A DNA stretch of 64,000 nt, taken from NCBI RefSeq assembly GCF_002077945.1, contig NZ_LVYD01000043.1, positions 186,001-250,000 of the forward strand. The letters are read 5' to 3'. A program made the position numbers and the translations under genes. The stretch's first letter is position 1; each line of letters opens with the position of its first letter. Source of the DNA: Niastella vici (lineage in GTDB: Bacteria > Bacteroidota > Bacteroidia > Chitinophagales > Chitinophagaceae). This document shows, piece by piece, positions 1 to 64,000 of this stretch. The notes under the pieces are model-generated. The model searched no databases. It saw nothing but the letters and a program-made list of their open reading frames with translations, and was not told where the DNA came from.

Positions 1-604
<604 letters not shown>

Positions 605-749
605 TTATCGTCCTGAGCGTCCTGAGTGGCGCCGAAGGACAATGCAAATGTCGGCCTCATTTTTGGGTTGGCAGTTATACGCATTACTGGATTACCTACC
701 AAAATCACTGATTTAGGGAAGCGCCCGCTGTTTACACCCGGCGAAACAG

Positions 750-757
750 TAACTTTG
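750..757 (+). promoter_or_regulatory. Bacteroidota-type -7 promoter box
   Basis: TAACTTTG matches the TAnnTTTG -7 consensus of the Bacteroidota primary sigma factor and lies 23 bp before the ATG of the AraC-type gene. A clear TTG at the expected -33 spacing is not evident, so the call rests on the -7 box and its position. Confidence 0.5.
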
Positions 758-779
758 GTAGGTCAAAAAAAGAAGGTAT

Positions 780-1676
780 ATGGATAATTTGTTGCGGTTT
801 GATACCATCAGTCAGTACAATGCATTTAATAATAATGAGACCCTGCATCCGCTGGTAAGTGTTATTGATATGTCGAAGGCAAACCCGAGGTCCTATACCC
901 GGCAAAGCTATGGGTTTTATAACGTGATCCTGAAGGATATAAAATGCGGTGATCTGCGGTACGGTTGTAATTATTATGATTACGAAGAAGGTACGCTGGT
1001 TTTCTTTGCGCCGGGGCAGGTAGTTAGTGTAGAGAGTCACGAAACATTTTATCAACCGAAAGGGTATGCATTGGCGTTTCATGCCGACCTTATCCATGGT
1101 ACATCACTCAGCCGTCAGATGAGCGAGTATACATTTTTCTCCTATGATGTACATGAGGCGTTGCATTTGTCGGAACGCGAGCGGGACGTTGTAATGGATT
1201 GTTTTTCGAAGATTAAATTCGAACTCGAACATGCGGTAGATAAACACAGTAAACGGCTCATCGTTTCGAACATTGAGCTGTTCCTTAATTATTGTGTACG
1301 GTTTTACGATCGCCAGTTCATAACCCGCGATACGGCAAACAAGGGCATCCTGGAACGGTTTGAAAATTTGCTGAGCGATTATTTTGGATCCGATAAACCA
1401 CAAACAGTAGGCCTGCCATCGGTTGGGTATTGTGCGGGGGAATTGCATTTAAGTGCCAACTATTTTGGCGATCTTATTAAAAAAGAAACCGGAAGATCGG
1501 CACAGGAATATATTCAAACAAAGTTGATCAATATAGCCAAGGAGAAAATATTTCAGCCGGGTAAATCGGTCAGTGAAATTGCCTATGAGCTGGGATTTAA
1601 ATATCCGCAGCATTTTACGCGCCTGTTCAAACAACGGGTAGGGCAAACGCCGAATGAGTACAGGGCGATGAATTGA
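780..1676 (+). CDS. AraC family transcriptional regulator
   Basis: DNA-binding regulator of 298 aa. The N-terminal ~170 residues form an AraC-type effector/cupin-like domain and the C-terminal ~100 residues hold the double helix-turn-helix; the second recognition helix and signature are visible as SVSEIAYELGFKYPQHFTRLFK followed by the usual PNEYR ending. It lies divergent to the aldo/keto reductase, which is the likely target (inference). It is a clear paralogue of the AraC gene at 10939-11853, sharing LHPLxxVxD near the start, ALHLSE near residue 130 and FYxRQFITR near residue 175. The ATG is preceded by a good -7 promoter box. The effector is unknown. Confidence 0.93.
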   Translation: MDNLLRFDTISQYNAFNNNETLHPLVSVIDMSKANPRSYTRQSYGFYNVILKDIKCGDLRYGCNYYDYEEGTLVFFAPGQVVSVESHETFYQPKGYALAFHADLIHGTSLSRQMSEYTFFSYDVHEALHLSERERDVVMDCFSKIKFELEHAVDKHSKRLIVSNIELFLNYCVRFYDRQFITRDTANKGILERFENLLSDYFGSDKPQTVGLPSVGYCAGELHLSANYFGDLIKKETGRSAQEYIQTKLINIAKEKIFQPGKSVSEIAYELGFKYPQHFTRLFKQRVGQTPNEYRAMN

Positions 1677-1726
1677 GTGGGAGGTGTCATGTACGTCGGT
1701 GACTTACTTCGACATCTACTCCGACG

Positions 1727-2113
1727 CTACTGAGAAATTTTGTTTATACGGTAATAGCCTTCTTTATCTGAACCAATACGCTCCAGTAATCCCAGCTTTT
1801 TCAAAACAGTAATATTTCGTTCTATTGTCCTGGTAGTAGTGTTAAGAACCTCCGCCATTGTTTTAATGGTAGATTCCGGAAAATTATTAAGCCGTTGTAA
1901 AATGTAATACTGGTTCTCATTCAACTTATCTTTTACAGATGTAATCCATTCTTTAAAATCAACGAGCCTGTAAAGCATAGCAGTAAAGAACCCTCCCATT
2001 GTGAAAACAGGTGCAGGAAGTTTTGCATCATTCATTGCATCCTGCATCCGTGGTCGACAATGATCCAGAATCAGCCAACAAATAACTACTGCAATGAGGT
2101 AATGATCTATCAT
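1727..2113 (-). pseudogene. Winged-helix C-terminal remnant (AlbA/schlafen-type regulator?)
   Basis: Open frame of 128 codons. From about residue 22 it reads like the C-terminus of AlbA_2/schlafen-type ATP-binding transcriptional regulators: a short MQDAMNDAKLPAPVF segment resembling the end of the ATPase-like domain, then a linker and a winged helix (NENQYYILQRLNN, STIKTMAEVLNTTTRTIERN, LKKLGLLERIGSDKEGYY). The first ~20 residues look unrelated and hydrophobic, and the AlbA and ATPase domains are missing upstream, so this is most simply a decayed 3' fragment. A small stand-alone HTH protein is the alternative. The family link is by remembered motif similarity only. Confidence 0.5.
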
Positions 2114-2691
2114 AGGTCAGCAATGATCAGGAAGTAAGCCGACATTAAAATTTTCCCGTCTTTTAGTTAAAACCCACGTTTCATTCGTTTTAATATAGTA
2201 CGCCTCTTTTCTGCCTGGCCATTCCAACCTCACAAAAAATGATTTCCGCCTTTGGGGGCAACCACCTCTTTTGGGTACATATTATTAAATGAGCACGCTG
2301 AAAAAAGATAACAGTTTTCAGCCCGGCGAAAATGAAATGAACTTTTTTTAAAAATTTATTGGTAACAGAGTAGTGTTGAGCCTTTTGGCATTCGTCATAT
2401 TATAAAGGGTACATACAATGGCGTAACACGGAGGTGATTGTTGAATTTTATTTTCATTTGATATAGTATAAACTCATTTAGCATTCGTATCTATAGTAAT
2501 GCACCTGTGAAAACCCCGATGGTGAGTTGAAGATAATTAGTTGGCAGCACGCGGTAATCAACAGTAGATCAATTATTAATAGTCTTGTCAGTAGCAACTC
2601 ACACTTTTGTTTTTTAGTGTTTTAGATTACGATCTGTACCGGGTGAAAGCGGAAGTCAGGGTTTGTATCTACTTACCTTTCTTTTGCTTAT
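2114..2691. other. Gene-poor accessory stretch
   Basis: No convincing gene is seen in these 578 bp. The sequence is AT-rich. A short minus-strand open stretch (about 2117-2240) carries no recognisable motif and may be more of the decayed gene that ends at 1727. The right end holds the first copy of the direct repeat that brackets the RteC-family gene. Confidence 0.5.
2659..2686 (+). repeat. Direct repeat, left copy, flanking the RteC-family gene
   Basis: The segment GGGTTTGTATCTACTTACC plus a T-rich tail is repeated, with a few differences, at 3372-3399 as GGGTTGTGTCTACTTACCC. TCTACTTACC is identical in both. The left copy ends about 20 bp before the RteC-family coding region. Confidence 0.55.
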
Positions 2692-2706
2692 TTGAAAAAC
2701 CATGTT

Positions 2707-3321
2707 ATGACAAACCAACTATGCTTACAGGAACAATGTGGCCGGCTGTACAAAAAGATTGTGAGGCAAATTGCCTGTTATGAAACCACCACAACCGATG
2801 AAAAGAAATGGATAGAGTGGGGCTTCAGCATCACCACAAAAGCCTGGTTATATATTCAGGAAACGGTACAAGGTTATCAATTCACTGATCAGGAGGAAGA
2901 GATCGGTTTTTACAAAACGTTGAAACCAAAGTTTATCGCCCTGATGGATTTCTTTACCTTATTATACAGATCAGTGTTGTTTCAACCCGAAGATACCACC
3001 GGCAAAAAGGAGTACTGGAAAAGTGAGCTCACCACCTGCAAAAACTTTTTATTGAAGCATAAAACCTTCTGTCGCTATTATGAACAGGGTAACTGCAGCA
3101 TGGACCCTGTTTATTTTGTACAGGAGAACAACCAGCACCCGCTTATTTTCGGTATCAATGAAAACAAGCGAGCTGAAAACACTTCTTATAGCTACCTGCT
3201 CGCCCGTGTATTATCAATCCGAAAATACCAGCGTTACGTTTCAAAGAAATTGAATGAGGGTGCAGCCGGTAATTTGCATTTCCCGGAAGTGTCAGCTGCT
3301 CTTCTGCAAGCCCGGAATTAA
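2707..3321 (+). CDS. RteC-family protein
   Basis: About 204 aa from the ATG used here; an in-frame TTG at 2692 would add five residues. It resembles RteC, the ~217-aa regulator of excision and transfer of Bacteroides CTnDOT-type conjugative transposons. The family-like core is CRYYEQGNCSMDPVYFV near residues 118-134, comparable to the 'F.RYY..g...D..YF.r' signature, and the length fits. No integrase, mobilisation or tra gene lies nearby, so this is an orphan copy whose link to mobility is inherited from the family name. It is helical and charged, with no signal peptide. It is bracketed by 28-bp imperfect direct repeats. Confidence 0.68.
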   Translation: MTNQLCLQEQCGRLYKKIVRQIACYETTTTDEKKWIEWGFSITTKAWLYIQETVQGYQFTDQEEEIGFYKTLKPKFIALMDFFTLLYRSVLFQPEDTTGKKEYWKSELTTCKNFLLKHKTFCRYYEQGNCSMDPVYFVQENNQHPLIFGINENKRAENTSYSYLLARVLSIRKYQRYVSKKLNEGAAGNLHFPEVSAALLQARN

Positions 3322-3371
3322 GACCCGCGGTTCAAAACTGTTCATAGTTTAGGTTTAGTTTCTCCCTAAAA

Positions 3372-3399
3372 GGGTTGTGTCTACTTACCCTTACTTTTT
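3372..3399 (+). repeat. Direct repeat, right copy, flanking the RteC-family gene
   Basis: Second copy of the 28-bp element at 2659-2686. It starts about 50 bp after the RteC-family stop codon and has the same orientation. Confidence 0.55.
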
Positions 3400-3401
3400 A
3401 T

Positions 3402-3524
3402 CTGTACTCAGATGTGAGCCAGGCTGAAATGTCAGTTGAATTCTATTGTCAAAAAAAGGTGGCTAGCGCTACTGCTCTTATAAAAATGTATGGTTTACCT
3501 AAAACTGGTAAAGCGAAAAAGTAA
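3402..3524 (+). pseudogene. Possible 3' end of a lost gene
   Basis: An open frame without a start codon runs into a TAA at 3522 and ends with a basic tail (ALIKMYGLPKTGKAKK). A perfect palindrome starts 35 bp later, as it would after a real gene end. No family is recognised. It could be the 3' scar of a gene lost when the RteC segment arrived, or chance. Confidence 0.25.
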
Positions 3525-3559
3525 ATAAATTCAGTTTGCTGGCAACGGATAAAGAAATT

Positions 3560-3593
3560 AAAACCTGCAAAATCATTTGATTTTGCAGGTTTT
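3560..3593. terminator. Perfect 16-bp palindrome, probable bidirectional terminator
   Basis: AAAACCTGCAAAATCA at 3560-3575 and its exact reverse complement at 3578-3593 are separated by TT. A-runs and T-runs at the outer ends would give a U-tract for transcription from either side. Confidence 0.6.
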
Positions 3594-4093
3594 CGCTTTT
3601 GAGGCATACCACTTGATTTTGTCGTAATAATGTTGTTGCCATTTCCGCACAAATTAATAGAGTTGTATTGAGCGGGGTCATTCAACTAAGATGCCTGTTA
3701 CAGGTGACAGCGTTTTATTGTGAATAAGTTTTAACAAATTAAATTACCGCATTAGTATTATTTATAAAGTGATGCTAATGGTACATTAGCTTTAATAATC
3801 ATTGAGAGGGTCATGAAAAAAAGAATAAAACAGTCAAAAACGATAGTTTTTTTATACTCAGCGAAATGCTTCAGCTTGCTTGTTGATTAACTTAATGTAT
3901 AAATGAGCGTTAGTGAATAAAAAGATATACGCAGATGGTTACTTCCCTATTGCTTTCATCTCAACAATGACTTAACTTTGCGGCGTCAAAACTATCAAAT
4001 GAAGCTGTGTGCTAAATTTGTGGTGTAAACGAAAGATAGTTTTTTTCTTCTAAAAGATTGTTTGCCTTCCATTGTAACATTTAATGTTAATAT
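3594..4093. other. Intergenic region with the promoter of the next gene
   Basis: About 500 bp with no supported gene. It contains the promoter-like pair at 3950-3980, a second TAnnTTTG match (TAAATTTG, 4013-4020) and a long AT-rich leader before the ATG at 4094. Confidence 0.5.
3950..3980 (+). promoter_or_regulatory. Candidate promoter of the secreted protein gene
   Basis: TAACTTTG at 3973-3980 matches the Bacteroidota -7 box, and TTG at 3950-3952 sits 20 bp upstream, within the usual 19-21 bp spacing of the -33 element. It would give a leader of about 105 nt before 4094. Confidence 0.45.
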
Positions 4094-4510
4094 ATGCAAA
4101 AGACAAACAATCGTACCAACCAATTAATCAAAGCCGTATTATTTGCAGCAGCAATTACCTTCACTACATTTGTAAATGCAACGCCCACGCATGAGGGTGG
4201 AGATAAAATAAATGCCGGTCAAATGGAAGTTCACATGGCCGAAACGACTGATGCAGACATGCTGATTGAAGTAAAAGTTTCCAACGAAGAATCTAAAAGA
4301 CTTGTACTCGTTATTGAAAATGAACGTGGCGACGAGTTATACAGGAAGGATATTGATAAAGCAGGTCTTCATTCCAGAGTAAGATTTCCTAAAGCCAATA
4401 ATATCGCCGAGTACACCATTAAATTGAAAACAGGAGCAAGATCTTTGGAGCAATATAAGATCACAACGACATCAAGAGTGGTAGAAGATGTTACCATCTC
4501 TAAATTGTAA
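4094..4510 (+). CDS. Secreted protein of unknown function
   Basis: 138 aa with a basic start and hydrophobic stretch (residues 11-28, LIKAVLFAAAITFTTFVNA) typical of a signal peptide cleaved after NA. The mature ~108 residues alternate beta-type segments (MLIEVKVSNEES, RLVLVIENERGDELYRKDI, EYTIKLKTG) and look like one small beta-sandwich, as seen in many short periplasmic proteins of Chitinophagaceae. No catalytic motif is visible. It is a single gene with its own leader and a strong terminator 30 bp after the stop. Confidence 0.75.
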   Translation: MQKTNNRTNQLIKAVLFAAAITFTTFVNATPTHEGGDKINAGQMEVHMAETTDADMLIEVKVSNEESKRLVLVIENERGDELYRKDIDKAGLHSRVRFPKANNIAEYTIKLKTGARSLEQYKITTTSRVVEDVTISKL

Positions 4511-4534
4511 GATCTTATATAATAACTTATAATA

Positions 4535-4565
4535 AAAAGCCCTCCCGCACATCGGGAGGGCTTTT
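4535..4565. terminator. Intrinsic terminator, bidirectional
   Basis: GCCCTCCCG (4539-4547) pairs with CGGGAGGGC (4553-4561) across a 5-nt loop, with A- and T-runs on both sides. It lies between the ends of convergent genes at 4510 and 4596 and can serve both. Confidence 0.9.
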
Positions 4566-4595
4566 AGTTGTGTGCCATATCGCCCGTTAATATTA

Positions 4596-5672
4596 TTATT
4601 GTGATCTCCATCTCCCTAATCTGTCCCTTAGCCTGCCAGTGGCCGGGGCATCGTCCCCGCAGTAATTTGCCCTTGGGTTCCACTGCTTGTTGCATGGGAA
4701 CCGGTACTTGCTTTGTGCATAAGCGGCAACAGGAGTGTCTGTTACTATCAGCGGAGTAAGTCCGCCTGGTAAGGTTACCTGCGAGGCGGCCCCGTTGCCC
4801 AATGCCACCTCTTTTGCATTGGTATTGCCATTGAAACTGTAATCGATCAGCGCATCCAGTAAGCGGTACACCACATAATAATCGTATGCATCATAGGCCG
4901 ACCGGGTATTGGGCAAATTATGTTCGGCTGTATACGTATAATTATCCACCACAGTTTTTTTGACCAGGATAAAATCCTTTTCAGTATCAGGGATCCTGAT
5001 GCTTTTGAACATGTCAATTGCTATGCGGTGGTCGTTGGTAATGTCATCATCATACACCTGTGCAATCAGCCTGGTATTGGCCGGAAAGCTTTGTAATTGC
5101 TGCTGCGTGATCTGGTAAGCATACCAGGGCGCCTGCACAAAGATAAAACGGCCATTGGCGCCCCAGCCTTCTTCCACAAAACCTTTGTAGGCCAGTGCAA
5201 AGGAGGCGCCACCGCCAAAGGAATGCCCCATAAAACCAACCTTCGTGGTGTCAATAAGCTTCGGGTACAGCGATACAGCCGTTTTAAAACTTTGCCACAA
5301 TGTATTGTAGCGTTGCTCTATGCTTACACCGAATGTGGCATACGGAGCGAACACAACCACATAGCCCTTCTTTGCAATAAAATTAAACAGGCCGATATTA
5401 TAAGCACTCTGTTCCCCACCGAATGGATGGCTGTAAAAAATAACCGGCCTTGGACCAATGGATTCCCTGGGATAAAAGACCTCCACATTTTTACCCTTGT
5501 AGGCAGGGCTGGGAAAACTGATCGTGGCCACCGTATATACCCCGTCTTGTCCATATCCATCGATGGGTTTGGCAATAGGGCCGGTGTAAGTGGGTGCCGT
5601 TTGTCCGTAAACAAATGTACAGGACATATGCAAAACCGTTAATAATAGGATGTAAGCAATACTGTATTTCAT
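4596..5672 (-). CDS. Secreted alpha/beta hydrolase
   Basis: 358 aa with a signal peptide (residues 1-23, cut after VYG). The alpha/beta hydrolase core shows FYSHPFGG, the oxyanion-side segment typical of PAF-acetylhydrolase/chlorophyllase-like enzymes, near residue 80, then the nucleophile elbow GHSFGG (Ser near 150). The acid and His of the triad are not assigned with confidence. The function is probably ester hydrolysis in the periplasm; the substrate is unknown. The stop codon of a truncated second copy lies 6 bp upstream of this start, so this is a tandem duplication. The C-terminus runs about 20 residues (basic, RLRDRLGRW) past the point where the copy ends at NYCE, possibly from loss of the original stop. 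Confidence 0.85.
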   Translation of the reverse strand: MKYSIAYILLLTVLHMSCTFVYGQTAPTYTGPIAKPIDGYGQDGVYTVATISFPSPAYKGKNVEVFYPRESIGPRPVIFYSHPFGGEQSAYNIGLFNFIAKKGYVVVFAPYATFGVSIEQRYNTLWQSFKTAVSLYPKLIDTTKVGFMGHSFGGGASFALAYKGFVEEGWGANGRFIFVQAPWYAYQITQQQLQSFPANTRLIAQVYDDDITNDHRIAIDMFKSIRIPDTEKDFILVKKTVVDNYTYTAEHNLPNTRSAYDAYDYYVVYRLLDALIDYSFNGNTNAKEVALGNGAASQVTLPGGLTPLIVTDTPVAAYAQSKYRFPCNKQWNPRANYCGDDAPATGRLRDRLGRWRSQ

Positions 5673-5678
5673 TGGTAT

Positions 5679-6108
5679 TTATTCGCAATAGTTTGTCCTG
5701 AGATTGGTTGAACTGCTGCAGGGAAACTGGTATTTGCTTTGGGCATATTTCGGCGCCGGGTTATCAGTAACCTCCAGCGGCACCATCAGTTGCCCATTAT
5801 AGCCTGGCATGGTCACCTGCTCGGAAGAGCCATTTCCCAACGCCACTTTTTTACCGGCTGCACTGCCATTAAAACTATAATCGATCAGTGCATCAAGCAA
5901 GCGGTAGATCGCATAGTAATCCAGTGCATCATAGGCGCTGCGGCTGTTGGGAGCTACGTGGTCTGCCACATACTGATATCCTGCAATAGTAGATGCTTTT
6001 ACATGAATATAATCTTTCTCGCTTGCTGCAATGTTGATATGTTTGAAAATATCAATAGACAACCGGTGGTCATTGGTTACGTCATCATCATATACTTCTG
6101 CAATCATA
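5679..6108 (-). pseudogene. Truncated tandem copy of the alpha/beta hydrolase
   Basis: The C-terminal ~140 residues match the neighbouring hydrolase closely: IAEVYDDDVTNDHR against IAQVYDDDITNDHR, SRSAYDALDYYAIYRLLDAL against the same block, LIDYSFNG and AQSKYQFPC. The signal peptide and nucleophile elbow are absent. Similarity stops abruptly at about 6108, where the 21-bp-period repeat array begins. The open frame continues to 6185 only because it reads into the repeat. The fragment lacks the catalytic Ser and cannot be an enzyme. Confidence 0.85.
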
Positions 6109-6545
6109 AAGTGAACTTTTACTTTAAAAAATGATGTGGTAAGAAAAAGGGATCTACCAACGGTAAAAAAAATTATTCCTATCAAAAAGTGATCAACTCT
6201 TACGAAAAAGTAATGTACTTAAAATAAAATGATGTTACATCCGGAAAAAAGTAACTATCTATTCTTTAAATAATGTAAACTATTTTAAAAAAAACTATCT
6301 CCAATGCAGGAAAAGGTTATAGCTGCCAACAATGAAGTTATATCCGAAGAAAAAGTAGTTATCGCCCGTTAAAAGTAATTATCTTCTTCAAAAAAGTAAC
6401 TATCTCCCGGCAATAAGTATGTATCGTCCCCAAAAAGTAACTATCTCCCGGCAAAAAGTAATTATCTGCCCCCAAAAAGTAAGTATGACCCGGTAAAAAG
6501 TAATTATCGTCGAAAAAAAGTAACTATCTCGTGGAGAAAGTAGTT
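6109..6545 (+). repeat. ~21-bp tandem repeat array with phased A-tracts
   Basis: About 21-22 degenerate units, each an A-tract followed by a core close to AAAAAGTAACTATC and then a C/G-rich end. The G of the AAGT core falls at 6355, 6375, 6396, 6417, 6437, 6458, 6479, 6500, 6520 and 6540, so the spacing is 20-21 bp. The right third is most regular; units decay towards 6109, where the array abuts the truncated hydrolase. Single-base length differences between units argue against translation. Confidence 0.9.
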
Positions 6546-6942
6546 TTTCACCGGCGTGCTTTAACGAAGTATTAATGATTTGATGAGGTGACAGCACATA
6601 TATTTAGTAACTTAGATCAAATGACAGGGACTCCTCTACATACATATATTACTCATTTTGTCAGGCACATAATACTTGACATAAGTAATTCTGTAACCTG
6701 GTCATTCCCAGAATTCATTCCATTTTGTCTGCAGTTGTATTACTTCTCCAATTTTAAAGACTTCAACAGGTTAGCCCAGGCCTGATTCTAAAGGCTTGGG
6801 ATCAATGACTTTGCACCTGATTATTACGGTAATCAAGGTGTTAAAAGTTTATACTATTTACCGGAATAGAACTTATTTAAACAGGCAGTATACTACTACT
6901 ATTAGTAGTAGCATAGAATGCTATTGCTCAAATTAATGTAAA
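6546..6942. other. Intergenic region before the Rnk-like gene
   Basis: About 400 bp without a supported gene. It holds a terminator-like hairpin near 6775-6800 (CCAGGCCT with AGGCTTGG) and a small perfect inverted repeat at 6893-6911. Confidence 0.5.
6893..6911. promoter_or_regulatory. Small perfect inverted repeat, possible operator
   Basis: CTACTACTA and TAGTAGTAG face each other across one T, about 40 bp before the start of the Rnk/GreA-like gene. The simple-sequence composition means chance cannot be excluded. Confidence 0.3.
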
Positions 6943-6951
6943 GTGAAAGAC

Positions 6952-7347
6952 ATGCAAACAAAAGAACAACTAATTGTAAGAAAAGATGATTTTGATATCA
7001 TCACAACATATCTAAAAACGGGAGAGACCCGTTCCTCGTTTGACCGGCATAATGTTATGGAGCTGGAGGCGGAGTTAAAAAAAGCAAAATTGGTAAGTAA
7101 GGAAAATTTCCCTGATACAACAGTAGGTCTTAATTCCACGGCTGTCATAAAAGATATTGAAACAAACCGCGTACTGTCAATTACAATTGTTACACCAGAC
7201 AAGGCAGATATAAGGCGGAACAAAATATCAGTGCTGGCGCCTATAGGAACAGCCTTATTGGGTTTTCAGAAAGGCCGGCAGATTAACTGGAAAGTTCCAT
7301 CAGGGAAAAAGAAATTCATCATAATGGAAGTATACAATTTTGCATAA
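6952..7347 (+). CDS. GreA/GreB C-terminal domain protein (Rnk-like)
   Basis: 131 aa from the ATG; an in-frame GTG at 6943 would add three residues. The C-terminal half is the FKBP-like domain of GreA/GreB and Rnk: VGLNSTAVIKDIETNR, LSITIVTPDKADIRRNKISVLAP, and the closing GTALLGFQKG with a final WKVPSG. The N-terminus is a short helical arm, as in Rnk-type proteins, not the long coiled coil of GreA. Such proteins bind RNA polymerase near the secondary channel; a role as stress-time regulator is inferred. It heads a run of small same-strand genes (7361, 7845). Confidence 0.85.
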   Translation: MQTKEQLIVRKDDFDIITTYLKTGETRSSFDRHNVMELEAELKKAKLVSKENFPDTTVGLNSTAVIKDIETNRVLSITIVTPDKADIRRNKISVLAPIGTALLGFQKGRQINWKVPSGKKKFIIMEVYNFA

Positions 7348-7360
7348 TAATTCTATCGGT

Positions 7361-7816
7361 ATGAGCAATATGAAAATAAATTTTGATAAAGACAAATATC
7401 AGCAATTAAGTGAACTCGGGTCCAGGTTTGGTTTATCTTTCTCGAGTCATATGGTAATAGGCAATAAATTAATTGCTTTGGATGGAAGGAAGAAGATCTT
7501 ACTGGTGCTGGAAAGAAACAACAGATCGTATATTATTGAATTGGAAAAAGTGGCCTCGGTATCTGTCAAAAAGACCTATAGCAGTATCAGGCCAGGAGAA
7601 TTAATTAATAAAGGCATTGAAGAGTTTTTAAAAACTATTGAGTTGCAGTTTGAATACAATAATAAACGAACAATTTGTTTACCCTTTTTTGACTGTGAGA
7701 AAGACGATTCCCGGAATTTGCCCAGGTTAGAGCGAAATGCTAAAAACTGGCAGCTGATCCTTTCTAAAATGGCAATCACTCATCCTGATCGGCAGTGCCA
7801 GATGGTGGTGGAATGA
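7361..7816 (+). CDS. Protein of unknown function
   Basis: About 151 aa from the ATG at 7361 (MSNMKINF); the frame is open back to 7340, but that would overlap the preceding gene and use TTG. No signal peptide or membrane span. The middle (KLIALDGRKKILLVLERN, YIIELEKVASVSVKK) looks like a small beta-rich domain of the kind that senses or shields lipids, and the C-terminus has acidic and aromatic residues. No family is recognised. It lies 13 bp after the Rnk-like gene and before a small membrane protein, suggesting a three-gene operon. Confidence 0.6.
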   Translation: MSNMKINFDKDKYQQLSELGSRFGLSFSSHMVIGNKLIALDGRKKILLVLERNNRSYIIELEKVASVSVKKTYSSIRPGELINKGIEEFLKTIELQFEYNNKRTICLPFFDCEKDDSRNLPRLERNAKNWQLILSKMAITHPDRQCQMVVE

Positions 7817-7844
7817 ATATTTTTTAATTATTAAACGAATTGTC

Positions 7845-8036
7845 ATGATACACAATAAAAAGCCGGTTCGTGCAATCGGAATTACAATAATAATTCTTGT
7901 TTTAGTAAATGTTATTGCGATAATGGAGGGGTATACCAACAATGGAAAATGGTACTGGGTCCTTGTTATCACATTACCCTTACTGTTACTGGCAATTGCA
8001 AATGTTCGCCGGAAGAAGCATATTGTTTTTCAATAA
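7845..8036 (+). CDS. Small two-span membrane protein
   Basis: 63 aa with two hydrophobic segments (residues ~10-26, AIGITIIILVLVNVIAI, and ~37-52, YWVLVITLPLLLLAIANV), a short N/G-rich loop and a basic RRKK tail that should stay cytoplasmic. It starts 28 bp after the previous gene and probably shares its transcript. No function can be assigned. Confidence 0.6.
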   Translation: MIHNKKPVRAIGITIIILVLVNVIAIMEGYTNNGKWYWVLVITLPLLLLAIANVRRKKHIVFQ

Positions 8037-8044
8037 ATAACCTG

Positions 8045-8250
8045 TCATTGGTCTAATGATTGGCCGGTTATGGCTCTTTTAATGGTCTCCTGCAACTGCC
8101 GAGCCTCCAGCTCATAATCGGCCATTTGATATATATTATGCAGCAAATAATCGTATAGGATCAAAAATTTCTCATTAAGTGTGGAATCGAAAACTAATAG
8201 GGATAATTTGGTGTTAACTGTAGTAGATGGACCTTGTGTTAAATGATAAC
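8045..8250 (-). pseudogene. Short minus-strand coding remnant
   Basis: A minus-strand frame without a proper start codon ends at TGA 8045-8047 and encodes a credible helical protein: LLVFDSTLNEKFLILYDYLL, then MADYELEARQLQETIKRAI. Amphipathic helices and Glu/Gln-rich composition look coding. It converges on the membrane-protein gene and its 5' side runs into the transaldolase start. It may be a broken gene whose front was replaced, or a small protein using an unusual start. No homology is recognised. Confidence 0.35.
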
Positions 8251-8265
8251 ATTAAAATTAAAGTC

Positions 8266-9366
8266 ATGAGCGACAATAAAATAAAACAAATACAGGATTT
8301 CGGTCAGCGTATTTGGCTTGATTTCTTTGACCGGGAAATACTGAATTCAGGTAAGTTGAAAAAGATGATTGAAGAAGATGGTATCGGTGGAGTCACCTCC
8401 AATCCCTCCATATTCGAAAAAGCAATTAGCAGCAGTTCGGATTATGATGAAGATCTCCGGTCACTTATTCAAACCAAAAGAAGCTACGATGTTATTTTTT
8501 TTAGCCTGGCAGTTAAAGATATAAAACGGGCTGCTGATCTTTTTAAACCTGTATATAAGGAAACCAATGGGCTTGATGGGTTTGTCAGCATCGAAGTTTC
8601 TCCCCACCTTGCTCATGATACAGAAAAAACCATAAAACAAGCCAGGGAATTATGGGAAGCTGTTGACAGGGAAAATGCAATGATTAAGATCCCTGCAACT
8701 GTAGAAGGATTACCCGCTATCAGAACATGCATAAGTGAAGGAATTAACATCAATATCACGCTCCTGTTTGGATTGCCGCGCTATGAAGAAGTTGTAGAGG
8801 CATATCTGTCGGGTCTTGAAGACAGGGTTAAGGCAAATAAACCTATTGATCAAATTACATCTGTTGCCAGTTTCTTTCTCAGTCGTATAGATTCCCTGAT
8901 CGATCCGGAATTGAAATTAAAAGGACTTGATGAGCTGAAAGGTCAGGTAGCTATCGCTTCTGCAAAAAAAGCATACGGGATTTACAAAAAGTTATTTTTC
9001 GGAAGCCGGTTTACTGCACTGGAGAGTAAAGGCGCAAAACGGCAACGTTTATTATGGGCAAGTACTGGTACCAAAGACCCAACATTCAGTGACATAAAAT
9101 ATGTATCTGAGTTGATAGGTCCGGAAACGATAAATACCGTAACCCTCGAAACATTGGACGCTTTCAGAGACCATGGCCTGCCTGGAAACCGTCTCGGGGA
9201 AGACATGGATACAGCGTCAGAGGTTTTGGAACAGCTGAAGGGATCAAATATTGATATAGATGCTGTAACCCGGAAACTGGAGGATGAAGGAATTGAAAAA
9301 TTCAATATAGCCTATGACAAAATAATCGTCGCAATTAAAAATAAAAAAACCGGACAAGTAGTATGA
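8266..9366 (+). CDS. tal: Transaldolase
   Basis: Transaldolase of the non-oxidative pentose phosphate pathway, moving a dihydroxyacetone unit between sedoheptulose 7-phosphate and glyceraldehyde 3-phosphate in the cytoplasm. About 366 aa, the length of the longer bacterial class. Visible motifs: WLDFFDREIL near the start, GVTSNPSIFEKAI, GFVSIEVSP, the Schiff-base Lys in MIKIPATVEG, NINITLLFG, SVASFFLSRID and LWASTGTKDP. The start at 8266 (MSDNKIKQIQDFG) fits the usual N-terminus; an upstream in-frame ATG at 8227 would add 13 residues of low-complexity sequence. No other pentose phosphate gene is adjacent; a cupin gene follows 28 bp downstream. Confidence 0.96.
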   Translation: MSDNKIKQIQDFGQRIWLDFFDREILNSGKLKKMIEEDGIGGVTSNPSIFEKAISSSSDYDEDLRSLIQTKRSYDVIFFSLAVKDIKRAADLFKPVYKETNGLDGFVSIEVSPHLAHDTEKTIKQARELWEAVDRENAMIKIPATVEGLPAIRTCISEGININITLLFGLPRYEEVVEAYLSGLEDRVKANKPIDQITSVASFFLSRIDSLIDPELKLKGLDELKGQVAIASAKKAYGIYKKLFFGSRFTALESKGAKRQRLLWASTGTKDPTFSDIKYVSELIGPETINTVTLETLDAFRDHGLPGNRLGEDMDTASEVLEQLKGSNIDIDAVTRKLEDEGIEKFNIAYDKIIVAIKNKKTGQVV

Positions 9367-9394
9367 CAGGATTATCAGCTTAAACAACAATATT

Positions 9395-9811
9395 ATGAAA
9401 GAAAAGTATAACGACCCCACCTCTCAACGCCCTGAAGGAAACCGGATGATTGACGGCCCAATGGTTAGTATTGATCTATCGTTATTTATGGAACAAATCA
9501 GGGAGGAAAATTCGTGGAAAGACGGCAAACGGAATGCCATAACTATTTTTAAAACCAATGAGCTGAGAATTGTACTTATTGCTTTGCACCAGGATTCGGA
9601 AATGGCCAGGCATATTGCTGATGGCATCATTAATGTGCAGGTATTGAAAGGCCGGATACAATTTATGACGGATCAGAAAACCGTTGAATTAAGTGAAGGC
9701 CAGATGCTGGTATTGCATGAGAGTATTCCGCATACCGTAAAAGCGCTTCAGGAGTCAATCTTTCTACTAACAATTGCAACGTCTTTACGAAATAAGCAGA
9801 ATCATCTTTAA
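9395..9811 (+). CDS. Cupin-domain protein
   Basis: 138 aa, one small beta-barrel of the RmlC-like cupin fold. Motifs are visible as a degenerate cupin 1 (ALHQDSEMARHIADGIINVQVLKG) and cupin 2 (LSEGQMLVLHESIPHTVKA, with His). The metal-binding set appears partial: His in LHQD, His in ARHI and His in IPHTV are candidates. It lies 28 bp after transaldolase on the same strand and is probably co-transcribed. Such stand-alone cupins often bind small molecules; the role is unknown. Confidence 0.75.
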   Translation: MKEKYNDPTSQRPEGNRMIDGPMVSIDLSLFMEQIREENSWKDGKRNAITIFKTNELRIVLIALHQDSEMARHIADGIINVQVLKGRIQFMTDQKTVELSEGQMLVLHESIPHTVKALQESIFLLTIATSLRNKQNHL

Positions 9812-9918
9812 AAGCGTTGGTATGGAACAGCTCGCTTAGAATATGTTTTAAATCAGGCAATTCAAAATGGAGCATATTACAAAATATGCAGTTTCCGGTA
9901 AAGGCCGGGTTCGGATCT

Positions 9919-10725
9919 TTAGCTCAAAGGAATAGGTTGTACCTTATAATTTAATCCATTCGTAGATCCAGCAGTTACATCAAGAGTTATACCTGTTATT
10001 TTATCTGCCATATCCGACGAGAGAAATATGGCTGCATTGGCAATGTCTTTCATTAACGGAAGTTTTTTAAGCATGGTATCATCTTCCAGTTTTTTTATAA
10101 AGAGTTTGGCCTGATCTCCAAAATTGTCTATTGCTTCGGTAAAAACACGTGAGTCTGGTGAGCCTGCAGAGCGAATGCTTACAACACGTATACCATGGAT
10201 CCCAACCTCTGTTGCAAGATTTCTTGAAAAGCTTTCGATAGCGTTGCAAACAATTCCCCATGCGCCTACTAAAGGATAACCTATTCCGCCAGGAGTAGAA
10301 CTTAACGAGAGGATAACGCCTGAACGCTGTTGAGCCATCACCCTCGCTGCTGCAGTGGCAGTTAGGAAATGGGTGGTCATTGCTGTTGTAATTGGATGCA
10401 CAAAATCATCCAGTGTCAATTCAATTAACGGAATATTTTGCTTCACTTCAAACCCAATGAGGTTAAACGAAATATCAACTGTTCCATGTTTGCTTACTAT
10501 CTCATGGATGTGTGTAGCCACTGATTGCTCGTTCAAAGCATCCACCTGTGCTGCTTCAGCCTTGCCACCGTTTTTTATAATTTCATTTTTTATTTTTTGA
10601 AGCGAATTGATGTTTCTGCCAGCAAGAAAAACAGTTGCTCCTTCTGTGGCAAATGCACTGGCAATAGTGCTGCCTAAAGAGCCTGCACCGCCATATATAA
10701 TCGCGTTTTTGTTTTGAAGTTTCAT
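9919..10725 (-). CDS. SDR family protein lacking catalytic Tyr/Lys
   Basis: 268 aa with the Rossmann fold of short-chain dehydrogenases: the dinucleotide motif YGGAGSLGST at residues 11-20, LAGRN near 35, VDALNE near 61 and the C-terminal GITLDVTAGSTNG. The catalytic tetrad is altered. After the Ser pair at 142-143 the positions of the YxxxK motif read W156 and C160 (GAWGIVCNAIES), and the usual NNAG is NLIG. Cofactor binding looks intact but ordinary reduction chemistry should be impaired, so it may be a divergent enzyme or a non-enzymatic binding protein. It is a single gene; a TAnnTTTG box lies 66 bp upstream on its strand. Confidence 0.82.
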   Translation of the reverse strand: MKLQNKNAIIYGGAGSLGSTIASAFATEGATVFLAGRNINSLQKIKNEIIKNGGKAEAAQVDALNEQSVATHIHEIVSKHGTVDISFNLIGFEVKQNIPLIELTLDDFVHPITTAMTTHFLTATAAARVMAQQRSGVILSLSSTPGGIGYPLVGAWGIVCNAIESFSRNLATEVGIHGIRVVSIRSAGSPDSRVFTEAIDNFGDQAKLFIKKLEDDTMLKKLPLMKDIANAAIFLSSDMADKITGITLDVTAGSTNGLNYKVQPIPLS

Positions 10726-10790
10726 TTATGCCTGTTTTTGTTTTAAAAAAGAATCCTTTTTTAATAAAATTTTAGAAACTCAAAACTAAC

Positions 10791-10798
10791 GCTGAGTT
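10791..10798 (-). promoter_or_regulatory. -7 promoter box of the SDR gene
   Basis: Read on the minus strand this is TAGTTTTG, a match to TAnnTTTG, about 65 bp before the SDR start at 10725. No strong -33 element was identified. Confidence 0.35.
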
Positions 10799-10938
10799 TA
10801 CTGCTGTAAATGGGTGAGTGCGACAATTTAGGGGGGCGATTCCGACAAATTGGAAAGCACGGGGGAATTCCGGGCATGTCACCCGAAACCCCGGGCAGGG
10901 TCCGGTACAGGCCAGAAAGGCTGGATAATTCCTGGCAA

Positions 10939-11853
10939 CTAATTAAACGACTGCCTGAATTCCAACGGCGACTGATCCGTTTTTCTTTTAAATAGTTTAT
11001 TGAACGATTGCGGGTGTTCAAAACCTAATTGGTACGCTACTTCTGCAACCGATAAATTGGTGGTAGACAGCAACTCCTTTGCTTTTTCAATGAGTTTTTC
11101 ATGGATGTGCTGCTGTGCGTTTTGCCCGGTAAGGGTGCGAAGCATATCGCTTAAATAATGGGGCGAAACATTCAGTTGTTCTGCAAGATATTGAACGGTG
11201 GGCAGGCCTTTTGTTAAACCGGTTTCGTTGTTGAAATAATCATGGAGCAGCTTTTCGAGTTCTGCCAGCAGATCATTGTTTGTTGCCTTGCGGGTTATAA
11301 ACTGGCGTTTATAAAAACGGTTGCTGTAATTTAACAACAACTCAATTTGCGAGATGATCACATCCTGGCTGAAATCGTCAATGTTTGATTGTAATTCATC
11401 TTCAATATTTTTTAAGATCCCCAGGATGATCCCTTTTTCTTTTTCCGATAAATGCAATGCTTCATTGGTTGAATAGGAAAAGAAGCCAAAATTATTAATA
11501 TTTTTTCCTAATGGATAATTCCTGATGAAGTCAGGATGAAAGAGTAATGTATAACCAAGGTATTCTGTATCATCGGTAACCGCCAACACCTGGTTGGGGG
11601 AGGTAAATACCAGTCCGCCTTCTTCAAAATCATAATAATGCTGCCCATATTTTATTTTACCGCGCAGGCCTTTTTTGTAAGAGACCTTATAAAAATTGAG
11701 CAGGAAGGAGGAGGGCAGCTGATCTTTTTCAACAGCGATCAGGGAATTATCAACGACGGTTATCAACGGGTGCAAAGGCTTTGGTAAGCCCAGCACCCGG
11801 TGTAATTCGGATATAGAGTTGAATTGATAAGGAGCCCTTTCTTCCTTTTTCAT
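10939..11853 (-). CDS. AraC family transcriptional regulator
   Basis: 304 aa with an N-terminal effector domain and a C-terminal double helix-turn-helix (NLSVAEVAYQLGFEHPQSFN, then FKRKTDQSPLEFR). It is closely related in sequence to the AraC gene at 780, including the ALHLSE and FYxRQFITR blocks, and is likely a paralogue. It starts 18 bp after the stop of the SDR gene at 11872, so the two are probably one transcript with the regulator second; autoregulation together with the oxidoreductase is a reasonable inference. The ligand is unknown. Confidence 0.92.
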   Translation of the reverse strand: MKKEERAPYQFNSISELHRVLGLPKPLHPLITVVDNSLIAVEKDQLPSSFLLNFYKVSYKKGLRGKIKYGQHYYDFEEGGLVFTSPNQVLAVTDDTEYLGYTLLFHPDFIRNYPLGKNINNFGFFSYSTNEALHLSEKEKGIILGILKNIEDELQSNIDDFSQDVIISQIELLLNYSNRFYKRQFITRKATNNDLLAELEKLLHDYFNNETGLTKGLPTVQYLAEQLNVSPHYLSDMLRTLTGQNAQQHIHEKLIEKAKELLSTTNLSVAEVAYQLGFEHPQSFNKLFKRKTDQSPLEFRQSFN

Positions 11854-11871
11854 TGTATAAAGTTAGGTAAT

Positions 11872-12669
11872 TTAGTTTGCCAGAAAGGTTTGTTCCATTT
11901 GATCCCGGAATGCTTCATCGCCCAGCTGCAACCGTTGTGCATACAGCGCTTTTGCATCTTCACCTGCTACATACCTTAATTTCTCCTTTCCGTCGGTAGC
12001 TGCTTCATACACCACGGCAGCAATTTGTTCAGCCTGCGAGAAATGATCTTCGTTGATGCCCGCAAACATTTTTTCTACCCATTGTTGATAGGCCGGGTGT
12101 GATGACATGTCGGCAGAACGGCTCAGGAAATCGGTTTTAATACCACCGGGAGAAACCGTTTTAATACCAACTCCCACTTTTTTCAGCTCAAAAGCCACAC
12201 TTTCGCTCCAGCCTTCCAACGCCCATTTTGTTGCATGATAAACCGAGGCGAATGGAAAAGTGATCAATCCGCCGATGGATGTAGTGGAGATAAAAAGTCC
12301 TTTTTGTTTTTCCCTGAAGTAAGGAATAAATGCCTGCGTAACACGAATAACACCTAACACATTTGTATTCAGCTGGCGCACCAGTTGTTCATCGGTAATT
12401 GATTCAAGGGGGCCCATCAATCCATATCCTGCATTATTAAATACCACATCAACAGGACCCAGGGCAATGGCCTTTTGCGTTGTTTCTTTAATTTGGTCTA
12501 CATTGGTAACATCTAACGGCAACACGGTAATATTGTCGATGGCAGTGAGTTCTTTTTCGTTTTGGGGGTTACGCATGGTAGCGATCACCTTCCAGCCTTT
12601 GGCGGCGAATAATTTAGCGGTTGCTTTTCCCAGGCCGGTAGAGGCGCCGGTGATAAAAATTGTCTTCAT
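11872..12669 (-). CDS. SDR family oxidoreductase
   Basis: 265 aa classical short-chain dehydrogenase/reductase: ITGASTGLGKATA (residues 6-18) for NADP(H), DVT near 53, NNAGYG (78-83), active-site Ser near 131, and YHATK with Tyr144 and Lys148, all intact. The long C-terminal part (GGIKTDF and beyond) is typical of the retinol-dehydrogenase-like/YusZ group. The substrate is unknown. It precedes an AraC regulator on the same strand with 18 bp between, echoing the oxidoreductase-AraC pairing at the left end of the window. Confidence 0.93.
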   Translation of the reverse strand: MKTIFITGASTGLGKATAKLFAAKGWKVIATMRNPQNEKELTAIDNITVLPLDVTNVDQIKETTQKAIALGPVDVVFNNAGYGLMGPLESITDEQLVRQLNTNVLGVIRVTQAFIPYFREKQKGLFISTTSIGGLITFPFASVYHATKWALEGWSESVAFELKKVGVGIKTVSPGGIKTDFLSRSADMSSHPAYQQWVEKMFAGINEDHFSQAEQIAAVVYEAATDGKEKLRYVAGEDAKALYAQRLQLGDEAFRDQMEQTFLAN

Positions 12670-12758
12670 TGTCTTTTAAATTTGAAGAACAAATTTCTAT
12701 CGCCTGCTTTTGCCGCATGTTGCCAAACCGGACCTTGTTGTATCCAAAATGGAGCACG

Positions 12759-13190
12759 CTACATGGCCCTCGTCCACACAGTCGTTCTACCAAATAACGA
12801 TATCCCCACATAGCCTCTAATTTCCAGTTTATCACCTTTCAACTTCATATTTGAGCTGTATGTTTTCCCGCTTTTGGGGTCATAGATCTCACCGGCTGTC
12901 CATTCTCCATCATCGAAATTGAATTTTGTAAGAATAACCAGGTTCATGATGGGCCGGGTCCTTAAAGCCGCGGAACTGTTCTTCTTATCTATTTTGGGAG
13001 TTCCATCGGCTTCATTGGGTGTTTTCAGCCAAACGATTTTGCCGAAGTAGGCAGCGCCGCTTTTGTAGATCTGGATCCTGGCATCCTTTTCTTCATTGAG
13101 CCAGTTGCCTAATATGGCATCGGCAGTTTGAGCCAGGGCAGCCTTCATTCCTAACAGTAAAAGGACCAACAATATTTTTAGTTCTTTCAT
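12759..13190 (-). CDS. DUF2147 family secreted protein
   Basis: 143 aa with a signal peptide (residues 1-20, cut after ALA). The mature part matches the DUF2147 pattern: ILGNWLNEEKDARIQIYKSG, YFGKIVWLK, a charged linker, then WTAGEIYDPKSGKTYSSNMK and LEIRGYVGISLFGRTTVWTR. DUF2147 proteins are small lipocalin-like periplasmic or surface beta-barrels with no established biochemical role. It is probably monocistronic, divergent from the PUL sigma factor. Confidence 0.9.
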   Translation of the reverse strand: MKELKILLVLLLLGMKAALAQTADAILGNWLNEEKDARIQIYKSGAAYFGKIVWLKTPNEADGTPKIDKKNSSAALRTRPIMNLVILTKFNFDDGEWTAGEIYDPKSGKTYSSNMKLKGDKLEIRGYVGISLFGRTTVWTRAM

Positions 13191-13362
13191 CTTGACAGCT
13201 TTTGATTATCAATTAAATATAAAACTTCTCCCGGGTTGCTCCCAATTATTTTCACTCCATTTGCAGCTGTAAACCATGCCCCAAAAATTGTAAACATACA
13301 CTGTAAACATACCATTGGGTGCAAACAATACCTTATCAGCCGATCAGCCACTTAAAATCGTG

Positions 13363-13370
13363 TATATTTG
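13363..13370 (+). promoter_or_regulatory. -7 promoter box of the sigma factor gene
   Basis: TATATTTG matches TAnnTTTG and lies about 95 bp before the GTG start of the ECF sigma gene. The -33 element is not obvious. Confidence 0.45.
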
Positions 13371-13464
13371 CTAAACACTAATATTCGTTAACCATTGGTT
13401 TTAAGCCTGTTCCTACCTGAAAAGATTCACTTCCACTAACAACCAAAACTGCCATAAACTACCC

Positions 13465-14100
13465 GTGCCGTCGGAATTGTCATATAATGAAAAAGGATTG
13501 CTGCTTCAGATCATAGCAGGAGATGCCGACGCTTTTACGGAAATTTATGACCTGTACAAAGACCGCATCTTTGCCTTCGCCTACACCCTCACCAAGTCGA
13601 AGGAAATAGCGGAAGAAGCTACCCAGGAAGTATTTATAAAGCTTTGGGAAAAGCGCGACCAGATCGATGCCACTTACCCGCTAACGCCCTACATAAAAAA
13701 GATCACTTACAACTATATCATCAGTTTTTTCAGGAAGGTAAAGCTCGATAGGACCTTACAGCAAACCCTTGCCCATAACATGGAAGTGTTGCGCAATACC
13801 AATGAAGACGAACTGTTGCAAAAAGAACTGAATAAATTGTATCAGCTGGCTATTGAACAGCTGCCACCCCAAAAACGCACGGCCTATACCCTCAGCCGCG
13901 AACAACATTTAAGCTATGAAGAAATAGCGCTGCAAATGGGCATAAGTAAAAATACCGTACGCAACCACATGACCGAGGCCATTCATTTCATCAGGAATTA
14001 TATTACTACCCATGCCGACCTGGCCTGCCTTATCCTGGCATTAATAGCTACCGGTTACCGGATACCAGTCGCGGGGCCCCTGGTAACCGGAAACTGGTAA
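13465..14100 (+). CDS. ECF RNA polymerase sigma factor of a PUL
   Basis: 211 aa FecI-like sigma factor that should direct transcription of the SusC/SusD genes when released by the FecR protein downstream. Region 2 is visible as FTEIYDLYKDRIFAFAYTLT and EEATQEVFIKLWEKR; region 4 as QLPPQKRTAYTLSREQHLSY and ISKNTVRNHMTEAIHFIR. The C-terminus carries the short hydrophobic tail (ADLACLILALIATG) common in Bacteroidota ECF factors. The GTG start fits the conserved N-terminus. The last ~12 codons are built from a repeated CTGGTAAC-like stutter that continues past the stop, suggesting the original end was altered. Confidence 0.92.
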   Translation: MPSELSYNEKGLLLQIIAGDADAFTEIYDLYKDRIFAFAYTLTKSKEIAEEATQEVFIKLWEKRDQIDATYPLTPYIKKITYNYIISFFRKVKLDRTLQQTLAHNMEVLRNTNEDELLQKELNKLYQLAIEQLPPQKRTAYTLSREQHLSYEEIALQMGISKNTVRNHMTEAIHFIRNYITTHADLACLILALIATGYRIPVAGPLVTGNW

Positions 14101-14186
14101 CTGGTAACTTTTTTTTAAAACCAGGTAGTATTTCTTTTTCTCTCAAGCGTACCTATAAGCAAAAGGGAATATTTAATATTATAATA

Positions 14187-15401
14187 ATGGCATTAAGCAA
14201 AGAACAACTCGAAGATCTGTATCATAAATACGTACAAAACCAGTGTACGCAGGAAGAGTTGGTGGCTTTAGTCAATGAACTGGGTGCAGAACCGGGAGCA
14301 GTCAATGAAGCAGTGGTTACCCAGTTGTTTGATAAAACCTGGGACGGCCTGGAAGTATTTCCTGATAAATACAGGCTGCCCGATCTGTCGCTGCCTAACG
14401 AAAATGACAATGAAACACCCGTGATAGAAATGTACCCGCACCGCAAAAAATGGTTGCGAATGGCTGCCGCGGCTTCCATTATTTTCATTTTGGGCGTGGG
14501 TACTTATTTGTTGGTTCGTACTCCGAAAAAGGAGATGGCAAAAACGGAGAATACGAAACCTGCCCAAAAGCAGGATGTAGCACCCGGTGGCAATAAAGCA
14601 GTGCTTACCCTGGCTAACGGCAACACCATCATATTGGATAATGCAGCCAATGGCACCCTGGCCAATGAAGGCAATGCCAAAGTGGAAAAAACAAGCAATG
14701 GCCAGTTGGTGTATACGGCCCCCGGCGGCAATGCTTCAGCAGCTATTACGTATAATACCTTATCAACACCGCGAGGCGGGCAATACCAATTATCATTGCC
14801 CGATGGAAGTAAAGTATGGCTGAACTCAGCATCTTCCATCACCTTTCCAACCGCGTTCACCGGCGATGAACGCAAAGTGACCATAACCGGCGAAGCATAT
14901 TTTGAAATAGTTCCATTGCCACTTCCTACAGGAAAAAAAATGCCCTTTAAAGTGGAAAAAGGCAACGTTACAGTGGAAGTGTTAGGCACACATTTTAATG
15001 TAAACGCCTACGATGATGAAGAGGCTATGAAAACAACTTTGCTCGAAGGCCGCGTGAAAGTAGTTTCGATGTTGAATGGTCAACAGGCAATTTTGAAACC
15101 CGGAGAACAAGTCTCTGTATCCCACTCATCCCAACTATCCCAACCCATTCCGGTTCAGACAGATGAGGTAATGGCCTGGAAAAATGGCATGTTTCACTTT
15201 GAAAACGCTGGTATAAGAACCGTGATGCGACAGCTCAGCCGTTGGTACGACATTGAAGTGGAATATAAAGGCGCTATAAAAAATGATTCGTTGGATATGG
15301 AAGTGCCCCGCAATACCAATTTGAGCGATGTATTGAAAGTGATAGAATCAACTGCGGGCATCAAAATAAAGATCGAAGGAAAAAAAGTGACTGTTTTGTA
15401 A
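14187..15401 (+). CDS. FecR-family anti-sigma factor
   Basis: 404 aa inner-membrane regulator. The cytoplasmic N-terminus (residues 1-88) would hold the ECF sigma factor, a single span follows at 89-110 (WLRMAAAASIIFILGVGTYL), and the periplasmic part has the FecR domain (STPRGGQYQLSLPDGSKVWL, GEAYFEI, VEVLGTHFNVNAY, LLEGRVKV, LKPGEQV) and a C-terminal DUF4974 domain (WYDIEVEY, LSDVLKVIESTAGIKIK) that contacts the STN domain of the SusC protein. It sits between its sigma factor and its SusC partner, the standard order. A low-complexity linker lies at 115-135. Confidence 0.95.
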   Translation: MALSKEQLEDLYHKYVQNQCTQEELVALVNELGAEPGAVNEAVVTQLFDKTWDGLEVFPDKYRLPDLSLPNENDNETPVIEMYPHRKKWLRMAAAASIIFILGVGTYLLVRTPKKEMAKTENTKPAQKQDVAPGGNKAVLTLANGNTIILDNAANGTLANEGNAKVEKTSNGQLVYTAPGGNASAAITYNTLSTPRGGQYQLSLPDGSKVWLNSASSITFPTAFTGDERKVTITGEAYFEIVPLPLPTGKKMPFKVEKGNVTVEVLGTHFNVNAYDDEEAMKTTLLEGRVKVVSMLNGQQAILKPGEQVSVSHSSQLSQPIPVQTDEVMAWKNGMFHFENAGIRTVMRQLSRWYDIEVEYKGAIKNDSLDMEVPRNTNLSDVLKVIESTAGIKIKIEGKKVTVL

Positions 15402-15525
15402 CTCAAAAACCAAACATATGCTTAAGCCATTTGAAAGAACTTTTCCCGAAACGCATTCTCCCCCAATAACGCTTTGAACGGCGCGTAAAACGAACTTTCA
15501 CATTTTACGTTTCTCCGTTCACGAA

Positions 15526-15611
15526 TTGGCTTAACCTAAAGAAAACCGCCCCGATGGCCCTCGGAGCGGTCTGAAATCCCGATACGATCGGGACCAGTCA
15601 GGTTAAGCCAA
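15526..15611 (+). promoter_or_regulatory. Branched inverted-repeat element in the susC leader
   Basis: An outer stem TTGGCTTAACCT (15526-15537) pairs exactly with AGGTTAAGCCAA (15600-15611) and encloses two hairpins: ACCGCCCCGA/TCGGAGCGGT (15545-15570, one mismatch) and TCCCGAT/ATCGGGA (15577-15593). The element ends 47 bp before the SusC start. It could be an attenuator, a structured leader or a mobile palindromic repeat. Confidence 0.6.
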
Positions 15612-15658
15612 CAAATGATGGTGTATCTCTTATTGTTTAACCGAAACAAATCAAATTT

Positions 15659-18600
15659 ATGCATTTTACTGCATGCTGCAACCCCTTTTTGCGTAAAAGA
15701 GGGATTGGGCGTAAACTATTGCTTGTAATGAATTTTGTATCAATTTTTCTCCTGGTTGCCTGTTTGAATGTATCGGCCGGCGTGTACTCCCAGCGGGTTA
15801 CACTCTCGGGCGATAACATGCCGCTGAAACAGGTATTAAAAGAAATAAAAAAGCAAACGGGTTACACCTTTGCTTACCGGGCGGTGTTAATGCAGAAAGC
15901 TGAGAAGGTTTCTGTGCATGTGACCAATGCCTCCATTCAACAGGTGTTGGATCTTTGTTTTCACAACCAGCCGCTTACGTATTCCATCTTCAGTAACAAC
16001 ATTGTGGTGGTTAGGGAAAAAGAGGAACCTGCGCCAAAGCCGGAACCGGTTCCACCCATAAAAATTACCGGCAAAATTCTTTCAGAGGCTGGCGCGCCGC
16101 TGGCAGGCGCCAATATCCAGGAAAAAGGAAAAACATATGGCACCAGCTCCAAAGAAGATGGTTCATTTGAAATTACAGTAGATGGACCGAAATCAATTCT
16201 GGTGATCTCCTATGTTGGCTATGATGGCCGCGAAATTAAAGTAGGCGACCAAACAGAGCTCTCCATAAAATTAACCCAGTCGCCACTTGCCATGAACGAA
16301 ATGGTGATCATTGGTTATGGGTCCAGGAAAAAAAGCGACCTCACCGGTGCGGTAACAAGTATTAAATCTGGTGATATTACCAAAATAGGCGGCAGCAATG
16401 CTGCCGAGGCCTTGCAGGCGAAAGCGCCCGGTGTAACGCTCCTTAATCAGGGTGGTCCCGGTGCAACGCCCACTGTATTTGTAAGAGGGTTGGGCACCAA
16501 TGGCGATGCCAGTCCGCTCTTTGTAGTCGACGGTATGATGGTCTCCAGCATCGCTTACCTGGCGCCCCAGGATATTGCTTCCATGGAGATCTTAAAGGAT
16601 GCATCGGCTACCGCCATCTATGGTTCACGCGGCGCAAATGGCGTAATTCTCGTAACCACTAAAAAAGGCCGCAGTGGTAAACCTGTGGTTACATTTAATA
16701 CATCACACGGTTTCCAATTTCTTACCCGCAAGTATGAAGTGGGCAATGCCCGTCAGTATGCCGAACTGGTAAACCTCTTTAACAGCAATGCCGGCAAAGC
16801 GGCTGCATACAATCTGGATACTATCAGTGGTGGAACCGACTGGACAAAAGAAGTCACCCAAAAAGGTATCGTAAGCGATTATTCATTGGGCGTATCGGGC
16901 GGTTCTGAAAATGTAAAGTATAATATCAGCGCTTCGTATCATAAAGAAGATGGCGTGATCAAATTCACCAGCTTCGACCGCATTACCCTGCGCGCCAACA
17001 ACGAATACAAATTGAACAAACGAATTACAATAGGGCACAACCTGGCGATTGCCAACAACCGTTATATTGGTACCGCCCAATGGAACGGCGGCCGCGGTCT
17101 GAATTCCATGTACCGCATTTCGCCGCTGTTAAGCGTGCGTAAAGCCGACGGTTCCTTTACGCCCGGTCAGGACCCCGATATCATCAACCCCTATGCATCT
17201 TTTTACCTGAACCAGGATGTAAGATCAAAACCCCTGCAATTTGTAGGGAATGCTTATCTGAACTTTGAAATAGTAGACGGGCTTACCTTCCGCAGCAGCT
17301 ACGGTACCGATTTCACCCTTGGCCGTGTTGATGCGTACATTCCGGCATTTAATATTTCGAGCCCCAACCAGATCCAGGCCAGTAATTCAATTGAAGATGG
17401 GTTCAGTACCACCAATACCTGGCTTTGGGAGAACACCCTTAACTATAATAAAACGTTTGCCCGCGATCACCAGATCGATCTGCTGGCTGGTTATACCGCG
17501 CAGAACAGCGACTACAGATCGATCGACTTAACCGGTTCGGGTCTGTTGTCTACCGCCGATGATTACCGGTATATAAATGCCCTGCCCACTACCAGCCTTA
17601 CCTGGACGGGGGGGATGCCTTCGAGCGAATCGATCCTCTCTTATTTGTTCAGGGCCAACTATACTTACAAGAACCGTTATTTTTTAACCGCCTCTTACCG
17701 GGCCGATGGTTCTTCAAAATTTGCCGATGGCAAGAAGTGGGGTAGTTTTCCTTCTGTAGCACTCGGCTGGCGGGCATCGGAAGAAGAATTCCTGAAGAAC
17801 GTTTCATGGATCAATAATTTGAAACTGCGTGGCAGCTGGGGCCAGATCGGTAACAACAAGATCCCGAACTATCAAACATACAGCACGCTTACACAAGACA
17901 ACGTATACTCTGGTGTGTTCAACAGCGTATTCTACAACAGCGCTACCATTACGGCTGCTGCCAACCCCGGTATTACCTGGGAAGTGGCTGAACAAACCGA
18001 CCTCGGCGCCGAATTCGCCACCCTCAATAACCGGTTGAAAGTGGAATTTGATTACTATAACCGCGAAACCAGGAACCTGTTGCTGCAATTGCCTATTCCC
18101 GGCGGAAGCACCGGTTTGCTCACTGCTGCTTATACCAATGCTGGTACAGTACGCAATACCGGTATAGAATTTTCAGCAGATTGGAGTGATAAAATAGGCG
18201 AGCTGAGCTATGGCGTACGGGTAACCGGTAGCGCCAATAAGAACCGGATCATTGACTTCCGCAACCAAACTGTTTACACCGGCGACTGGATGGTTCCCTC
18301 TACGCACATTTCAGTGGCAGGCCAGCCCATCGGCGACTTCTACGGTTATAAAGTAGCCGGCATTGCGCAAACCCAGGCCCAGATCGATGCGTTGAATGAT
18401 GATGCGGTGAAAAAATCGGGTGTTGCCGGTAAACAATACTGGAGCGGCTTAAAACCCGGCGACCTCATCTTTCAGGATCTGAATGGCGATGGCTTTATTG
18501 ATGTAAAAGATAAAACAGATATCGGTTCGCCCCATGCGAAATTTATTGGCGGCCTTTCCTTAAATGCTTCCTGGAAAGGGTTCGATGCGGCCATTGACCT

Positions 18601-19024
18601 CATGTACAGCTATGGCGCCAAAATTTATAACGCCACCCGCAACCAGTTCCTGACCTCCGGTTTGAGCAATATGAATGTGGAATGGCTCGATTCCTGGACG
18701 CCCACCCATACCAATACCAGCATTCCCCGCTATGCAGTGAATACGTCAACTTCGCAGCAAAGCGACTTTAATATCGCCAATGCCACTTATTTCAAAGCAC
18801 GGTATATTGAAGTGGGCTATACTTTCGATAAAAGCATTGCCCAAAAAATTTCAGCCAGCAGGCTGCGCCTGTACATCAGCGCTACCAATCCTTTTTATAT
18901 AACCAAATACAAAGGTTTTTCACCTGAAGTATCGAACTCATACGGTGTGAGCACCATGGGCGACGACTTCCGTACGTACCCTGTTTCGGGAACTGTGAAA
19001 GCAGGACTGAATGTAACCTTCTAA
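15659..19024 (+). CDS. SusC/RagA TonB-linked outer membrane protein with STN domain
   Basis: 1121 aa glycan importer of the outer membrane, pairing with the SusD lipoprotein next door. Order: basic signal peptide to about residue 45; STN signalling domain (~46-115, VTLSGDNMPLKQVLKEIKKQ) that talks to the FecR protein; carboxypeptidase-regulatory-like domain (~132-215, ITGKILSEAGAPLAGANI); plug with the RagA signature (VTSIKSGDITKIGGSNAAEA, APGVTLL, GSRGANGVILVTTKKG); then the 22-strand barrel ending AGLNVTF. The ATG at 15659 gives a long basic n-region; Met24 is an alternative. Length and domain order are normal for regulated SusC proteins. Confidence 0.97.
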   Translation: MHFTACCNPFLRKRGIGRKLLLVMNFVSIFLLVACLNVSAGVYSQRVTLSGDNMPLKQVLKEIKKQTGYTFAYRAVLMQKAEKVSVHVTNASIQQVLDLCFHNQPLTYSIFSNNIVVVREKEEPAPKPEPVPPIKITGKILSEAGAPLAGANIQEKGKTYGTSSKEDGSFEITVDGPKSILVISYVGYDGREIKVGDQTELSIKLTQSPLAMNEMVIIGYGSRKKSDLTGAVTSIKSGDITKIGGSNAAEALQAKAPGVTLLNQGGPGATPTVFVRGLGTNGDASPLFVVDGMMVSSIAYLAPQDIASMEILKDASATAIYGSRGANGVILVTTKKGRSGKPVVTFNTSHGFQFLTRKYEVGNARQYAELVNLFNSNAGKAAAYNLDTISGGTDWTKEVTQKGIVSDYSLGVSGGSENVKYNISASYHKEDGVIKFTSFDRITLRANNEYKLNKRITIGHNLAIANNRYIGTAQWNGGRGLNSMYRISPLLSVRKADGSFTPGQDPDIINPYASFYLNQDVRSKPLQFVGNAYLNFEIVDGLTFRSSYGTDFTLGRVDAYIPAFNISSPNQIQASNSIEDGFSTTNTWLWENTLNYNKTFARDHQIDLLAGYTAQNSDYRSIDLTGSGLLSTADDYRYINALPTTSLTWTGGMPSSESILSYLFRANYTYKNRYFLTASYRADGSSKFADGKKWGSFPSVALGWRASEEEFLKNVSWINNLKLRGSWGQIGNNKIPNYQTYSTLTQDNVYSGVFNSVFYNSATITAAANPGITWEVAEQTDLGAEFATLNNRLKVEFDYYNRETRNLLLQLPIPGGSTGLLTAAYTNAGTVRNTGIEFSADWSDKIGELSYGVRVTGSANKNRIIDFRNQTVYTGDWMVPSTHISVAGQPIGDFYGYKVAGIAQTQAQIDALNDDAVKKSGVAGKQYWSGLKPGDLIFQDLNGDGFIDVKDKTDIGSPHAKFIGGLSLNASWKGFDAAIDLMYSYGAKIYNATRNQFLTSGLSNMNVEWLDSWTPTHTNTSIPRYAVNTSTSQQSDFNIANATYFKARYIEVGYTFDKSIAQKISASRLRLYISATNPFYITKYKGFSPEVSNSYGVSTMGDDFRTYPVSGTVKAGLNVTF

Positions 19025-19051
19025 CAATTGCAAATTTTAATTTGAGCGAAA

Positions 19052-20602
19052 ATGAAACGATTAGCTAACATTTATATATCACTGGCCATTTTGGGAACGG
19101 TATCGTGCAGCAAGAGTTTTCTCGACAAAGCGCCCCAGGGGGTGCTTTCAACGGCCACCATTACTTCTGACACTACTACATTAGGCATGGCCGTGAACCG
19201 CCTGTATGGTTCACTGGCCTGGCGCGAATACACGTTGGGCCGCCAGCAATGGAGCACGCATGAACTCTGCGGCGACGATTTTATTCCCGGTTCCGACGCC
19301 GCTATGAATTTCTTTCAGAATTATACCTATCCGGCAGATCATGGGTATATTCAACAATACTGGGACAGAACCTATCAGAACATTCACTATGCCAATGTGG
19401 TGATCGACAATGCACCCACCGTAGGTAAAAGTGCACCGTTTTCGGGAACCTTGTATGAAGCACAGGGGAAATTCTTCCGCGCTTACTATCATTTCGATCT
19501 CACGAATGTATTTGGCGATGCGCCCATGCGCGACCACGACCCATCAGCAGAAGAATACAATATTCCTAAAAGTTCGCATGCCGATATTATAAAGCTGGTT
19601 ATTTCAGATCTGAAATTTGCCAGCGCTTACCTGCCAACCCGGCAACAGTGGGGCACCAGCCAACTGGGCCGCATTACAAAAGGCACCGCACAGGGTTTGC
19701 TGGCCAAAGTATATCTGTACGAGCAGGATTATGCGAATGCGAAACTGTATGCCGACTCCGTGATCAACGGCGGCGAATACAGCCTGTTCAGCAACTATCG
19801 CAATTTATTTAGTCCCGATAATTTGTATTGCTCAGAGAACATGATGCCGGGCGGCTATATTTTCAACAGCTCTATCTGGAGCGGCCGCTGGTACAACCCT
19901 TACCTGCAATACCAGGGTTTGCCTTCTTTTGCCAACGGTGTAATATACCCATCGCCTAACCTCGTGAATAGTTATGAAAGCGGCGACCCGCGTTTTACAG
20001 CCACCATCTTTACCAAAACCGATACCATTATTGGATACAACAATAACAAACCGGTTGCTTTTCCTTCCAATTCAAATTATGCCAACAAAAAGGTCATTTG
20101 GCCTTACTTATACTGGAATCAATCGAACTTCTCGTTCCAGAATGTAAACCCTATGTTCCTGCGCTATGCCGATATTATATTGATCGATGCGGAAGCCAGC
20201 AATGAACAGGGCAATACGGCCGATGCATTGAAATACCTGGAGCAGATCCGTTACCGCGCGCGGGGCAATATGACCTTTGCTGCTACTGTGACTGCAGGTA
20301 TGAATGGCGGCGCCGGAATTCTTCCGCAGGTAACAACCACCGATAAAACACAATTGCGCCTGGCCATTTGGAAAGAGCGCCGCATTGAGCTGGCGCTGGA
20401 ATTCAACCGCTGGTTCGACCTGGTGCGTTACAACAAAGTGGCGGCCGCCGATGGCAGCAGTGGTACAGGATACACGGAGAACCTGTTGAAGAATGTATAT
20501 GGCCGAACTGGTTTCAGCTATGCCAAATTCAGCCGTTTCCCCATTCCGGCTACCTACATCACATCCTCAAATGGGGTGTTGATCCAGAATAGTAACTGGT
20601 AA
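19052..20602 (+). CDS. SusD/RagB surface glycan-binding lipoprotein
   Basis: 516 aa lipoprotein that caps the SusC barrel and binds the glycan. The lipobox is GTVSC with Cys19 as lipidation site, followed by SKSFLDKAPQG, a common SusD start. The N-terminal TPR-like helices (YFQNYTYPADHGYIQQYWD region, NVVIDNAP, AQGKFFRAYYHFDL and FGDAPMRD) and the C-terminal RagB signature (RYADIILIDAEASNEQG, WKERRIELALEFNRWFDLVR) are complete. It starts 27 bp after susC. The binding specificity cannot be read from sequence; the GH43 neighbour suggests arabinose- or xylose-containing glycans. Confidence 0.96.
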   Translation: MKRLANIYISLAILGTVSCSKSFLDKAPQGVLSTATITSDTTTLGMAVNRLYGSLAWREYTLGRQQWSTHELCGDDFIPGSDAAMNFFQNYTYPADHGYIQQYWDRTYQNIHYANVVIDNAPTVGKSAPFSGTLYEAQGKFFRAYYHFDLTNVFGDAPMRDHDPSAEEYNIPKSSHADIIKLVISDLKFASAYLPTRQQWGTSQLGRITKGTAQGLLAKVYLYEQDYANAKLYADSVINGGEYSLFSNYRNLFSPDNLYCSENMMPGGYIFNSSIWSGRWYNPYLQYQGLPSFANGVIYPSPNLVNSYESGDPRFTATIFTKTDTIIGYNNNKPVAFPSNSNYANKKVIWPYLYWNQSNFSFQNVNPMFLRYADIILIDAEASNEQGNTADALKYLEQIRYRARGNMTFAATVTAGMNGGAGILPQVTTTDKTQLRLAIWKERRIELALEFNRWFDLVRYNKVAAADGSSGTGYTENLLKNVYGRTGFSYAKFSRFPIPATYITSSNGVLIQNSNW

Positions 20603-20607
20603 AAATA

Positions 20608-20693
20608 GGGTGGGTCGCCCTTTAGGTGGGTCGCACTTACAGAGCGGCTCACCTAAAATCAGGGTGAGCCAGCCTCTAAGGCTGACCCACCCA
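20608..20693. repeat. Large inverted-repeat cluster after susD
   Basis: Variants of GGGTGGGTCGCCC and GGTGGGTCGC are followed by GGCTCACC/GGTGAGCC (8-bp arms) and then the complementary AAGGCTGACCCACCC, forming a long imperfect hairpin of nested arms. Confidence 0.6.
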
Positions 20694-20754
20694 GCCCCAA
20701 TGGCTGACCCACCCAATAAAAATATAAGTTGGACGTTCACAAGCGCAGAGCCAT

Positions 20755-20786
20755 GGCCATTCCGGTTAATCGGGGTGGCCTTTTTT
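20755..20786 (+). terminator. Intrinsic terminator closing the sigma-susD transcript
   Basis: GGCCATTCCG pairs with CGGGGTGGCC (small mismatch) across a short loop and is followed by six Ts. It separates susCD from the GH43 gene. Confidence 0.8.
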
Positions 20787-20879
20787 ATTACATTTGGGGG
20801 GTATTACCTTTCAAAAGCGATTAATTGTTATATTGCCCTTTAAAACGTCAATTACACATTTAAAATAACGATGAAATGT

Positions 20880-20930
20880 CCATGGCAAAATTTTCATTAT
20901 TATAATTGGCTAATGAAAATTTTGCCATGG
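20880..20930. promoter_or_regulatory. Perfect 20-bp inverted repeat upstream of the GH43 gene
   Basis: CCATGGCAAAATTTTCATTA at 20880-20899 and its exact reverse complement at 20911-20930 flank an 11-nt AT-rich loop, 37 bp before the ATG. There is no T-run after the right arm, so an operator or leader hairpin is more likely than a terminator. Confidence 0.7.
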
Positions 20931-20967
20931 TAAATTCCATCTGGCAAAAAAAAATAATAATTTTCAG

Positions 20968-23151
20968 ATGAAAAAGGTTATTCCCATCTGGCTTGCCTTG
21001 AGTATGGTTTTATTTGCACAGGCGCAGCAACCAAAAAGCAAGGCTGCCGGTAAAACCAATAGCCCCGCTCTTAAGGAACCCTATAAGGCTTACCTCTTTG
21101 TATACTTTACCGGTAACAGCAAAAGCGATGAAGCCATTCGTTTTGCCATTAGTAATGATGGCTATCATTTCCGGGCTTTAAACAGCGATAAAGCGGTTAT
21201 TTCTTCTGAAAAGATCAGTTCAACCGGTGGTGTTCGCGACCCGCATATCATTCGCGGCGCCGATGGTAAAACCTTTTATATGGTAGTTACCGATATGACA
21301 TCTGACCTTGGCTGGAATTCGAACCGGGCCATGGTTTTATTGAAGTCAAATGACCTCATTAACTGGACTTCGAGCGTAGTGAATATTCAAAAACGTTTTC
21401 CGGGGAACGACAGCCTGCTCCGCGTATGGGCGCCGCAAACCATCTATGATGCGAAAGCCGGAAAATACATGGTCTATTTTTCAATGAAGCATGGTAATGA
21501 TCCCGACAAGATCTATTATGCGTATGCCAACAAAGACTTTACCGACCTGGAAGCCGAACCCAGGCAGCTTTTCTTTCATCCGCAAAATAAGTCCTGTATC
21601 GATGGAGATATTATGTATGCATTTGGCAAATTCCATCTCTTCTTTAAAACGGAAGGGGAGGGTAATGGAATTAAGAAAGCGGTTTCAGCTAAACTAACCG
21701 AAGGCTATGTGCTGGAAGATAAATACCTGCAGCAAACTACCGAGGCGGTGGAAGGGGCGGGCACCTTTAAGCTGAACAACGTGAACGAATGGATCCTGAT
21801 GTACGATGTATACATGAAAGGGAAATACCAGTTCACCAAAACCAGCGATCTGGAACATTTTAAAGCCATTGACCAGGAGGTTACCATGAATTTTCATCCG
21901 CGGCATGGTACTGTAATGTCGATCACAAAGGAAGAAGCGGAACGCCTGGTGAAACAATGGTTACCTTTCGATGATGCCATTACCAATGTATCTTCAAAGC
22001 AGATAAAAAGTATCAATGTGGCATTGGATACGGCAAAGAAAACGCTGGTGCTTCCGGTAAAGCCCGGTACCGATCTGAAACATTTCAATCCAGGTATGGT
22101 AACATATCCGGGTGTAACGATCACTGCAAAACCCGGTAATTTTTCGACTGGTGCAGTTACTTATACCGTTTCTATTGCAGGCAGGGGATCACTGCAGTAT
22201 TCGGTAGTGGCAAAAGAATACCATAACCCTGCATTGGAAGGCTTTTACGCCGATCCCGATATTTTATATGCTGAGAAAACCGGTAAGTTTTATCTCTATC
22301 CTACCAGCGATGGGTTTAACAACTGGTCAGGTACTTATTTCAAATGTTTTTCTTCCAGCGATCTCGTGAACTGGAAAGATGAAGGAATTATCCTCGATCT
22401 GAATAAGGATGTAAGCTGGGCTAACCGGAATGCCTGGGCGCCCTGTATTGTAGAAAAGAAGATAAACGGACAGTACAAATACTTTTACTATTTCACCGCT
22501 GCACAAAAAGTGGGCGTGGCAGTAAGCGACAATCCCACCGGACCTTTTGTTGATGCGGGAAAGCCGTTGATCGCCGACAAACCGGAAGGCGTTAAAGGCG
22601 GACAGGTGATTGACCCGGATGTATTTACCGATCCCAAAACCAATAAAACCTATTTGTATTGGGGAAATGGATTTATGGCAGGAGCTGAATTAAATGATGA
22701 CATGACTTCCATTAAACAGGAAACGCGGACCATTTTACAACCCGGTGCTACTTTTCGCGAAGGCACCCATGTCTTCTACCGCAATGGAACGTATTATTTT
22801 TCCTGGTCAGAGAATGATACCCGCGATCCCGATTACCGGGTTCGTTATGGAACGGCTGACGGCCCATTGGGAAAGATCAATATCCCGGAAAATAATCTCC
22901 TGATAGCAAAGGATGCAACACAGGGCATTTATGCAACGGGCCATCATACAACCATTCAGGTGCCGGGTAAAGACGAGTGGTACATCGTGTATCACCGGTT
23001 TAATTATCCCAATGGCATCAATATGGGACGGGCGGCTGGTTTCAACAGGGAAGTGTGCATCGATAAGCTGGAATTCAACAGCGATGGCAGTATTAAACAA
23101 ACGAAGCCAACGCATGAAGGAATAAAGCCGGTTGTTTTGAAGAAGAACTGA
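20968..23151 (+). CDS. Double-domain GH43-like glycosidase
   Basis: 727 aa secreted protein (signal peptide 1-19) with two five-bladed beta-propeller GH43-type domains. Domain 1 (~40-320): RDPHI with the base Asp near 91, and EGAGTF (262-267) in the place of the general acid Glu. Domain 2 (~420-720): ADPDI (428-432, base Asp), IDPDVF (548-553, modulating Asp), REGTHVF (597-603, acid Glu). A ~90-residue Ig-like linker (IKSINVALDTAKKTLVLPV) joins them. GH43 enzymes are arabinofuranosidases, xylosidases or arabinanases, so arabinan or arabinoxylan is the likely substrate (inference). It follows susCD but has its own upstream palindrome and lies behind a terminator. Confidence 0.92.
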   Translation: MKKVIPIWLALSMVLFAQAQQPKSKAAGKTNSPALKEPYKAYLFVYFTGNSKSDEAIRFAISNDGYHFRALNSDKAVISSEKISSTGGVRDPHIIRGADGKTFYMVVTDMTSDLGWNSNRAMVLLKSNDLINWTSSVVNIQKRFPGNDSLLRVWAPQTIYDAKAGKYMVYFSMKHGNDPDKIYYAYANKDFTDLEAEPRQLFFHPQNKSCIDGDIMYAFGKFHLFFKTEGEGNGIKKAVSAKLTEGYVLEDKYLQQTTEAVEGAGTFKLNNVNEWILMYDVYMKGKYQFTKTSDLEHFKAIDQEVTMNFHPRHGTVMSITKEEAERLVKQWLPFDDAITNVSSKQIKSINVALDTAKKTLVLPVKPGTDLKHFNPGMVTYPGVTITAKPGNFSTGAVTYTVSIAGRGSLQYSVVAKEYHNPALEGFYADPDILYAEKTGKFYLYPTSDGFNNWSGTYFKCFSSSDLVNWKDEGIILDLNKDVSWANRNAWAPCIVEKKINGQYKYFYYFTAAQKVGVAVSDNPTGPFVDAGKPLIADKPEGVKGGQVIDPDVFTDPKTNKTYLYWGNGFMAGAELNDDMTSIKQETRTILQPGATFREGTHVFYRNGTYYFSWSENDTRDPDYRVRYGTADGPLGKINIPENNLLIAKDATQGIYATGHHTTIQVPGKDEWYIVYHRFNYPNGINMGRAAGFNREVCIDKLEFNSDGSIKQTKPTHEGIKPVVLKKN

Positions 23152-23171
23152 AAATGTATGTTCTGAAATAG

Positions 23172-23207
23172 AAAAAGACCGTCCTGTTTAACCGGGATGG
23201 TCTTTTT
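23172..23207 (+). terminator. Intrinsic terminator after the GH43 gene
   Basis: AAAAGACCGTCC pairs with GGGATGGTCTTTT across a short loop and ends in a T-run, about 20 bp after the stop codon. Confidence 0.8.
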
Positions 23208-23292
23208 TATTCACCCTGAGCGAAGCGAAGGGCCAACTGCGAACTTTGAACTATAAACTGCGAACTAAAAAACTAAAAAACTAACAAACTAT

Positions 23293-24552
23293 CTACTGCC
23301 TTCCCCTACACCTCACCGTAAATACGGTCCCTTCCTTATCACGGCTCGAAAAATGAACACAGCCATTCAGTAGTTCCATATACCGTTTAACGATATGTAA
23401 GCCCAATCCGGTGCCCTCAATGCCGGCAGTATTTTTTGCCCTGAAAAAATTATTGAAGATATAGGGCTGGTCTTCAGCAGGAATACCTATGCCCTGATCT
23501 CGGATCTGTATGGTGAGCTCATTGTCGGCGATCTCAATATAAAGATCAATAGGTTGGTCTTCGCAGGAATATTTACTGGCGTTTGACAGCAGGTTCAATA
23601 AAATGTTATGAAGGATATTTTTAACCAGTACGATCGTTGTATCACCGCGATGGGTGTAACGAATGGTTTGTCCGTTCTTCAGCGAGCTGTCCATTTGCTC
23701 TATTACGGCTGTGGCAAATTGTTTTATGTCAAAAAATTCAAAGACCATTTCGGTCTTTCCCTCTTCGATCTTGTCTGATGCCAGGAAATCGTTAACAATG
23801 CCTATAAGTTGTTGAGAAGAAGCGTTGATCCGGCTTATGTGTTTTGCCCGTTGTTCGGCATATTGTCCTTCGTTATAATCTTCCAGAATGGAAGCGCTGG
23901 TCAATATGCTGGTAAGCGGGGTCTTTAATTCATGGGAAGCCATAGAGAAGAATTGTCTTCTGCGCACGCTCATTTCTTTTTCGCGGTTCAGTGAATTGAT
24001 CAATTCCCGGGTGCGTTCTTTCACCCGGTCTTCCAGCTCATTATACACCTGTATATTTTCCATGGTCACGGCCGTAATATCGGCCAGTGATTGCAACATG
24101 ATCACATCTTCTTCCGCCGGCAAATGTTGATGCGCCCAGTAAGTACCAATAGCGCCAATGGGTTCTATACTTCTTATGGGCACCATCACCAGGCTTTTGA
24201 CAAAGGTAGGGCGGTAGGCATCTATAGGTATGCGGCTGTCGGCATAAATATCTTCAATGACAACCGATTCGCGATGCAGCATTGACCAGCCACTTACACA
24301 GCTATGCATAGGGAAGCGCTGCCCTTTCCACAATGGGCTAATGGCGTCTTCATCGGCATAATAACACATACCGTTGTCGCGCAAAACAAAGGTGGCGCCG
24401 TCGGCGCCGCTTATATCACGGGCTGTTCTTCGAACAATATGCATTACAGTTTCAATGTTCCTTGCAAGCGATAAATGCTGCACTGCCTGCACCAGGCTTT
24501 TCACGGCATACTTATGCATGCTGCTTTCTTCAAGAGCCATTTGGACGTTCAT
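23293..24552 (-). CDS. GAF-domain sensor histidine kinase
   Basis: 419 aa cytoplasmic kinase. A GAF domain spans about 28-170 (TARDISGADGATFVL, CVSGWSMLHRESVVIEDIY), a short coiled coil follows, then HisKA with the phospho-acceptor His207 in FFSMASHELKTPLTSIL, and HATPase (N box NILLNLLSNASKYS, G boxes IRDQGIGIP and GTGLGLHIVKRY). No membrane span is present, so the input is internal or diffusible; the GAF start resembles those of soluble Chitinophagaceae kinases. It lies 375 bp beyond the Kai signalling block on the same strand and may be a separate unit. No receiver of its own is adjacent. Confidence 0.92.
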   Translation of the reverse strand: MNVQMALEESSMHKYAVKSLVQAVQHLSLARNIETVMHIVRRTARDISGADGATFVLRDNGMCYYADEDAISPLWKGQRFPMHSCVSGWSMLHRESVVIEDIYADSRIPIDAYRPTFVKSLVMVPIRSIEPIGAIGTYWAHQHLPAEEDVIMLQSLADITAVTMENIQVYNELEDRVKERTRELINSLNREKEMSVRRRQFFSMASHELKTPLTSILTSASILEDYNEGQYAEQRAKHISRINASSQQLIGIVNDFLASDKIEEGKTEMVFEFFDIKQFATAVIEQMDSSLKNGQTIRYTHRGDTTIVLVKNILHNILLNLLSNASKYSCEDQPIDLYIEIADNELTIQIRDQGIGIPAEDQPYIFNNFFRAKNTAGIEGTGLGLHIVKRYMELLNGCVHFSSRDKEGTVFTVRCRGRQ

Positions 24553-24927
24553 AATTCACTACGGGTCATTACGTTAAAAATTGGTCGGGCACTTATTCTA
24601 TGAAGGAATTGGTTTGGTGACGGGTAAGATAGGAATGTTAAAACAGGATAGTCAGGATTGTATAGTGTAATTTATACAATTTAAGTGAAAGTAGAGATAG
24701 CTGGTCTTTGATTTAGATTAATTTCTCCTTAAAACTCATCAAATACGGTTGGTGCAAAGAAGGCTGCATTGATTATTTTTATTCACAATCATTTCATTAA
24801 TAACGGCTTTATGATGTGGAGACTGGCAGCTTTTTTTATCGCTTTTTTACATGCCATGCTGTTGATGGGGCAACAGCCCTTTGCAAAGAATGATCTTCAA
24901 AGGCTGGCTGGGCGAAAAATAAAAGGA
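24553..24927. other. Gap between two kinase genes
   Basis: No supported gene. It contains a weak inverted repeat (TTGTATA/TATACAA near 24658-24679) upstream of the GAF kinase. A plus-strand frame at 24811-24930 begins like a signal peptide (MMWRLAAFFIAFLHAMLLMG) but then runs antisense into the PAS kinase 3' end, so it is at best a truncated remnant. Confidence 0.4.
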
Positions 24928-26115
24928 TCAGGTTGCCGGAAGATATACCTGAAATGCCGCGCCTTTGTCGGGCTCCGATGTTGCTGTTACATAGCCATGG
25001 TGATTAAGCGTTACTTTTTTTACAATGGAAAGCCCGATGCCGGTTCCCAATGCATCTTTTTTCAGCCGTTTAAATACATCAAAGATGTTTTCAGCATGCT
25101 GTTGTTCAAAGCCAATTCCTTTATCAGCGAAAGTGATCTGGTAATAGGAACGGGTTTTAACCGGCAACTCCGCCGGCAGCAGGTCTTTTGTTAACAGCGT
25201 TGATGTTATTGAGATCTCCGGCAATTCTCCGGGTTTGGCAAATTTGATGGCGTTTGATAACAGATTTAAAAAAAGCTGATAAAGCTGGAACCGGATACCG
25301 TTTATAACAGGAAGTTTTTCTGCTTTAATGCGTGCGTTGTTTTCCTGGATGGTTAACTCCAGATCGTTTTTTACCGTCTGTAAAATTTCATTCAGATCTA
25401 TAGTTTCAGGTGCCGCGCTTTCAATTGATACCCTTGAATACAATAACACCGATTCCATCAATGCCTGCATATGCTCTGCAGAAGTAATGATCTTTTGTGT
25501 AAATTTTCGATTCTCCTCTGGTGATTTATTTTCTTCCAGTTGCCGGTCGGCAAAGATCCTGATCTTTCTCACCGGTTCTTTCAGGTCATGGCTTACTATA
25601 TAAGCAAACGAGGAAAGTTCTGCATTCAGGATCTCCAGCTCCTGGTTCTTTGCTTCCAGTTCAAGCGCGTTGCTGAGCAGCCGGTCTTCATATTTTTTCC
25701 GTTCGGTAAGGTCCCTGGTCACTTTTGAAAAACCGATTATTTCGCCACTTTCATCATGAAGAGCTGTGATCACCACGCTCGCCCAAAACAGGCTTTTATC
25801 TTTTTTTACGCGCCAGCCTTCGGCAGCTGCCCTGCCGGTTGTTGAAGCAGCTTGTAAGAGCCGGTCGGGTAAACCATTTTTAACATCTTCCGCAGTATAG
25901 AATTGCCTGAAGTTCTTTCCTATGATCTCGCTGGCTTTGTACCCTTTGATCATTTCGGCACCGATGTTCCAGTTTTGTATATCCCCGTTTTTATTCAGTA
26001 ATAAGATCGCATAGTCCTGCACCTCAGCAATCATTTTGTGGTACCGTTCTTCGCTTCTTCGCAACTCTTCGGCCAAACGGATATAGTCTGGCGCATTTTC
26101 ACTTTTAAGTTTCAT
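24928..26115 (-). CDS. PAS-domain sensor histidine kinase
   Basis: 395 aa soluble kinase and last gene of the Kai-associated run. A PAS domain with a PAC end (~24-140: VQDYAILLLNKNGDIQNWN, FRQFYTAEDV, GFSKVTRDLTERKKYED) leads through a coiled coil to HisKA of the HDLKEP type (His177 in YIVSHDLKEPVRKIR) and a HATPase domain (NLLSNAIKFAKP, FADKGIGFEQQH, GTGIGLSIVKKV). The HDLKEP H-box is the class found in bacteriophytochrome-like kinases. It starts 53 bp after the second receiver gene. The PAS ligand is unknown; no cofactor Cys is evident. Confidence 0.92.
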   Translation of the reverse strand: MKLKSENAPDYIRLAEELRRSEERYHKMIAEVQDYAILLLNKNGDIQNWNIGAEMIKGYKASEIIGKNFRQFYTAEDVKNGLPDRLLQAASTTGRAAAEGWRVKKDKSLFWASVVITALHDESGEIIGFSKVTRDLTERKKYEDRLLSNALELEAKNQELEILNAELSSFAYIVSHDLKEPVRKIRIFADRQLEENKSPEENRKFTQKIITSAEHMQALMESVLLYSRVSIESAAPETIDLNEILQTVKNDLELTIQENNARIKAEKLPVINGIRFQLYQLFLNLLSNAIKFAKPGELPEISITSTLLTKDLLPAELPVKTRSYYQITFADKGIGFEQQHAENIFDVFKRLKKDALGTGIGLSIVKKVTLNHHGYVTATSEPDKGAAFQVYLPAT

Positions 26116-26168
26116 AATTTCATATTTAATTCTAAGGTATGCGTATTACGGGTATATGCATATCTTTT

Positions 26169-26618
26169 TTAGGCAACAATAATATTGTGACTTCTGGTAG
26201 CTTCAATTGATTTCAGTGTGGCTACCAGTTTGTCTTTCGGGGAGCCGCTGATCTTTTCTAAGAAATCCTGCAATTTGATAAAGCTGTGCGGTTTTTCCAG
26301 ATAGCAAACGGCTCCTGCTTTAATGGCTTTGTTACCGTCAATTTTAGCAGCAGAGGTGGAGTACATTACTACGGGGATAGCCTTCAGGCGATCGTCCCTT
26401 TTTATGGTTTTCAAACTTTCCCACCCATCGAGTTCGGGCATATTGATGTCCAGAAAAATGATCTCGGGAGGTATGCGGGCAGCTGAAAGTTGAGTGATCA
26501 ATTCTTTACCATTCGTTGCTCTGTAAAATTCAATATGCGTGTCGATATTCCTGAGGGCTTCCTCAAATAATTCTGTATCATCCTGATCATCATCGGCCAA
26601 AAAAAATTTTCGGATCAA
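26169..26618 (-). CDS. Single-domain response regulator
   Basis: 149 aa receiver without an output domain. The acidic pocket is LADDDQDD near residues 7-14, the phospho-acceptor Asp57 is in FLDINMPELDGW, and the switch residues are Ser/Thr in MYSTSAAK and Lys in YLEKPHSF. The FFLADDD/MYSTS pattern is that of Rcp1-like receivers that partner HDLKEP kinases. It lies between the other receiver gene and the PAS kinase, 54 and 53 bp away, so phosphorelay with either kinase is likely (inference). Confidence 0.92.
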   Translation of the reverse strand: MIRKFFLADDDQDDTELFEEALRNIDTHIEFYRATNGKELITQLSAARIPPEIIFLDINMPELDGWESLKTIKRDDRLKAIPVVMYSTSAAKIDGNKAIKAGAVCYLEKPHSFIKLQDFLEKISGSPKDKLVATLKSIEATRSHNIIVA

Positions 26619-26672
26619 TGTTCTTTGTTAAAGATTAAAAAATACGGTATAGTTAGGATCATTAAGCCTGTT

Positions 26673-27080
26673 TTAGATCAGCTCCAGCATTTCATTGATC
26701 ATTTTATGATACCCTTCCGGTGAAAATGGTTTTTCCAGCACCGACCGCGCGCCCAGTTGCATGCTTTTTTTTACCAGGTAATCATCGGTATAGGTTGAAT
26801 ACATAAATACCGGGATCTTTTTATACTGAATGTTGTTCTTTAATATCGTAAGGGTTTGTAACCCATTGCATTTTGGCATATTCTGATCAAGGATAATGAG
26901 ATCGGGAAATGTGCCATTATGCGCTTTTGCCAGGTACTCGAACACCTCTTCGCCGTTTTCAACCGGTGGTAACAGCACAAGGTCGGCCCGGTTATTGAGA
27001 AATTGAAAAAAGAACCCGCGGTCGTCGGGGTCATCCTCGGCCAATAATATTTTTTTTCTTATTTTATCCGGTGTTACCAT
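26673..27080 (-). CDS. Single-domain response regulator
   Basis: 135 aa receiver domain only. Acidic pocket LLAEDDPDDR (residues 12-21), phospho-acceptor Asp65 in IILDQNMPKCNG, then MYSTYTDD and the conserved Lys in VLEKPFSPEG. It overlaps the 3' end of the upstream kinase gene by 17 bp, which indicates translational coupling and a cognate pair. The Rcp1-like character matches the kinase class. Confidence 0.93.
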   Translation of the reverse strand: MVTPDKIRKKILLAEDDPDDRGFFFQFLNNRADLVLLPPVENGEEVFEYLAKAHNGTFPDLIILDQNMPKCNGLQTLTILKNNIQYKKIPVFMYSTYTDDYLVKKSMQLGARSVLEKPFSPEGYHKMINEMLELI

Positions 27081-28365
27081 TCAACTGTTGTTTTAGCGGT
27101 AATACGATCATAAACGTTGTTCCCTTCCCTACGATGCTTTTTACCTGGATAAGGCCATGGTGTTTTTCAATGATCTTTTTGGTAATGGCCAATCCAATGC
27201 CTGTACCTTCAAAAGAATCTTTCGAATGAAGGCGTTGAAAAAGGGAAAAAACGATACCTGCATATTTATCTTCAAAACCTATTCCATTGTCTTCGATGGT
27301 CAGCAGGCAAAAGGGCCCGGCCGTTTTTTCGGGACTCGTGAAACTTTTACTGGCCAAATAACTTGCTTTTATTTTTATTATGGGTGGTTCGTCCTCTTTT
27401 GAGAATTTTAATGAATTGGAGATCAGGTTTTGAAAAACCTGGCGGATCTGTCCCCGGATGACCTCCAGAACCGGCAGGTTATCATAAAGGACTTTTGCTT
27501 TTTTATCGGCTATCATTAATTCAAAATCATCGAGCAATTCTTTCAATATGATGTTCAGGTCGGTTGGTGAAAATTCACCATCATCGGCAGAGAGCCTTGA
27601 GTAATTGAGGATATCAATGATCAATGATTTCATTCTGTCGGCGGAGCCAATGATCTTTTCGAGGTGCGCCATTTGCTCCATGTTTAAATTACCTGCATTA
27701 TTTTTTAAGAAATTGGAAAACATTTGAATTTTCCGCAAGGGTTCCTGCAGATCATGGGATGCCACCGACGCAAATTGCTGCAGGTCGTGGTTGCTGGCCT
27801 CCAGGGTTTTGTTTAAATGTTCCAGTTGCCGGTTGTTTTCCTGCAGTTTTCTTTGTGTTGCTTTTTGCAGCGTGAGATCGGTGATGATCACGCTTAATGA
27901 AATCCCATCTGCCAGCTCAAGCGCCGTTAATGACAGCTGAACGGGCGTGCGGCGTTCCTGGTAAACGATCTCTACTTCCCCCTTGCAATACCCCTTCCAG
28001 GAGTTGGCAAAGAGTTGTTGGTAAAATGACAGGTCGCTTTTTGTAATGAACAGTTCAAAGGGAAGCCCGATGATGGCTGAAAGCGGCAGGCCGGTCATTT
28101 CACTGAATTGTGAGTTGGCAAATAAAATAATGCCCTCCTGGCTAAGCGTTAAGGCGCCTTCGGTCATTTTTTCAATGAATACCCGGTAAGCATGATCTGC
28201 CGTTTTAAGCGTATATAATTCATGGGTTGAACCGTTTTGCACTACAATGGCGTCTACCTGCCCCGTACGAAGCGCCTCAATAGTTTCGAGTGCTTCGTAT
28301 AACTGGCGGCGGGTATCTTCCAGTTCCCGGCTCAGGCCATTGGTAAGTTTTGCATTGCTTTCCAT
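27064..28365 (-). CDS. PAS-domain histidine kinase coupled to kaiB
   Basis: 433 aa from the ATG, which overlaps the kaiB stop codon by one base (TGATG). The N-terminus is a coiled coil (ELEDTRRQLYEALETIEALR) with the VDAIVV segment often seen before PAS domains; PAS spans about 60-170 (MTEGALTLSQEGIILFAN, FSEMTGLP); HisKA has the HDLQEP box (His near 204, FASVASHDLQEPLRKIQ); HATPase has NLISNSLKFSKED, IEDNGIGFED and GTGIGLAITKKI. There is no membrane span. Its position directly after two kaiB genes and before its receiver suggests it reads KaiB/KaiC state and passes it to the receivers (inference). Confidence 0.93.
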   Translation of the reverse strand: MESNAKLTNGLSRELEDTRRQLYEALETIEALRTGQVDAIVVQNGSTHELYTLKTADHAYRVFIEKMTEGALTLSQEGIILFANSQFSEMTGLPLSAIIGLPFELFITKSDLSFYQQLFANSWKGYCKGEVEIVYQERRTPVQLSLTALELADGISLSVIITDLTLQKATQRKLQENNRQLEHLNKTLEASNHDLQQFASVASHDLQEPLRKIQMFSNFLKNNAGNLNMEQMAHLEKIIGSADRMKSLIIDILNYSRLSADDGEFSPTDLNIILKELLDDFELMIADKKAKVLYDNLPVLEVIRGQIRQVFQNLISNSLKFSKEDEPPIIKIKASYLASKSFTSPEKTAGPFCLLTIEDNGIGFEDKYAGIVFSLFQRLHSKDSFEGTGIGLAITKKIIEKHHGLIQVKSIVGKGTTFMIVLPLKQQLNGNTG

Positions 28366-28685
28366 CACATATTCACCTCAAGGGCTTTTAAAACTTTTTC
28401 AGTTTCGGATAGGTCACCAATCAGTTTTCGTTCGGGTAATGGAAGCTTTTTTATTAACAAAGGCAGGGCAATGAGTTGTTCCTGCTGTGCCAGCTCAACA
28501 TCCTGATAAACGTCAATGACCTGCAGATCGTAACGGTCTTTTAAATACGACTCGCATATATTACGAATGTTGATGATAGCCCTCGCTGAGTTGGGCGATG
28601 CGCCTGTAATGTACAGACGAAGCTTGTATTCTGTGGGTGGTCTATCTGTTTTTTTCGCTTCGGTTTCCGGGCGCTTTTTTTTCAT
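28365..28685 (-). CDS. KaiB-family protein, second copy
   Basis: 106 aa with a basic ~17-residue N-terminal arm and a thioredoxin-like KaiB domain: YKLRLYITGASPNSARAI, ICESYLKDRYDLQVIDVYQD, LIALPLLIKKLPLPERKLIG and DLSETEKVLKAL. These are the family hallmarks, including the cis-Pro region LPLLIKKLP. KaiB binds the KaiC CI ring after changing fold in cyanobacteria; whether this copy switches fold is not known. It starts one base after the stop of the first kaiB and touches the kinase start, so all three are coupled. Confidence 0.93.
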   Translation of the reverse strand: MKKKRPETEAKKTDRPPTEYKLRLYITGASPNSARAIINIRNICESYLKDRYDLQVIDVYQDVELAQQEQLIALPLLIKKLPLPERKLIGDLSETEKVLKALEVNM

Positions 28686-28686
28686 G

Positions 28687-29040
28687 TTATTTTTTTATGG
28701 GCCTCAGGTCAAGACCTACCAGCACTTTTTCCTCATTTGATAAGTCGCCGATTATTTTTCGAACCGGTACCGGCATTTTCCTTACAAGCGTTGGAATAGC
28801 CAGTATTTGATCGCCGGCGGCCAGTTGCGGGTTCAATAACAGGTCTATCACTTCCAGCTCATACCGGTTACTTAAATGTTGTTCACAATATCTTTTCAGG
28901 TTAATGAGCGCAGCGGTACTTTTGGGGGTATTGCCGGCTATATATAACCGCAACATCCATTTTTCTTCCCTGGGCCTGCTGGTTCTTGCACCACGCTGCA
29001 TCAGTTGTTTTTCCGTATTATTTTTTGTTGACTTTGCCAT
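28687..29040 (-). CDS. KaiB-family protein, first copy
   Basis: 117 aa. A Lys/Arg-rich 28-residue N-terminal extension is followed by the KaiB domain: [60 protein letters not shown] and [16 protein letters not shown]. Its start lies 23 bp inside the 3' end of kaiC, so it should be made together with KaiC. It differs from the second copy at many positions, so the two have diverged and may have separate partners. It is longer than cyanobacterial KaiB in the N-terminal arm only. Confidence 0.93.
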
Positions 29041-30748
29041 TTTCTGTATATCGGCTGTTGCGGTTTTGAGTTAATTGTTGCCGGTTCTTTTCCATGATCT
29101 CTTTCTTCAGATCATCTTCTACAAAAGTTTTATTCAATTCTTCCTGTACCGATTCAAATTCTTCTTTCAGGGACGCGATCTTCGCTTCAAGCACCAGTCT
29201 TTTGCGCTCAATTTCCCGGTTCTTGCGGTTAGCTGCATTGCTGCGTATGGCGGCGCCGGTATATTCCTGCAATTCCTGTGCTTCCCGGGCCGAACCTATC
29301 AATATGCCGTCGGGGCCCAGGTAAACGTCTATCAGTTCCAGTCCCTTACTGGTGATCACAAATTCCCGTACCTGGTTGCTATGGCCCATGCCTCTTGATT
29401 TCATGATGTAAATGCCCCGGTTGCGTTCCCCGTTGTTTTCCATGTCGCGCACCTGAACCCAGGCATCTACAAGGGAAGAAATGCCCTCATCGGTCTGTGG
29501 CAAATTTTCCTTATCGTGGGTCAGCGCAGTGAAAAGCACGGTGATGCCTTCATTCTGTAAAAAATCGAGTAAACGCATCAGCATGGATTTTACTTCGCCG
29601 AGTGAAGCAACGGCCACCAGGTTGGTAATGGGATCAAGGATCACCATACGGGGTTTGAACTGCTTTACTTTTTTGTGAATGGCCACCAGGTGCGATTCCA
29701 GCCCATGCAGGGTAGGGCGGGTGGCAACGATCTGTAATAATCCGGTATCAATATATTTATTCAGATCGATATTGATCGATCTCATATTCCTGACGATCTG
29801 CTGGGGCGATTCTTCAAACGCAAAGAAAAGGCAACGTTCTTTGCGACCACAGGAGGCATTGGCAAAATAAGCAGCAATGCTGGTTTTACCGGTACCTGCC
29901 GTACCCGATACCAAAATAGAACTGCCCCGGTAAAATCCTTTTCCACCCAACATGCCGTCAAGGGAATCAATGCCGCTGGAGATCCGTTGTGAAGAAACAT
30001 CCCGTCCCAGTAATAAGGAGGTAACCGGCAAAACAGATATGCCGTCTTCATCAATGAGGAAGGGATATTCATTGGTGCCATGCAGGGAACCCCGGTATTT
30101 GACCACCCGCAAAAGCCGGGTCGAGATCTGATTGATAACCCGGTGCTCCAGGAGGATCACACAATCCGAAACATACTCTTCCAATCCATGCCGCGTGAGC
30201 ATCCCTGTTCCTTTTTCGGCGGTAATGATAGCGGTTACGCCTTTGTCCTTGAGCCAGCTAAAAAGCCTTCTCAATTCTGCACGCAGAATGGCTTCATTAT
30301 CGAAAGTGCCGAATAAATTCTCGATCGTATCAAGCATTACCCGTTTGGCGCCAATGCTGTCAATAGCATGCCCCAGGCGAATAAATAATCCATCAAGGTC
30401 GTACAACCCGGTTTCTTCAATTTCACTGCGGTCTACATGCACATGATCGATCCACAGCAACCCGTCTTTTTGCAGCTTTTTTAAATTTAAACCCAGGGAT
30501 GCTACATTTTGTTCCAGGTCTTCAGCCTTTTCCTCAAAAACCATAATAACGCCGGGCTCCTTATGATCCAACGCGCCGCGCACTATAAATTCAACGGATA
30601 AAAGTGTTTTACCTGCACCGGCACCGCCACAAATAAGTGTGGGGCGGCCAGTGGGCAGGCCACCATAAGTGATTTCATCAAAACCATTTATACCGGTGGG
30701 GGTCTTCTTTAATACAGTCGTATTATTTTTATTTATTGAACGTGACAT
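29018..30748 (-). CDS. kaiC: KaiC-family double RecA-type ATPase
   Basis: 576 aa with both KaiC lobes. CI: Walker A GGAGAGKT (41-48), catalytic Glu pair FEE (71-73), Walker B VMLDTIEN (~137-144). CII: Walker A GTAGTGKT (282-289), FEE (311-313), VILDPITN (~369-376). The cyanobacterial autophosphorylation pair Ser431-Thr432 aligns with Ser424-Ser425 ([10 protein letters not shown]). After ~495 comes an 80-residue charged coiled coil ([20 protein letters not shown]) that cyanobacterial KaiC lacks. No kaiA is seen, as in other non-cyanobacterial Kai loci. It is the first gene of the run, and a 12-bp palindrome lies 27 bp before its start. Role: probably an ATP-driven timer or stress switch (inference). 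Confidence 0.95.
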
Positions 30749-30774
30749 GCAAAAACGCGATTTAATACTGTAGC

Positions 30775-30786
30775 ATGTAATTACAT
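30775..30786. promoter_or_regulatory. 12-bp palindrome upstream of kaiC
   Basis: ATGTAATTACAT is a perfect palindrome 27 bp upstream of the kaiC start codon and could be an operator. It is short and AT-rich, so chance is possible. Confidence 0.35.
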
Positions 30787-30891
30787 AAAAATGGAGCCAG
30801 TGAAAGAAATGATAGGTTTAGGGGAAAAATTTCTACAATTTGAATCTGCGTTTAATCAATGCGATCAGTAAGGGATGAGTTGAAAGTAAAA

Positions 30892-30915
30892 GCCCGCCCG
30901 ATACATCGGGCGGGC
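30892..30915 (-). terminator. Terminator-like hairpin in a divergent intergenic region
   Basis: GCCCGCCCGAT pairs perfectly with ATCGGGCGGGC. On the minus strand the stem is followed by TTTTACTTTC, so it would stop transcription coming from the right, where no annotated minus-strand gene lies. Confidence 0.65.
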
Positions 30916-31302
30916 CTTCTGTTGTTAGTACCACTATGAATGGTTCGGAAGTACCATAAGAATAAAAAAAGGACAAGGCGATTTCTTATGGTTAAATGAT
31001 ACCACTAAATTAATGTGCGCGCATTTGCCGAAAAAATGCAGTTGGTCACGAATTCATAAATGCCCTATTGAAAAAAAGCCCTCGCGGCTGAGCCGGAGAG
31101 CTTTCCCGTTTTGCTTCTAAACACCAGTGATATTTTATATACAAATACCCCTGTAGTGAATAGATCGTATACCATAACAACAAGGATAAGGCGCCCTCTT
31201 ACGGCAGGGCTTTATGGTTAACGGTTAGTTGAGACAGCTAATTTAACAAGTACCTTTTTGCAGCCGAAATGCAGTTTGTCACGAATTCTCATCGATTTTT
31301 AT

Positions 31303-31335
31303 TTTGATAAGTTGAGGCCTGTTATAATAACTTTG
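31303..31335 (+). promoter_or_regulatory. Full promoter of the MFS gene
   Basis: TTTG (31303-31306) and TAACTTTG (31328-31335) are 21 bp apart, matching the Bacteroidota -33/-7 pair. Transcription would begin about 6-8 bp past the -7 box, almost at the ATG at 31344, so the mRNA would be leaderless or nearly so. Confidence 0.65.
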
Positions 31336-31343
31336 TTGTACGA

Positions 31344-32594
31344 ATGAATAATAAACGACCCACCCAGAACTATTATCTGATTCTCATCCTGGGCCTCCTG
31401 ACCGCCATTGGGCCCTTTTCGATCGACATGTACCTGCCGGCCTTTCCTGATATTGCCAAAGGGCTGCATACAACCGTTGCGCAGGTGATGTTGTCATTAT
31501 CAAGCTTTTTCATTGGTATTTCTGCGGGGCAAATGATCTACGGCCCCTTGCTGGAGCGCTTCGGCAGAAAGAAACCATTGTACGTGGGCCTTTCTATTTA
31601 TTTGCTGGCTTCGCTGGGTTGCGCATTGGCCGCTTCGGTGCAGGCATTGATAGTGCTGCGTTTGTTACAGGCCCTGGGCGGTTGTGTAGGCATGGTAGCG
31701 GCCCGCGCCATGGTACGCGACCTGTTTGATGTTTCGGAGAATGCCAAAGTATTTTCCATGTTGATGCTGGTAGTTGCGGTATCGCCCATTATTGCGCCTA
31801 CAGCAGGTGGTTATATCACCGCTGCATTAGGCTGGCGCTGGGTGTTTGTACTGTTGATGATCGTTGATGTAATTATTTTGGCCGGTATCTATTTCTTATT
31901 ACCCGAAAGCAAACAACCCAATCCAGATTTTTCTTTAAAGCCGGTTTCTATCATCAGTAATTTTGCAGGCATTATAAAACACCCACAGTTTTACACCTAC
32001 GCATTAACGGCAGCCATTTCGGCCGCAGGCCTGTACGCTTATATTGGCGGTTCGCCTTCTGTGTTCATGGGTATCTTTCATGTAAGTGAGAAGCAATATG
32101 GCTGGATCTTCGCGTTGATTGCCATGGGCCTTATTGGCGCCAGCCAGATCAACACCGTGATCCTGAAAACTTATTCCAGCGAACAGATCATTAAAGTGGC
32201 CCTGGCTTGTCAAAGCACGATCGGTGTGGTGCTGGTGGCGCTCACTTTACTGGGCTGGAACGATCTGTTCATCACCATCTTCCTCATCTTTCTGTTTTTG
32301 TGTTGCCAGGGCTTTACGTTCCCCAATGCCTCGGCGCTTTCGTTGGCCGCATTTGGCCATAATGCGGGCAGCGCATCGGCATTACTGGGCGCCATTCAAA
32401 TGAGTATTGGCGCCTGTACATCGGCCCTGGTAAGCGTATTCCAGAATAATACGGCATTGCCCATGGCGGCTGTAATGGCCTGCTGCGCCATCGGGGCGTT
32501 CTCTGTTTTCAGGTTGGGAAGGAATATTATTTGTCAGAAAGCCCGCGCCACGGCGGTGGAAGAGGAAGATGTGGAGATGATAAGTACGTTGTAA
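31344..32594 (+). CDS. Bcr/CflA family drug efflux MFS transporter
   Basis: 416 aa with 12 predicted membrane spans. The N-terminus carries the Bcr/CflA signature GPFSIDMYLPAFPDIA (residues ~22-37), MFS motif A GPLLERFGRKKPLY (~66-79), LQALGGCVGMVAARAMVRDL (motif B/C region) and the antiporter-type SPIIAPTAGGYI. It exports drugs or related small molecules by proton antiport; members include bicyclomycin and sulfonamide exporters. The cytoplasmic tail is short and acidic. It is transcribed alone from a good promoter; the next gene has its own promoter. Confidence 0.93.
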   Translation: MNNKRPTQNYYLILILGLLTAIGPFSIDMYLPAFPDIAKGLHTTVAQVMLSLSSFFIGISAGQMIYGPLLERFGRKKPLYVGLSIYLLASLGCALAASVQALIVLRLLQALGGCVGMVAARAMVRDLFDVSENAKVFSMLMLVVAVSPIIAPTAGGYITAALGWRWVFVLLMIVDVIILAGIYFLLPESKQPNPDFSLKPVSIISNFAGIIKHPQFYTYALTAAISAAGLYAYIGGSPSVFMGIFHVSEKQYGWIFALIAMGLIGASQINTVILKTYSSEQIIKVALACQSTIGVVLVALTLLGWNDLFITIFLIFLFLCCQGFTFPNASALSLAAFGHNAGSASALLGAIQMSIGACTSALVSVFQNNTALPMAAVMACCAIGAFSVFRLGRNIICQKARATAVEEEDVEMISTL

Positions 32595-32620
32595 AGAATA
32601 CCCTGAATGTAGTATGTTTG
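32589..32620 (+). promoter_or_regulatory. Promoter of the small membrane protein gene
   Basis: TTG (32589-32591) and TATGTTTG (32613-32620) are 21 bp apart and fit the Bacteroidota consensus. The ATG follows at 32625, so this transcript too would have almost no leader. The promoter overlaps the 3' end of the MFS gene. Confidence 0.55.
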
Positions 32621-32624
32621 CGCC

Positions 32625-33029
32625 ATGAAATATTCTCAATGGATCGGCATTGCAGCGGCCATTTGTCTTGTTTTGGCTGGTTTTTTACCCTGGACCTATC
32701 ATCCCGACCTGGATAAGAACTTTACCGGGTTCTTTTCAGAAAATAAAGCTTACGGAAAGCCTGGAATTGTTTTTATCGTTATTTGCACGATGGCCGTAGT
32801 ATTTTTTGCCATCCAACGTATTTGGGCCAAACGCTGGAACATGTTCATCTGCGCCCTCGTTGTGGCATATGCTATAAGAAGTTATATTGTATATTCAGGT
32901 TGTTACCGCGGTATTTGTCCCGATAAAAAAGCCGGTTTATGGATGATGCTGATATCTGCCTTCGTTATGATGGGAATGGCGTTGTTTCCTGATATGAAGT
33001 TGACAGAAGACAATAAGCAGGGGCAATAG
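32625..33029 (+). CDS. Small four-span membrane protein
   Basis: 134 aa with hydrophobic stretches near residues 6-22, 47-63, 70-86 and 105-120. The loop between spans 1 and 2 is polar (HPDLDKNFTGFFSENKAYGK) and the loop before the last span has two Cys (SGCYRGICPDKKAG) that could form a disulfide outside the cell. This layout is common among small uncharacterised membrane proteins in Bacteroidota. No function is assigned. It has its own promoter. Confidence 0.75.
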   Translation: MKYSQWIGIAAAICLVLAGFLPWTYHPDLDKNFTGFFSENKAYGKPGIVFIVICTMAVVFFAIQRIWAKRWNMFICALVVAYAIRSYIVYSGCYRGICPDKKAGLWMMLISAFVMMGMALFPDMKLTEDNKQGQ

Positions 33030-33043
33030 GCACCTTTTAAAAT

Positions 33044-33757
33044 TTACTTAACCGCATTTACCAGGCGGGTACCTCTGTAAATGGCTTGCATGGAAAGAGA
33101 CACCCCTACAGTAGGTAATTGAACCGTTTGTTGCAGCGTTTTGCATTCTTGCAGTACCCACCGGTTAAGCGCATTGATTTGAAATACTTCGACTGTAATT
33201 TTTTCGGTATCAATAAGCATGTACTCCTTTAATGTGGGTATATCGCGGTATAAATTAAATTTGGTGCCCCGGTCATAATCCCTGGTGCTTTTTGACAGTA
33301 TTTCAATGATGATGGTGGGTTGAGTAACTGTATCTTCATTTATAATAGTTGGATTGCCACAATAGATGGAGATATCAGGGTAGGTAAATAATGTATTTTC
33401 GGGAATATGCATTCTCATATCGCTCCCAAAAGGACGGCAGGCGCTATTTTTCAATTGTATACACAATTCTCCAAAGACATTTGAAAAAATAAAGTTGTGC
33501 CTGGGGGTGGCGCCAGCCATGGCAAATATTTCGCCCTGGTAGTATTCATGCTTCTCGTTGGAAGCACGCTCCATTTCAAGGTATTCTTCAATGGTATAGT
33601 GTTGTTTGTTATACGACACCGCAGCTTCTTTTACTTCCCAGATTTCACCGTTGTGGTATTGGTACTGCACATTAGGTGAGCGTTCCATTCCAAAGAATTC
33701 TTCAAGGGTATAGCGTTTTTTGCTGTTGTCCTCTGCTGGTTCGTTTTTCTTTTCCAT
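33044..33757 (-). CDS. Uma2 family (DUF820) putative endonuclease with duplicated N-terminus
   Basis: 237 aa. The Uma2/DUF820 core, a restriction-endonuclease-like PD-(D/E)xK fold, spans about 50-230: YTIEEYLEMER, EYYQGEIFAMAGATPRHN, RPFGSDMRMHIP, YPDISIYCG, PTIIIEILSKSTRDYDRGTK and YRDIPTLKEYMLID. Asp in YPDI and Glu/Lys in the following strands are the expected catalytic residues. The first 48 residues repeat the start of the domain (YTLEEFFGMERSPN, YHNGEI), a partial internal duplication. Biological roles of Uma2 proteins are unsettled. It starts 15 bp after the VIT1 gene and is probably co-transcribed. Confidence 0.88.
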   Translation of the reverse strand: MEKKNEPAEDNSKKRYTLEEFFGMERSPNVQYQYHNGEIWEVKEAAVSYNKQHYTIEEYLEMERASNEKHEYYQGEIFAMAGATPRHNFIFSNVFGELCIQLKNSACRPFGSDMRMHIPENTLFTYPDISIYCGNPTIINEDTVTQPTIIIEILSKSTRDYDRGTKFNLYRDIPTLKEYMLIDTEKITVEVFQINALNRWVLQECKTLQQTVQLPTVGVSLSMQAIYRGTRLVNAVK

Positions 33758-33772
33758 ACCCTAATATACAAA

Positions 33773-34459
33773 TTATTCAAATATCTTCGCCACCCCAAAA
33801 GCTGCCCCTGCAGCCACTGCGCCAATCAGCATCACTTTTAATGCACCGCCCAGGGGATGCACACCTGTCATCCGGCTTTTAAAGTAACCAAAGACGAACA
33901 GGCAAATTAAGGTTACGAGCACGGATATCTTCAACGCTTCTACCGGTGTATCAATAAAAAAATAAGGACTTAAAGGCACCAACCCGCCAACTACATACGA
34001 AAGTCCAATGTTCAGCGCCGATTTGGTAGCTCTTTGGGGATCGGGTTTATCGAGCCCAAGTTCATACTTCATCATAAAATCGACCCATACCTTTTTATCT
34101 TTTGCAATTTCTTCTGCCGCTTTATATTGTACTTCTTCACTAAGCCCCAGATTTCCAAAAAACTCCCGCACTTCTTCTTTTTCTTTTTCAGGCACCGCAT
34201 CTACTTCTTCGTACTCGCGCTTCAGCTCACTGTTATAATGGTCAATTTCTGTTTTACCAGCCAGGTAACCGCCCAGTCCCATAGCAATGGAACCGGCGGC
34301 AATTTCTGCAATACCAGCAATTATAATGATGCCGGTTGAGCTAACTGCACCACTTAGGCCGGCCGCCAGTGCAAAAGGCACAGTGAGCCCATCGCTCATC
34401 CCTATTACAATATCCCTGAGCATTTCCGAACTTTGCAGGTGTTCTTCCTTGTGATCCAT
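33773..34459 (-). CDS. VIT1/CCC1 family metal transporter
   Basis: 228 aa membrane protein. The family start IVIGMSDGLTVPFALAAGLS (~17-36) is followed by EIAAGSIAMGLGGYLAGKTE, with conserved Gly and Met, then a charged cytoplasmic insertion (~75-145) rich in Glu with EVDAVPEKEKEEVREFF that in plant and fungal relatives binds metal, and C-terminal spans (LSYVVGGLVPLSPYFF). Members export Fe2+ or Mn2+ from the cytoplasm. Five spans are predicted. A likely role is relief of iron or manganese excess (inference). It heads a two-gene unit with the Uma2 gene. Confidence 0.9.
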   Translation of the reverse strand: MDHKEEHLQSSEMLRDIVIGMSDGLTVPFALAAGLSGAVSSTGIIIIAGIAEIAAGSIAMGLGGYLAGKTEIDHYNSELKREYEEVDAVPEKEKEEVREFFGNLGLSEEVQYKAAEEIAKDKKVWVDFMMKYELGLDKPDPQRATKSALNIGLSYVVGGLVPLSPYFFIDTPVEALKISVLVTLICLFVFGYFKSRMTGVHPLGGALKVMLIGAVAAGAAFGVAKIFE

Positions 34460-34513
34460 TTTAAGCTCTTTGGTTTAAACTTACGAACTCTCTAACTGAA
34501 TAACCTGTAACAT

Positions 34514-35743
34514 TTATGCAAAAGTATCCAAACTTCTCTTAATGATATTTATACAATCAAGGATTTGCTCTTTATTAATAATTAACGGTGGTGCAAAACG
34601 AATTTTATCACCATGTGTTGGCTTGGCCAAAAGCCCGTTGTCTTTTAAAGTTAGACATAAATTCCAGGCGGCATTTTTATCAGGATGTTCAATAACGATG
34701 GCATTCAGCAATCCTTTTCCACGTACAACCGAAATATAAGGCGATTGCAGGGCCTGTAATTCCTTTCTCAATAGTTCACCCATGGCCTGGGCATTGGCTG
34801 CCATCTGCTCTTCTTTAAGCACCCGTAATGATTCAACAGCCACCCGGCATGCAATCGGATTGCCGCCATACGTTGAGCCATGTTCGCCCGGTTTAATGGT
34901 GAGCATGATTGGGTCGTTGGCCAGTACGGCTGATACCGGCAGGGTACCCCCGCTCAATGCTTTTCCTAAGATCAGTATATCGGGTTGTACATTTTCGTAG
35001 TCACAGGCCAGCATGTTACCCGTACGGCACAAACCGGTTTGTATTTCATCGGCAATGAACAGTACATTGGCCGCTTCGCAATATTGTTTGGCGCGCGACA
35101 GGTAACCTTCATCGGGCACTACCACGCCTGCTTCGCCCTGTATAGGCTCAACCAGGAAACCGGCTGCGTTAGGGTCCTGCAAGGCTTTTTCAAGCGCTGG
35201 CAGATCGTTATAAGGAATAACCGTAAAGCCTGGCATGTAGGGGCCGAACCTGTCACGTGAAGAAGGATCGGTGCTGAAGGAAATAACGGTGCTGGTACGG
35301 CCGTGGAAATTTTCACCGCATACTATGATTGTAGCTTTATTTTCAGGAATGCCTTTCACGGTATAGCCCCAGCGGCGGCAAAGTTTAATGGCTGTTTCAA
35401 CAGCCTCAACGCCCGTGTTCATCGGCAGCACTTTATCGTACCCAAAATAATTGGTGATGAATTGTTCATATTCACCCAGTGCATCGTTATAAAATGCACG
35501 GGAGGTGAGGGTGAGTTGTTGGGCCTGCATCATAAAGGCCGCAATGATCTTCGGATGGCAATGCCCCTGGTTAACGGCTGAATAACCGCTCAGGAAATCA
35601 TAATACTGTTTGCCATCTACATCCCATACATACACGCCTTCTCCCTTTTGCAGCACAACAGGCAGAGGATGATAATTATGCGCTCCGTATTTTTCTTCCA
35701 GATCGAGATAATACTTTGTTTTGTTTGATAAAGTAGAAACCAT
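34514..35743 (-). CDS. rocD: Ornithine aminotransferase
   Basis: About 410 aa PLP enzyme that converts ornithine and 2-oxoglutarate to glutamate semialdehyde and glutamate. Visible: [13 protein letters not shown] near the start, [82 protein letters not shown] and the PLP Lys in [17 protein letters not shown] and NTGVEA are specific to RocD rather than ArgD. The open frame runs 70 codons upstream, but that part has no homology and covers a leader hairpin, so the ATG at 35743 is chosen. It is monocistronic. Confidence 0.95.
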
Positions 35744-35838
35744 AAAGGGGTGAAATAAAGAAATTATAAATGAACAATGAATAGTAAAATATGTAAGTAA
35801 AGAGTCGATCAGGTATGACTGATACAATACCCTGGCCC

Positions 35839-35856
35839 GTCCGCCGGGGGGCGGAC
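35839..35856. promoter_or_regulatory. G/C hairpin in the rocD leader
   Basis: GTCCGCC (35839-35845) pairs with GGCGGAC (35850-35856) across GGGG, about 95 bp before the rocD start. The function is unknown; it lies in the frame extension rejected as coding. Confidence 0.35.
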
Positions 35857-36017
35857 AACTGGTAATTATCCTCGATGATTCAGGAAATCGAGGTTGTAGT
35901 GAAGAAAATGCGGTATGTAGGCCTTGTAATTGATAACAAGCTATTTCCGGCAAATATAATCAATTTTGGCGAGGGCTAAAATGACGCTTGTATTAAACTA
36001 CTGAATAACTAGACAAA

Positions 36018-36902
36018 TCATTTCAGTTGAAATACTGCATATTGTGCAGGCCATTGGATGGCAGGGAGTTGTTCTTTGGGAAAGATGCCGAAAAAGCAGG
36101 AGCCGCTGCCCGTCATGGAGGCGTAAAGGGCGCCGGCCTCATACAGTTTTTCCCTTATGGCTTGCAGGTCGGGATGTTGTTTGCAAACGGGCGCTTCAAA
36201 ATCATTTTTCAAACCGGTGCGCCAGTTGGCAACAGGTTCCTGTATGATCTCTTTTAAAGACCGGGCCGATGGGGCAGGAGTGAGCTGTGAAAAAGCCCAG
36301 CCGGTATTGATATGAACACCAGGATGCACCACCAGGAAAGAATAAGCCGAAAGATCGAGTTGAATGCCCTGCATGAGCTCGCCACGGCCGGTAGCATAAC
36401 AGGGTTTGTTTATGAGGAAGAAAGGGCAATCACTGCCGAGTTGCAACGCGTAGTCGAGCAATTTTTCGGTTGATAAACCCAGCTGAAATTTATCGTTGAG
36501 CAATTGCAGGGTGAAAGCGCCATCTGCAGAACCGCCACCCAGGCCGGCGCCCATAGGAATTACCTTGTGCAGGTATAGGTCGATGGCTTCGAGTTGCGGA
36601 TGATCTTTTTTAAGTAAGTTGTAGGCCTTTATGCAGAGATTGTCTTCGGGTTTGCCCTGTACAGGTAAACCACTCATATGAAGGACAACGGATTCAGGTT
36701 GTTTTTCTGCCTTGCCAGGCTGCTGCGAAGAGTCAGAGTCTGGTAATTGCCCATTGCCCATTGCCCATTGACCATTGACTACTTCCAGTACATCCCGCAG
36801 GGGCAGGGGATAAAAGATGGTTTCCAGGTCGTGGTAACCATCTTCGCGCTTGCGAACTACGTGAAGTCCAAGATTTATTTTACAATTGGGAAATACTACC
36901 AC
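36018..36902 (-). CDS. ispE: 4-diphosphocytidyl-2-C-methyl-D-erythritol kinase
   Basis: 294 aa GHMP kinase of the MEP isoprenoid pathway; phosphorylates the 2-hydroxyl of CDP-ME using ATP. Motifs: KINLGLHVVRKREDGYHDLE (8-27), the glycine-rich ATP loop PMGAGLGGGSADGAF (~117-131), GSDCPFF (~159-165) and the C-terminal MTGSGSCFFGIF. An extra ~28 residues at about 42-70 (VVNGQWAMGNGQ then a Ser/Gln/Lys-rich run) stand between DVLE and the SVVLHMSG strand. Their DNA is a CCATTGCCCATTGACCATTG stutter, so they are an in-frame repeat insertion in a surface loop, probably tolerated. Confidence 0.94.
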   Translation of the reverse strand: MVVFPNCKINLGLHVVRKREDGYHDLETIFYPLPLRDVLEVVNGQWAMGNGQLPDSDSSQQPGKAEKQPESVVLHMSGLPVQGKPEDNLCIKAYNLLKKDHPQLEAIDLYLHKVIPMGAGLGGGSADGAFTLQLLNDKFQLGLSTEKLLDYALQLGSDCPFFLINKPCYATGRGELMQGIQLDLSAYSFLVVHPGVHINTGWAFSQLTPAPSARSLKEIIQEPVANWRTGLKNDFEAPVCKQHPDLQAIREKLYEAGALYASMTGSGSCFFGIFPKEQLPAIQWPAQYAVFQLK

Positions 36903-36916
36903 TGAGAGAATTTTGT

Positions 36917-37020
36917 GATTTTGGGATTGCGGGATTTTGAGATTTGGATTAATGTCAAAATGCCTTCGGGATCTGTGACTTGATCAAATCCCGAAATCTA
37001 AAAATCTCAAAATCAGAAAT
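36917..37020. repeat. Dispersed hairpin repeat, copy 1
   Basis: GATTTTGGGATTGCGGGATT followed by TTGAGATTTGG at the left, and GAAATCTAAAAATCTCAAAA then TCAGAAAT at the right. The two ends are largely complementary, so the RNA would fold into a long hairpin. A related copy is at 44447-44531. It sits between ispE and the nuclease gene. Confidence 0.75.
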
Positions 37021-37073
37021 TGCTTAATTATCTGTGATTTAAATGTTCCAATCACAAAATCAGAAATCAAGAT

Positions 37074-37673
37074 CTAGCCTCTGTTTCTTTTTCGGCTGTT
37101 GATCTCATCGCGGATAGCAATGGCCCTGATATAATCTTCCATGTCAAGCACCTCATTTAGCAAGGTGTTCAGCTCATCCAGCGTCAGTGTTTTCAGGTCG
37201 TCGGTACCGGCAGAAGATTCAGCGGCCACTGCTTCGCGGGGCTGTTTTTTCTTGCCCGATGGGTCTTCCATCAAAATACCGGCGCTTTCAAGAATATTAT
37301 CGTAGGTATAAATAGGACATCCGAAGCGAACGGCCAGGGCCAGCGCATCGGATGTACGGGAATCAATTTCTACAGTATCATGTTCACTTACACAAACCAG
37401 CTTCGAATAAAAAATACCTTCCTGCAGATCGCAGATCACTATCTCCTGCAGATCAATGTTGAAGGCATTCATGAAATTCTTCATCAGGTCATGTGTGAGT
37501 GGGCGACTTGGATGCATTTTCTCCAGGGCCACGGCTATAGCCTGCGCCTCAAAACCCCCGATAACGATCGGAAGCCTGCGCAACCCATTAACTTCTCCCA
37601 ACACCACAGCATACGAATGAGTTTGGGTAATGCTGTGTGACAAGGCAACTATTTCCAACTCTATTTTCTTCAT
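37074..37673 (-). CDS. Bifunctional nuclease family protein with UVR domain
   Basis: 199 aa. The N-terminal ~135 residues are the bifunctional-nuclease (DUF151) domain: RRLPIVIGGFEAQAIAVALE, RPLTHDLMKNFMNAF, IDSRTSDALALAVRFGCPIY and the trailing AGILMED. A Lys-rich linker is followed by a short UVR-type motif (LNTLLNEVLDMEDYIRAIAI) like those of UvrB/UvrC and ClpC interaction modules. Plant and archaeal relatives show DNase/RNase activity; the role in bacteria is not settled. The UVR tail is the common Bacteroidota form. It is a single gene. Confidence 0.93.
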   Translation of the reverse strand: MKKIELEIVALSHSITQTHSYAVVLGEVNGLRRLPIVIGGFEAQAIAVALEKMHPSRPLTHDLMKNFMNAFNIDLQEIVICDLQEGIFYSKLVCVSEHDTVEIDSRTSDALALAVRFGCPIYTYDNILESAGILMEDPSGKKKQPREAVAAESSAGTDDLKTLTLDELNTLLNEVLDMEDYIRAIAIRDEINSRKRNRG

Positions 37674-37757
37674 AACGAAAGCACGAAACTAAGGGTTTTT
37701 CTTCAAAAAATGAGCCCAAATCCTTTAACCTCATTTCATTGAATATACCGGGTTAAT

Positions 37758-38726
37758 TTATGCCATTCCTTTCAGCTTTTTCACCGCTTCCGTTATTTTG
37801 GGTAGAACGTCGAATGCATCACCCACAATACCATAGTCGGCCGCTTTAAAGAAGGGGGCCTCGGGATCCTTATTTATAACCACAATCACCTTGCTGCGGT
37901 TCACTCCGGCTAAATGTTGTATGGCGCCCGAAATACCGACTGCAATATATAAATTAGGCGCAATAGTAAGGCCTGTTTGTCCAACATGTTCATGATGCGG
38001 GCGCCAGTGCTCATCGGCAACCGGACGGCTGCAGGCGGTGGCGGCGCCCAACACATGCGCCAGGTTCTCGATCAGTCCCCAGTTATCGGGGCCTTTCAAT
38101 CCACGGCCACCGCTTACTACCACTTCAGCTTCGCTTAATGGTACTTCGCCGGAGGCTTTATTCACAGATTTTATTTTCACTTTTGGCGCATCAACCGTTG
38201 CTGAGAACGGCACCACTTCCGCTGAGCCCGAACCTTCCACTACCGGGTACGAATTGGGATTGAGGGAAATGATCTTTATATCGGAGTTTATGGTAACATT
38301 GGCAAAAGCCTTTCCCGAAAAAACGTTTTTCTTTACAGTAAATCCATTGGTGGTTTGGGGCAGGGTAACTGCACCGGGTACCAGGCCGGCTTTCAGGCGG
38401 GCCGCCAGCCGGGGCGCAATAGCTTTACCATCCACATTGTTCGAAAAGATCACCACATTTGACCCGGCAGCCTGCGCCACCTGGGCAATAACTTTGGTAA
38501 AAACCTGTGCATCGAAGTGATTAAGGGCTTCATTGGCCACCTGGTGTATCTTTTTTACCCCATACTTACCCAATGCCGATAGTTGATCGGCGGGTACAGC
38601 GCCCAACACCACACCTTCGGCAGTTGTGCCTAATTGTTCTGCTACTTTGGCGCCATAGCTTAATACTTCGTAAGAGGCTTTTTTAACATGGCCATCGGCC
38701 TGATCGATGAATATTAATACTGACAT
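37758..38726 (-). CDS. etfA: Electron transfer flavoprotein alpha subunit
   Basis: About 322 aa. The alpha subunit carries the FAD domain of the ETF heterodimer, which passes electrons from acyl-CoA dehydrogenases to the quinone pool. Signature: GGRGLKGPDNWGLIENLAHV, RPVADEHWRPHHEHVGQTG, APNLYIAVGISGAIQHLAG and VVINKDPEAPFFKAADYGIV, all near the C-terminus. The HHEHVGQTG variant with His runs is usual in Bacteroidota. The ATG at 38726 begins MSVLIFIDQADG, matching the family start; the upstream extension is not conserved. It follows etfB by 136 bp, with a small hairpin (TGCTGATG/CATCAGCA, 38746-38767) in the gap. Confidence 0.96.
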   Translation of the reverse strand: MSVLIFIDQADGHVKKASYEVLSYGAKVAEQLGTTAEGVVLGAVPADQLSALGKYGVKKIHQVANEALNHFDAQVFTKVIAQVAQAAGSNVVIFSNNVDGKAIAPRLAARLKAGLVPGAVTLPQTTNGFTVKKNVFSGKAFANVTINSDIKIISLNPNSYPVVEGSGSAEVVPFSATVDAPKVKIKSVNKASGEVPLSEAEVVVSGGRGLKGPDNWGLIENLAHVLGAATACSRPVADEHWRPHHEHVGQTGLTIAPNLYIAVGISGAIQHLAGVNRSKVIVVINKDPEAPFFKAADYGIVGDAFDVLPKITEAVKKLKGMA

Positions 38727-38862
38727 GATAGTAATTTTGATAATCTGCTGATGCAAGCTCATCAGCAATTGTAGTTTTTGTTGAGTAAAGAACTAAATGT
38801 ACAAGGGTGCGACGCAACCGGTGTTGAATAGTAGTACAACAGCCCGGCCCATAATTATTGCA

Positions 38863-39606
38863 TTAGATGATCTTCGCTTCTTCGTGTAATAAGCGCACCA
38901 GCTCGGCGGGGTTATCGGCCGGAACCAGTTTTACACCTGCTTTGGCTGGCGGCAATTCAAAGCTGGCCACTGTGGTTAACGTGCCGGCAGCGGCAGGATC
39001 CAGCACTTTTAAGGGTTTGGTACGGGCGCTCATAATACCCTTCATGTTGGGGATACGCTGTTCGGCCATCCCTTTCTGACAGCTAACGACTACGGGCAAA
39101 TTCACTTCGCAAACCTCTTCGCCGCCTTCTATTTCGCGGGTAATGGTAGCTGTAGTGCCATTCAATTCAAACTTTATGGCCAGCGATACATAGGGGAGGT
39201 CGAGCAGTTCGGCCACCATACCGCCAATGGAAGAACCATTAAAGTCGATGGTTTCTTTACCGGTGAAAATAAGATCGTAGTTGCCTTGTTTGGCCACTTC
39301 GGCAATTTGCGAAGCAATATAAAAACTATCGGTGCTGGGGGTGTTTATCCTGATGGCTTCATCACCGCCCAGGGCAAGGGCCTTGCGAATGACTGGTTCG
39401 GCATCGGCCCCGCCTACATTTATCAGGTGTAAAACAGTAGCAGGATCTTTTTCTTTCAGTTCAATAGCGCGAACCAAAGCGTACCATTCGTCATACGGAT
39501 TGATGATCCATTGTACGTTGTCCTGTGCAAATTTCGTATTGTTATCGGTGAAAGCTATTTTTGCCGTGGTATCCGGCGTTTTGCTGATGCAAACTAATAT
39601 CTTCAT
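38863..39606 (-). CDS. etfB: Electron transfer flavoprotein beta subunit
   Basis: 247 aa from the ATG; a TTG two codons upstream is the only other option. The AMP-binding beta subunit of ETF: MKILVCISKTPDTTAKIAF at the start, WIINPYDEWYALVRAIELKE, the adenine-binding loop LALGGDEAIRIN, FTGKETIDFNGSSIGGMVAE and LPVVVSCQKGMAEQRIPNMK. It lies upstream of etfA on the same strand; the two make one complex for fatty-acid or amino-acid oxidation. A TAnnTTTG box lies about 45 bp upstream, so it probably starts the etfBA transcript. Confidence 0.96.
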   Translation of the reverse strand: MKILVCISKTPDTTAKIAFTDNNTKFAQDNVQWIINPYDEWYALVRAIELKEKDPATVLHLINVGGADAEPVIRKALALGGDEAIRINTPSTDSFYIASQIAEVAKQGNYDLIFTGKETIDFNGSSIGGMVAELLDLPYVSLAIKFELNGTTATITREIEGGEEVCEVNLPVVVSCQKGMAEQRIPNMKGIMSARTKPLKVLDPAAAGTLTTVASFELPPAKAGVKLVPADNPAELVRLLHEEAKII

Positions 39607-39648
39607 TGGCAATTAATTTATTGGTTGTTTATGCAACCATATTGTATA

Positions 39649-39656
39649 CAAATATA
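39649..39656 (-). promoter_or_regulatory. -7 promoter box of etfBA
   Basis: On the minus strand this reads TATATTTG, a TAnnTTTG match 43 bp before the etfB ATG. A good -33 partner was not found. Confidence 0.45.
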
Positions 39657-39709
39657 AGTGCCGTAAAGATACATTTTGAAATTTTATGGTTTTTTTTAAT
39701 TGAGGAATT

Positions 39710-40021
39710 ATGGACCGCATCACCCAACTGAAGGAATTTTTGCAGGCCAACCCCGGCGATAATTTTCTGAAACACGCACTGGCACTGGAATACATAAAAA
39801 TTGGCGAGGATAATACGGCGAAGTCAATTTTTGAGGAAATATTGACGCAGGACCCCAATTATATTGGTTCTTATTATCATTTGGCTAAATTGCTCGAACG
39901 CACCGGTGATACCGATGCGGCGATAGCCTGGTACGAAAAGGGGATGGAAGCCGCCAAAAAAGCGGGCGATAAGCATGCGTATGGGGAGCTGCGGAGCGCG
40001 TATGAGGAACTCACTTTTTAA
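39710..40021 (+). CDS. Tetratricopeptide-repeat protein
   Basis: 103 aa helical-repeat protein with about 2.5 TPR units: ALEYIKIGEDNTAKSIFEEI, then DPNYIGSYYHLAKLLERTGD, DAAIAWYEKGMEAAKKAGD and a capping helix. It is cytoplasmic (no signal peptide) and a scaffold for protein contacts; the partner is unknown. It lies 8 bp before tilS on the same strand and is probably co-transcribed and translationally coupled, so a link to tRNA modification is possible but unproven. Confidence 0.9.
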   Translation: MDRITQLKEFLQANPGDNFLKHALALEYIKIGEDNTAKSIFEEILTQDPNYIGSYYHLAKLLERTGDTDAAIAWYEKGMEAAKKAGDKHAYGELRSAYEELTF

Positions 40022-40029
40022 ATTACTGC

Positions 40030-41409
40030 ATGGATCTTCTGCAACGATTTCAGCAATACATTTCGGCGCATGATCTTTTTTCACCAAAGGATACATTATT
40101 ACTCGCCGTGAGTGGCGGTATTGATTCGGTTGTACTATGTGAACTATGCAAACAGGCCGGCTTTCAATTTGTGATAGCGCATTGCAATTTTAAATTAAGG
40201 GGAGAAGAAAGCGAACGTGATGCCGCTTTTGTGCAACAACTGGCGCAAAAGTATAACGTTCCTGTTTTAATAAAGGAATTTGATACGCAGAAATATGCAG
40301 AGAATAATAAGTTGTCGATACAAGAAGCTGCGAGGGAATTGAGGTATACCTGGTTTGCAGAGTTGCTGAAGCCTGCAATCGGTGGTCCGAAAATGCGGGA
40401 ATCCATTGACCATTCACCATTGACCATTCACCACCTTCTCACCGCCCACCACCTCGATGATAACATAGAAACCATGTTGATGCATTTTTTCAGAGGTACC
40501 GGCATCCATGGTTTGCGGGGCATGTTACCCAAAAAAGGCCCCATCGTACGGCCATTGCTTTTTGCCCGTAAACAGGAGTTGAAACAGTTTGCTGTTGAAC
40601 ACCAATTGAGCTGGGTCGAAGACAGCTCAAACGCCCTTGACAAATATTCACGTAATTATTTCCGCAACCAGCTAATTCCGCTGGTTCAGCAAATTTATCC
40701 CGAAGCAGAAAATAACCTGGCGGCTAACCTGCGCCGTTTTGCCGATATGGAACAATTGTACGAACAAGCCCTTGCATTGCATAAAAAGAAACTGCTTGAG
40801 TATAAAGGTGAAGAAGTACATATATCCATCCTGAAATTGCAAAAGTCGGAGCCCCTGCATTCCATTGTGTATGAGATCATCAATGACTTTGGTTTTTCTG
40901 CAGCACAGATAGAGGAAGTGATCCACCTGATGAAAAGTGAGTCGGGCCGGTATGTACAATCGGCTACCCATCGCATTATTAAGAACCGGCGCTGGCTCAT
41001 CATAGCCCGCGCTCAATCGGAGCAGGCACAAACGCTGGTTATTGACAAAGAAGAGGACCAGGTCGTATTTGAAAACGGATCACTTTATTTTGAGCAACTG
41101 AAAAATAAAAATATACAATTGGTCAACGATGCTGCCATTGCATTAATTGACCATGACACCCTGCAATATCCGCTGGTGTTGCGAAAATGGAAAAAGGGAG
41201 ATTATTTTTATCCGCTGGGATTAAGAAAGAAAAAGAAACTGGCGCGTTTCTTTATCGACCAAAAACTATCATTGACCGATAAGGAAAAAGTATGGGTGCT
41301 TGAAAGCAATAAAAAGATAGCATGGGTGGTTGGTCTTCGTATAGACGACCGCTTTAAACTCACCGATGCCACCCGGCAGGTATTACGAATACAATTTGTA
41401 AAGTCCTGA
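40030..41409 (+). CDS. tilS: tRNA(Ile)-lysidine synthase
   Basis: 459 aa. TilS lysidinylates C34 of tRNA-Ile2 so that it reads AUA, using ATP. The PP-loop AVSGGIDSVVL (~27-37) is followed by AHCNFKLRGEESERD, ARELRYTWFAELL, the TAHHLDDNIETMLMHFFRG block and SNALDKYSRNYFRNQLIPLV; the C-terminal substrate domain includes WKKGDYFYPLGL and FFIDQKLSL. Between ELLK and the AHHLDDN motif, where the family has a few residues, there are about 18 extra (KMRESIDHSPLTIHH), encoded by CCATTGACCATTCACCATTG-like repeats: an in-frame repeat insertion next to the active site. Confidence 0.95.
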   Translation: MDLLQRFQQYISAHDLFSPKDTLLLAVSGGIDSVVLCELCKQAGFQFVIAHCNFKLRGEESERDAAFVQQLAQKYNVPVLIKEFDTQKYAENNKLSIQEAARELRYTWFAELLKPAIGGPKMRESIDHSPLTIHHLLTAHHLDDNIETMLMHFFRGTGIHGLRGMLPKKGPIVRPLLFARKQELKQFAVEHQLSWVEDSSNALDKYSRNYFRNQLIPLVQQIYPEAENNLAANLRRFADMEQLYEQALALHKKKLLEYKGEEVHISILKLQKSEPLHSIVYEIINDFGFSAAQIEEVIHLMKSESGRYVQSATHRIIKNRRWLIIARAQSEQAQTLVIDKEEDQVVFENGSLYFEQLKNKNIQLVNDAAIALIDHDTLQYPLVLRKWKKGDYFYPLGLRKKKKLARFFIDQKLSLTDKEKVWVLESNKKIAWVVGLRIDDRFKLTDATRQVLRIQFVKS

Positions 41410-41422
41410 ATATAGTTACCGG

Positions 41423-42067
41423 TTAAAAACTGTTGGCATATGCCCGTACTTTTTGAATGAACTCATCCAGCACATGGTATTCTGAAAACAAATAACTGGT
41501 GGCAATTAAAAAAGCGATGCCATACAGGGCGCCAAAAATATGGGCCGAATGGTTGATGTTGCCGCCGCCCCGTTTATCGAGAATAGAAGAAATAACCAGG
41601 TATATAAACCCAAAAATAAAAGCACGTAATCTGAACCCCGGTACAATGATCAATCCCAGATCATTCAGCGGATTAAGAATAATATACGCAAAGATCACTG
41701 CCGAAACAGCACCGGAAGCGCCCAGGCTGCGGTAGTGGTTATCGGTTTTATGTTTCAGATAGGTGGGAACTAAACAGGCAATCAACGAGGTAACATACAA
41801 TAGTAGGTAAAACAGCTTCCCTTTTTCATGGAAAATAAGTATAAAATGTTGCTCTACAATATCGCCAAACATGTAAAATGAGTACATATTGAAGAACAGG
41901 TGCAGAAAATTAGCATGCACCAGCCCGCAGGTCAAAAAGCGGTACCATTGTTTGTCATAGGTAACGGCGGGCGGATCAAAAATGAAATCGTTCATTATTT
42001 TATCATTCGTAAACGCTGCAACGGAAACCAGGACTGTTATAATGATAATGATCAGGGTTATAGTCAT
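41423..42067 (-). CDS. Rhomboid family intramembrane serine protease
   Basis: 214 aa with six predicted spans. Active-site Ser118 is in LGASGAVSAV and His176 in NHSAHIFGALYG; the HAN-LHLFFNMYSFYMFG segment (~51-67) is the conserved rhomboid loop with His. It cleaves transmembrane substrates in the inner membrane; natural substrates are unknown. It converges on tilS (13 bp between stops). The short first span without a cytoplasmic domain is the basic bacterial form. The region upstream of its start is non-coding and leads to the second repeat array. Confidence 0.93.
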   Translation of the reverse strand: MTITLIIIIITVLVSVAAFTNDKIMNDFIFDPPAVTYDKQWYRFLTCGLVHANFLHLFFNMYSFYMFGDIVEQHFILIFHEKGKLFYLLLYVTSLIACLVPTYLKHKTDNHYRSLGASGAVSAVIFAYIILNPLNDLGLIIVPGFRLRAFIFGFIYLVISSILDKRGGGNINHSAHIFGALYGIAFLIATSYLFSEYHVLDEFIQKVRAYANSF

Positions 42068-42142
42068 TTCTATGTATTGATGGCCAAAAATAATAAGAAA
42101 CAGGGTATCAACACCTCTTACTGGCTAATAGAAGCTGAATAA

Positions 42143-42446
42143 GGGTATAACAGAAAGGAATACTGGTAAACTTGTCCAGAGTATGGTCGGAATGATGATT
42201 TTCTTTCCCAAAAAAAGGTGTTAATTCCGGTTTTGAAACAAATTTGCGTATTCCTACGCTGGTAAGTATGCATTGTTTTATTTATTTTCATACCTTCTTT
42301 TTGAGGTCAACCAGTTGGAAATCAACGGGTGGTGGGCGGTTCTGCCATTGTGGGCGTTTGGGGAACCCGGCCGTAGCTTTGGCATGGTATGGGCCTTGCC
42401 TTATATATAACAGCAAAAGAATATAGTCTTCATAGGTATAGAAAGG
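42143..42446. other. Intergenic stretch with a possible tiny membrane peptide
   Basis: No firm gene. A plus-strand frame from about 42237 to 42413, without an ATG, encodes hydrophobic sequence ending WWAVLPLWAFGEPG and ALPYI, about 35 bp before a strong terminator. It may be a small membrane peptide with a non-standard start or a remnant. The alternative frame with a TTG start (42244-42426) looks less protein-like. Confidence 0.3.
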
Positions 42447-42474
42447 GCCTCCCGATGCATCGGGAGGCTTTTTT
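42447..42474 (+). terminator. Perfect-palindrome terminator
   Basis: GCCTCCCGATG is followed directly by its reverse complement CATCGGGAGGC and a run of six Ts. No annotated plus-strand gene ends just before it, which supports a short transcript in 42143-42446. Confidence 0.8.
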
Positions 42475-42581
42475 CGTTTTGGGGTAATAATAATTATTGA
42501 ATATTATTGCTAACTTTCGAACATTGTCGTGGTTATATAATTTGACAAACAGATTTCGGATTTTGAAGATCATAAGTTCTC

Positions 42582-42896
42582 AACTTTCGCCCCACTGTTC
42601 GCAACTTACGCCCCAATGTTTTGAACTTTCCAGGCAATCTTCGAAACTTTCCAGGCGATGTTTTGAACTTTCCACACAATCTTCGCAACTTTCCAGGCGA
42701 TGTTTTGAACTTTCCACAAAAAGTTGCGAACAAGTGCCCCATCATTTGTAACAAGTGCCCCATCATTTGTAACAAGTGCCCCATCATTTGTAACAAGTGC
42801 CCCATGGTTTGCAATAAGTGTCCCATCGTTTACAACAAGTGTCCCATCGTTTGCAACAAGTGCCCCATAGTTTGCAACATATGCGGCGTCCTAAGC
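42582..42896 (+). repeat. Tandem array, 15 units with exact 21-bp period
   Basis: Units start at 42582 and every 21 bp to 42876 without a single insertion or deletion. Units 1-7 follow AACTTTCCAGGCGATGTTTT with variants; units 8-14 follow AACAAGTGCCCCATCATTTG; the first three of these are identical. Unit 15 is divergent. All begin AA(C/T). Because 21 is a multiple of three and units lack stops, frames stay open on both strands, giving heptads such as NKCPIVC or MGHLLQM; none is accepted as a protein here. Confidence 0.95.
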
Positions 42897-43104
42897 AACC
42901 TTCCAACCGAACTTTCCAGGAACAATTCCAGATAATCTATCTGTTGTGTAAAATGATTGACATTGGTTCCATTTCGCCTGATTGAATTGTAATTGATTAA
43001 ATTTGCTTCCATTCAATATGTAAAGGATTACTAATAATGGTGGATAATAGAATACCTTCCTGGTTTTTTCCAGAACAGCTACCTTTAGGCTCTTAAACTA
43101 CCAT

Positions 43105-44433
43105 ATGCCCGGTTCCATTTTATTGATCGATGACGAAGAACAGCTCAGGAAATTATTAAGCCGAATTATCTCACTCGAAGGATTTACCGTTGAACAGGCG
43201 GGCACGTTGAAAGCGGCCCGGGCATCGCTTGCCCAAAAGGAACCCGACATCGTTTTGTGCGATGTAAAACTGCCCGATGGCGATGGGGTTCATTTTGTAA
43301 AGGAATTAAAGGTAAAACATCCCCTGATCGAGATCATTTTATTAACGGCTTTCGGCAATATTCCCGACGGCGTGCAGGCCATCAAGAACGGGGCTTTTGA
43401 TTACATCACCAAGGGCAACGATAATGACCGCATTGTGCCCCTCCTGTACCAGGCCTTTGAAAAAGCCATGGCGCAGAAGAAGTCGGCCATAAAAATAAAA
43501 GAAAAAGGCGCCTTTACCTTTAGTGACATTATTGGTGAGAGCCAGCTGATAAAACAAGCTATTCAGCTGGCGCAGAAAATTGCTCCTGCCGGTTCCAACG
43601 TGTTGCTGCTGGGCGAAACCGGTACGGGTAAGGAAGTATTTGCCAATGCCATTCACGCAAACAGCAAGCGGAACGATAAAGCCATTGTCGCTATCAATTG
43701 CAGTGCGTTTGCCAAAGACCTGTTGGAAGGCGAGTTGTTCGGGCATAAGGCCGGCGCCTATACCGGCGCTACAAAAGATAAAAAAGGATTGATTGAAATG
43801 GCCGATGGCGGTACCCTTTTTCTCGATGAAATAGGGGAAATGAATATTGACCTGCAGGCCAAACTGTTGCGGGTAATTGAAAATGGCGAGTTCATAAAAC
43901 TGGGCGATATAAAGACCACCAAAGTAAATGTGCGCATTATTGCGGCTACCCATAGAGACCTGGCAAAAATGGTAGAAGAAGGTACATTCCGCGAAGACCT
44001 GTATTACCGGTTAAACGTGTTTACTATTGCCCTGCCCGCTTTGCGTGATCATGCAGAAGATATTCCGGCCCTGGCCAATCATTTTTTACTATACTATGCT
44101 GCCAAAGAGAACCGGCCCGTAATGCAAATAAGCAAAGAGGCATTTCAGTTACTGAACCAGCATACCTGGAAGGGCAATATCCGCGAGTTGCGCAATGTGC
44201 TCGAAAGAGCCACGATCATGGCCGATGGGGATACCATTTTGCCTGAACATTTACCTTTCGATATTCAGAAACAGTCTGGCGGTTCTTCCAACCTTACCCT
44301 GGCCAGTGTTGAAAAAAGCCACATACAAAAAGTACTGCGCTATACCAATGGCAATAAGACGAGGACTGCCATATTATTAGGCATAGGCCTAACGACGTTG
44401 TACAGGAAGATGGAAGAGTATAAGATTGATTAA
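43105..44433 (+). CDS. Sigma54-dependent NtrC-type response regulator
   Basis: 442 aa in three parts. Receiver with phospho-acceptor Asp53 (IVLCDVKLPDGDG); AAA+ domain with Walker A GETGTGKE (170-177), the sigma54-contact loop GAYTGA (217-222), Walker B GGTLFLDEIGEM and the arginine-finger region FREDLYYRLNVF; and a C-terminal Fis-type HTH (KSHIQKVLRYTNGNKTRTAI, then GLTTLYRKM). Phosphorylation should drive oligomerisation and opening of sigma54 promoters. It lies upstream of kup and kdp, and no OmpR-type KdpE is present, so it may be the partner of the split KdpD kinase (inference from neighbourhood). GAYTGA rather than GAFTGA is a common variant. Confidence 0.93.
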   Translation: MPGSILLIDDEEQLRKLLSRIISLEGFTVEQAGTLKAARASLAQKEPDIVLCDVKLPDGDGVHFVKELKVKHPLIEIILLTAFGNIPDGVQAIKNGAFDYITKGNDNDRIVPLLYQAFEKAMAQKKSAIKIKEKGAFTFSDIIGESQLIKQAIQLAQKIAPAGSNVLLLGETGTGKEVFANAIHANSKRNDKAIVAINCSAFAKDLLEGELFGHKAGAYTGATKDKKGLIEMADGGTLFLDEIGEMNIDLQAKLLRVIENGEFIKLGDIKTTKVNVRIIAATHRDLAKMVEEGTFREDLYYRLNVFTIALPALRDHAEDIPALANHFLLYYAAKENRPVMQISKEAFQLLNQHTWKGNIRELRNVLERATIMADGDTILPEHLPFDIQKQSGGSSNLTLASVEKSHIQKVLRYTNGNKTRTAILLGIGLTTLYRKMEEYKID

Positions 44434-44446
44434 TTCGTTAATTGCT

Positions 44447-44531
44447 GATTTTGGGATTTCGGGATTTTGAGATTTGGCAGTGAACCGAACCTGATAAGAT
44501 CCAGAAATCTATAGATCTCAAAATCAGAAAT
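44447..44531. repeat. Dispersed hairpin repeat, copy 2
   Basis: GATTTTGGGATTTCGGGATT then TTGAGATTTGG at the left and GAAATCTATAGATCTCAAAA then TCAGAAAT at the right; both ends nearly match the copy at 36917-37020 while the middle differs. It follows the regulator stop by 13 bp. A second stutter hairpin (AGGAAGTACGA/TCGTACTTCCT, 44539-44578) lies just beyond it. Confidence 0.75.
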
Positions 44532-44585
44532 AAAAGTTAGGAAGTACGAATGTCAGGTTCTTCTTACTTCGTACTTCCTGCTAAG

Positions 44586-46535
44586 CTATTGCCTTACCAA
44601 TGGCGGGTGTTGCACCGCATTCACCACCACCGGAAATTTTTCAATGGTCACATTGCTGGGGTCAAGACCAAAGTTGATTGATTCCCTTACGCTCAGGTAT
44701 TTGAGGTTGAAATAACTTTTCATTAAAAAGTTCTTCCCGAAAGCCATCGCATTCTCAAACGACAGGAAGCTTTCCATCACGAGAAAGCGCAGATCACCGA
44801 TCCTGCTTTCCTGGTAATGTTGTTCGCACCGGCTCGATACATCCACCTCACCGGTTTTCACCAGTTCCTTCACCACTTCCCTGAAAAAATAATCAATACG
44901 CGGCTCAATGCGGAAACCCAGGTTGAATTCCACAAAGTATATGTCATCTTTTACAATGGTGTCAACGTGATAGCGCATGGCATACGGTTCATCCAGTACG
45001 TTCACGTGCACAAACCAGTAGATGTCGGCCCGCTTGGGTGATCGTGACAGAATAGAATCTATGGCTGTTTTCTCCACTTTACGCGGGCTGCCCGAACTGG
45101 TAAGGTATACCAGGTTGGTAGCATACTTCGGGATCTTTTCGTCAATGCTTAACTGCTTCAGTAATGGGATATAGGTTTCAATGGCCACCATCTTCTTCAA
45201 TCCGTTGGTAATGCTGCGGCCCTTGCGCCATACGTACATGACCATAAATAAACCCGAACCTATCAACAGGGTGATCCAACCGCCTTCTTTTATCTTTTGC
45301 AGGTTGGCTGTTAAAAACGACAGCTCGATCATCAAAAATAAAGCGGTCACCAGCACTACCCATACCATGGGTACTCTTTTGGCATGTAAATAATAATTGA
45401 TCAAAATGGTGCTCATCAGCATCGTGAGCGTAACACTTAAACCGAAGGCGGCCTCCATTTTGGTACTTTCCTTAAAGTACAACACCATGCCAAGGCAACC
45501 AGCCATCAATAACCAGTTCACAAAAGGAATATAGATCTGTCCTTTTATATGTCCGGGGAACAATACCCGGTGACGCGGCCAAATATCAAGCCGTATCGCT
45601 TCATTTACCAGCGTAAAGCAACCACTGATCAGCGCCTGGCTGGCAATAATGGTGGCCAGGGTGGCAATGATCAACGTAGGCAGGTAGATGGCATCAGGGA
45701 CCGTGTGATAGAACGGGCTGATGGTATCCAGTTGCTGACCGGTATGTTGTAACAACCAGGCTGTTTGTCCGGCATAGCTCAGTACCAGCATGATCTTGAT
45801 ATAGATCCAGCTAACGCGAATGTTGTTTCTACCGCAGTGCCCCATGTCGCTGTACAGTGCTTCGGCACCGGTAGTACACAGGAAAATGCTACCCAGTAAC
45901 CAGAAACCACCGGGCACTTCTCTCAACATTTTATAGGCGTACCAGGGGTTCAATGCTTTGAACACACCGGGTTCATGGCTCACGCCCATTATTCCCAATA
46001 CACCAATAAAGGTGAACCATACCACCATCACCGGACCAAACACCTTACCGATCTTATCGGTTCCAAATTGCTGGAACGCGAATAATAAAATAAGGATCAC
46101 GATCACGATGGGCACCGTATCGATGTGCGGATTTATTTTTTGCAACCCTTCAATAGCCGAAGCCACTGAAATGGGCGGTGTAATAATACCATCGGCCATT
46201 AAGAAAGCGCCGCCGGCCATGGCGGGTATCAGCAACCACTTACCCCAAAAACGGCGGATCAGCGCATAGAGCGAAAAAATTCCACCCTCCCCTTTATTAT
46301 CGGCCTGCAGGGTAATGATCACATATTTCAATGTGGTTTGAAAAAACAGTGTCCAGAAAATGGCAGATAAAGCACCCAAAGCCACATCTTCAGTAATAAC
46401 GCGATCATGAAATACCGCGTTCAACGTATACAAAGGCGAGGTACCAATATCGCCAAACACGATACCGGTTGCAATTAAAATACCGGCTGCAGTGATCTTC
46501 TTGTGAAATATAGCCGGTGAAGTAGATGAGCTCAT
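44586..46535 (-). CDS. kup: KUP-family potassium transporter
   Basis: 649 aa. Twelve predicted spans in the first ~450 residues and a cytoplasmic C-terminal domain. Signature: IVFGDIGTSPLYTLNAVF near residue 22, KGEGGIFSLYALIRR (~80-94), GAFLMADGIITPPISV, PFVNWLLMAGCL and the Gly-rich TTGAEALYSDMGHCG. It takes up K+ by proton symport and needs no ATP, complementing the inducible Kdp pump encoded divergently next to it. It converges on the sigma54-type regulator gene. There is no sign of truncation; the length is normal for the family. Confidence 0.96.
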   Translation of the reverse strand: MSSSTSPAIFHKKITAAGILIATGIVFGDIGTSPLYTLNAVFHDRVITEDVALGALSAIFWTLFFQTTLKYVIITLQADNKGEGGIFSLYALIRRFWGKWLLIPAMAGGAFLMADGIITPPISVASAIEGLQKINPHIDTVPIVIVILILLFAFQQFGTDKIGKVFGPVMVVWFTFIGVLGIMGVSHEPGVFKALNPWYAYKMLREVPGGFWLLGSIFLCTTGAEALYSDMGHCGRNNIRVSWIYIKIMLVLSYAGQTAWLLQHTGQQLDTISPFYHTVPDAIYLPTLIIATLATIIASQALISGCFTLVNEAIRLDIWPRHRVLFPGHIKGQIYIPFVNWLLMAGCLGMVLYFKESTKMEAAFGLSVTLTMLMSTILINYYLHAKRVPMVWVVLVTALFLMIELSFLTANLQKIKEGGWITLLIGSGLFMVMYVWRKGRSITNGLKKMVAIETYIPLLKQLSIDEKIPKYATNLVYLTSSGSPRKVEKTAIDSILSRSPKRADIYWFVHVNVLDEPYAMRYHVDTIVKDDIYFVEFNLGFRIEPRIDYFFREVVKELVKTGEVDVSSRCEQHYQESRIGDLRFLVMESFLSFENAMAFGKNFLMKSYFNLKYLSVRESINFGLDPSNVTIEKFPVVVNAVQHPPLVRQ

Positions 46536-46824
46536 TTTATTATTTATTTAAAACTGATCCCCGAAAAGAGGTTGCCTTTATTAAGGCGCGAATTTATCTT
46601 TTTCGGGTTTAAAATTGGTCGGAACCGGGCCGCAATTATTACAAACCTTTCCATTTTGACATTTAACCCTGCCAAAATGAAAAGGTTGCTATTGCATAAT
46701 GGTATGAACGGATGTTAGCCATTTCCCCACATTTGATTGTTAATTAACTCTTTGTTGTATTTCTTTCCCTTTTTATTAATACCGGCATCCCGTTGGCATT
46801 TTCCAATTGACAAAACTTAAAACA

Positions 46825-46908
46825 ATGCTAACAGTCATTCTTCTCGTATCCGGACTTATTTGTTTCTGGCTTTTCAACAGATCTATTGACTTTTTTGAAA
46901 AAATATAA
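46825..46908 (+). CDS. 27-aa single-span peptide upstream of kdpF
   Basis: Starts ATG CTA ACA GTC and encodes MLTVILLVSGLICFWLFNRS then IDFFEKI: one hydrophobic span with a charged tail. It ends 4 bp before kdpF. Translation is not shown, but the composition and position match a KdpF-like small subunit. Its tail ends in EKI where KdpF has PEKF, so it could be a second, unrecognised small Kdp subunit or a leader peptide. No named family is recognised. Confidence 0.5.
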   Translation: MLTVILLVSGLICFWLFNRSIDFFEKI

Positions 46909-46912
46909 ACAT

Positions 46913-46993
46913 ATGATCAACGCATTATTCATTTTATCTATTGTGGTTTTTGGTTACCTGTTGTATGTATTAATAAAACCCGAAAAATTTTGA
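46913..46993 (+). CDS. kdpF: K+-transporting ATPase small subunit KdpF
   Basis: 26 aa single-span peptide MINALFILSIVVFGYLLYVL followed by IKPEKF. The GYLLYVLIKPEKF end matches KdpF (E. coli GYLVYALINAEAF). KdpF is a lipid-like stabiliser of the KdpFABC complex in the inner membrane. It stands 16 bp before kdpA, the standard order, and would be missed by a length filter. Confidence 0.88.
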   Translation: MINALFILSIVVFGYLLYVLIKPEKF

Positions 46994-47009
46994 CCAATCT
47001 ATTACGCAC

Positions 47010-48725
47010 ATGAATACAGAACTATTTGGTGTAGTTATAATTTTCCTTTTCTCGGTATTGCTGGCTTTTCCGTTGGGAAAATATATTGCCAGGGTCTTTA
47101 AAGGTGAACGCACCATCACCGATTTTATGAGCCCGCTTGAACGGCTGATCTTTCGCCTCGGCGGTATCAACCCGGCAGACCCTATGAACTGGAAACAGTT
47201 TTTAAAAGCCATGCTCAGCATTAACCTGCTGTGGTTTGTATATGCCTTTTTTGCCCTGATCTTCCAGGACAAATTACCTATGAACCCCGACGGTAATGCC
47301 GGGCAAACACCAGACCTGGCGTTTAACACCGCCATTAGTTTCCTGGTGAACTGTAACCTGCAACACTATTCAGGTGAATCGGGATTAACGTATTTCACCC
47401 AGTTGTTTGTTGTTACCTTTCTGCAATTTGTAAGCGCCGCAACCGGTATTGCCGCCGTGGTGGCCTTATATAATGGACTGAGAGAAAAGACTACCAACAA
47501 CCTGGGCAACTTCTGGAACCTGCTGGTAAAATCAACCACGCGCATACTGTTGCCCTTATCACTGGTGGTGGGCATTGTGCTGGCATTTAATGGTACACCG
47601 GCCAGTTATGATGGCAAGGATACCATTACCACACTACAGGGCGATACCGTGCAGGTATCACGGGGACCCGCAGCCGGCATGATCGCTATTAAGCAATTAG
47701 GAACGAATGGCGGTGGCTGGTTTGGCGCTAACTCGGCACATCCCCTGGAGAACCCCAACTATTTTACAAACATCATTGAAACCATTGCCATTATCCTTAT
47801 CCCTATTGCACTGGTATTTGCGCTTGGCTTTTATATCAATCGTAAAAAACTGGCCTATGTGATCTTTGGCGTAATGACCTTTTTGTGTGTACTGTTTATT
47901 GGCCTCAATGTATATTTTGAAACAAAGGGCAATCCTGAGATCGATAAAATGGGTATAGCCCAGCACATCGGCAATATGGAAGGTAAAGAGGTGCGCTTCG
48001 GTTCTGCTGCAACTGCCTTATGGAGTGTGGTCACCACTTCTACTTCCAATGGTTCGGTAAATGGGATGCACGACAGTCTGATGCCGCTTTCGGGTGGTGT
48101 GGTATTGCTCGATATGATGATCAATGCCCTTTATGGCGGCGTGGGTGTTGGCCTGTTAAACTACTATATTTTCATCATCATCGCGGTGTTTATTTCGGGG
48201 TTGATGGTGGGCCGAACGCCCGAATTCATGGGCCATAAGGTGGAAGCCCGCGAGGTGAAAATTGCCACGTTGGTTTGGTTATTGACCGCCTTTTTGGTAA
48301 AAGCAGGAACAGCGCTGGCTGCCTATATGGTAGCGCATCATCCCGATGTAGCGTGGGCCGTGAAACCATCAGCCTGGTTGAATAACCCAAGTTACCACGG
48401 ATTTTCAGAAATGCTGTACGAATTTACTTCGGCCAATGCCAACAACGGAAGCGGTTTTGAAGGATTGGGCGACAATAATATTTTCTGGAACGTTACTACG
48501 GGCATTGTTTTAATATTAGCCCGGTTTATACCCATCATTGGACCATTAGCTATTGTAGGTTTACTGGCCAATAAAAAATTCATTCCCGAATCGTCGGGTA
48601 CTTTACGCACAGACTCCATTACGTTCGGAGCCATGACCCTGGCAGTTATTGTGATCGTAAACGCCTTATCGTTTTTCCCTGCGTTGGCGCTGGGTCCGCT
48701 GGCAGAATATTTCTCAATAAAATAA
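47010..48725 (+). CDS. kdpA: K+-transporting ATPase subunit A
   Basis: 571 aa channel-like subunit that binds and selects K+ in the inner membrane. Ten spans are expected. The four filter-lining P-loops are visible as NCNLQHYSGE (~115), QLGTNGGGWFGANSAHP (~230), TTSTSNGSVNGMHDSL (~346) and SANANNGSGFEGLGDNN (~473). It starts 16 bp after kdpF and 12 bp before kdpB. The high-affinity pump is made when K+ is scarce. The sequence shows no anomaly. Confidence 0.97.
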   Translation: MNTELFGVVIIFLFSVLLAFPLGKYIARVFKGERTITDFMSPLERLIFRLGGINPADPMNWKQFLKAMLSINLLWFVYAFFALIFQDKLPMNPDGNAGQTPDLAFNTAISFLVNCNLQHYSGESGLTYFTQLFVVTFLQFVSAATGIAAVVALYNGLREKTTNNLGNFWNLLVKSTTRILLPLSLVVGIVLAFNGTPASYDGKDTITTLQGDTVQVSRGPAAGMIAIKQLGTNGGGWFGANSAHPLENPNYFTNIIETIAIILIPIALVFALGFYINRKKLAYVIFGVMTFLCVLFIGLNVYFETKGNPEIDKMGIAQHIGNMEGKEVRFGSAATALWSVVTTSTSNGSVNGMHDSLMPLSGGVVLLDMMINALYGGVGVGLLNYYIFIIIAVFISGLMVGRTPEFMGHKVEAREVKIATLVWLLTAFLVKAGTALAAYMVAHHPDVAWAVKPSAWLNNPSYHGFSEMLYEFTSANANNGSGFEGLGDNNIFWNVTTGIVLILARFIPIIGPLAIVGLLANKKFIPESSGTLRTDSITFGAMTLAVIVIVNALSFFPALALGPLAEYFSIK

Positions 48726-48737
48726 GCTGAACTGATC

Positions 48738-50828
48738 ATGTCAAAAAGAAAACGCGAAATAAAATTGTTTGAACCGGCGCTGGTGAATACCGCCATCAAA
48801 CAATCCTTTGTAAAACTGAGCCCCCGGTTAATGATAAAGAACCCGGTGATGTTCACCGTGGAGATCGGCACTTTTGTAATGCTGGCCGTGGTGATCTGGC
48901 AAATGACAACACACGATACTACGCAAGGCGCGGTATGGTATAATACGGTGGTATTTGCTATTCTGCTCATTACTGTATTGTTCGCCAATTTTGCCGAGGC
49001 ACTGGCCGAAGCGAGGGGTAAGGCGCAGGCAGAAAGCTTACGTAAAACAAGAGAAGAAACACCCGCTAAAAAAGTAATATCACCCGGCGACATCTTTGTA
49101 AAAGAAATAAAAGTAGTGCCTTCTTCCCAATTGCGGTTAGGCGACCGGTTTGTTTGTGAAACAAACGATGTGATACCAATGGATGGAGAAATCATAGAAG
49201 GTATTGCAACGATCGACGAATCGGCTATAACCGGGGAGTCGGCTCCAGTGATCCGCGAAGCCGGTGGCGATAAATCATCGGTGACCGGTGGTACCAAAGT
49301 GCTCAGCGATCGCATTGTGGTGCAGGTGACCACGCAACCCGGGGAAACTTTTTTAGATAAAATGATCGCCCTGGTTGAAGGTGCCAGCCGGCAGAAAACG
49401 CCTAATGAAATTGCATTGACCATTTTGCTGGCCGCATTCACGCTCATCTTCATAATCGTGTGCGTGACCCTTAAACCATTTGCAGATTATGCGAATACAC
49501 CCATCACTATTGCAGCCTTTATTTCGCTGTTCGTATGTTTGATCCCCACTACCATCGGCGGTCTGTTATCGGCCATTGGTATTGCCGGGATGGACAGGGC
49601 CCTGCGCGCAAATGTGATCTCTAAAAGCGGAAAGGCTGTTGAAACAGCAGGTGATGTGGATGTACTGTTGCTCGATAAAACAGGTACCATTACCATCGGG
49701 AACCGGAAAGCCACTAATTTTTATCCGGCTAACGGAGTGAGCGCAAACGAATTTATTGATATGGTAGTGTATGGTTCACTGGCCGATGATACGCCCGAAG
49801 GAAAATCGATCATTGAGCTGGCTTCCAAACAGGCAAACCCCACAGGGAGCCTTGATCAGTTCAGGCACCAGAAACTGGCTGTATATAAAGAGCCGCTGAG
49901 TTTTATCAAGTTTACCGCCGAAACCAGAAGCAGTGGCGTTGACCTGCCTAATGGAACCAGGATCCGGAAAGGTGCTTTTGACGCCATCCGCAACATAGCT
50001 ACAAAAGCAGGAAACACCGTACCCAAAGAAGTGGAGGAGCAGGTAAAGAAAATATCCAGCGATGGCGGTACGCCACTCGTTGTATCTGTGAACAATGAAA
50101 TAAAAGGGGTGATCGAATTGCAGGATATCATTAAACCCGGTATTCAGGAGCGGTTTGAACGATTACGTAAAATGGGCGTGAAAACGGTTATGGTTACCGG
50201 TGATAACCCATTAACGGCAAAATACATTGCCAATAAAGCCGGTGTGGATGATTTTATTGCCGAAGCAAAACCGGAAGATAAAATGAACTACATCCGCAAG
50301 GAGCAGGCTACCGGTAAGCTGGTTGCCATGATGGGCGATGGTACCAACGATGCCCCGGCACTGGCGCAGGCCGATGTGGGCGTGGCCATGAACAGCGGTA
50401 CACAGGCAGCCAAGGAAGCGGGCAACATGGTTGACCTCGACAATGACCCCACCAAACTAATTGAAGTGGTAGAGATCGGTAAACAGCTGCTGATCACAAG
50501 AGGCACCTTAACTACCTTCTCCATTGCCAATGACGTGGCTAAATATTTCGCCATTGTTCCGGCCCTGTTTATTGCCTCTATTCCGGCCCTGCAGCATTTG
50601 AATATTATGGGTTTGAAAAGCCCTGAGTCGGCTATTTTGTCGGCCATCATTTTCAACGCCATCATTATTCCCATGCTGATTCCCCTGGCATTAAAAGGTG
50701 TGGAATATAAACCCATAGGAGCCAGCGCGCTGTTGCGGCGTAACCTGTTGATCTATGGCGTAGGCGGTGTTATCGTTCCGTTCATCGGCATAAAGCTGAT
50801 CGATATGTTGCTGGCGGTATTTATGTAA
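48738..50828 (+). CDS. kdpB: K+-transporting P-type ATPase subunit B
   Basis: 696 aa ATP-hydrolysing subunit. TGES (165-168) of the actuator, the phosphorylated Asp313 in [12 protein letters not shown], the nucleotide domain KGAFDAI with [14 protein letters not shown], the hinge [14 protein letters not shown] and the [20 protein letters not shown] loop are present. It couples ATP hydrolysis to K+ movement through KdpA. The sequence is in its normal place between kdpA and kdpC. Ser in the TGES loop (inhibition site in E. coli) is conserved. Confidence 0.98.
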
Positions 50829-50846
50829 TGACTAAAAATTGAAACA

Positions 50847-51407
50847 ATGAAAAATTTTTTGATCTCAATAAAACTCACGCTTATCCTTATTGTCATTTGC
50901 GCAGGCCTGTACCCCTTACTGGTTGCCGGGGTTGGCAAAATGGCGCGGGGTGGTGGTAAGGGTGAAACAGTTACTGTAAACGGAAGGGTAGTAGGTTATG
51001 CAAATGTTGGACAAAAATTCACTGAAGATAAATACTTTTGGGGCCGTCCTTCAGCAGTGGATTATAATGCTGCCGGCTCTGCCGGTTCCAACAAAGGCCC
51101 TTCCAATCCCGACTATTTGAAAACCGTACAGGACAGGATTGATACGTTTTTGGTACACAATCCCGGCGCCAGGAAAGAAGATATCCCATCTGAGATGGTA
51201 ACAGCTTCCGGTAGTGGTCTCGATCCTGATATTTCACCGGCATCGGCATACGTGCAGGTAAAACGGGTTGCCACTGTTCGCCGGTTGTCTGAAGAAAGAT
51301 TGAGATCGCTCGTTGACGCGCATATTGAAAAGCCATTGCTGGGCATGTTCGGGCCTTCGAAGGTGAATGTTTTGAAATTGAATGTAGCGTTAGATGAATT
51401 GAAGTAG
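50847..51407 (+). CDS. kdpC: K+-transporting ATPase subunit C
   Basis: 186 aa. One N-terminal span (residues 4-27, LISIKLTLILIVICAGLYPL) and a periplasmic domain: FWGRPSAVDYNAAGSAGSNK, GSGLDPDISPASAYVQVKRV and RLRSLVDAHIEKPLLGMFGP. KdpC stabilises the pump and helps assembly. GSGLDPxISPxAA is the family signature and is intact. It starts 18 bp after kdpB; the porin gene follows 72 bp downstream. Confidence 0.97.
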   Translation: MKNFLISIKLTLILIVICAGLYPLLVAGVGKMARGGGKGETVTVNGRVVGYANVGQKFTEDKYFWGRPSAVDYNAAGSAGSNKGPSNPDYLKTVQDRIDTFLVHNPGARKEDIPSEMVTASGSGLDPDISPASAYVQVKRVATVRRLSEERLRSLVDAHIEKPLLGMFGPSKVNVLKLNVALDELK

Positions 51408-51478
51408 CATTAAAGCCCTGCCACCGTTTTTAAACTTTGGTACGGCTAAAAGCAATAAGAATAACTAAAAAACAACGG

Positions 51479-52567
51479 ATGAAAAAGATCTTAACCGGTG
51501 TAGCTGTATTAATGACAGCTGCCGGTATGGCGCAGGATACTACGAAAAGCGAAAACAAAGGGCAGTTTACATTCAGCGGATATGCAGAAGCGTATTACAG
51601 TTACGATTTCGGTAAACCAAAAGACAATAACCGGCCAGGATTTATTTACAGCCATAACCGCAGCAATGAGTTCAACGTGAATCTTGCTTTTGTAAAGGGC
51701 AGCTATACTGCCGGCCGTATCAGGGCAAATATTGCATTAGGTGTAGGAACATACATGAACGCAAATTATGCTGCCGAACCGGGGGTGTTAAAGAACATTT
51801 ATGAGGCCAATGTGGGCTATAAGTTAAGCCGTACCAAAAATCTTTGGCTCGATATGGGCATCATGCCATCGCATATCGGTTTTGAAAGCGCCATCAGTAA
51901 AGATTGCTGGACGGTGACCCGAAGCGTGCTGGCCGAAAATTCGCCCTATTATGAAAGCGGCGCCAAACTCACGTACACAACGGATAATAATAAATGGCTA
52001 TTCAGCGCCATGGCGTTGAACGGCTGGCAGCGCATTCAACGGGTGGCGGGTAATTCATTGATGAGCTGGGGAACGCAGGTGCAGTTTAAACCAACAGATA
52101 ACGTATCCCTGAATTACAGCACCTTTGTAGGGACCGATAAGCCCGACAGTACAAGGCTTTGGAGATATTTTCATAACTTATATGGAATATTTCAACTCAC
52201 TAATAAACTCGGATTAACGCTTGGCTTTGATGTTGGCCAGGAACAGGCAAAAAAGGGGGAAAGCAAAATGAATACCTGGTACGCGCCCGTCGCTATTGTA
52301 CGGTATACCCCGGCCGACAAATGGGCTATTGCTTTACGCGGTGAATATTATAATGATGAACATGGCGTCATCATCAGCACCGGCACACCGAATGGATTTA
52401 AAACCTCAGGGCTATCAGCCAACGTTGATTATTTGCCGGCACAAAACATAGCCCTGCGTTTGGAAGGAAGAATGTTGAACAGCAAAGACGATATTTTTCT
52501 GAAAACTAATGAAAGCCTTACCGGCACCAATGCTGCGGTTACTTTTTCAGCAGCGGTAAGTTTTTGA
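51479..52567 (+). CDS. Outer-membrane porin in the kdp operon
   Basis: About 362 aa from the ATG at 51479, with a signal peptide (MKKILTGVAVLMTAAGMAQ). The mature chain is a beta-barrel of about 16 strands with alternating residues (GQFTFSGYAEAYYSYDFGKP, SRTKNLWLDMGIMPSHIGFE, NKLGLTLGFDVGQEQAKKGE) and ends in a C-terminal Phe (AAVSF), as outer-membrane barrels do. It resembles the porins often found after kdpC in Bacteroidota. Role: probably lets K+ across the outer membrane for the pump (inference). The frame extends upstream to a TTG at 51437, which is not used. Confidence 0.9.
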   Translation: MKKILTGVAVLMTAAGMAQDTTKSENKGQFTFSGYAEAYYSYDFGKPKDNNRPGFIYSHNRSNEFNVNLAFVKGSYTAGRIRANIALGVGTYMNANYAAEPGVLKNIYEANVGYKLSRTKNLWLDMGIMPSHIGFESAISKDCWTVTRSVLAENSPYYESGAKLTYTTDNNKWLFSAMALNGWQRIQRVAGNSLMSWGTQVQFKPTDNVSLNYSTFVGTDKPDSTRLWRYFHNLYGIFQLTNKLGLTLGFDVGQEQAKKGESKMNTWYAPVAIVRYTPADKWAIALRGEYYNDEHGVIISTGTPNGFKTSGLSANVDYLPAQNIALRLEGRMLNSKDDIFLKTNESLTGTNAAVTFSAAVSF

Positions 52568-52646
52568 AATAAGAGGTAGGAGGTAAGAAGTAAGAAAGAC
52601 AGGACTTATGATTTTTTTGTATTTTCCTATTTCCTACTTCCTACTT
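52567..52646. repeat. Purine/pyrimidine stutter hairpin
   Basis: AGAGGTAGGAGGTAAGAAGT is mirrored by the complementary TTTCCTATTTCCTACTTCCT after a short loop. Similar stutters follow the regulator gene (44539-44578). It lies between the porin and the kdpD-like gene. Confidence 0.6.
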
Positions 52647-52711
52647 CACAAACCAACGACCAGGAAATTCGGTTTAACCAATAATGCATCTTATCAGTAT
52701 TATAAAATACT

Positions 52712-53845
52712 ATGAGCATACCCAACGATAAAGACGAACAGGTTCAGCGTTTCCTCGACATGGCCAATGAGTCGGTACGGGGCAAACTCAAGATCTACAT
52801 TGGTATGAGTGCCGGTGTGGGAAAGACGTATCGCATGTTGCAGGAAGCGCATGACCTGTTGAGAAAAGGTGTGAATTTAAAGATCGGTTACATAGAAACC
52901 CATAATCGAAAAGAAACACATGCCCTGATAGAAGGCCTGCCGCTGATACCGCGGCGGCAAACCTTCTACAAAGGCAAACAGCTTGATGAGCTGGATGTAC
53001 AGGCCATTCTGTTATTGCATCCCGAAGTAGTGATCGTAGATGAACTGGCGCATAGCAATATTCCCGGCAGTAAAAATGAAAAACGCTGGCAGGATGTGGT
53101 AGACATTCTGGATGCAGGTATTGATGTGATCACTGCCGTTAATATTCAGCATATTGAAAGCATTAATGAAGATGTAAAACAAATAACGGGGGTAGAAGTA
53201 AAGGAACGGGTGCCCGACAAGCTGTTGCAAATGGCCGATGAAGTGGTGAACATCGACCTTACGGCGCAGGAGCTGATCACCCGTTTGCAGGAAGGAAAGA
53301 TCTACGACCACAATAAAGTGCAGCAGGCGCTCACGAACTTTTTTCAACCGGAGAAGATACTCCAGCTGCGCGAGCTGGCCCTCAAAGAGGTGGCAGGCCA
53401 GGTGGAACGAAAGGTAGATTACACAGTCACTAAGAACAAAGCATGGCAACACGAGCGGTTCCTGGCCTGCATTTCTTCATCCCATGAAGCGGCGCAAAAA
53501 ATTATAAGAAAAACTGGCCGCCTCGCTTCCTACTATAATGGAGAATGGTATGTATTATATGTACAAACCCCTAAGGAAGAACTCGATAAAATACCCCTGG
53601 CGGCACAACGGCATTTGATCAATAACCTGAAACTGGCCACTGAACTGGGCGCCGAAGTGATACAGGTAAAAAGCAAAAGCATTTCAAACGAGATCATTCA
53701 AACCGCCATAGAAAAGAAGATCACCACCATTTGCATAGGAAAACCGCATTTGAATTTATTTCAGGTAATTTTGCGGACAAACCTGTTCAACCAGCTGTTA
53801 AAAACCCTGTCGGAAAAGGATATTGATATTATTATATTATCGTAA
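52712..53845 (+). CDS. KdpD sensor module without kinase
   Basis: 377 aa corresponding only to the N-terminal part of KdpD: the KdpD domain (~20-235, Walker A GMSAGVGKTYRML with GVGKT at 35-39, Walker B VVIVDELAHSN, NIQHIESI) and the universal-stress-protein-like domain (~250-377, ISSSHEAAQKI and TTICIGKPHL). Four-span DUF4118, GAF and kinase domains of E. coli KdpD are absent. It ends one base inside the start of a separate kinase gene (TAATG overlap), so the two proteins most likely form a split sensor. No frameshift is needed: the two frames are both intact. Confidence 0.93.
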   Translation: MSIPNDKDEQVQRFLDMANESVRGKLKIYIGMSAGVGKTYRMLQEAHDLLRKGVNLKIGYIETHNRKETHALIEGLPLIPRRQTFYKGKQLDELDVQAILLLHPEVVIVDELAHSNIPGSKNEKRWQDVVDILDAGIDVITAVNIQHIESINEDVKQITGVEVKERVPDKLLQMADEVVNIDLTAQELITRLQEGKIYDHNKVQQALTNFFQPEKILQLRELALKEVAGQVERKVDYTVTKNKAWQHERFLACISSSHEAAQKIIRKTGRLASYYNGEWYVLYVQTPKEELDKIPLAAQRHLINNLKLATELGAEVIQVKSKSISNEIIQTAIEKKITTICIGKPHLNLFQVILRTNLFNQLLKTLSEKDIDIIILS

Positions 53846-55545
53846 TGGCAATAAAGCTAAAAACAAGAGTAGCCCTCGGCGTTGGTTTTCTATTTGTGCT
53901 CCTGCTGCTGGTAGGCGGGGTGGGGTTTTATTATTTTAATAAGATCAGTACCGATTCGCGCGATGTGCTGAAGGATAATAATAAGAGTGTTGAATATGGC
54001 CGCAAAATGCTCGATGCGCTGAATACCTGGGAAAAGGAACACGATACGGCCCATAAAATATTTGAAGAGAACCTGGCTGCGCAGGAAAGCAATGTCACCG
54101 AAAAAGGAGAGCAGGAAGTTACCAATGACCTGCGTCGTGATTTTGCGGAATTTCTGCGGCACGATGACTCCATGCCCCTGCAACTGGCACTGCAAAAGAA
54201 TATCAGCCGTATCATCCAGATCAACCTCAATGCCATTAACAAAAAAAATGCACTGAGTGACCAGGCGGTGGAAAATGCCAAAGTGATCATCACCGTGATC
54301 ATTACGGTGTGCCTGCTGATCGGGTTTACCTTTATGGTCAATTTTCCCGGCCTCATCGCCAACCCCATTTCAAAGCTCACCGAGGGTATTCAGGCCATTG
54401 CCAACAAGGATTACAGCCAGCGTATCCATCTCGACCGCAAAGATGAATTTGGCGACCTGGCTAAAGCTTTTAACGATATGGCCGAACAATTGAATGAATA
54501 CGAGCACAGCAACCTGGCAAAGATCATGTTTGAAAAACAGCGGGCCGAAACCGTTATCAACTCTATGAAAGATGCCAGTATCGGCATTGATAAAAACGGT
54601 ACTGTACTGTTTGCCAATCAACAGGCCCTGCAGTTGTTGAATTTGAAAGATGCAGACATTGTAGGAAAAAAGCAGGAAGATGTGCAACGGCGCAACGATC
54701 TGTTCCGGTTCCTTACCAATGAAGAGAATGGTATGCCCTTCAAGATCGTAGTGAACGAAAAGGAAAATTATTTTACCAAAGAACAGATAGATATCAAACA
54801 GGAGCAGGAAACAATAGGCCATGTGATCATTCTGAAGAACATTACGCCCTATAAAGAACTGGATGTAGCCAAGACCAATTTTATTGCTACCATTTCACAT
54901 GAATTAAAAACCCCATTGGCTTCTTCCGATTTCAGTCTGCGCCTGCTGGAAGATGAACGGATAGGCAAGCTGACCATTGAACAAAAAGAACTGGTGCAAC
55001 ACCTGAAAGACGATAACCAGCGGTTACTGCGCATCCTCAGCGAATTGCTCGATCTGTCGCAGGTAGAAAGCGGCAAGATCCAGTTGAATTTGCAACCGGT
55101 AGCAGTGAATGAAATGATCAACAAAGCGTTGGCTGCCGTGCAGAATGCCGCGAAGGAAAAAAATATCCAGATAAAACAACAGCTTGCAGAAAATTTGCCG
55201 GCCATCCTCGGTGATGCGGAAAAAGCCGGCTGGATCATCAATAACTTTCTTACCAATGCCATCCGCTATTCGGCTCAGAACGATCACATCGTTATAAAAG
55301 CTCATCAACCCGATGGCCAGCATATTGAAATAGGGGTGCAGGATTTTGGCATGGGTATCGACGTTTCCCTGCAGCAAAAGATCTTCGACCGGTTTTACCG
55401 CGTGCCGGGCGTTCATGAAAAAAAGGGAACCGGTCTGGGCCTGGCCATCAGCAAGGATTTTGCAGAAGCCATGAATGGAACAATAGGCGTGGAGTCGACC
55501 CCCGGCAAGGGCAGCTACTTTTTTTGCCGGTTTCATGTGGCGTAA
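53845..55545 (+). CDS. HAMP/PAS sensor histidine kinase (kinase half of split KdpD)
   Basis: 566 aa membrane kinase. Span 1 at ~10-30, a ~115-residue periplasmic helical domain, span 2 at ~147-168 (VIITVIITVCLLIGFTFMV), HAMP (PISKLTEGIQAIANKDYSQR), PAS (~235-345, SMKDASIGIDKNGTVLFANQ), HisKA with the H box FIATISHELKTPLASSD, and HATPase (NNFLTNAIRYSAQ, VQDFGMGID, GTGLGLAISKDF). The periplasmic helix-bundle type differs from KdpD DUF4118, so the signal it reads may differ from E. coli. It overlaps the KdpD sensor module gene by one base and is likely its kinase partner, acting on the NtrC-type regulator at 43105 (inference). Confidence 0.9.
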   Translation: MAIKLKTRVALGVGFLFVLLLLVGGVGFYYFNKISTDSRDVLKDNNKSVEYGRKMLDALNTWEKEHDTAHKIFEENLAAQESNVTEKGEQEVTNDLRRDFAEFLRHDDSMPLQLALQKNISRIIQINLNAINKKNALSDQAVENAKVIITVIITVCLLIGFTFMVNFPGLIANPISKLTEGIQAIANKDYSQRIHLDRKDEFGDLAKAFNDMAEQLNEYEHSNLAKIMFEKQRAETVINSMKDASIGIDKNGTVLFANQQALQLLNLKDADIVGKKQEDVQRRNDLFRFLTNEENGMPFKIVVNEKENYFTKEQIDIKQEQETIGHVIILKNITPYKELDVAKTNFIATISHELKTPLASSDFSLRLLEDERIGKLTIEQKELVQHLKDDNQRLLRILSELLDLSQVESGKIQLNLQPVAVNEMINKALAAVQNAAKEKNIQIKQQLAENLPAILGDAEKAGWIINNFLTNAIRYSAQNDHIVIKAHQPDGQHIEIGVQDFGMGIDVSLQQKIFDRFYRVPGVHEKKGTGLGLAISKDFAEAMNGTIGVESTPGKGSYFFCRFHVA

Positions 55546-55560
55546 ACTATAACATATCAA

Positions 55561-55592
55561 AATGCCAGGCGATGACTTCATTGCCTGGCATT
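55561..55592. terminator. Bidirectional intrinsic terminator
   Basis: AATGCCAGGC pairs exactly with GCCTGGCATT across a 12-nt loop between convergent genes, with A- and T-rich flanks. Confidence 0.85.
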
Positions 55593-55610
55593 TGGTTTTT
55601 CAGCGCTTAC

Positions 55611-56075
55611 TTAATTAAACCTGCAAACAGATAAAATAATAATACCGCCGATCAGCACAAGCTGTACCGTCTGAAAAAGCGAAAGCCGTTTTTTGATATC
55701 ATCGAAAGAAGCCATTGCTTCATTGTTTAACCGGCGCTTGAATTGGTTAAAGGTTCTTGCATGGAGGATCCTGAATATAATGATAGCGATTACCATGCCC
55801 ATCTTTATCCGGAACCATAATTGCGGGCCATACACTTTATGCATGTTCACCATCATTAATATGCCCATAGTTACGATCAATCCCAGGCAAATACCCATGA
55901 CCCTTGCATACTTATCGAAGGTGATCAATATCGCTCTCATAATAGCAGTATCTTTTTGACTGTAATGCCACAACTGATTACCGGTAATGATGCTGGCAAA
56001 AAAGGTTCCGGTAAATAAAGCAAACGCAGTAAGGTGAATGATCAGGAAAAACAGATAGAATGAATGTGGTATCAT
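55611..56075 (-). CDS. Four-span membrane protein of unknown function
   Basis: About 154 aa from the ATG at 56075 (MIPHSFYLFFLIIHLTAFAL); the longer frame to 56123 adds a Cys-containing segment that is unlikely to be translated. Four hydrophobic spans (residues ~6-25, 58-77, 88-105, 130-150). Two His (IIHL and ILHARTF) lie in or near spans, as in small haem- or copper-associated membrane proteins, but no family could be named with confidence. The Crp/Fnr gene lies just upstream on the same strand (61 bp), so the two may be one transcript. Confidence 0.6.
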   Translation of the reverse strand: MIPHSFYLFFLIIHLTAFALFTGTFFASIITGNQLWHYSQKDTAIMRAILITFDKYARVMGICLGLIVTMGILMMVNMHKVYGPQLWFRIKMGMVIAIIIFRILHARTFNQFKRRLNNEAMASFDDIKKRLSLFQTVQLVLIGGIIILSVCRFN

Positions 56076-56135
56076 AATGCACTTATTGTAAGTGCAAATA
56101 AAGCCATGAAAATTCGCCTGCACCTGTGATAAAGA

Positions 56136-56717
56136 TCACAAAATCACCGGCCGCATTCTTTTGTTCCTGATCCGGCTCAGGGTCTCCCTTTTTACACCAA
56201 GGTAAGAAGCCAGTTGAGAGATGGACACCCGCTGAACGAGTTCGGGGTAATTCTTTTCTAAAAAACTATAGCGTTCTTTGGCCGTGAGTATTCTGAAAAG
56301 CTGTAATTGTTTTTCCTGTTTGGCAGCAATTAGCTCCAGGTTCTTTTTACCGGCAATCTCCAATTCGGGATGCTGCAAAAGCAGCGGCACCAGGTCTTTT
56401 TTATCGACCTTGTGAACGATCATAGGTTCGCAGGCGACCACTGAAAAATCGGCGGGCTTGTTGAACAGATAACTGTTTTTATTGGTCACGGTCTCAAATT
56501 CAAAAAAGAATTCGAGGTTTACTTCCTCTCCATCCTGGATGTTATAGGCCCGGCAATAGCCCCGTTCTATCAGGAACAGGGACTGGCAGGGTTTTCCAAA
56601 ACGAATGAACTCATCCCCTTTCCGGTATTCCATTTTTGAAAAAAGGGGAATTACAAGGTCCAGGCTCTCTTTCGACAGGTATGCAAATTGTTTAATGTTG
56701 TTTATAAGCTGGTACAT
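56136..56717 (-). CDS. Crp/Fnr family transcriptional regulator
   Basis: About 193 aa from the ATG at 56717 (MYQLINNIKQF). N-terminal cyclic-nucleotide-binding-type beta-roll (MEYRKGDEFIRFGKPCQSLF, IERGYCRAYNI, FFFEFETVTNKNSYLFNKPA), a dimer helix, and a C-terminal winged helix (ISQLASYLGVKRETLSRIRN). It lacks the cAMP-contact Arg-Glu set and has no Fe-S Cys cluster, so the effector is unknown, as for most Bacteroidota relatives. A membrane-protein gene follows 61 bp downstream. Confidence 0.9.
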   Translation of the reverse strand: MYQLINNIKQFAYLSKESLDLVIPLFSKMEYRKGDEFIRFGKPCQSLFLIERGYCRAYNIQDGEEVNLEFFFEFETVTNKNSYLFNKPADFSVVACEPMIVHKVDKKDLVPLLLQHPELEIAGKKNLELIAAKQEKQLQLFRILTAKERYSFLEKNYPELVQRVSISQLASYLGVKRETLSRIRNKRMRPVIL

Positions 56718-56919
56718 ACAGGCTGGTTTGGAATTGCAGATTTCTAACAAAATTCCCGGGGTTTTGTTTTTGTAATTTCCTGCAGGTCCTGAACCAATAG
56801 GGTGGCGGTGCCCGGTAAAGGATAAATAAATAAAATATACAATTCATACCCCTGCCGTAAACATTTGAATACCGGTTTTTACGGGCGGATACGTAATTTC
56901 ACGCCCGAAAAAGATTGCT

Positions 56920-59343
56920 ATGCAGATATTTAGACTTTCCTTCTCCATTACCTGTTTGCTTATTTGTTTACATACTTCCCTTCAGGCACAAACTGCCCGG
57001 GTGCGGGAAGATTTTGATAAGAACTGGACCTTCTACCTGGGTAATGCCACCCATGCCGAAGACGCAGGTTTTAATGATGCCTCCTGGCGTAAGCTGAACC
57101 TGCCGCACGACTGGAGCATCGAGTTGCCGTTTGATTCAACCAGCCCAACCGGTACGGGTGGCGGCGCCTTACGCGGTGGCCTGGGCTGGTATCGCAAAAC
57201 ATTTACCCTGCCTGTGACCGATAAAGGCAAGATCATTTTTATTGATTTTGATGGCGTGTACTGCAATAGTGAAGTATTCATTAATGGGCATTCGCTGGGT
57301 GTACGGCCAAACGGCTATATTTCTTTTCGCTATGACCTTACCTCGTACCTGAAATTCGGTAACGAAAAAAACATCATTGCCGTAAAAGTCGACAACAGCC
57401 GCCAGCCCAACAGCCGCTGGTATAGTGGCAGCGGTATTTATCGAAATGTATGGCTGGTTAAAACAAACAGTACGTATGTCGACAACTGGGGAACTTATAT
57501 CACCACACCATCTGTGTCTGCAGCCTCAGCCCGGGTGAACCTTACAACAACCCTGAGCGGCACCGGTGAGTATTGTGATGTTACCACTACCATCATGAAT
57601 GCTGCGGGAAAAACAGTAGCCTCCCAAACACAAAAGAATTTACATGTTGGGGCATTGCAAACCAGCCAGCAGGCATTTACCATTCAGGCGCCGGTATTAT
57701 GGAGCCTCGAAAACCCGTATCTGTACAAAGCGGTCACTAAAGTGATGACAGCAGGAAAGGTTATTGATGAGTATACGACCCCGTTCGGCATAAGAAGCTT
57801 TCAATTTGATGTTAATAAAGGCTTTTTCCTGAATGGAAAGCCTTTAAAAATAGTGGGCGTTTGCAATCACCACGACCTGGGTTGTTTGGGAACGGCCATC
57901 AATACGCGTGCATTGGAACGGCAGCTGCAGATCATGAAAGGAATGGGGGTGAACGGTATTCGCACCTCACATAACCCGCCGGCGCCGGAGTTGCTCGACC
58001 TGTGCGATAAAATGGGTTTTATTGTAATGGATGAAGCCTTTGATATGTGGAAGCGCAGCAAAACAAAATATGATTACAGCAATGACTGGGACGAATGGTA
58101 TAAAAAAGACCTGAAAGATCAGATCCTGCGCGATCGCAACCATCCATCGGTATTTATCTGGAGCCTGGGCAATGAAATTCCGGAACAGGGCGCCAAACAA
58201 GGCGATACTTCAGGTACTATGTATTTACGCGAAATGCAGCAGATCGTTCGCAGCCTCGATAGCCGCCCCACCGTAACTGCCAATAATCATGTAGGGAGCG
58301 GGAACCAACTGCTTAAGTCTGACATCACCGATTTGATCGGTTATAATTATCATCATGCCGACTGGCATCCTGATTCGGTGCAAAAGAGATGGGGCAATAA
58401 ACCCTTTATTGTAACCGAATCGGTTTCTGCATTACAAACAAGAGGGCACTATGATATGCCTTCAGACAGTATGCGTGTATGGCCCAAACGGTGGGACTTA
58501 CCCATAGCCGGTGCCAATGCCGACCTCACCTGTTCTGCCTATGAAAATTGCTTTACGCCCTGGGGGTCTTCACACCTGGCCTCGCTGCGGATGTTCCTGA
58601 AACATGAAAGCATCAGCGGTATGTTTGTATGGACGGGCTTTGATTATATTGGTGAACCAACACCGTACGAATGGCCGGCCCGCAGTTCGTATTTCGGGAT
58701 TGTTGACCTGGCCGGCTTTCCGAAAGATGTTTATTATCTGTATCAAAGTTTATTCACCACGCAAAATATGTTGCACCTGTTTCCGCACTGGAACTGGAAG
58801 CCTGGTCAAACAATAGATATGTGGGCTTATTATAACAATGCCGATGAAGTGGAGCTGTTCATCAATGGTAAATCGCAGGGTGTAAAAAGAAAGGAAGGGG
58901 ATGATCTGTATGTAATGTGGCGCGTGCAATATGAGCCTGGCAAAGTAGAAGCGGTATCGCGGAAAAACGGAAAGGTAATAGCCACTAAAGTAATAAACAC
59001 GGCCGGCGCACCTGCGAAGATCGTTTTACAGGCCGACCGGAATTTGATACAGGGCAATGGAAAAGACCTGTCGTTTGTAACAGTGAAAGTGGTTGATGCT
59101 GCAGGTAACCTGGTTCCCGATGCAGCCAATAATATTCAGTTTAAAATATCAGGAGCCGGCTTTATAGCAGGAGTAGATAATGGCTGTGAAACCAGTATGG
59201 AATCATTCAAAGCCAGCGAAAGAAAAGCATTCAATGGAATGTGTTTGGCGGTTATTCAGTCGAACGGAAAGCCGGGTGCCATAAAGCTCCAGGCGCAATC
59301 AACAGGTCTTGCACCTGCAAGCATTGACATAAATGTGAAGTGA
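56920..59343 (+). CDS. Secreted GH2 beta-galactosidase-type glycosidase
   Basis: 807 aa. Signal peptide 1-23 (cut after LQA); sugar-binding jelly roll (~30-180, LPHDWSIELPF, GGLGWYRKTFTLP, GVYCNSEVFINGHSLG); immunoglobulin domain (~185-290); TIM barrel (~295-590) with acid/base Glu419 (FIWSLGNEIPE) and nucleophile Glu500 (FIVTESVSAL); DUF4982-like and invasin-like domains at the C-terminus (NADEVELFINGKSQG, IVLQADRNLIQGNGKDLSFV). It hydrolyses terminal beta-galactosides or related sugars in glycans; the exact linkage is uncertain. Monocistronic. Domain order is the usual Bacteroidota PUL form. Confidence 0.95.
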   Translation: MQIFRLSFSITCLLICLHTSLQAQTARVREDFDKNWTFYLGNATHAEDAGFNDASWRKLNLPHDWSIELPFDSTSPTGTGGGALRGGLGWYRKTFTLPVTDKGKIIFIDFDGVYCNSEVFINGHSLGVRPNGYISFRYDLTSYLKFGNEKNIIAVKVDNSRQPNSRWYSGSGIYRNVWLVKTNSTYVDNWGTYITTPSVSAASARVNLTTTLSGTGEYCDVTTTIMNAAGKTVASQTQKNLHVGALQTSQQAFTIQAPVLWSLENPYLYKAVTKVMTAGKVIDEYTTPFGIRSFQFDVNKGFFLNGKPLKIVGVCNHHDLGCLGTAINTRALERQLQIMKGMGVNGIRTSHNPPAPELLDLCDKMGFIVMDEAFDMWKRSKTKYDYSNDWDEWYKKDLKDQILRDRNHPSVFIWSLGNEIPEQGAKQGDTSGTMYLREMQQIVRSLDSRPTVTANNHVGSGNQLLKSDITDLIGYNYHHADWHPDSVQKRWGNKPFIVTESVSALQTRGHYDMPSDSMRVWPKRWDLPIAGANADLTCSAYENCFTPWGSSHLASLRMFLKHESISGMFVWTGFDYIGEPTPYEWPARSSYFGIVDLAGFPKDVYYLYQSLFTTQNMLHLFPHWNWKPGQTIDMWAYYNNADEVELFINGKSQGVKRKEGDDLYVMWRVQYEPGKVEAVSRKNGKVIATKVINTAGAPAKIVLQADRNLIQGNGKDLSFVTVKVVDAAGNLVPDAANNIQFKISGAGFIAGVDNGCETSMESFKASERKAFNGMCLAVIQSNGKPGAIKLQAQSTGLAPASIDINVK

Positions 59344-59527
59344 TAACAAAAGAAATAAAATGACGAAGCAAGTAAGCGGGCTCCTTTTCAATTATTCTAA
59401 GTGTTGTATTTAGCTTAGGAACTCGCGGACTTGCTTCGTAAACAGACAGGTAGCCTGTACATGTCTGAAAAAATTTCTCGCTCTGAAATATCCTGCAGCG
59501 TAGCTGCTATCAAGGAAAAGTCGATTA
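59344..59527. repeat. Inverted repeat after the GH2 gene
   Basis: ACGAAGCAAGT near 59361 pairs with ACTTGCTTCGT near 59429, forming a long-loop hairpin between convergent genes. Probably a terminator or stutter repeat. The rest of the gap is featureless. Confidence 0.55.
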
Positions 59528-60031
59528 TTATTGGAAACAACCGGCGTATAATGCCTGAAAGGTATCAACAATCAGATCATTAAACCTTTTCGATAATGTG
59601 GATGTGGCAACGGTGCCTTGTTCAGTCAACAAAACGTTACCAACCTGGTAAAAGTTGGTGGTATTATTGTCAAATACCTTTACCACGTTATTGTTTTTGA
59701 AATAATAACAGATGCTGAAGTTCAATGAATCTGTTGTGAACAGATAATTGGCTTTCAGTATCTCTTTGGTGCCTTTGCTATAGAAAAGTTCTACCCAGTA
59801 TTTGCCTTCGCGGGCTTTGCCTCTGAACGAAGCATGATCCAGATAGTTATTCCCATCAGCTGACTGCACTAAAGAGTCGATCTGAAACTTCTTGTTTTCA
59901 AAATTGATCTGCGGCGGCGGTGGCGTCGCAGTAACAGTTTTTGAAACGTTTTTTGCGGTCGAGTTTGTTGGCTGTGCCAAAGCAGGAATTGCTAAGCCAG
60001 CGAACAAAATTGTAAGCAATTGGGTTTTCAT
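59528..60031 (-). CDS. Secreted protein of unknown function
   Basis: 167 aa with a signal peptide (1-19, cut after ALA) followed by a Thr/Pro-rich linker (KTVTATPPPPQINFENKKFQ). The mature domain (~40-167) alternates beta strands and short turns, with YWVELFYSKGTKEILKANYL and FSICYYFKNNNVVKVFDN. Two Cys (near 107 and 166) could form a disulfide. No homology is recognised. It faces the GH2 gene in convergent orientation. Confidence 0.7.
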   Translation of the reverse strand: MKTQLLTILFAGLAIPALAQPTNSTAKNVSKTVTATPPPPQINFENKKFQIDSLVQSADGNNYLDHASFRGKAREGKYWVELFYSKGTKEILKANYLFTTDSLNFSICYYFKNNNVVKVFDNNTTNFYQVGNVLLTEQGTVATSTLSKRFNDLIVDTFQALYAGCFQ

Positions 60032-60332
60032 AACGAGCGGGTTTTAATTAAAAATACATAGTGTTTTTTACACTTGCAATAGGGTGTGTGAAAAAAGGCT
60101 TTACGTCGTGGTGGCCATGCTGCGAGTGAATTTTCGGCTATAGCGATGGGGGTCAAGGGGTTGCGGATAGGCTAAAATGTTAAGCACGTAAAAAGCCATA
60201 GTAAAAATACATGACAAATATGGATAACTTGTGGATTAAAGGGCTCCTATATATTATATAAAATTCAGAATTAAATAAAAAACCACCCGCTTACTGACGG
60301 ATGGTTTGGTTATTTGAACAAGTTACTATATC
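60032..60332. other. Intergenic gap with a terminator
   Basis: About 300 bp with no gene. It contains the terminator of the downstream DUF2846-like gene at 60281-60307 and otherwise AT-rich sequence with no clear promoter. Confidence 0.5.
60281..60307 (-). terminator. Intrinsic terminator of the DUF2846-like gene
   Basis: On the minus strand AACCATCCG pairs with CGGGTGGTT (one G-U type mismatch) and is followed by a T-run, about 25 bp after the stop at 60333. Confidence 0.75.
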
Positions 60333-60902
60333 TTATTGCTTCTCGTAAAACATCTCCTTCGTAAGGTGCTCTATTTTCCCTTTCTTGCCATCTTCATAGT
60401 TCTTGATCGCTCTGGCATGTTCATCCTTCTTTTTTTCTTCCTGGGCAATTTCCTCGGGTTTGGTAACATCTGGTTCTTTTTTCTCGATCAGCTTTACTAT
60501 ACTTTTCACCCGGTTATCGTCTTTCTTATTATGCGGATCAATGGGTCTTAATTCTACCCGTGCTGTTGCCATCGCTAAATGCACTTCAGCCAAAACGAAG
60601 TAAATTTTGTCAGCCTCCAGATCAGCGGTCATAAAATCAGAGTTTTCGGCCCGGCACCAAAACACATGCTCGCCGGGTTCGCATTCATACCGTATATAAC
60701 CAGTGCCGCTGAACTTTCCGATGAAATGTTCTTTGTCAAAAAAATTGAAATTAGTCGCCAGGCTGGTGAGAGAATAACCGGCAGAAGTTTTTGCAAAATA
60801 AACAACTGCCTTGCCTTTTGCCGGCGGGGTGACTTCGGCCAGCGGTACAGGCTTAAACGAAAACAGCGCGGGGATCAATAGGGTTAGCAACAACTTTTTC
60901 AT
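60333..60902 (-). CDS. DUF2846-like secreted protein
   Basis: 189 aa with a signal peptide (1-15, cut near ALFSF). The beta-sandwich core (~30-120) looks like DUF2846: GKAVVYFAKTSAGY, FFDKEHFIGKFSGTGYIRYE, EPGEHVFWCRAENSDFMTAD, EADKIYFVLAEV. The last ~60 residues are a Lys/Glu-rich helix (EIAQEEKKKDEHARAIKNYE), an extension often seen in Bacteroidota members. Such proteins are periplasmic; the function is unknown. The gene is alone. Confidence 0.75.
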   Translation of the reverse strand: MKKLLLTLLIPALFSFKPVPLAEVTPPAKGKAVVYFAKTSAGYSLTSLATNFNFFDKEHFIGKFSGTGYIRYECEPGEHVFWCRAENSDFMTADLEADKIYFVLAEVHLAMATARVELRPIDPHNKKDDNRVKSIVKLIEKKEPDVTKPEEIAQEEKKKDEHARAIKNYEDGKKGKIEHLTKEMFYEKQ

Positions 60903-61102
60903 GTCAATTTGATTTAAGGAATGATAAAAATCTTTGGTTAAAGAATTAAAAGATGGTCGTGAAAATATAAAAATAGTTCAACACGTGCCAGCATGCGGCA
61001 AAAAAAGATATATATAATGTTTAGTTCACATTCATGAACAAAGTGAAATGGCAGTATTTTATTACTCCTATCTGTAATAAATACGCTTTATAACGGTACT
61101 AA

Positions 61103-61270
61103 CTGTATAAGTGGGAAAGCGGAAAGTCTGTTTGGCTATCATTGATCGTGGCCTTCTTTTTCATACTGGTCTTTATTGCCTGCAGGTGGGAGCTTACGCT
61201 GTACAGGAACAAAAGACGGGAGCTGGAAGTGCTTCAGCAAAAGTTGCAGGAAGATGGCAGCGGGGCATGA
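61103..61270 (+). CDS. Possible small membrane protein with coiled-coil tail
   Basis: A frame open from 61103 to TGA 61268-61270, without an ATG, encodes one membrane span (LIVAFFFILVFIACRW) and a charged helix (LYRNKRRELEVLQQKLQEDG). A TTG at 61142 would give 42 aa. A terminator hairpin (AGGGGTTTTC/GAAAACCCT, ~61295-61320) follows about 25 bp later, as after a true gene end. It may be a small expressed protein or the end of a decayed one. The plus-strand frame starting at 61111 in another phase looks non-coding. Confidence 0.4.
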   Translation: MYKWESGKSVWLSLIVAFFFILVFIACRWELTLYRNKRRELEVLQQKLQEDGSGA

Positions 61271-61293
61271 AATGGTTAAAGAATTGTAATAAT

Positions 61294-61327
61294 CAGGGGT
61301 TTTCAGCATTTGAAAACCCTTTATTTT
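61294..61327 (+). terminator. Intrinsic terminator
   Basis: AGGGGTTTTC pairs with GAAAACCCT across AGCATTT and is followed by a T-rich run. It follows the possible small membrane-protein frame. Confidence 0.75.
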
Positions 61328-61497
61328 TTGCCATACATACTAAATAAGAGGTTCTACAGGTTTATTAGGTAAGAAATGCTGTAGGATTCCTTAAAAATAT
61401 GAACAGCTTTAGTTTGATCCCGGCTTTTAACTTAATTTCGCCCGCTAATTCCCTTTTAATATTAAGAAAAACACTAAAACAAAAATCTAATAACCGC

Positions 61498-62541
61498 ATG
61501 ATGCGCTCCGCTCACCTGTTAGCTGCTGCCTGCACAGCTCTTGTTCTGAATGCCTGTTCCAATGGAGAGGCTAATTCCTCCACCTCCAAAGTAACTGATT
61601 CAACAGCTACAAAGGAAACAAAGGAAGCAAAAGAAACTGTTGAAACAAAAGCGCCCACTACGCTGGATACCGCTCTTTATAATCGTAAACTGGCTGAGCT
61701 GGCCAATGGCGACTCAACAGGCCGCTGGCCGGTAAAAACCGGTTACCCCAACGCCGGCGCCATTCTGCCCTTTAAACGGATAGTGGCTTATTATGGAAAC
61801 CTGTATTCCAAGAATATGGGTATACTGGGTGAATTTCCACCCGATGAAATGCTGCAAAAACTGGGTGCGGAAATAAAAAAATGGGAAGCTGCCGATCCTT
61901 CTACCCCCGTACAGCCCGCCCTGCATTATATTGCCGTAACGGCCCAGGGCGCTCCTGGTAAAGATGGCAAATACCGTTTGCGTATGCCATTCAAACAAAT
62001 CGATTCCATATTGGGCATAGCCGCCCGCATCAATGCCCTGGTTTTCCTGGATGTACAGGTAGGCTTCAGCAATGTGCAGGCCGAAATTCCCCTGCTTGAA
62101 AAATACCTTAAAATGCCGCACGTGCACCTGGGTATAGATCCTGAGTTTTCCATGAAAACAGGAAAAAGACCCGGTTCTGTGATCGGTACTATGGACGCTG
62201 CTGATGTGAACTTTGTTTCTGATTACCTGGCCAACCTCGCAAAAGCCAACAATCTTCCGCCTAAAATACTGGTGGTACACCGCTTTACGCAGAACATGGT
62301 GACCAACTACAAGAATATCAAACTGCATCCTGAAGTACAGGTGGTGATCGATATGGATGGCTGGGGCGAACCTTCGCTTAAACATGACAGCTACAAAGCC
62401 TATGTTTGGAAGGAACCCGTGCAATTCTCCGGATTTAAATTGTTCTATAAGAACGATATCCGCAAACAGAATAGCCATATGTTAACGCCGGAAGAAGTGC
62501 TGGCCGAAAAGCCAAAACCGATCTATATTCAGTATCAATAA
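61498..62541 (+). CDS. Putative lipoprotein, uncharacterised
   Basis: About 347 aa from the ATG at 61498. The signal peptide MMRSAHLLAAACTALVLNAC ends in a lipobox with Cys20, followed by a Ser/Thr/Lys/Glu-rich tether (TKETKEAKETVETKAP). The mature domain has alternating strands and helices with conserved-looking LPFKRIVAYYGNLYSKNMG, HVHLGIDPEFSM, VIGTMDAADVNFVSDYLANL, ILVVHRFTQNM and VVIDMDGWG; the repeated Asp/Glu/His at strand ends look like a TIM-barrel active-site rim. A glycosidase-like enzyme is a guess. The upstream open frame (from 61399) is discarded because the lipobox start fits well. Confidence 0.75.
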   Translation: MMRSAHLLAAACTALVLNACSNGEANSSTSKVTDSTATKETKEAKETVETKAPTTLDTALYNRKLAELANGDSTGRWPVKTGYPNAGAILPFKRIVAYYGNLYSKNMGILGEFPPDEMLQKLGAEIKKWEAADPSTPVQPALHYIAVTAQGAPGKDGKYRLRMPFKQIDSILGIAARINALVFLDVQVGFSNVQAEIPLLEKYLKMPHVHLGIDPEFSMKTGKRPGSVIGTMDAADVNFVSDYLANLAKANNLPPKILVVHRFTQNMVTNYKNIKLHPEVQVVIDMDGWGEPSLKHDSYKAYVWKEPVQFSGFKLFYKNDIRKQNSHMLTPEEVLAEKPKPIYIQYQ

Positions 62542-62930
62542 CCCGGATGGCGCATTGCGGTGATCGCAGGGCGCACCCGGTAAATACAATGCCAACCGCG
62601 CATTTGCCCGCCAGCCGGCGGAAGCGAATGTGCGGTTTGTTTTTGTGCTCATTTCCTTCCATTGGCCTGTTTTACAGGGCATTCTCATTTTGGCGCACTT
62701 TCCCCACCGGCATTAACCATTTCTTTCCAAAACGGGCCGTTGTTTATTCTTTCTTCCAGTTTTTTAAGTGTATATTTAACTACATTAAAAACCCTGACAA
62801 CCTGTTCTCTTTGGCAATAGTAACTCCTGCCTGTTGGTTGCCCCTTTGCAATCCTTTATTTATTATTTGAAAACCAACCGGTACAGGATAGTTTTCGTAC
62901 ACTAGATTACAAGAATTTTAGTGGCCCCCT
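62542..62930. other. Intergenic region with a terminator
   Basis: A hairpin terminator lies at 62594-62645; the rest shows no gene. The plus-strand open frame at 62547-62870 reads through the hairpin and has no protein-like features. Confidence 0.5.
62594..62645 (+). terminator. Intrinsic terminator of the lipoprotein gene
   Basis: AACCGCGCATTTGC pairs with GCGAATGTGCGGTT (two mismatches) across a G/C-rich loop and is followed by a T-rich run. Confidence 0.7.
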
Positions 62931-64000
62931 ATGATGAAATATTTACTCTGCATTATTGGGCTCCTGGCAGCAGTTTCGGGTTTTTCCCAACTGCAAACCT
63001 GTCCATCAAATATAAATTTTGGGTCGGGTGACCTGTCGTTCTGGTCAGCGGCAACGGGGCTGTTGGGCGGTTCCACCCAAAGTTATCCTGCCCCTAATAC
63101 CGGAGTAACTACCATTCCCGAATATTCTCTTGGCAATACCGGCATTCAGGTGATCACCACTTCATTCAGCGATCCGTTTGGCTATTTTCCCACAATTCCT
63201 GTTATTAACGGCTATGCTTATAATTATTCCATCATGTTGGGGTCAACGGCAACATCCCGTAACCTGAATACCGGGGGGCGAACCGTTGGCGGATTTACCC
63301 GGGCTGTCACTTATTCAATCGATGTGCCGCCGGGCTCTACTACAGTGCCCTATACCATGACCTATGCTTATGCCATGGTGCTGGAAAATGGAACGCATAA
63401 TTCAAATGAGCAGCCGCTGTTTAAAGCAACCCTCACCGCGGGTGGCAATGTTATTACCTGTGCTTCGCCGCAGTATTATTTACCCACCGACGATAGAGCG
63501 AACAGCGGGAATGGCGGTATTGGCGGAACCGGCGCTACGCTTGACACCGCCAAAGCAAAGGCCAATGGCTTTACCAACAGTAACGTTCCTTTTGGACAGG
63601 GAAGTAATGGGATACAACTATATGATGTATGGACAAAAGGCTGGCGTGAAGTTACTTTTGATCTGTCGCCTTACCGCGGCCAAACAGTTACCCTTACTTT
63701 TGAATCGGATAATTGCCGGCCGGGCGCTCATTTTGCCTATGCTTATATAGCCTTACGCAATGTGTGCGCCGGGCTCGAGATCAGCGGCTTAAAAACTGCC
63801 TGTTCCAATACAACGATTGAATATTCAGTGCCGGCGCTGGCCGAGGCCAGCTATGCCTGGACGGTGCCTGTCGGCTGGACGATCGTGTCAGGACAAAACA
63901 CCAATATTATTCAGGTAACAATTGGTAACACGGGCGGAAAGATCATAAACCGGGAAATAAACGGCTGTGCCGATCTGCGCGATACCATTGATGTTACCAC
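62931..64000 (+). CDS. Large secreted surface protein, 3' part beyond window
   Basis: The frame is open from the ATG at 62931 to the window end (>356 codons), with a second ATG at 62934. Signal peptide MMKYLLCIIGLLAAVSGFSQ is followed by beta-rich sequence: FGSGDLSFWSAATGLLGGST at the start, GWREVTFDLSPYRGQTVTLT and FAYAYIALRNVC, then a PKD-like unit (EYSVPALAEASYAWTVPVGW, IVSGQNTNIIQVTIG). This is the layout of long adhesins and gliding-associated proteins that end with a type IX secretion domain; that end is outside the window. Cys at domain ends may form disulfides. Confidence 0.85.
   Translation, partial: MMKYLLCIIGLLAAVSGFSQLQTCPSNINFGSGDLSFWSAATGLLGGSTQSYPAPNTGVTTIPEYSLGNTGIQVITTSFSDPFGYFPTIPVINGYAYNYSIMLGSTATSRNLNTGGRTVGGFTRAVTYSIDVPPGSTTVPYTMTYAYAMVLENGTHNSNEQPLFKATLTAGGNVITCASPQYYLPTDDRANSGNGGIGGTGATLDTAKAKANGFTNSNVPFGQGSNGIQLYDVWTKGWREVTFDLSPYRGQTVTLTFESDNCRPGAHFAYAYIALRNVCAGLEISGLKTACSNTTIEYSVPALAEASYAWTVPVGWTIVSGQNTNIIQVTIGNTGGKIINREINGCADLRDTIDVT

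Follow-up and report, generated by a model that had tools for sequence, protein, structure and literature searches.

A 21-bp-period array of Niastella vici as one copy of a dispersed, probably non-coding minisatellite family

The window analysed in this study (a stretch of 64,000 nucleotides of the 10.06-Mb Niastella vici genome) carries an array that we consider, with a probability of about 0.68, to be one copy of a dispersed, non-coding, modular Niastella minisatellite, spread as non-autonomous cargo. The family is intergenic and multi-copy, its members have a common order of blocks and a variable number of units, and at the window site it is present as an insertion. Transposition would account for its spread, with the part of a transposase proposed solely by analogy with a second array family, residing in N. 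koreensis. The best reading of the element is a mobile minisatellite resembling BrickBuilt, which is mostly passive cargo.

The features of the window that bear on this reading are listed below.
42447..42480, plus strand: terminator-like hairpin followed by a T run, to the left of the insertion and outside the element; a similar hairpin is present in 8/8 aligned species
42481..43074, plus strand: inserted block of ~594 bp with the array and tail inside; defined by the eight-genome intergenic alignment, ends placed by eye
42582..42623, plus strand: block A, 2 units of the GCCCC type; family consensus AACTTAGGCCCCAATGTTCGC
42624..42707, plus strand: block B, 4 units (AACTTTCCA..), with a 42-bp alternation (super-period)
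42708..42728, plus strand: hinge unit at the border of B and C
42729..42875, plus strand: block C, 7 units (AACAAGTGCCCC; AACAAGTGCCCCATCGTTTGC)
42876..42896, plus strand: terminal unit E (AACATATGCGGC..)
42897..43010, plus strand: tail common to other copies, right edge approximate
6350..6530, no strand assigned: second 21-bp array, weaker than the first, degenerate and of another sequence family (AAAAAGTAACTATCTCCCGGC); recognized by Tandem Repeats Finder and lag matching, period 21, also 41

The array (42582-42896, 315 bp) is composed of 15 units of 21 bp which follow one another free of indels, and the exact period and unit number read by the initial annotation were thus borne out; the unit parser (locus L038) extended the phase by one unit to the right, giving 16 units with 15/15 spacings of 21. 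Matches at lag 21 reach 127/147 positions at the array, compared with a window mean of 40.2, and the array is far above the chance level. Tandem Repeats Finder reported a period of 42 at 42616-42718 (score 185) and of 21 at 42724-42879 (score 219). Where two unit subfamilies had been described, five unit types (A, B, hinge, C and E) can in fact be distinguished, and the units are built of near-invariant patches (AAC, CCCA, GTT) interspersed with free positions. Elsewhere in the genome the E motif is found 11 times at two mismatches or fewer (the window copy itself has 3 mismatches), and the tail, about 100 to 180 bp in length, is shared by subsets of copies.

The array is located between a rhomboid protease gene (minus strand) and the gene of a sigma-54 response regulator (plus strand). 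High-scoring matches to the regulator were obtained in 9/10 Niastella genomes, N. vici included (the exception being G007), and the rhomboid gene accompanies it in seven congeners as well, while it was not found in the G006 stretch. Alignment of this intergenic region from N. vici and 7 congeners placed the insertion with its array at the syntenic site in 0/7 of the latter. A similar array at the same intergenic position of relatives, by which the initial annotation proposed to check its reading, is consequently missing from all seven, because the element is dispersed. One congener (G002) carries a different extra sequence at this site. Comparison of the window junctions with the 7 congeners yielded no readable target-site duplication, the site having diverged. 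No tRNA gene was found in the window, and a scan for sigma-70-type patterns gave 4 sites against 3.4 expected, with 0 inside the array. The sequence immediately preceding the insertion (42424-42480, upstream of the response regulator) contains a conserved 17-base motif and then the terminator-like hairpin in 8/8 aligned Niastella; as judged by eye, the stem has changed on both sides between species, and the pattern scan reports it (42447-42480) on the minus strand only. This motif and hairpin are a possible candidate for a small RNA or an attenuator.

A blast search of the N. vici genome with the array gave 17 matches, corresponding to at least 13 distinct, dispersed places; 4 of these are at most 130 bp away from the end of a contig, and some could therefore represent a single array split in two. 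Searching with the end motif added copies on contigs C51 and C1, plus three weak places (C54, C56 and C124:20647), of which those on C54 and C124 sit inside other 21-bp arrays. Identity to the window copy over the main matches ranges from 73 to 88%, and we therefore see no recent transposition of this family. The 15 parsed loci have a common block order, D-A-B-hinge-C-E, with a few stray labels (e.g. AABBBBHCCCCCCCE or DDAAABBBBBHCCCCCE), in which block sizes vary by whole units and blocks are sometimes absent. The unit nearest to a given one came from its own array at a higher frequency than after shuffling (0.42 vs 0.10 for A, 0.25 vs 0.09 for B and 0.28 vs 0.10 for C; L058 left aside), as local duplication would give. 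Translations of the genes flanking 14 loci reveal no common theme, and a tRNA gene lies within about 250 bp of 2/14 loci (L045, L052).

Outside N. vici the family is sparse. Matches were obtained in at least 4 of 79 genomes (a lower bound, at most 9 first-look candidates having been scored per genome), i.e. in the own genome and in 3 of 78 relatives, all of them Niastella, where the matches are weaker and partial. The exact B-block pattern was met in one GTDB genome record, a Niastella MAG (records close to N. vici were perhaps excluded), and, when as many as 2 mismatches were allowed, in 4 of 294 genomes of the taxonomic family: the own genome, two congeners and, as a single match, one other genus. 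Plasmid records gave no match to the array. Several loci of the own genome deserve separate mention. At L045 (contig C73) an ISAon1-type end and a tRNA-Pro gene lie together with a window-family array within a span of about 650 bp. The end of C124 (L050) and the start of C51 (L052) each show, by eye, a partial E unit and, behind it, inverted copies of a single sequence, a picture resembling the insertion of an IS into an array.

The window family is short (an array and tail of a few hundred bases), non-coding and dispersed over 13 places, as are miniature inverted-repeat transposable elements (MITEs). Terminal inverted repeats were sought by comparing the left 350 with the right 400 bases of 12 loci (10 from the own genome, and L056 and L058 from congeners), and none were found in 12/12. 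Such ends do occur in the N. koreensis family. The array at 341560-341900 of the N. koreensis genome (G004) gave 15 matches (13 places above 60 bp and a 54-bp one), with identities of 97-100% in seven, and its full copies are elements of ~530 bp terminated by 27-bp inverted repeats (GGATCA..GGGGGATTT). Ends of this kind, with up to 3 mismatches, are present in 10/10 genomes searched (the own genome and nine congeners). In G001, two reading frames lie between such ends, and an 8-bp direct duplication flanks the whole; the frames match the upstream and downstream ISAon1 models (NCBIfam NF049917, NF049916), and the downstream frame also matches the ISL3 transposase (Pfam PF01610). The array family has the inverted repeats in common with these ISAon1/ISL3 insertion sequences, which, unlike it, encode a transposase; no 21-bp array was seen on reading the IS at L159. 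A 30-base stretch in the left part of the N. koreensis element matches the transposase region of that IS, and the element therefore looks like an array-bearing deletion derivative of an IS. Of 12 loci examined, 7 were two-ended, and a target duplication of 8 or 9 bp could be recognized in two of these (L251, L248), none being readable in the other five. The N. koreensis 21-bp family is thus a true MITE with ISL3/ISAon1-type ends, and has evidently been spread by transposition.

Several further observations concern the surroundings and folding of the N. koreensis elements. A complete tRNA gene lies within 500 bp at 7/13 places, in 6/7 cases with the element on the tRNA 3' side (the loci with ISAon1/ISL3-type ends close to tRNA genes are L154, L160, L162, L164, L248, L251 and L060). 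Loci of other Niastella that carry the terminal inverted repeats alone (L178-L207, several of them cut by contig ends) have a tRNA gene within about 250 bp in 10/25 cases, with 10/10 on the 3' side, which suggests that ISAon1/ISL3-type insertion is targeted downstream of tRNA genes. At L154 (1996-2441) a perfect 102-bp tandem repeat, which takes in the 3' portion of a tRNA-Met gene, begins exactly where the array element ends. The N. koreensis arrays at 321033 and 360561 are palindromic, with 21/42-bp repeats, and on both strands fold far beyond shuffled sequences (z -6.7/-6.8 and -8.6/-5.9, respectively); together with the palindromic array at 108823 (z -6.4/-1.8) these give the strongest folds, and several other arrays fold at z -2 to -3.6.

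Taken together, these data are consistent with a scheme in which arrays would arise and change in length through duplication of units, with units gained and lost by slippage or unequal exchange. Some arrays may have been trapped in, or derived from, non-autonomous transposons, and an IS transposase acting in trans could then spread the array-bearing elements. The window family would be an older one, whose transposon ends have decayed or were never present. The array may also locally affect neighbouring transcription, as can other bacterial MITEs, whose influence on the transcription of neighbouring genes is described in the consulted excerpts of PMC10969869.

The initial annotation had also envisaged a protein built of heptapeptide repeats, NKCPIVC or, in antisense, MGHLLQM, and this reading we now regard as extremely unlikely. 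It was based on a wobble pattern, and among the 7 local C units the differences do favour third positions (partly through three identical units); the pattern vanishes over the 48 distinct C units of the family. Counting distinct units only in 15 parsed loci (C, 48 of 60; B, 42 of 44; A, 29 of 32; E, 15 of 17), the differences at the three codon positions amount to 41/52/43 in C, 73/47/36 in B, 33/42/43 in A and 24/9/23 in E, none of which departs from permuted positions, so the codon-position bias sought in homologous arrays did not materialize as a third-position excess. Five of 13 copies keep the NKCP frame open across the array (L038, L041, L042, L043 and L047, the last cut by a contig end; three of the five have a stop at the left edge), but an open frame is expected of any stop-free unit whose period is divisible by three. 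Shifts or stop codons interrupt the frame in 4 copies (L039, L040, L044, L045), and in the remaining 4 the C block or the NKCP motif is absent (L046, L048, L049, L050). Even the open copies, with 22 distinct C units and differences of 13/17/15 by codon position, show no synonymous excess (14 of 45 synonymous against 28% expected, P 0.62), and the 3-bp harmonic, at a share of 0.044, is one of the two smallest of ten in the 23 arrays analysed for spectrum. The array probably encodes nothing.

Two readings in terms of protein-binding sites were weighed against the flanking genes and the distribution of transposases. The IS21 transposase binds repeated sites of ~22 bp, and the single IS21 copy of the own genome (C66, 46894; L018) indeed has repeated units of ~22 bp close to its ends, in which CCCC and GTT are similarly ordered, so that the array might be an amplified end of such an element. 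The likeness of its sequence to the units is slight, however, N. koreensis has 21-bp arrays with no match to IstA (PF22483), and the neighbours of the window array are the rhomboid protease and response regulator genes. With no transposase gene beside the window array and no co-occurrence in N. koreensis, this candidate was rejected as highly improbable. Direct repeats 21 bp apart with GTT-centred cores would fit operators of the LytTR type, and the array might serve as the multi-site operator of such a regulator with two-turn spacing. However, the genes next to the element are unrelated from one locus to another, and 7/7 aligned congeners have no copy upstream of the orthologous response regulator; once the flanking genes had been read, an operator of this type was set aside as scarcely credible. 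A structured RNA family was likewise dismissed: Rfam gave a single sub-threshold match, to RcsR1 (19.4 bits at a cut-off of 60, E 0.36), which lies outside the array, and the window array does not fold well beyond shuffled sequences (z -2.1/-0.3 on the two strands, and -1.5/-0.1 in a second run with slightly different ends).

The reading as a dispersed minisatellite does not by itself account for the period, which extends beyond the window family. In a survey of non-coding DNA (400 kb from each of three Niastella genomes, with 5-9-bp microsatellites masked), we detected 10, 11 and 7 arrays at lag 21, as against at most 2 at each of the lags 19, 20 and 22, and none at lag 21 in 800 kb (89.3 kb non-coding) from four other genera. 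These counts overstate the number of independent arrays, since some look 7-bp-based by spectrum (e.g. G004 78560, G000 347686 and G000 379290) and others are neighbours or relatives (G000 26034/26261, G004 394258/394459 and G004 2353/341632). By eye, the 21-bp families are dissimilar, including AACTATG..CATAGTT-like, CCTGGG-centred, palindromic CAGTT/AACTG, A-tract and TTAAACG types. The occurrence of dissimilar 21-bp arrays in the samples of three Niastella genomes and of none in those of four other genera is unlike the prediction for a chance satellite, and random slippage does not explain the common 21-bp step of unrelated families. Lags 14 and 16 were also frequent in the Niastella samples (4, 5, 3 and 5, 7, 2 arrays, respectively), and arrays at one or both were present in 3/4 control genera. 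Judged by lag, the enrichment of 14 and 16 in the non-coding DNA of N. vici (G000) and N. koreensis (G004) reflects 7-/8-bp intergenic microsatellites.

Two turns of B-DNA are the natural guess for the shared step (21 = 2 x 10.5), and, in line with the two-turn phasing offered by the initial annotation as its other reading, the arrays might be platforms for a putative DNA-binding protein that contacts them every two helical turns, the period being kept in unrelated families by selection on phase and not on sequence. The excess at lag 21 over its neighbours and its confinement to Niastella in the survey speak for this, as do the alternation of invariant patches with free positions and the listed unit spacings, 143/168 of which are exactly 21. 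On the other hand, spacings of 20, 22 and 43 also occur (3, 7 and 3 times), lags 14 and 16 are abundant too, and the 10.5-bp harmonic is not clearly above those of 21 and 7 bp: in the ten-harmonic spectrum of 23 of 27 arrays (four below 105 bases were excluded) the top shares are 0.177 for 7 bp, 0.143 for 21 bp and 0.134 for 10.5 bp, and with A+T vs G+C alone 0.161, 0.145 and 0.156, respectively. Moreover, the period of BrickBuilt, according to excerpts of PMC4596501, is 23 bp. We consider helical phasing unlikely as the explanation. The corresponding genus-wide rule, in which a putative nucleoid or transposition protein polymerising at 21-bp spacing would select intergenic arrays for phase and not for sequence, is similarly doubtful. 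Many families with one helix-matched period, in a soil genus distant from Porphyromonas, would yield a testable rule, and would offer a means of examining if DNA phasing is under selection in bacteria independently of sequence.

Among known systems, the BOX elements of Streptococcus pneumoniae are comparable, by description, to the dispersed Niastella minisatellite in that they consist of ordered modules, the middle one of which can be repeated, and are intergenic and dispersed; to our knowledge, they contain no 21-bp unit. In our literature search 21-bp arrays of Niastella did not appear, and minisatellites on mini-transposons of Bacteroidota were described, in the papers found, from Porphyromonas only. 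The excerpts of PMC3751351 mention N. koreensis solely for the use of its genome in testing k-mer counting. Within Porphyromonas gingivalis, PgRS/MITE464 (41-nt repeats inside a MITE, as given in excerpts of PMC4596501) is likewise an array within a MITE, differing in period and sequence and likened here by description alone.

The closest known system is BrickBuilt of P. gingivalis, which the same excerpts (PMC4596501) describe as a 23-nt minisatellite within a MITE with IS5-type ends, present in 19 copies in one strain, of which 4 retain both ends, and having promoter activity in both directions. On this partial description, the two have in common a host of the Bacteroidota, direct repeats spanning roughly two helical turns within a dispersed, intergenic, non-coding element, a variable number of units, leader and tail flanks (the tail being clear in the window family and the leader not) and a narrow host range. 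They differ in the unit (23 nt in BrickBuilt, 21 bp in several ordered types in Niastella) and in the ends, which are of the IS5 type in BrickBuilt, were not found in the window family and are of the ISL3/ISAon1 type in N. koreensis. Furthermore, BrickBuilt, as far as the excerpts describe it, is a single family, whereas Niastella harbours many dissimilar families with one period. Many array families sharing one period would turn what has been a curiosity, a minisatellite in a mini-transposon, into a testable rule.
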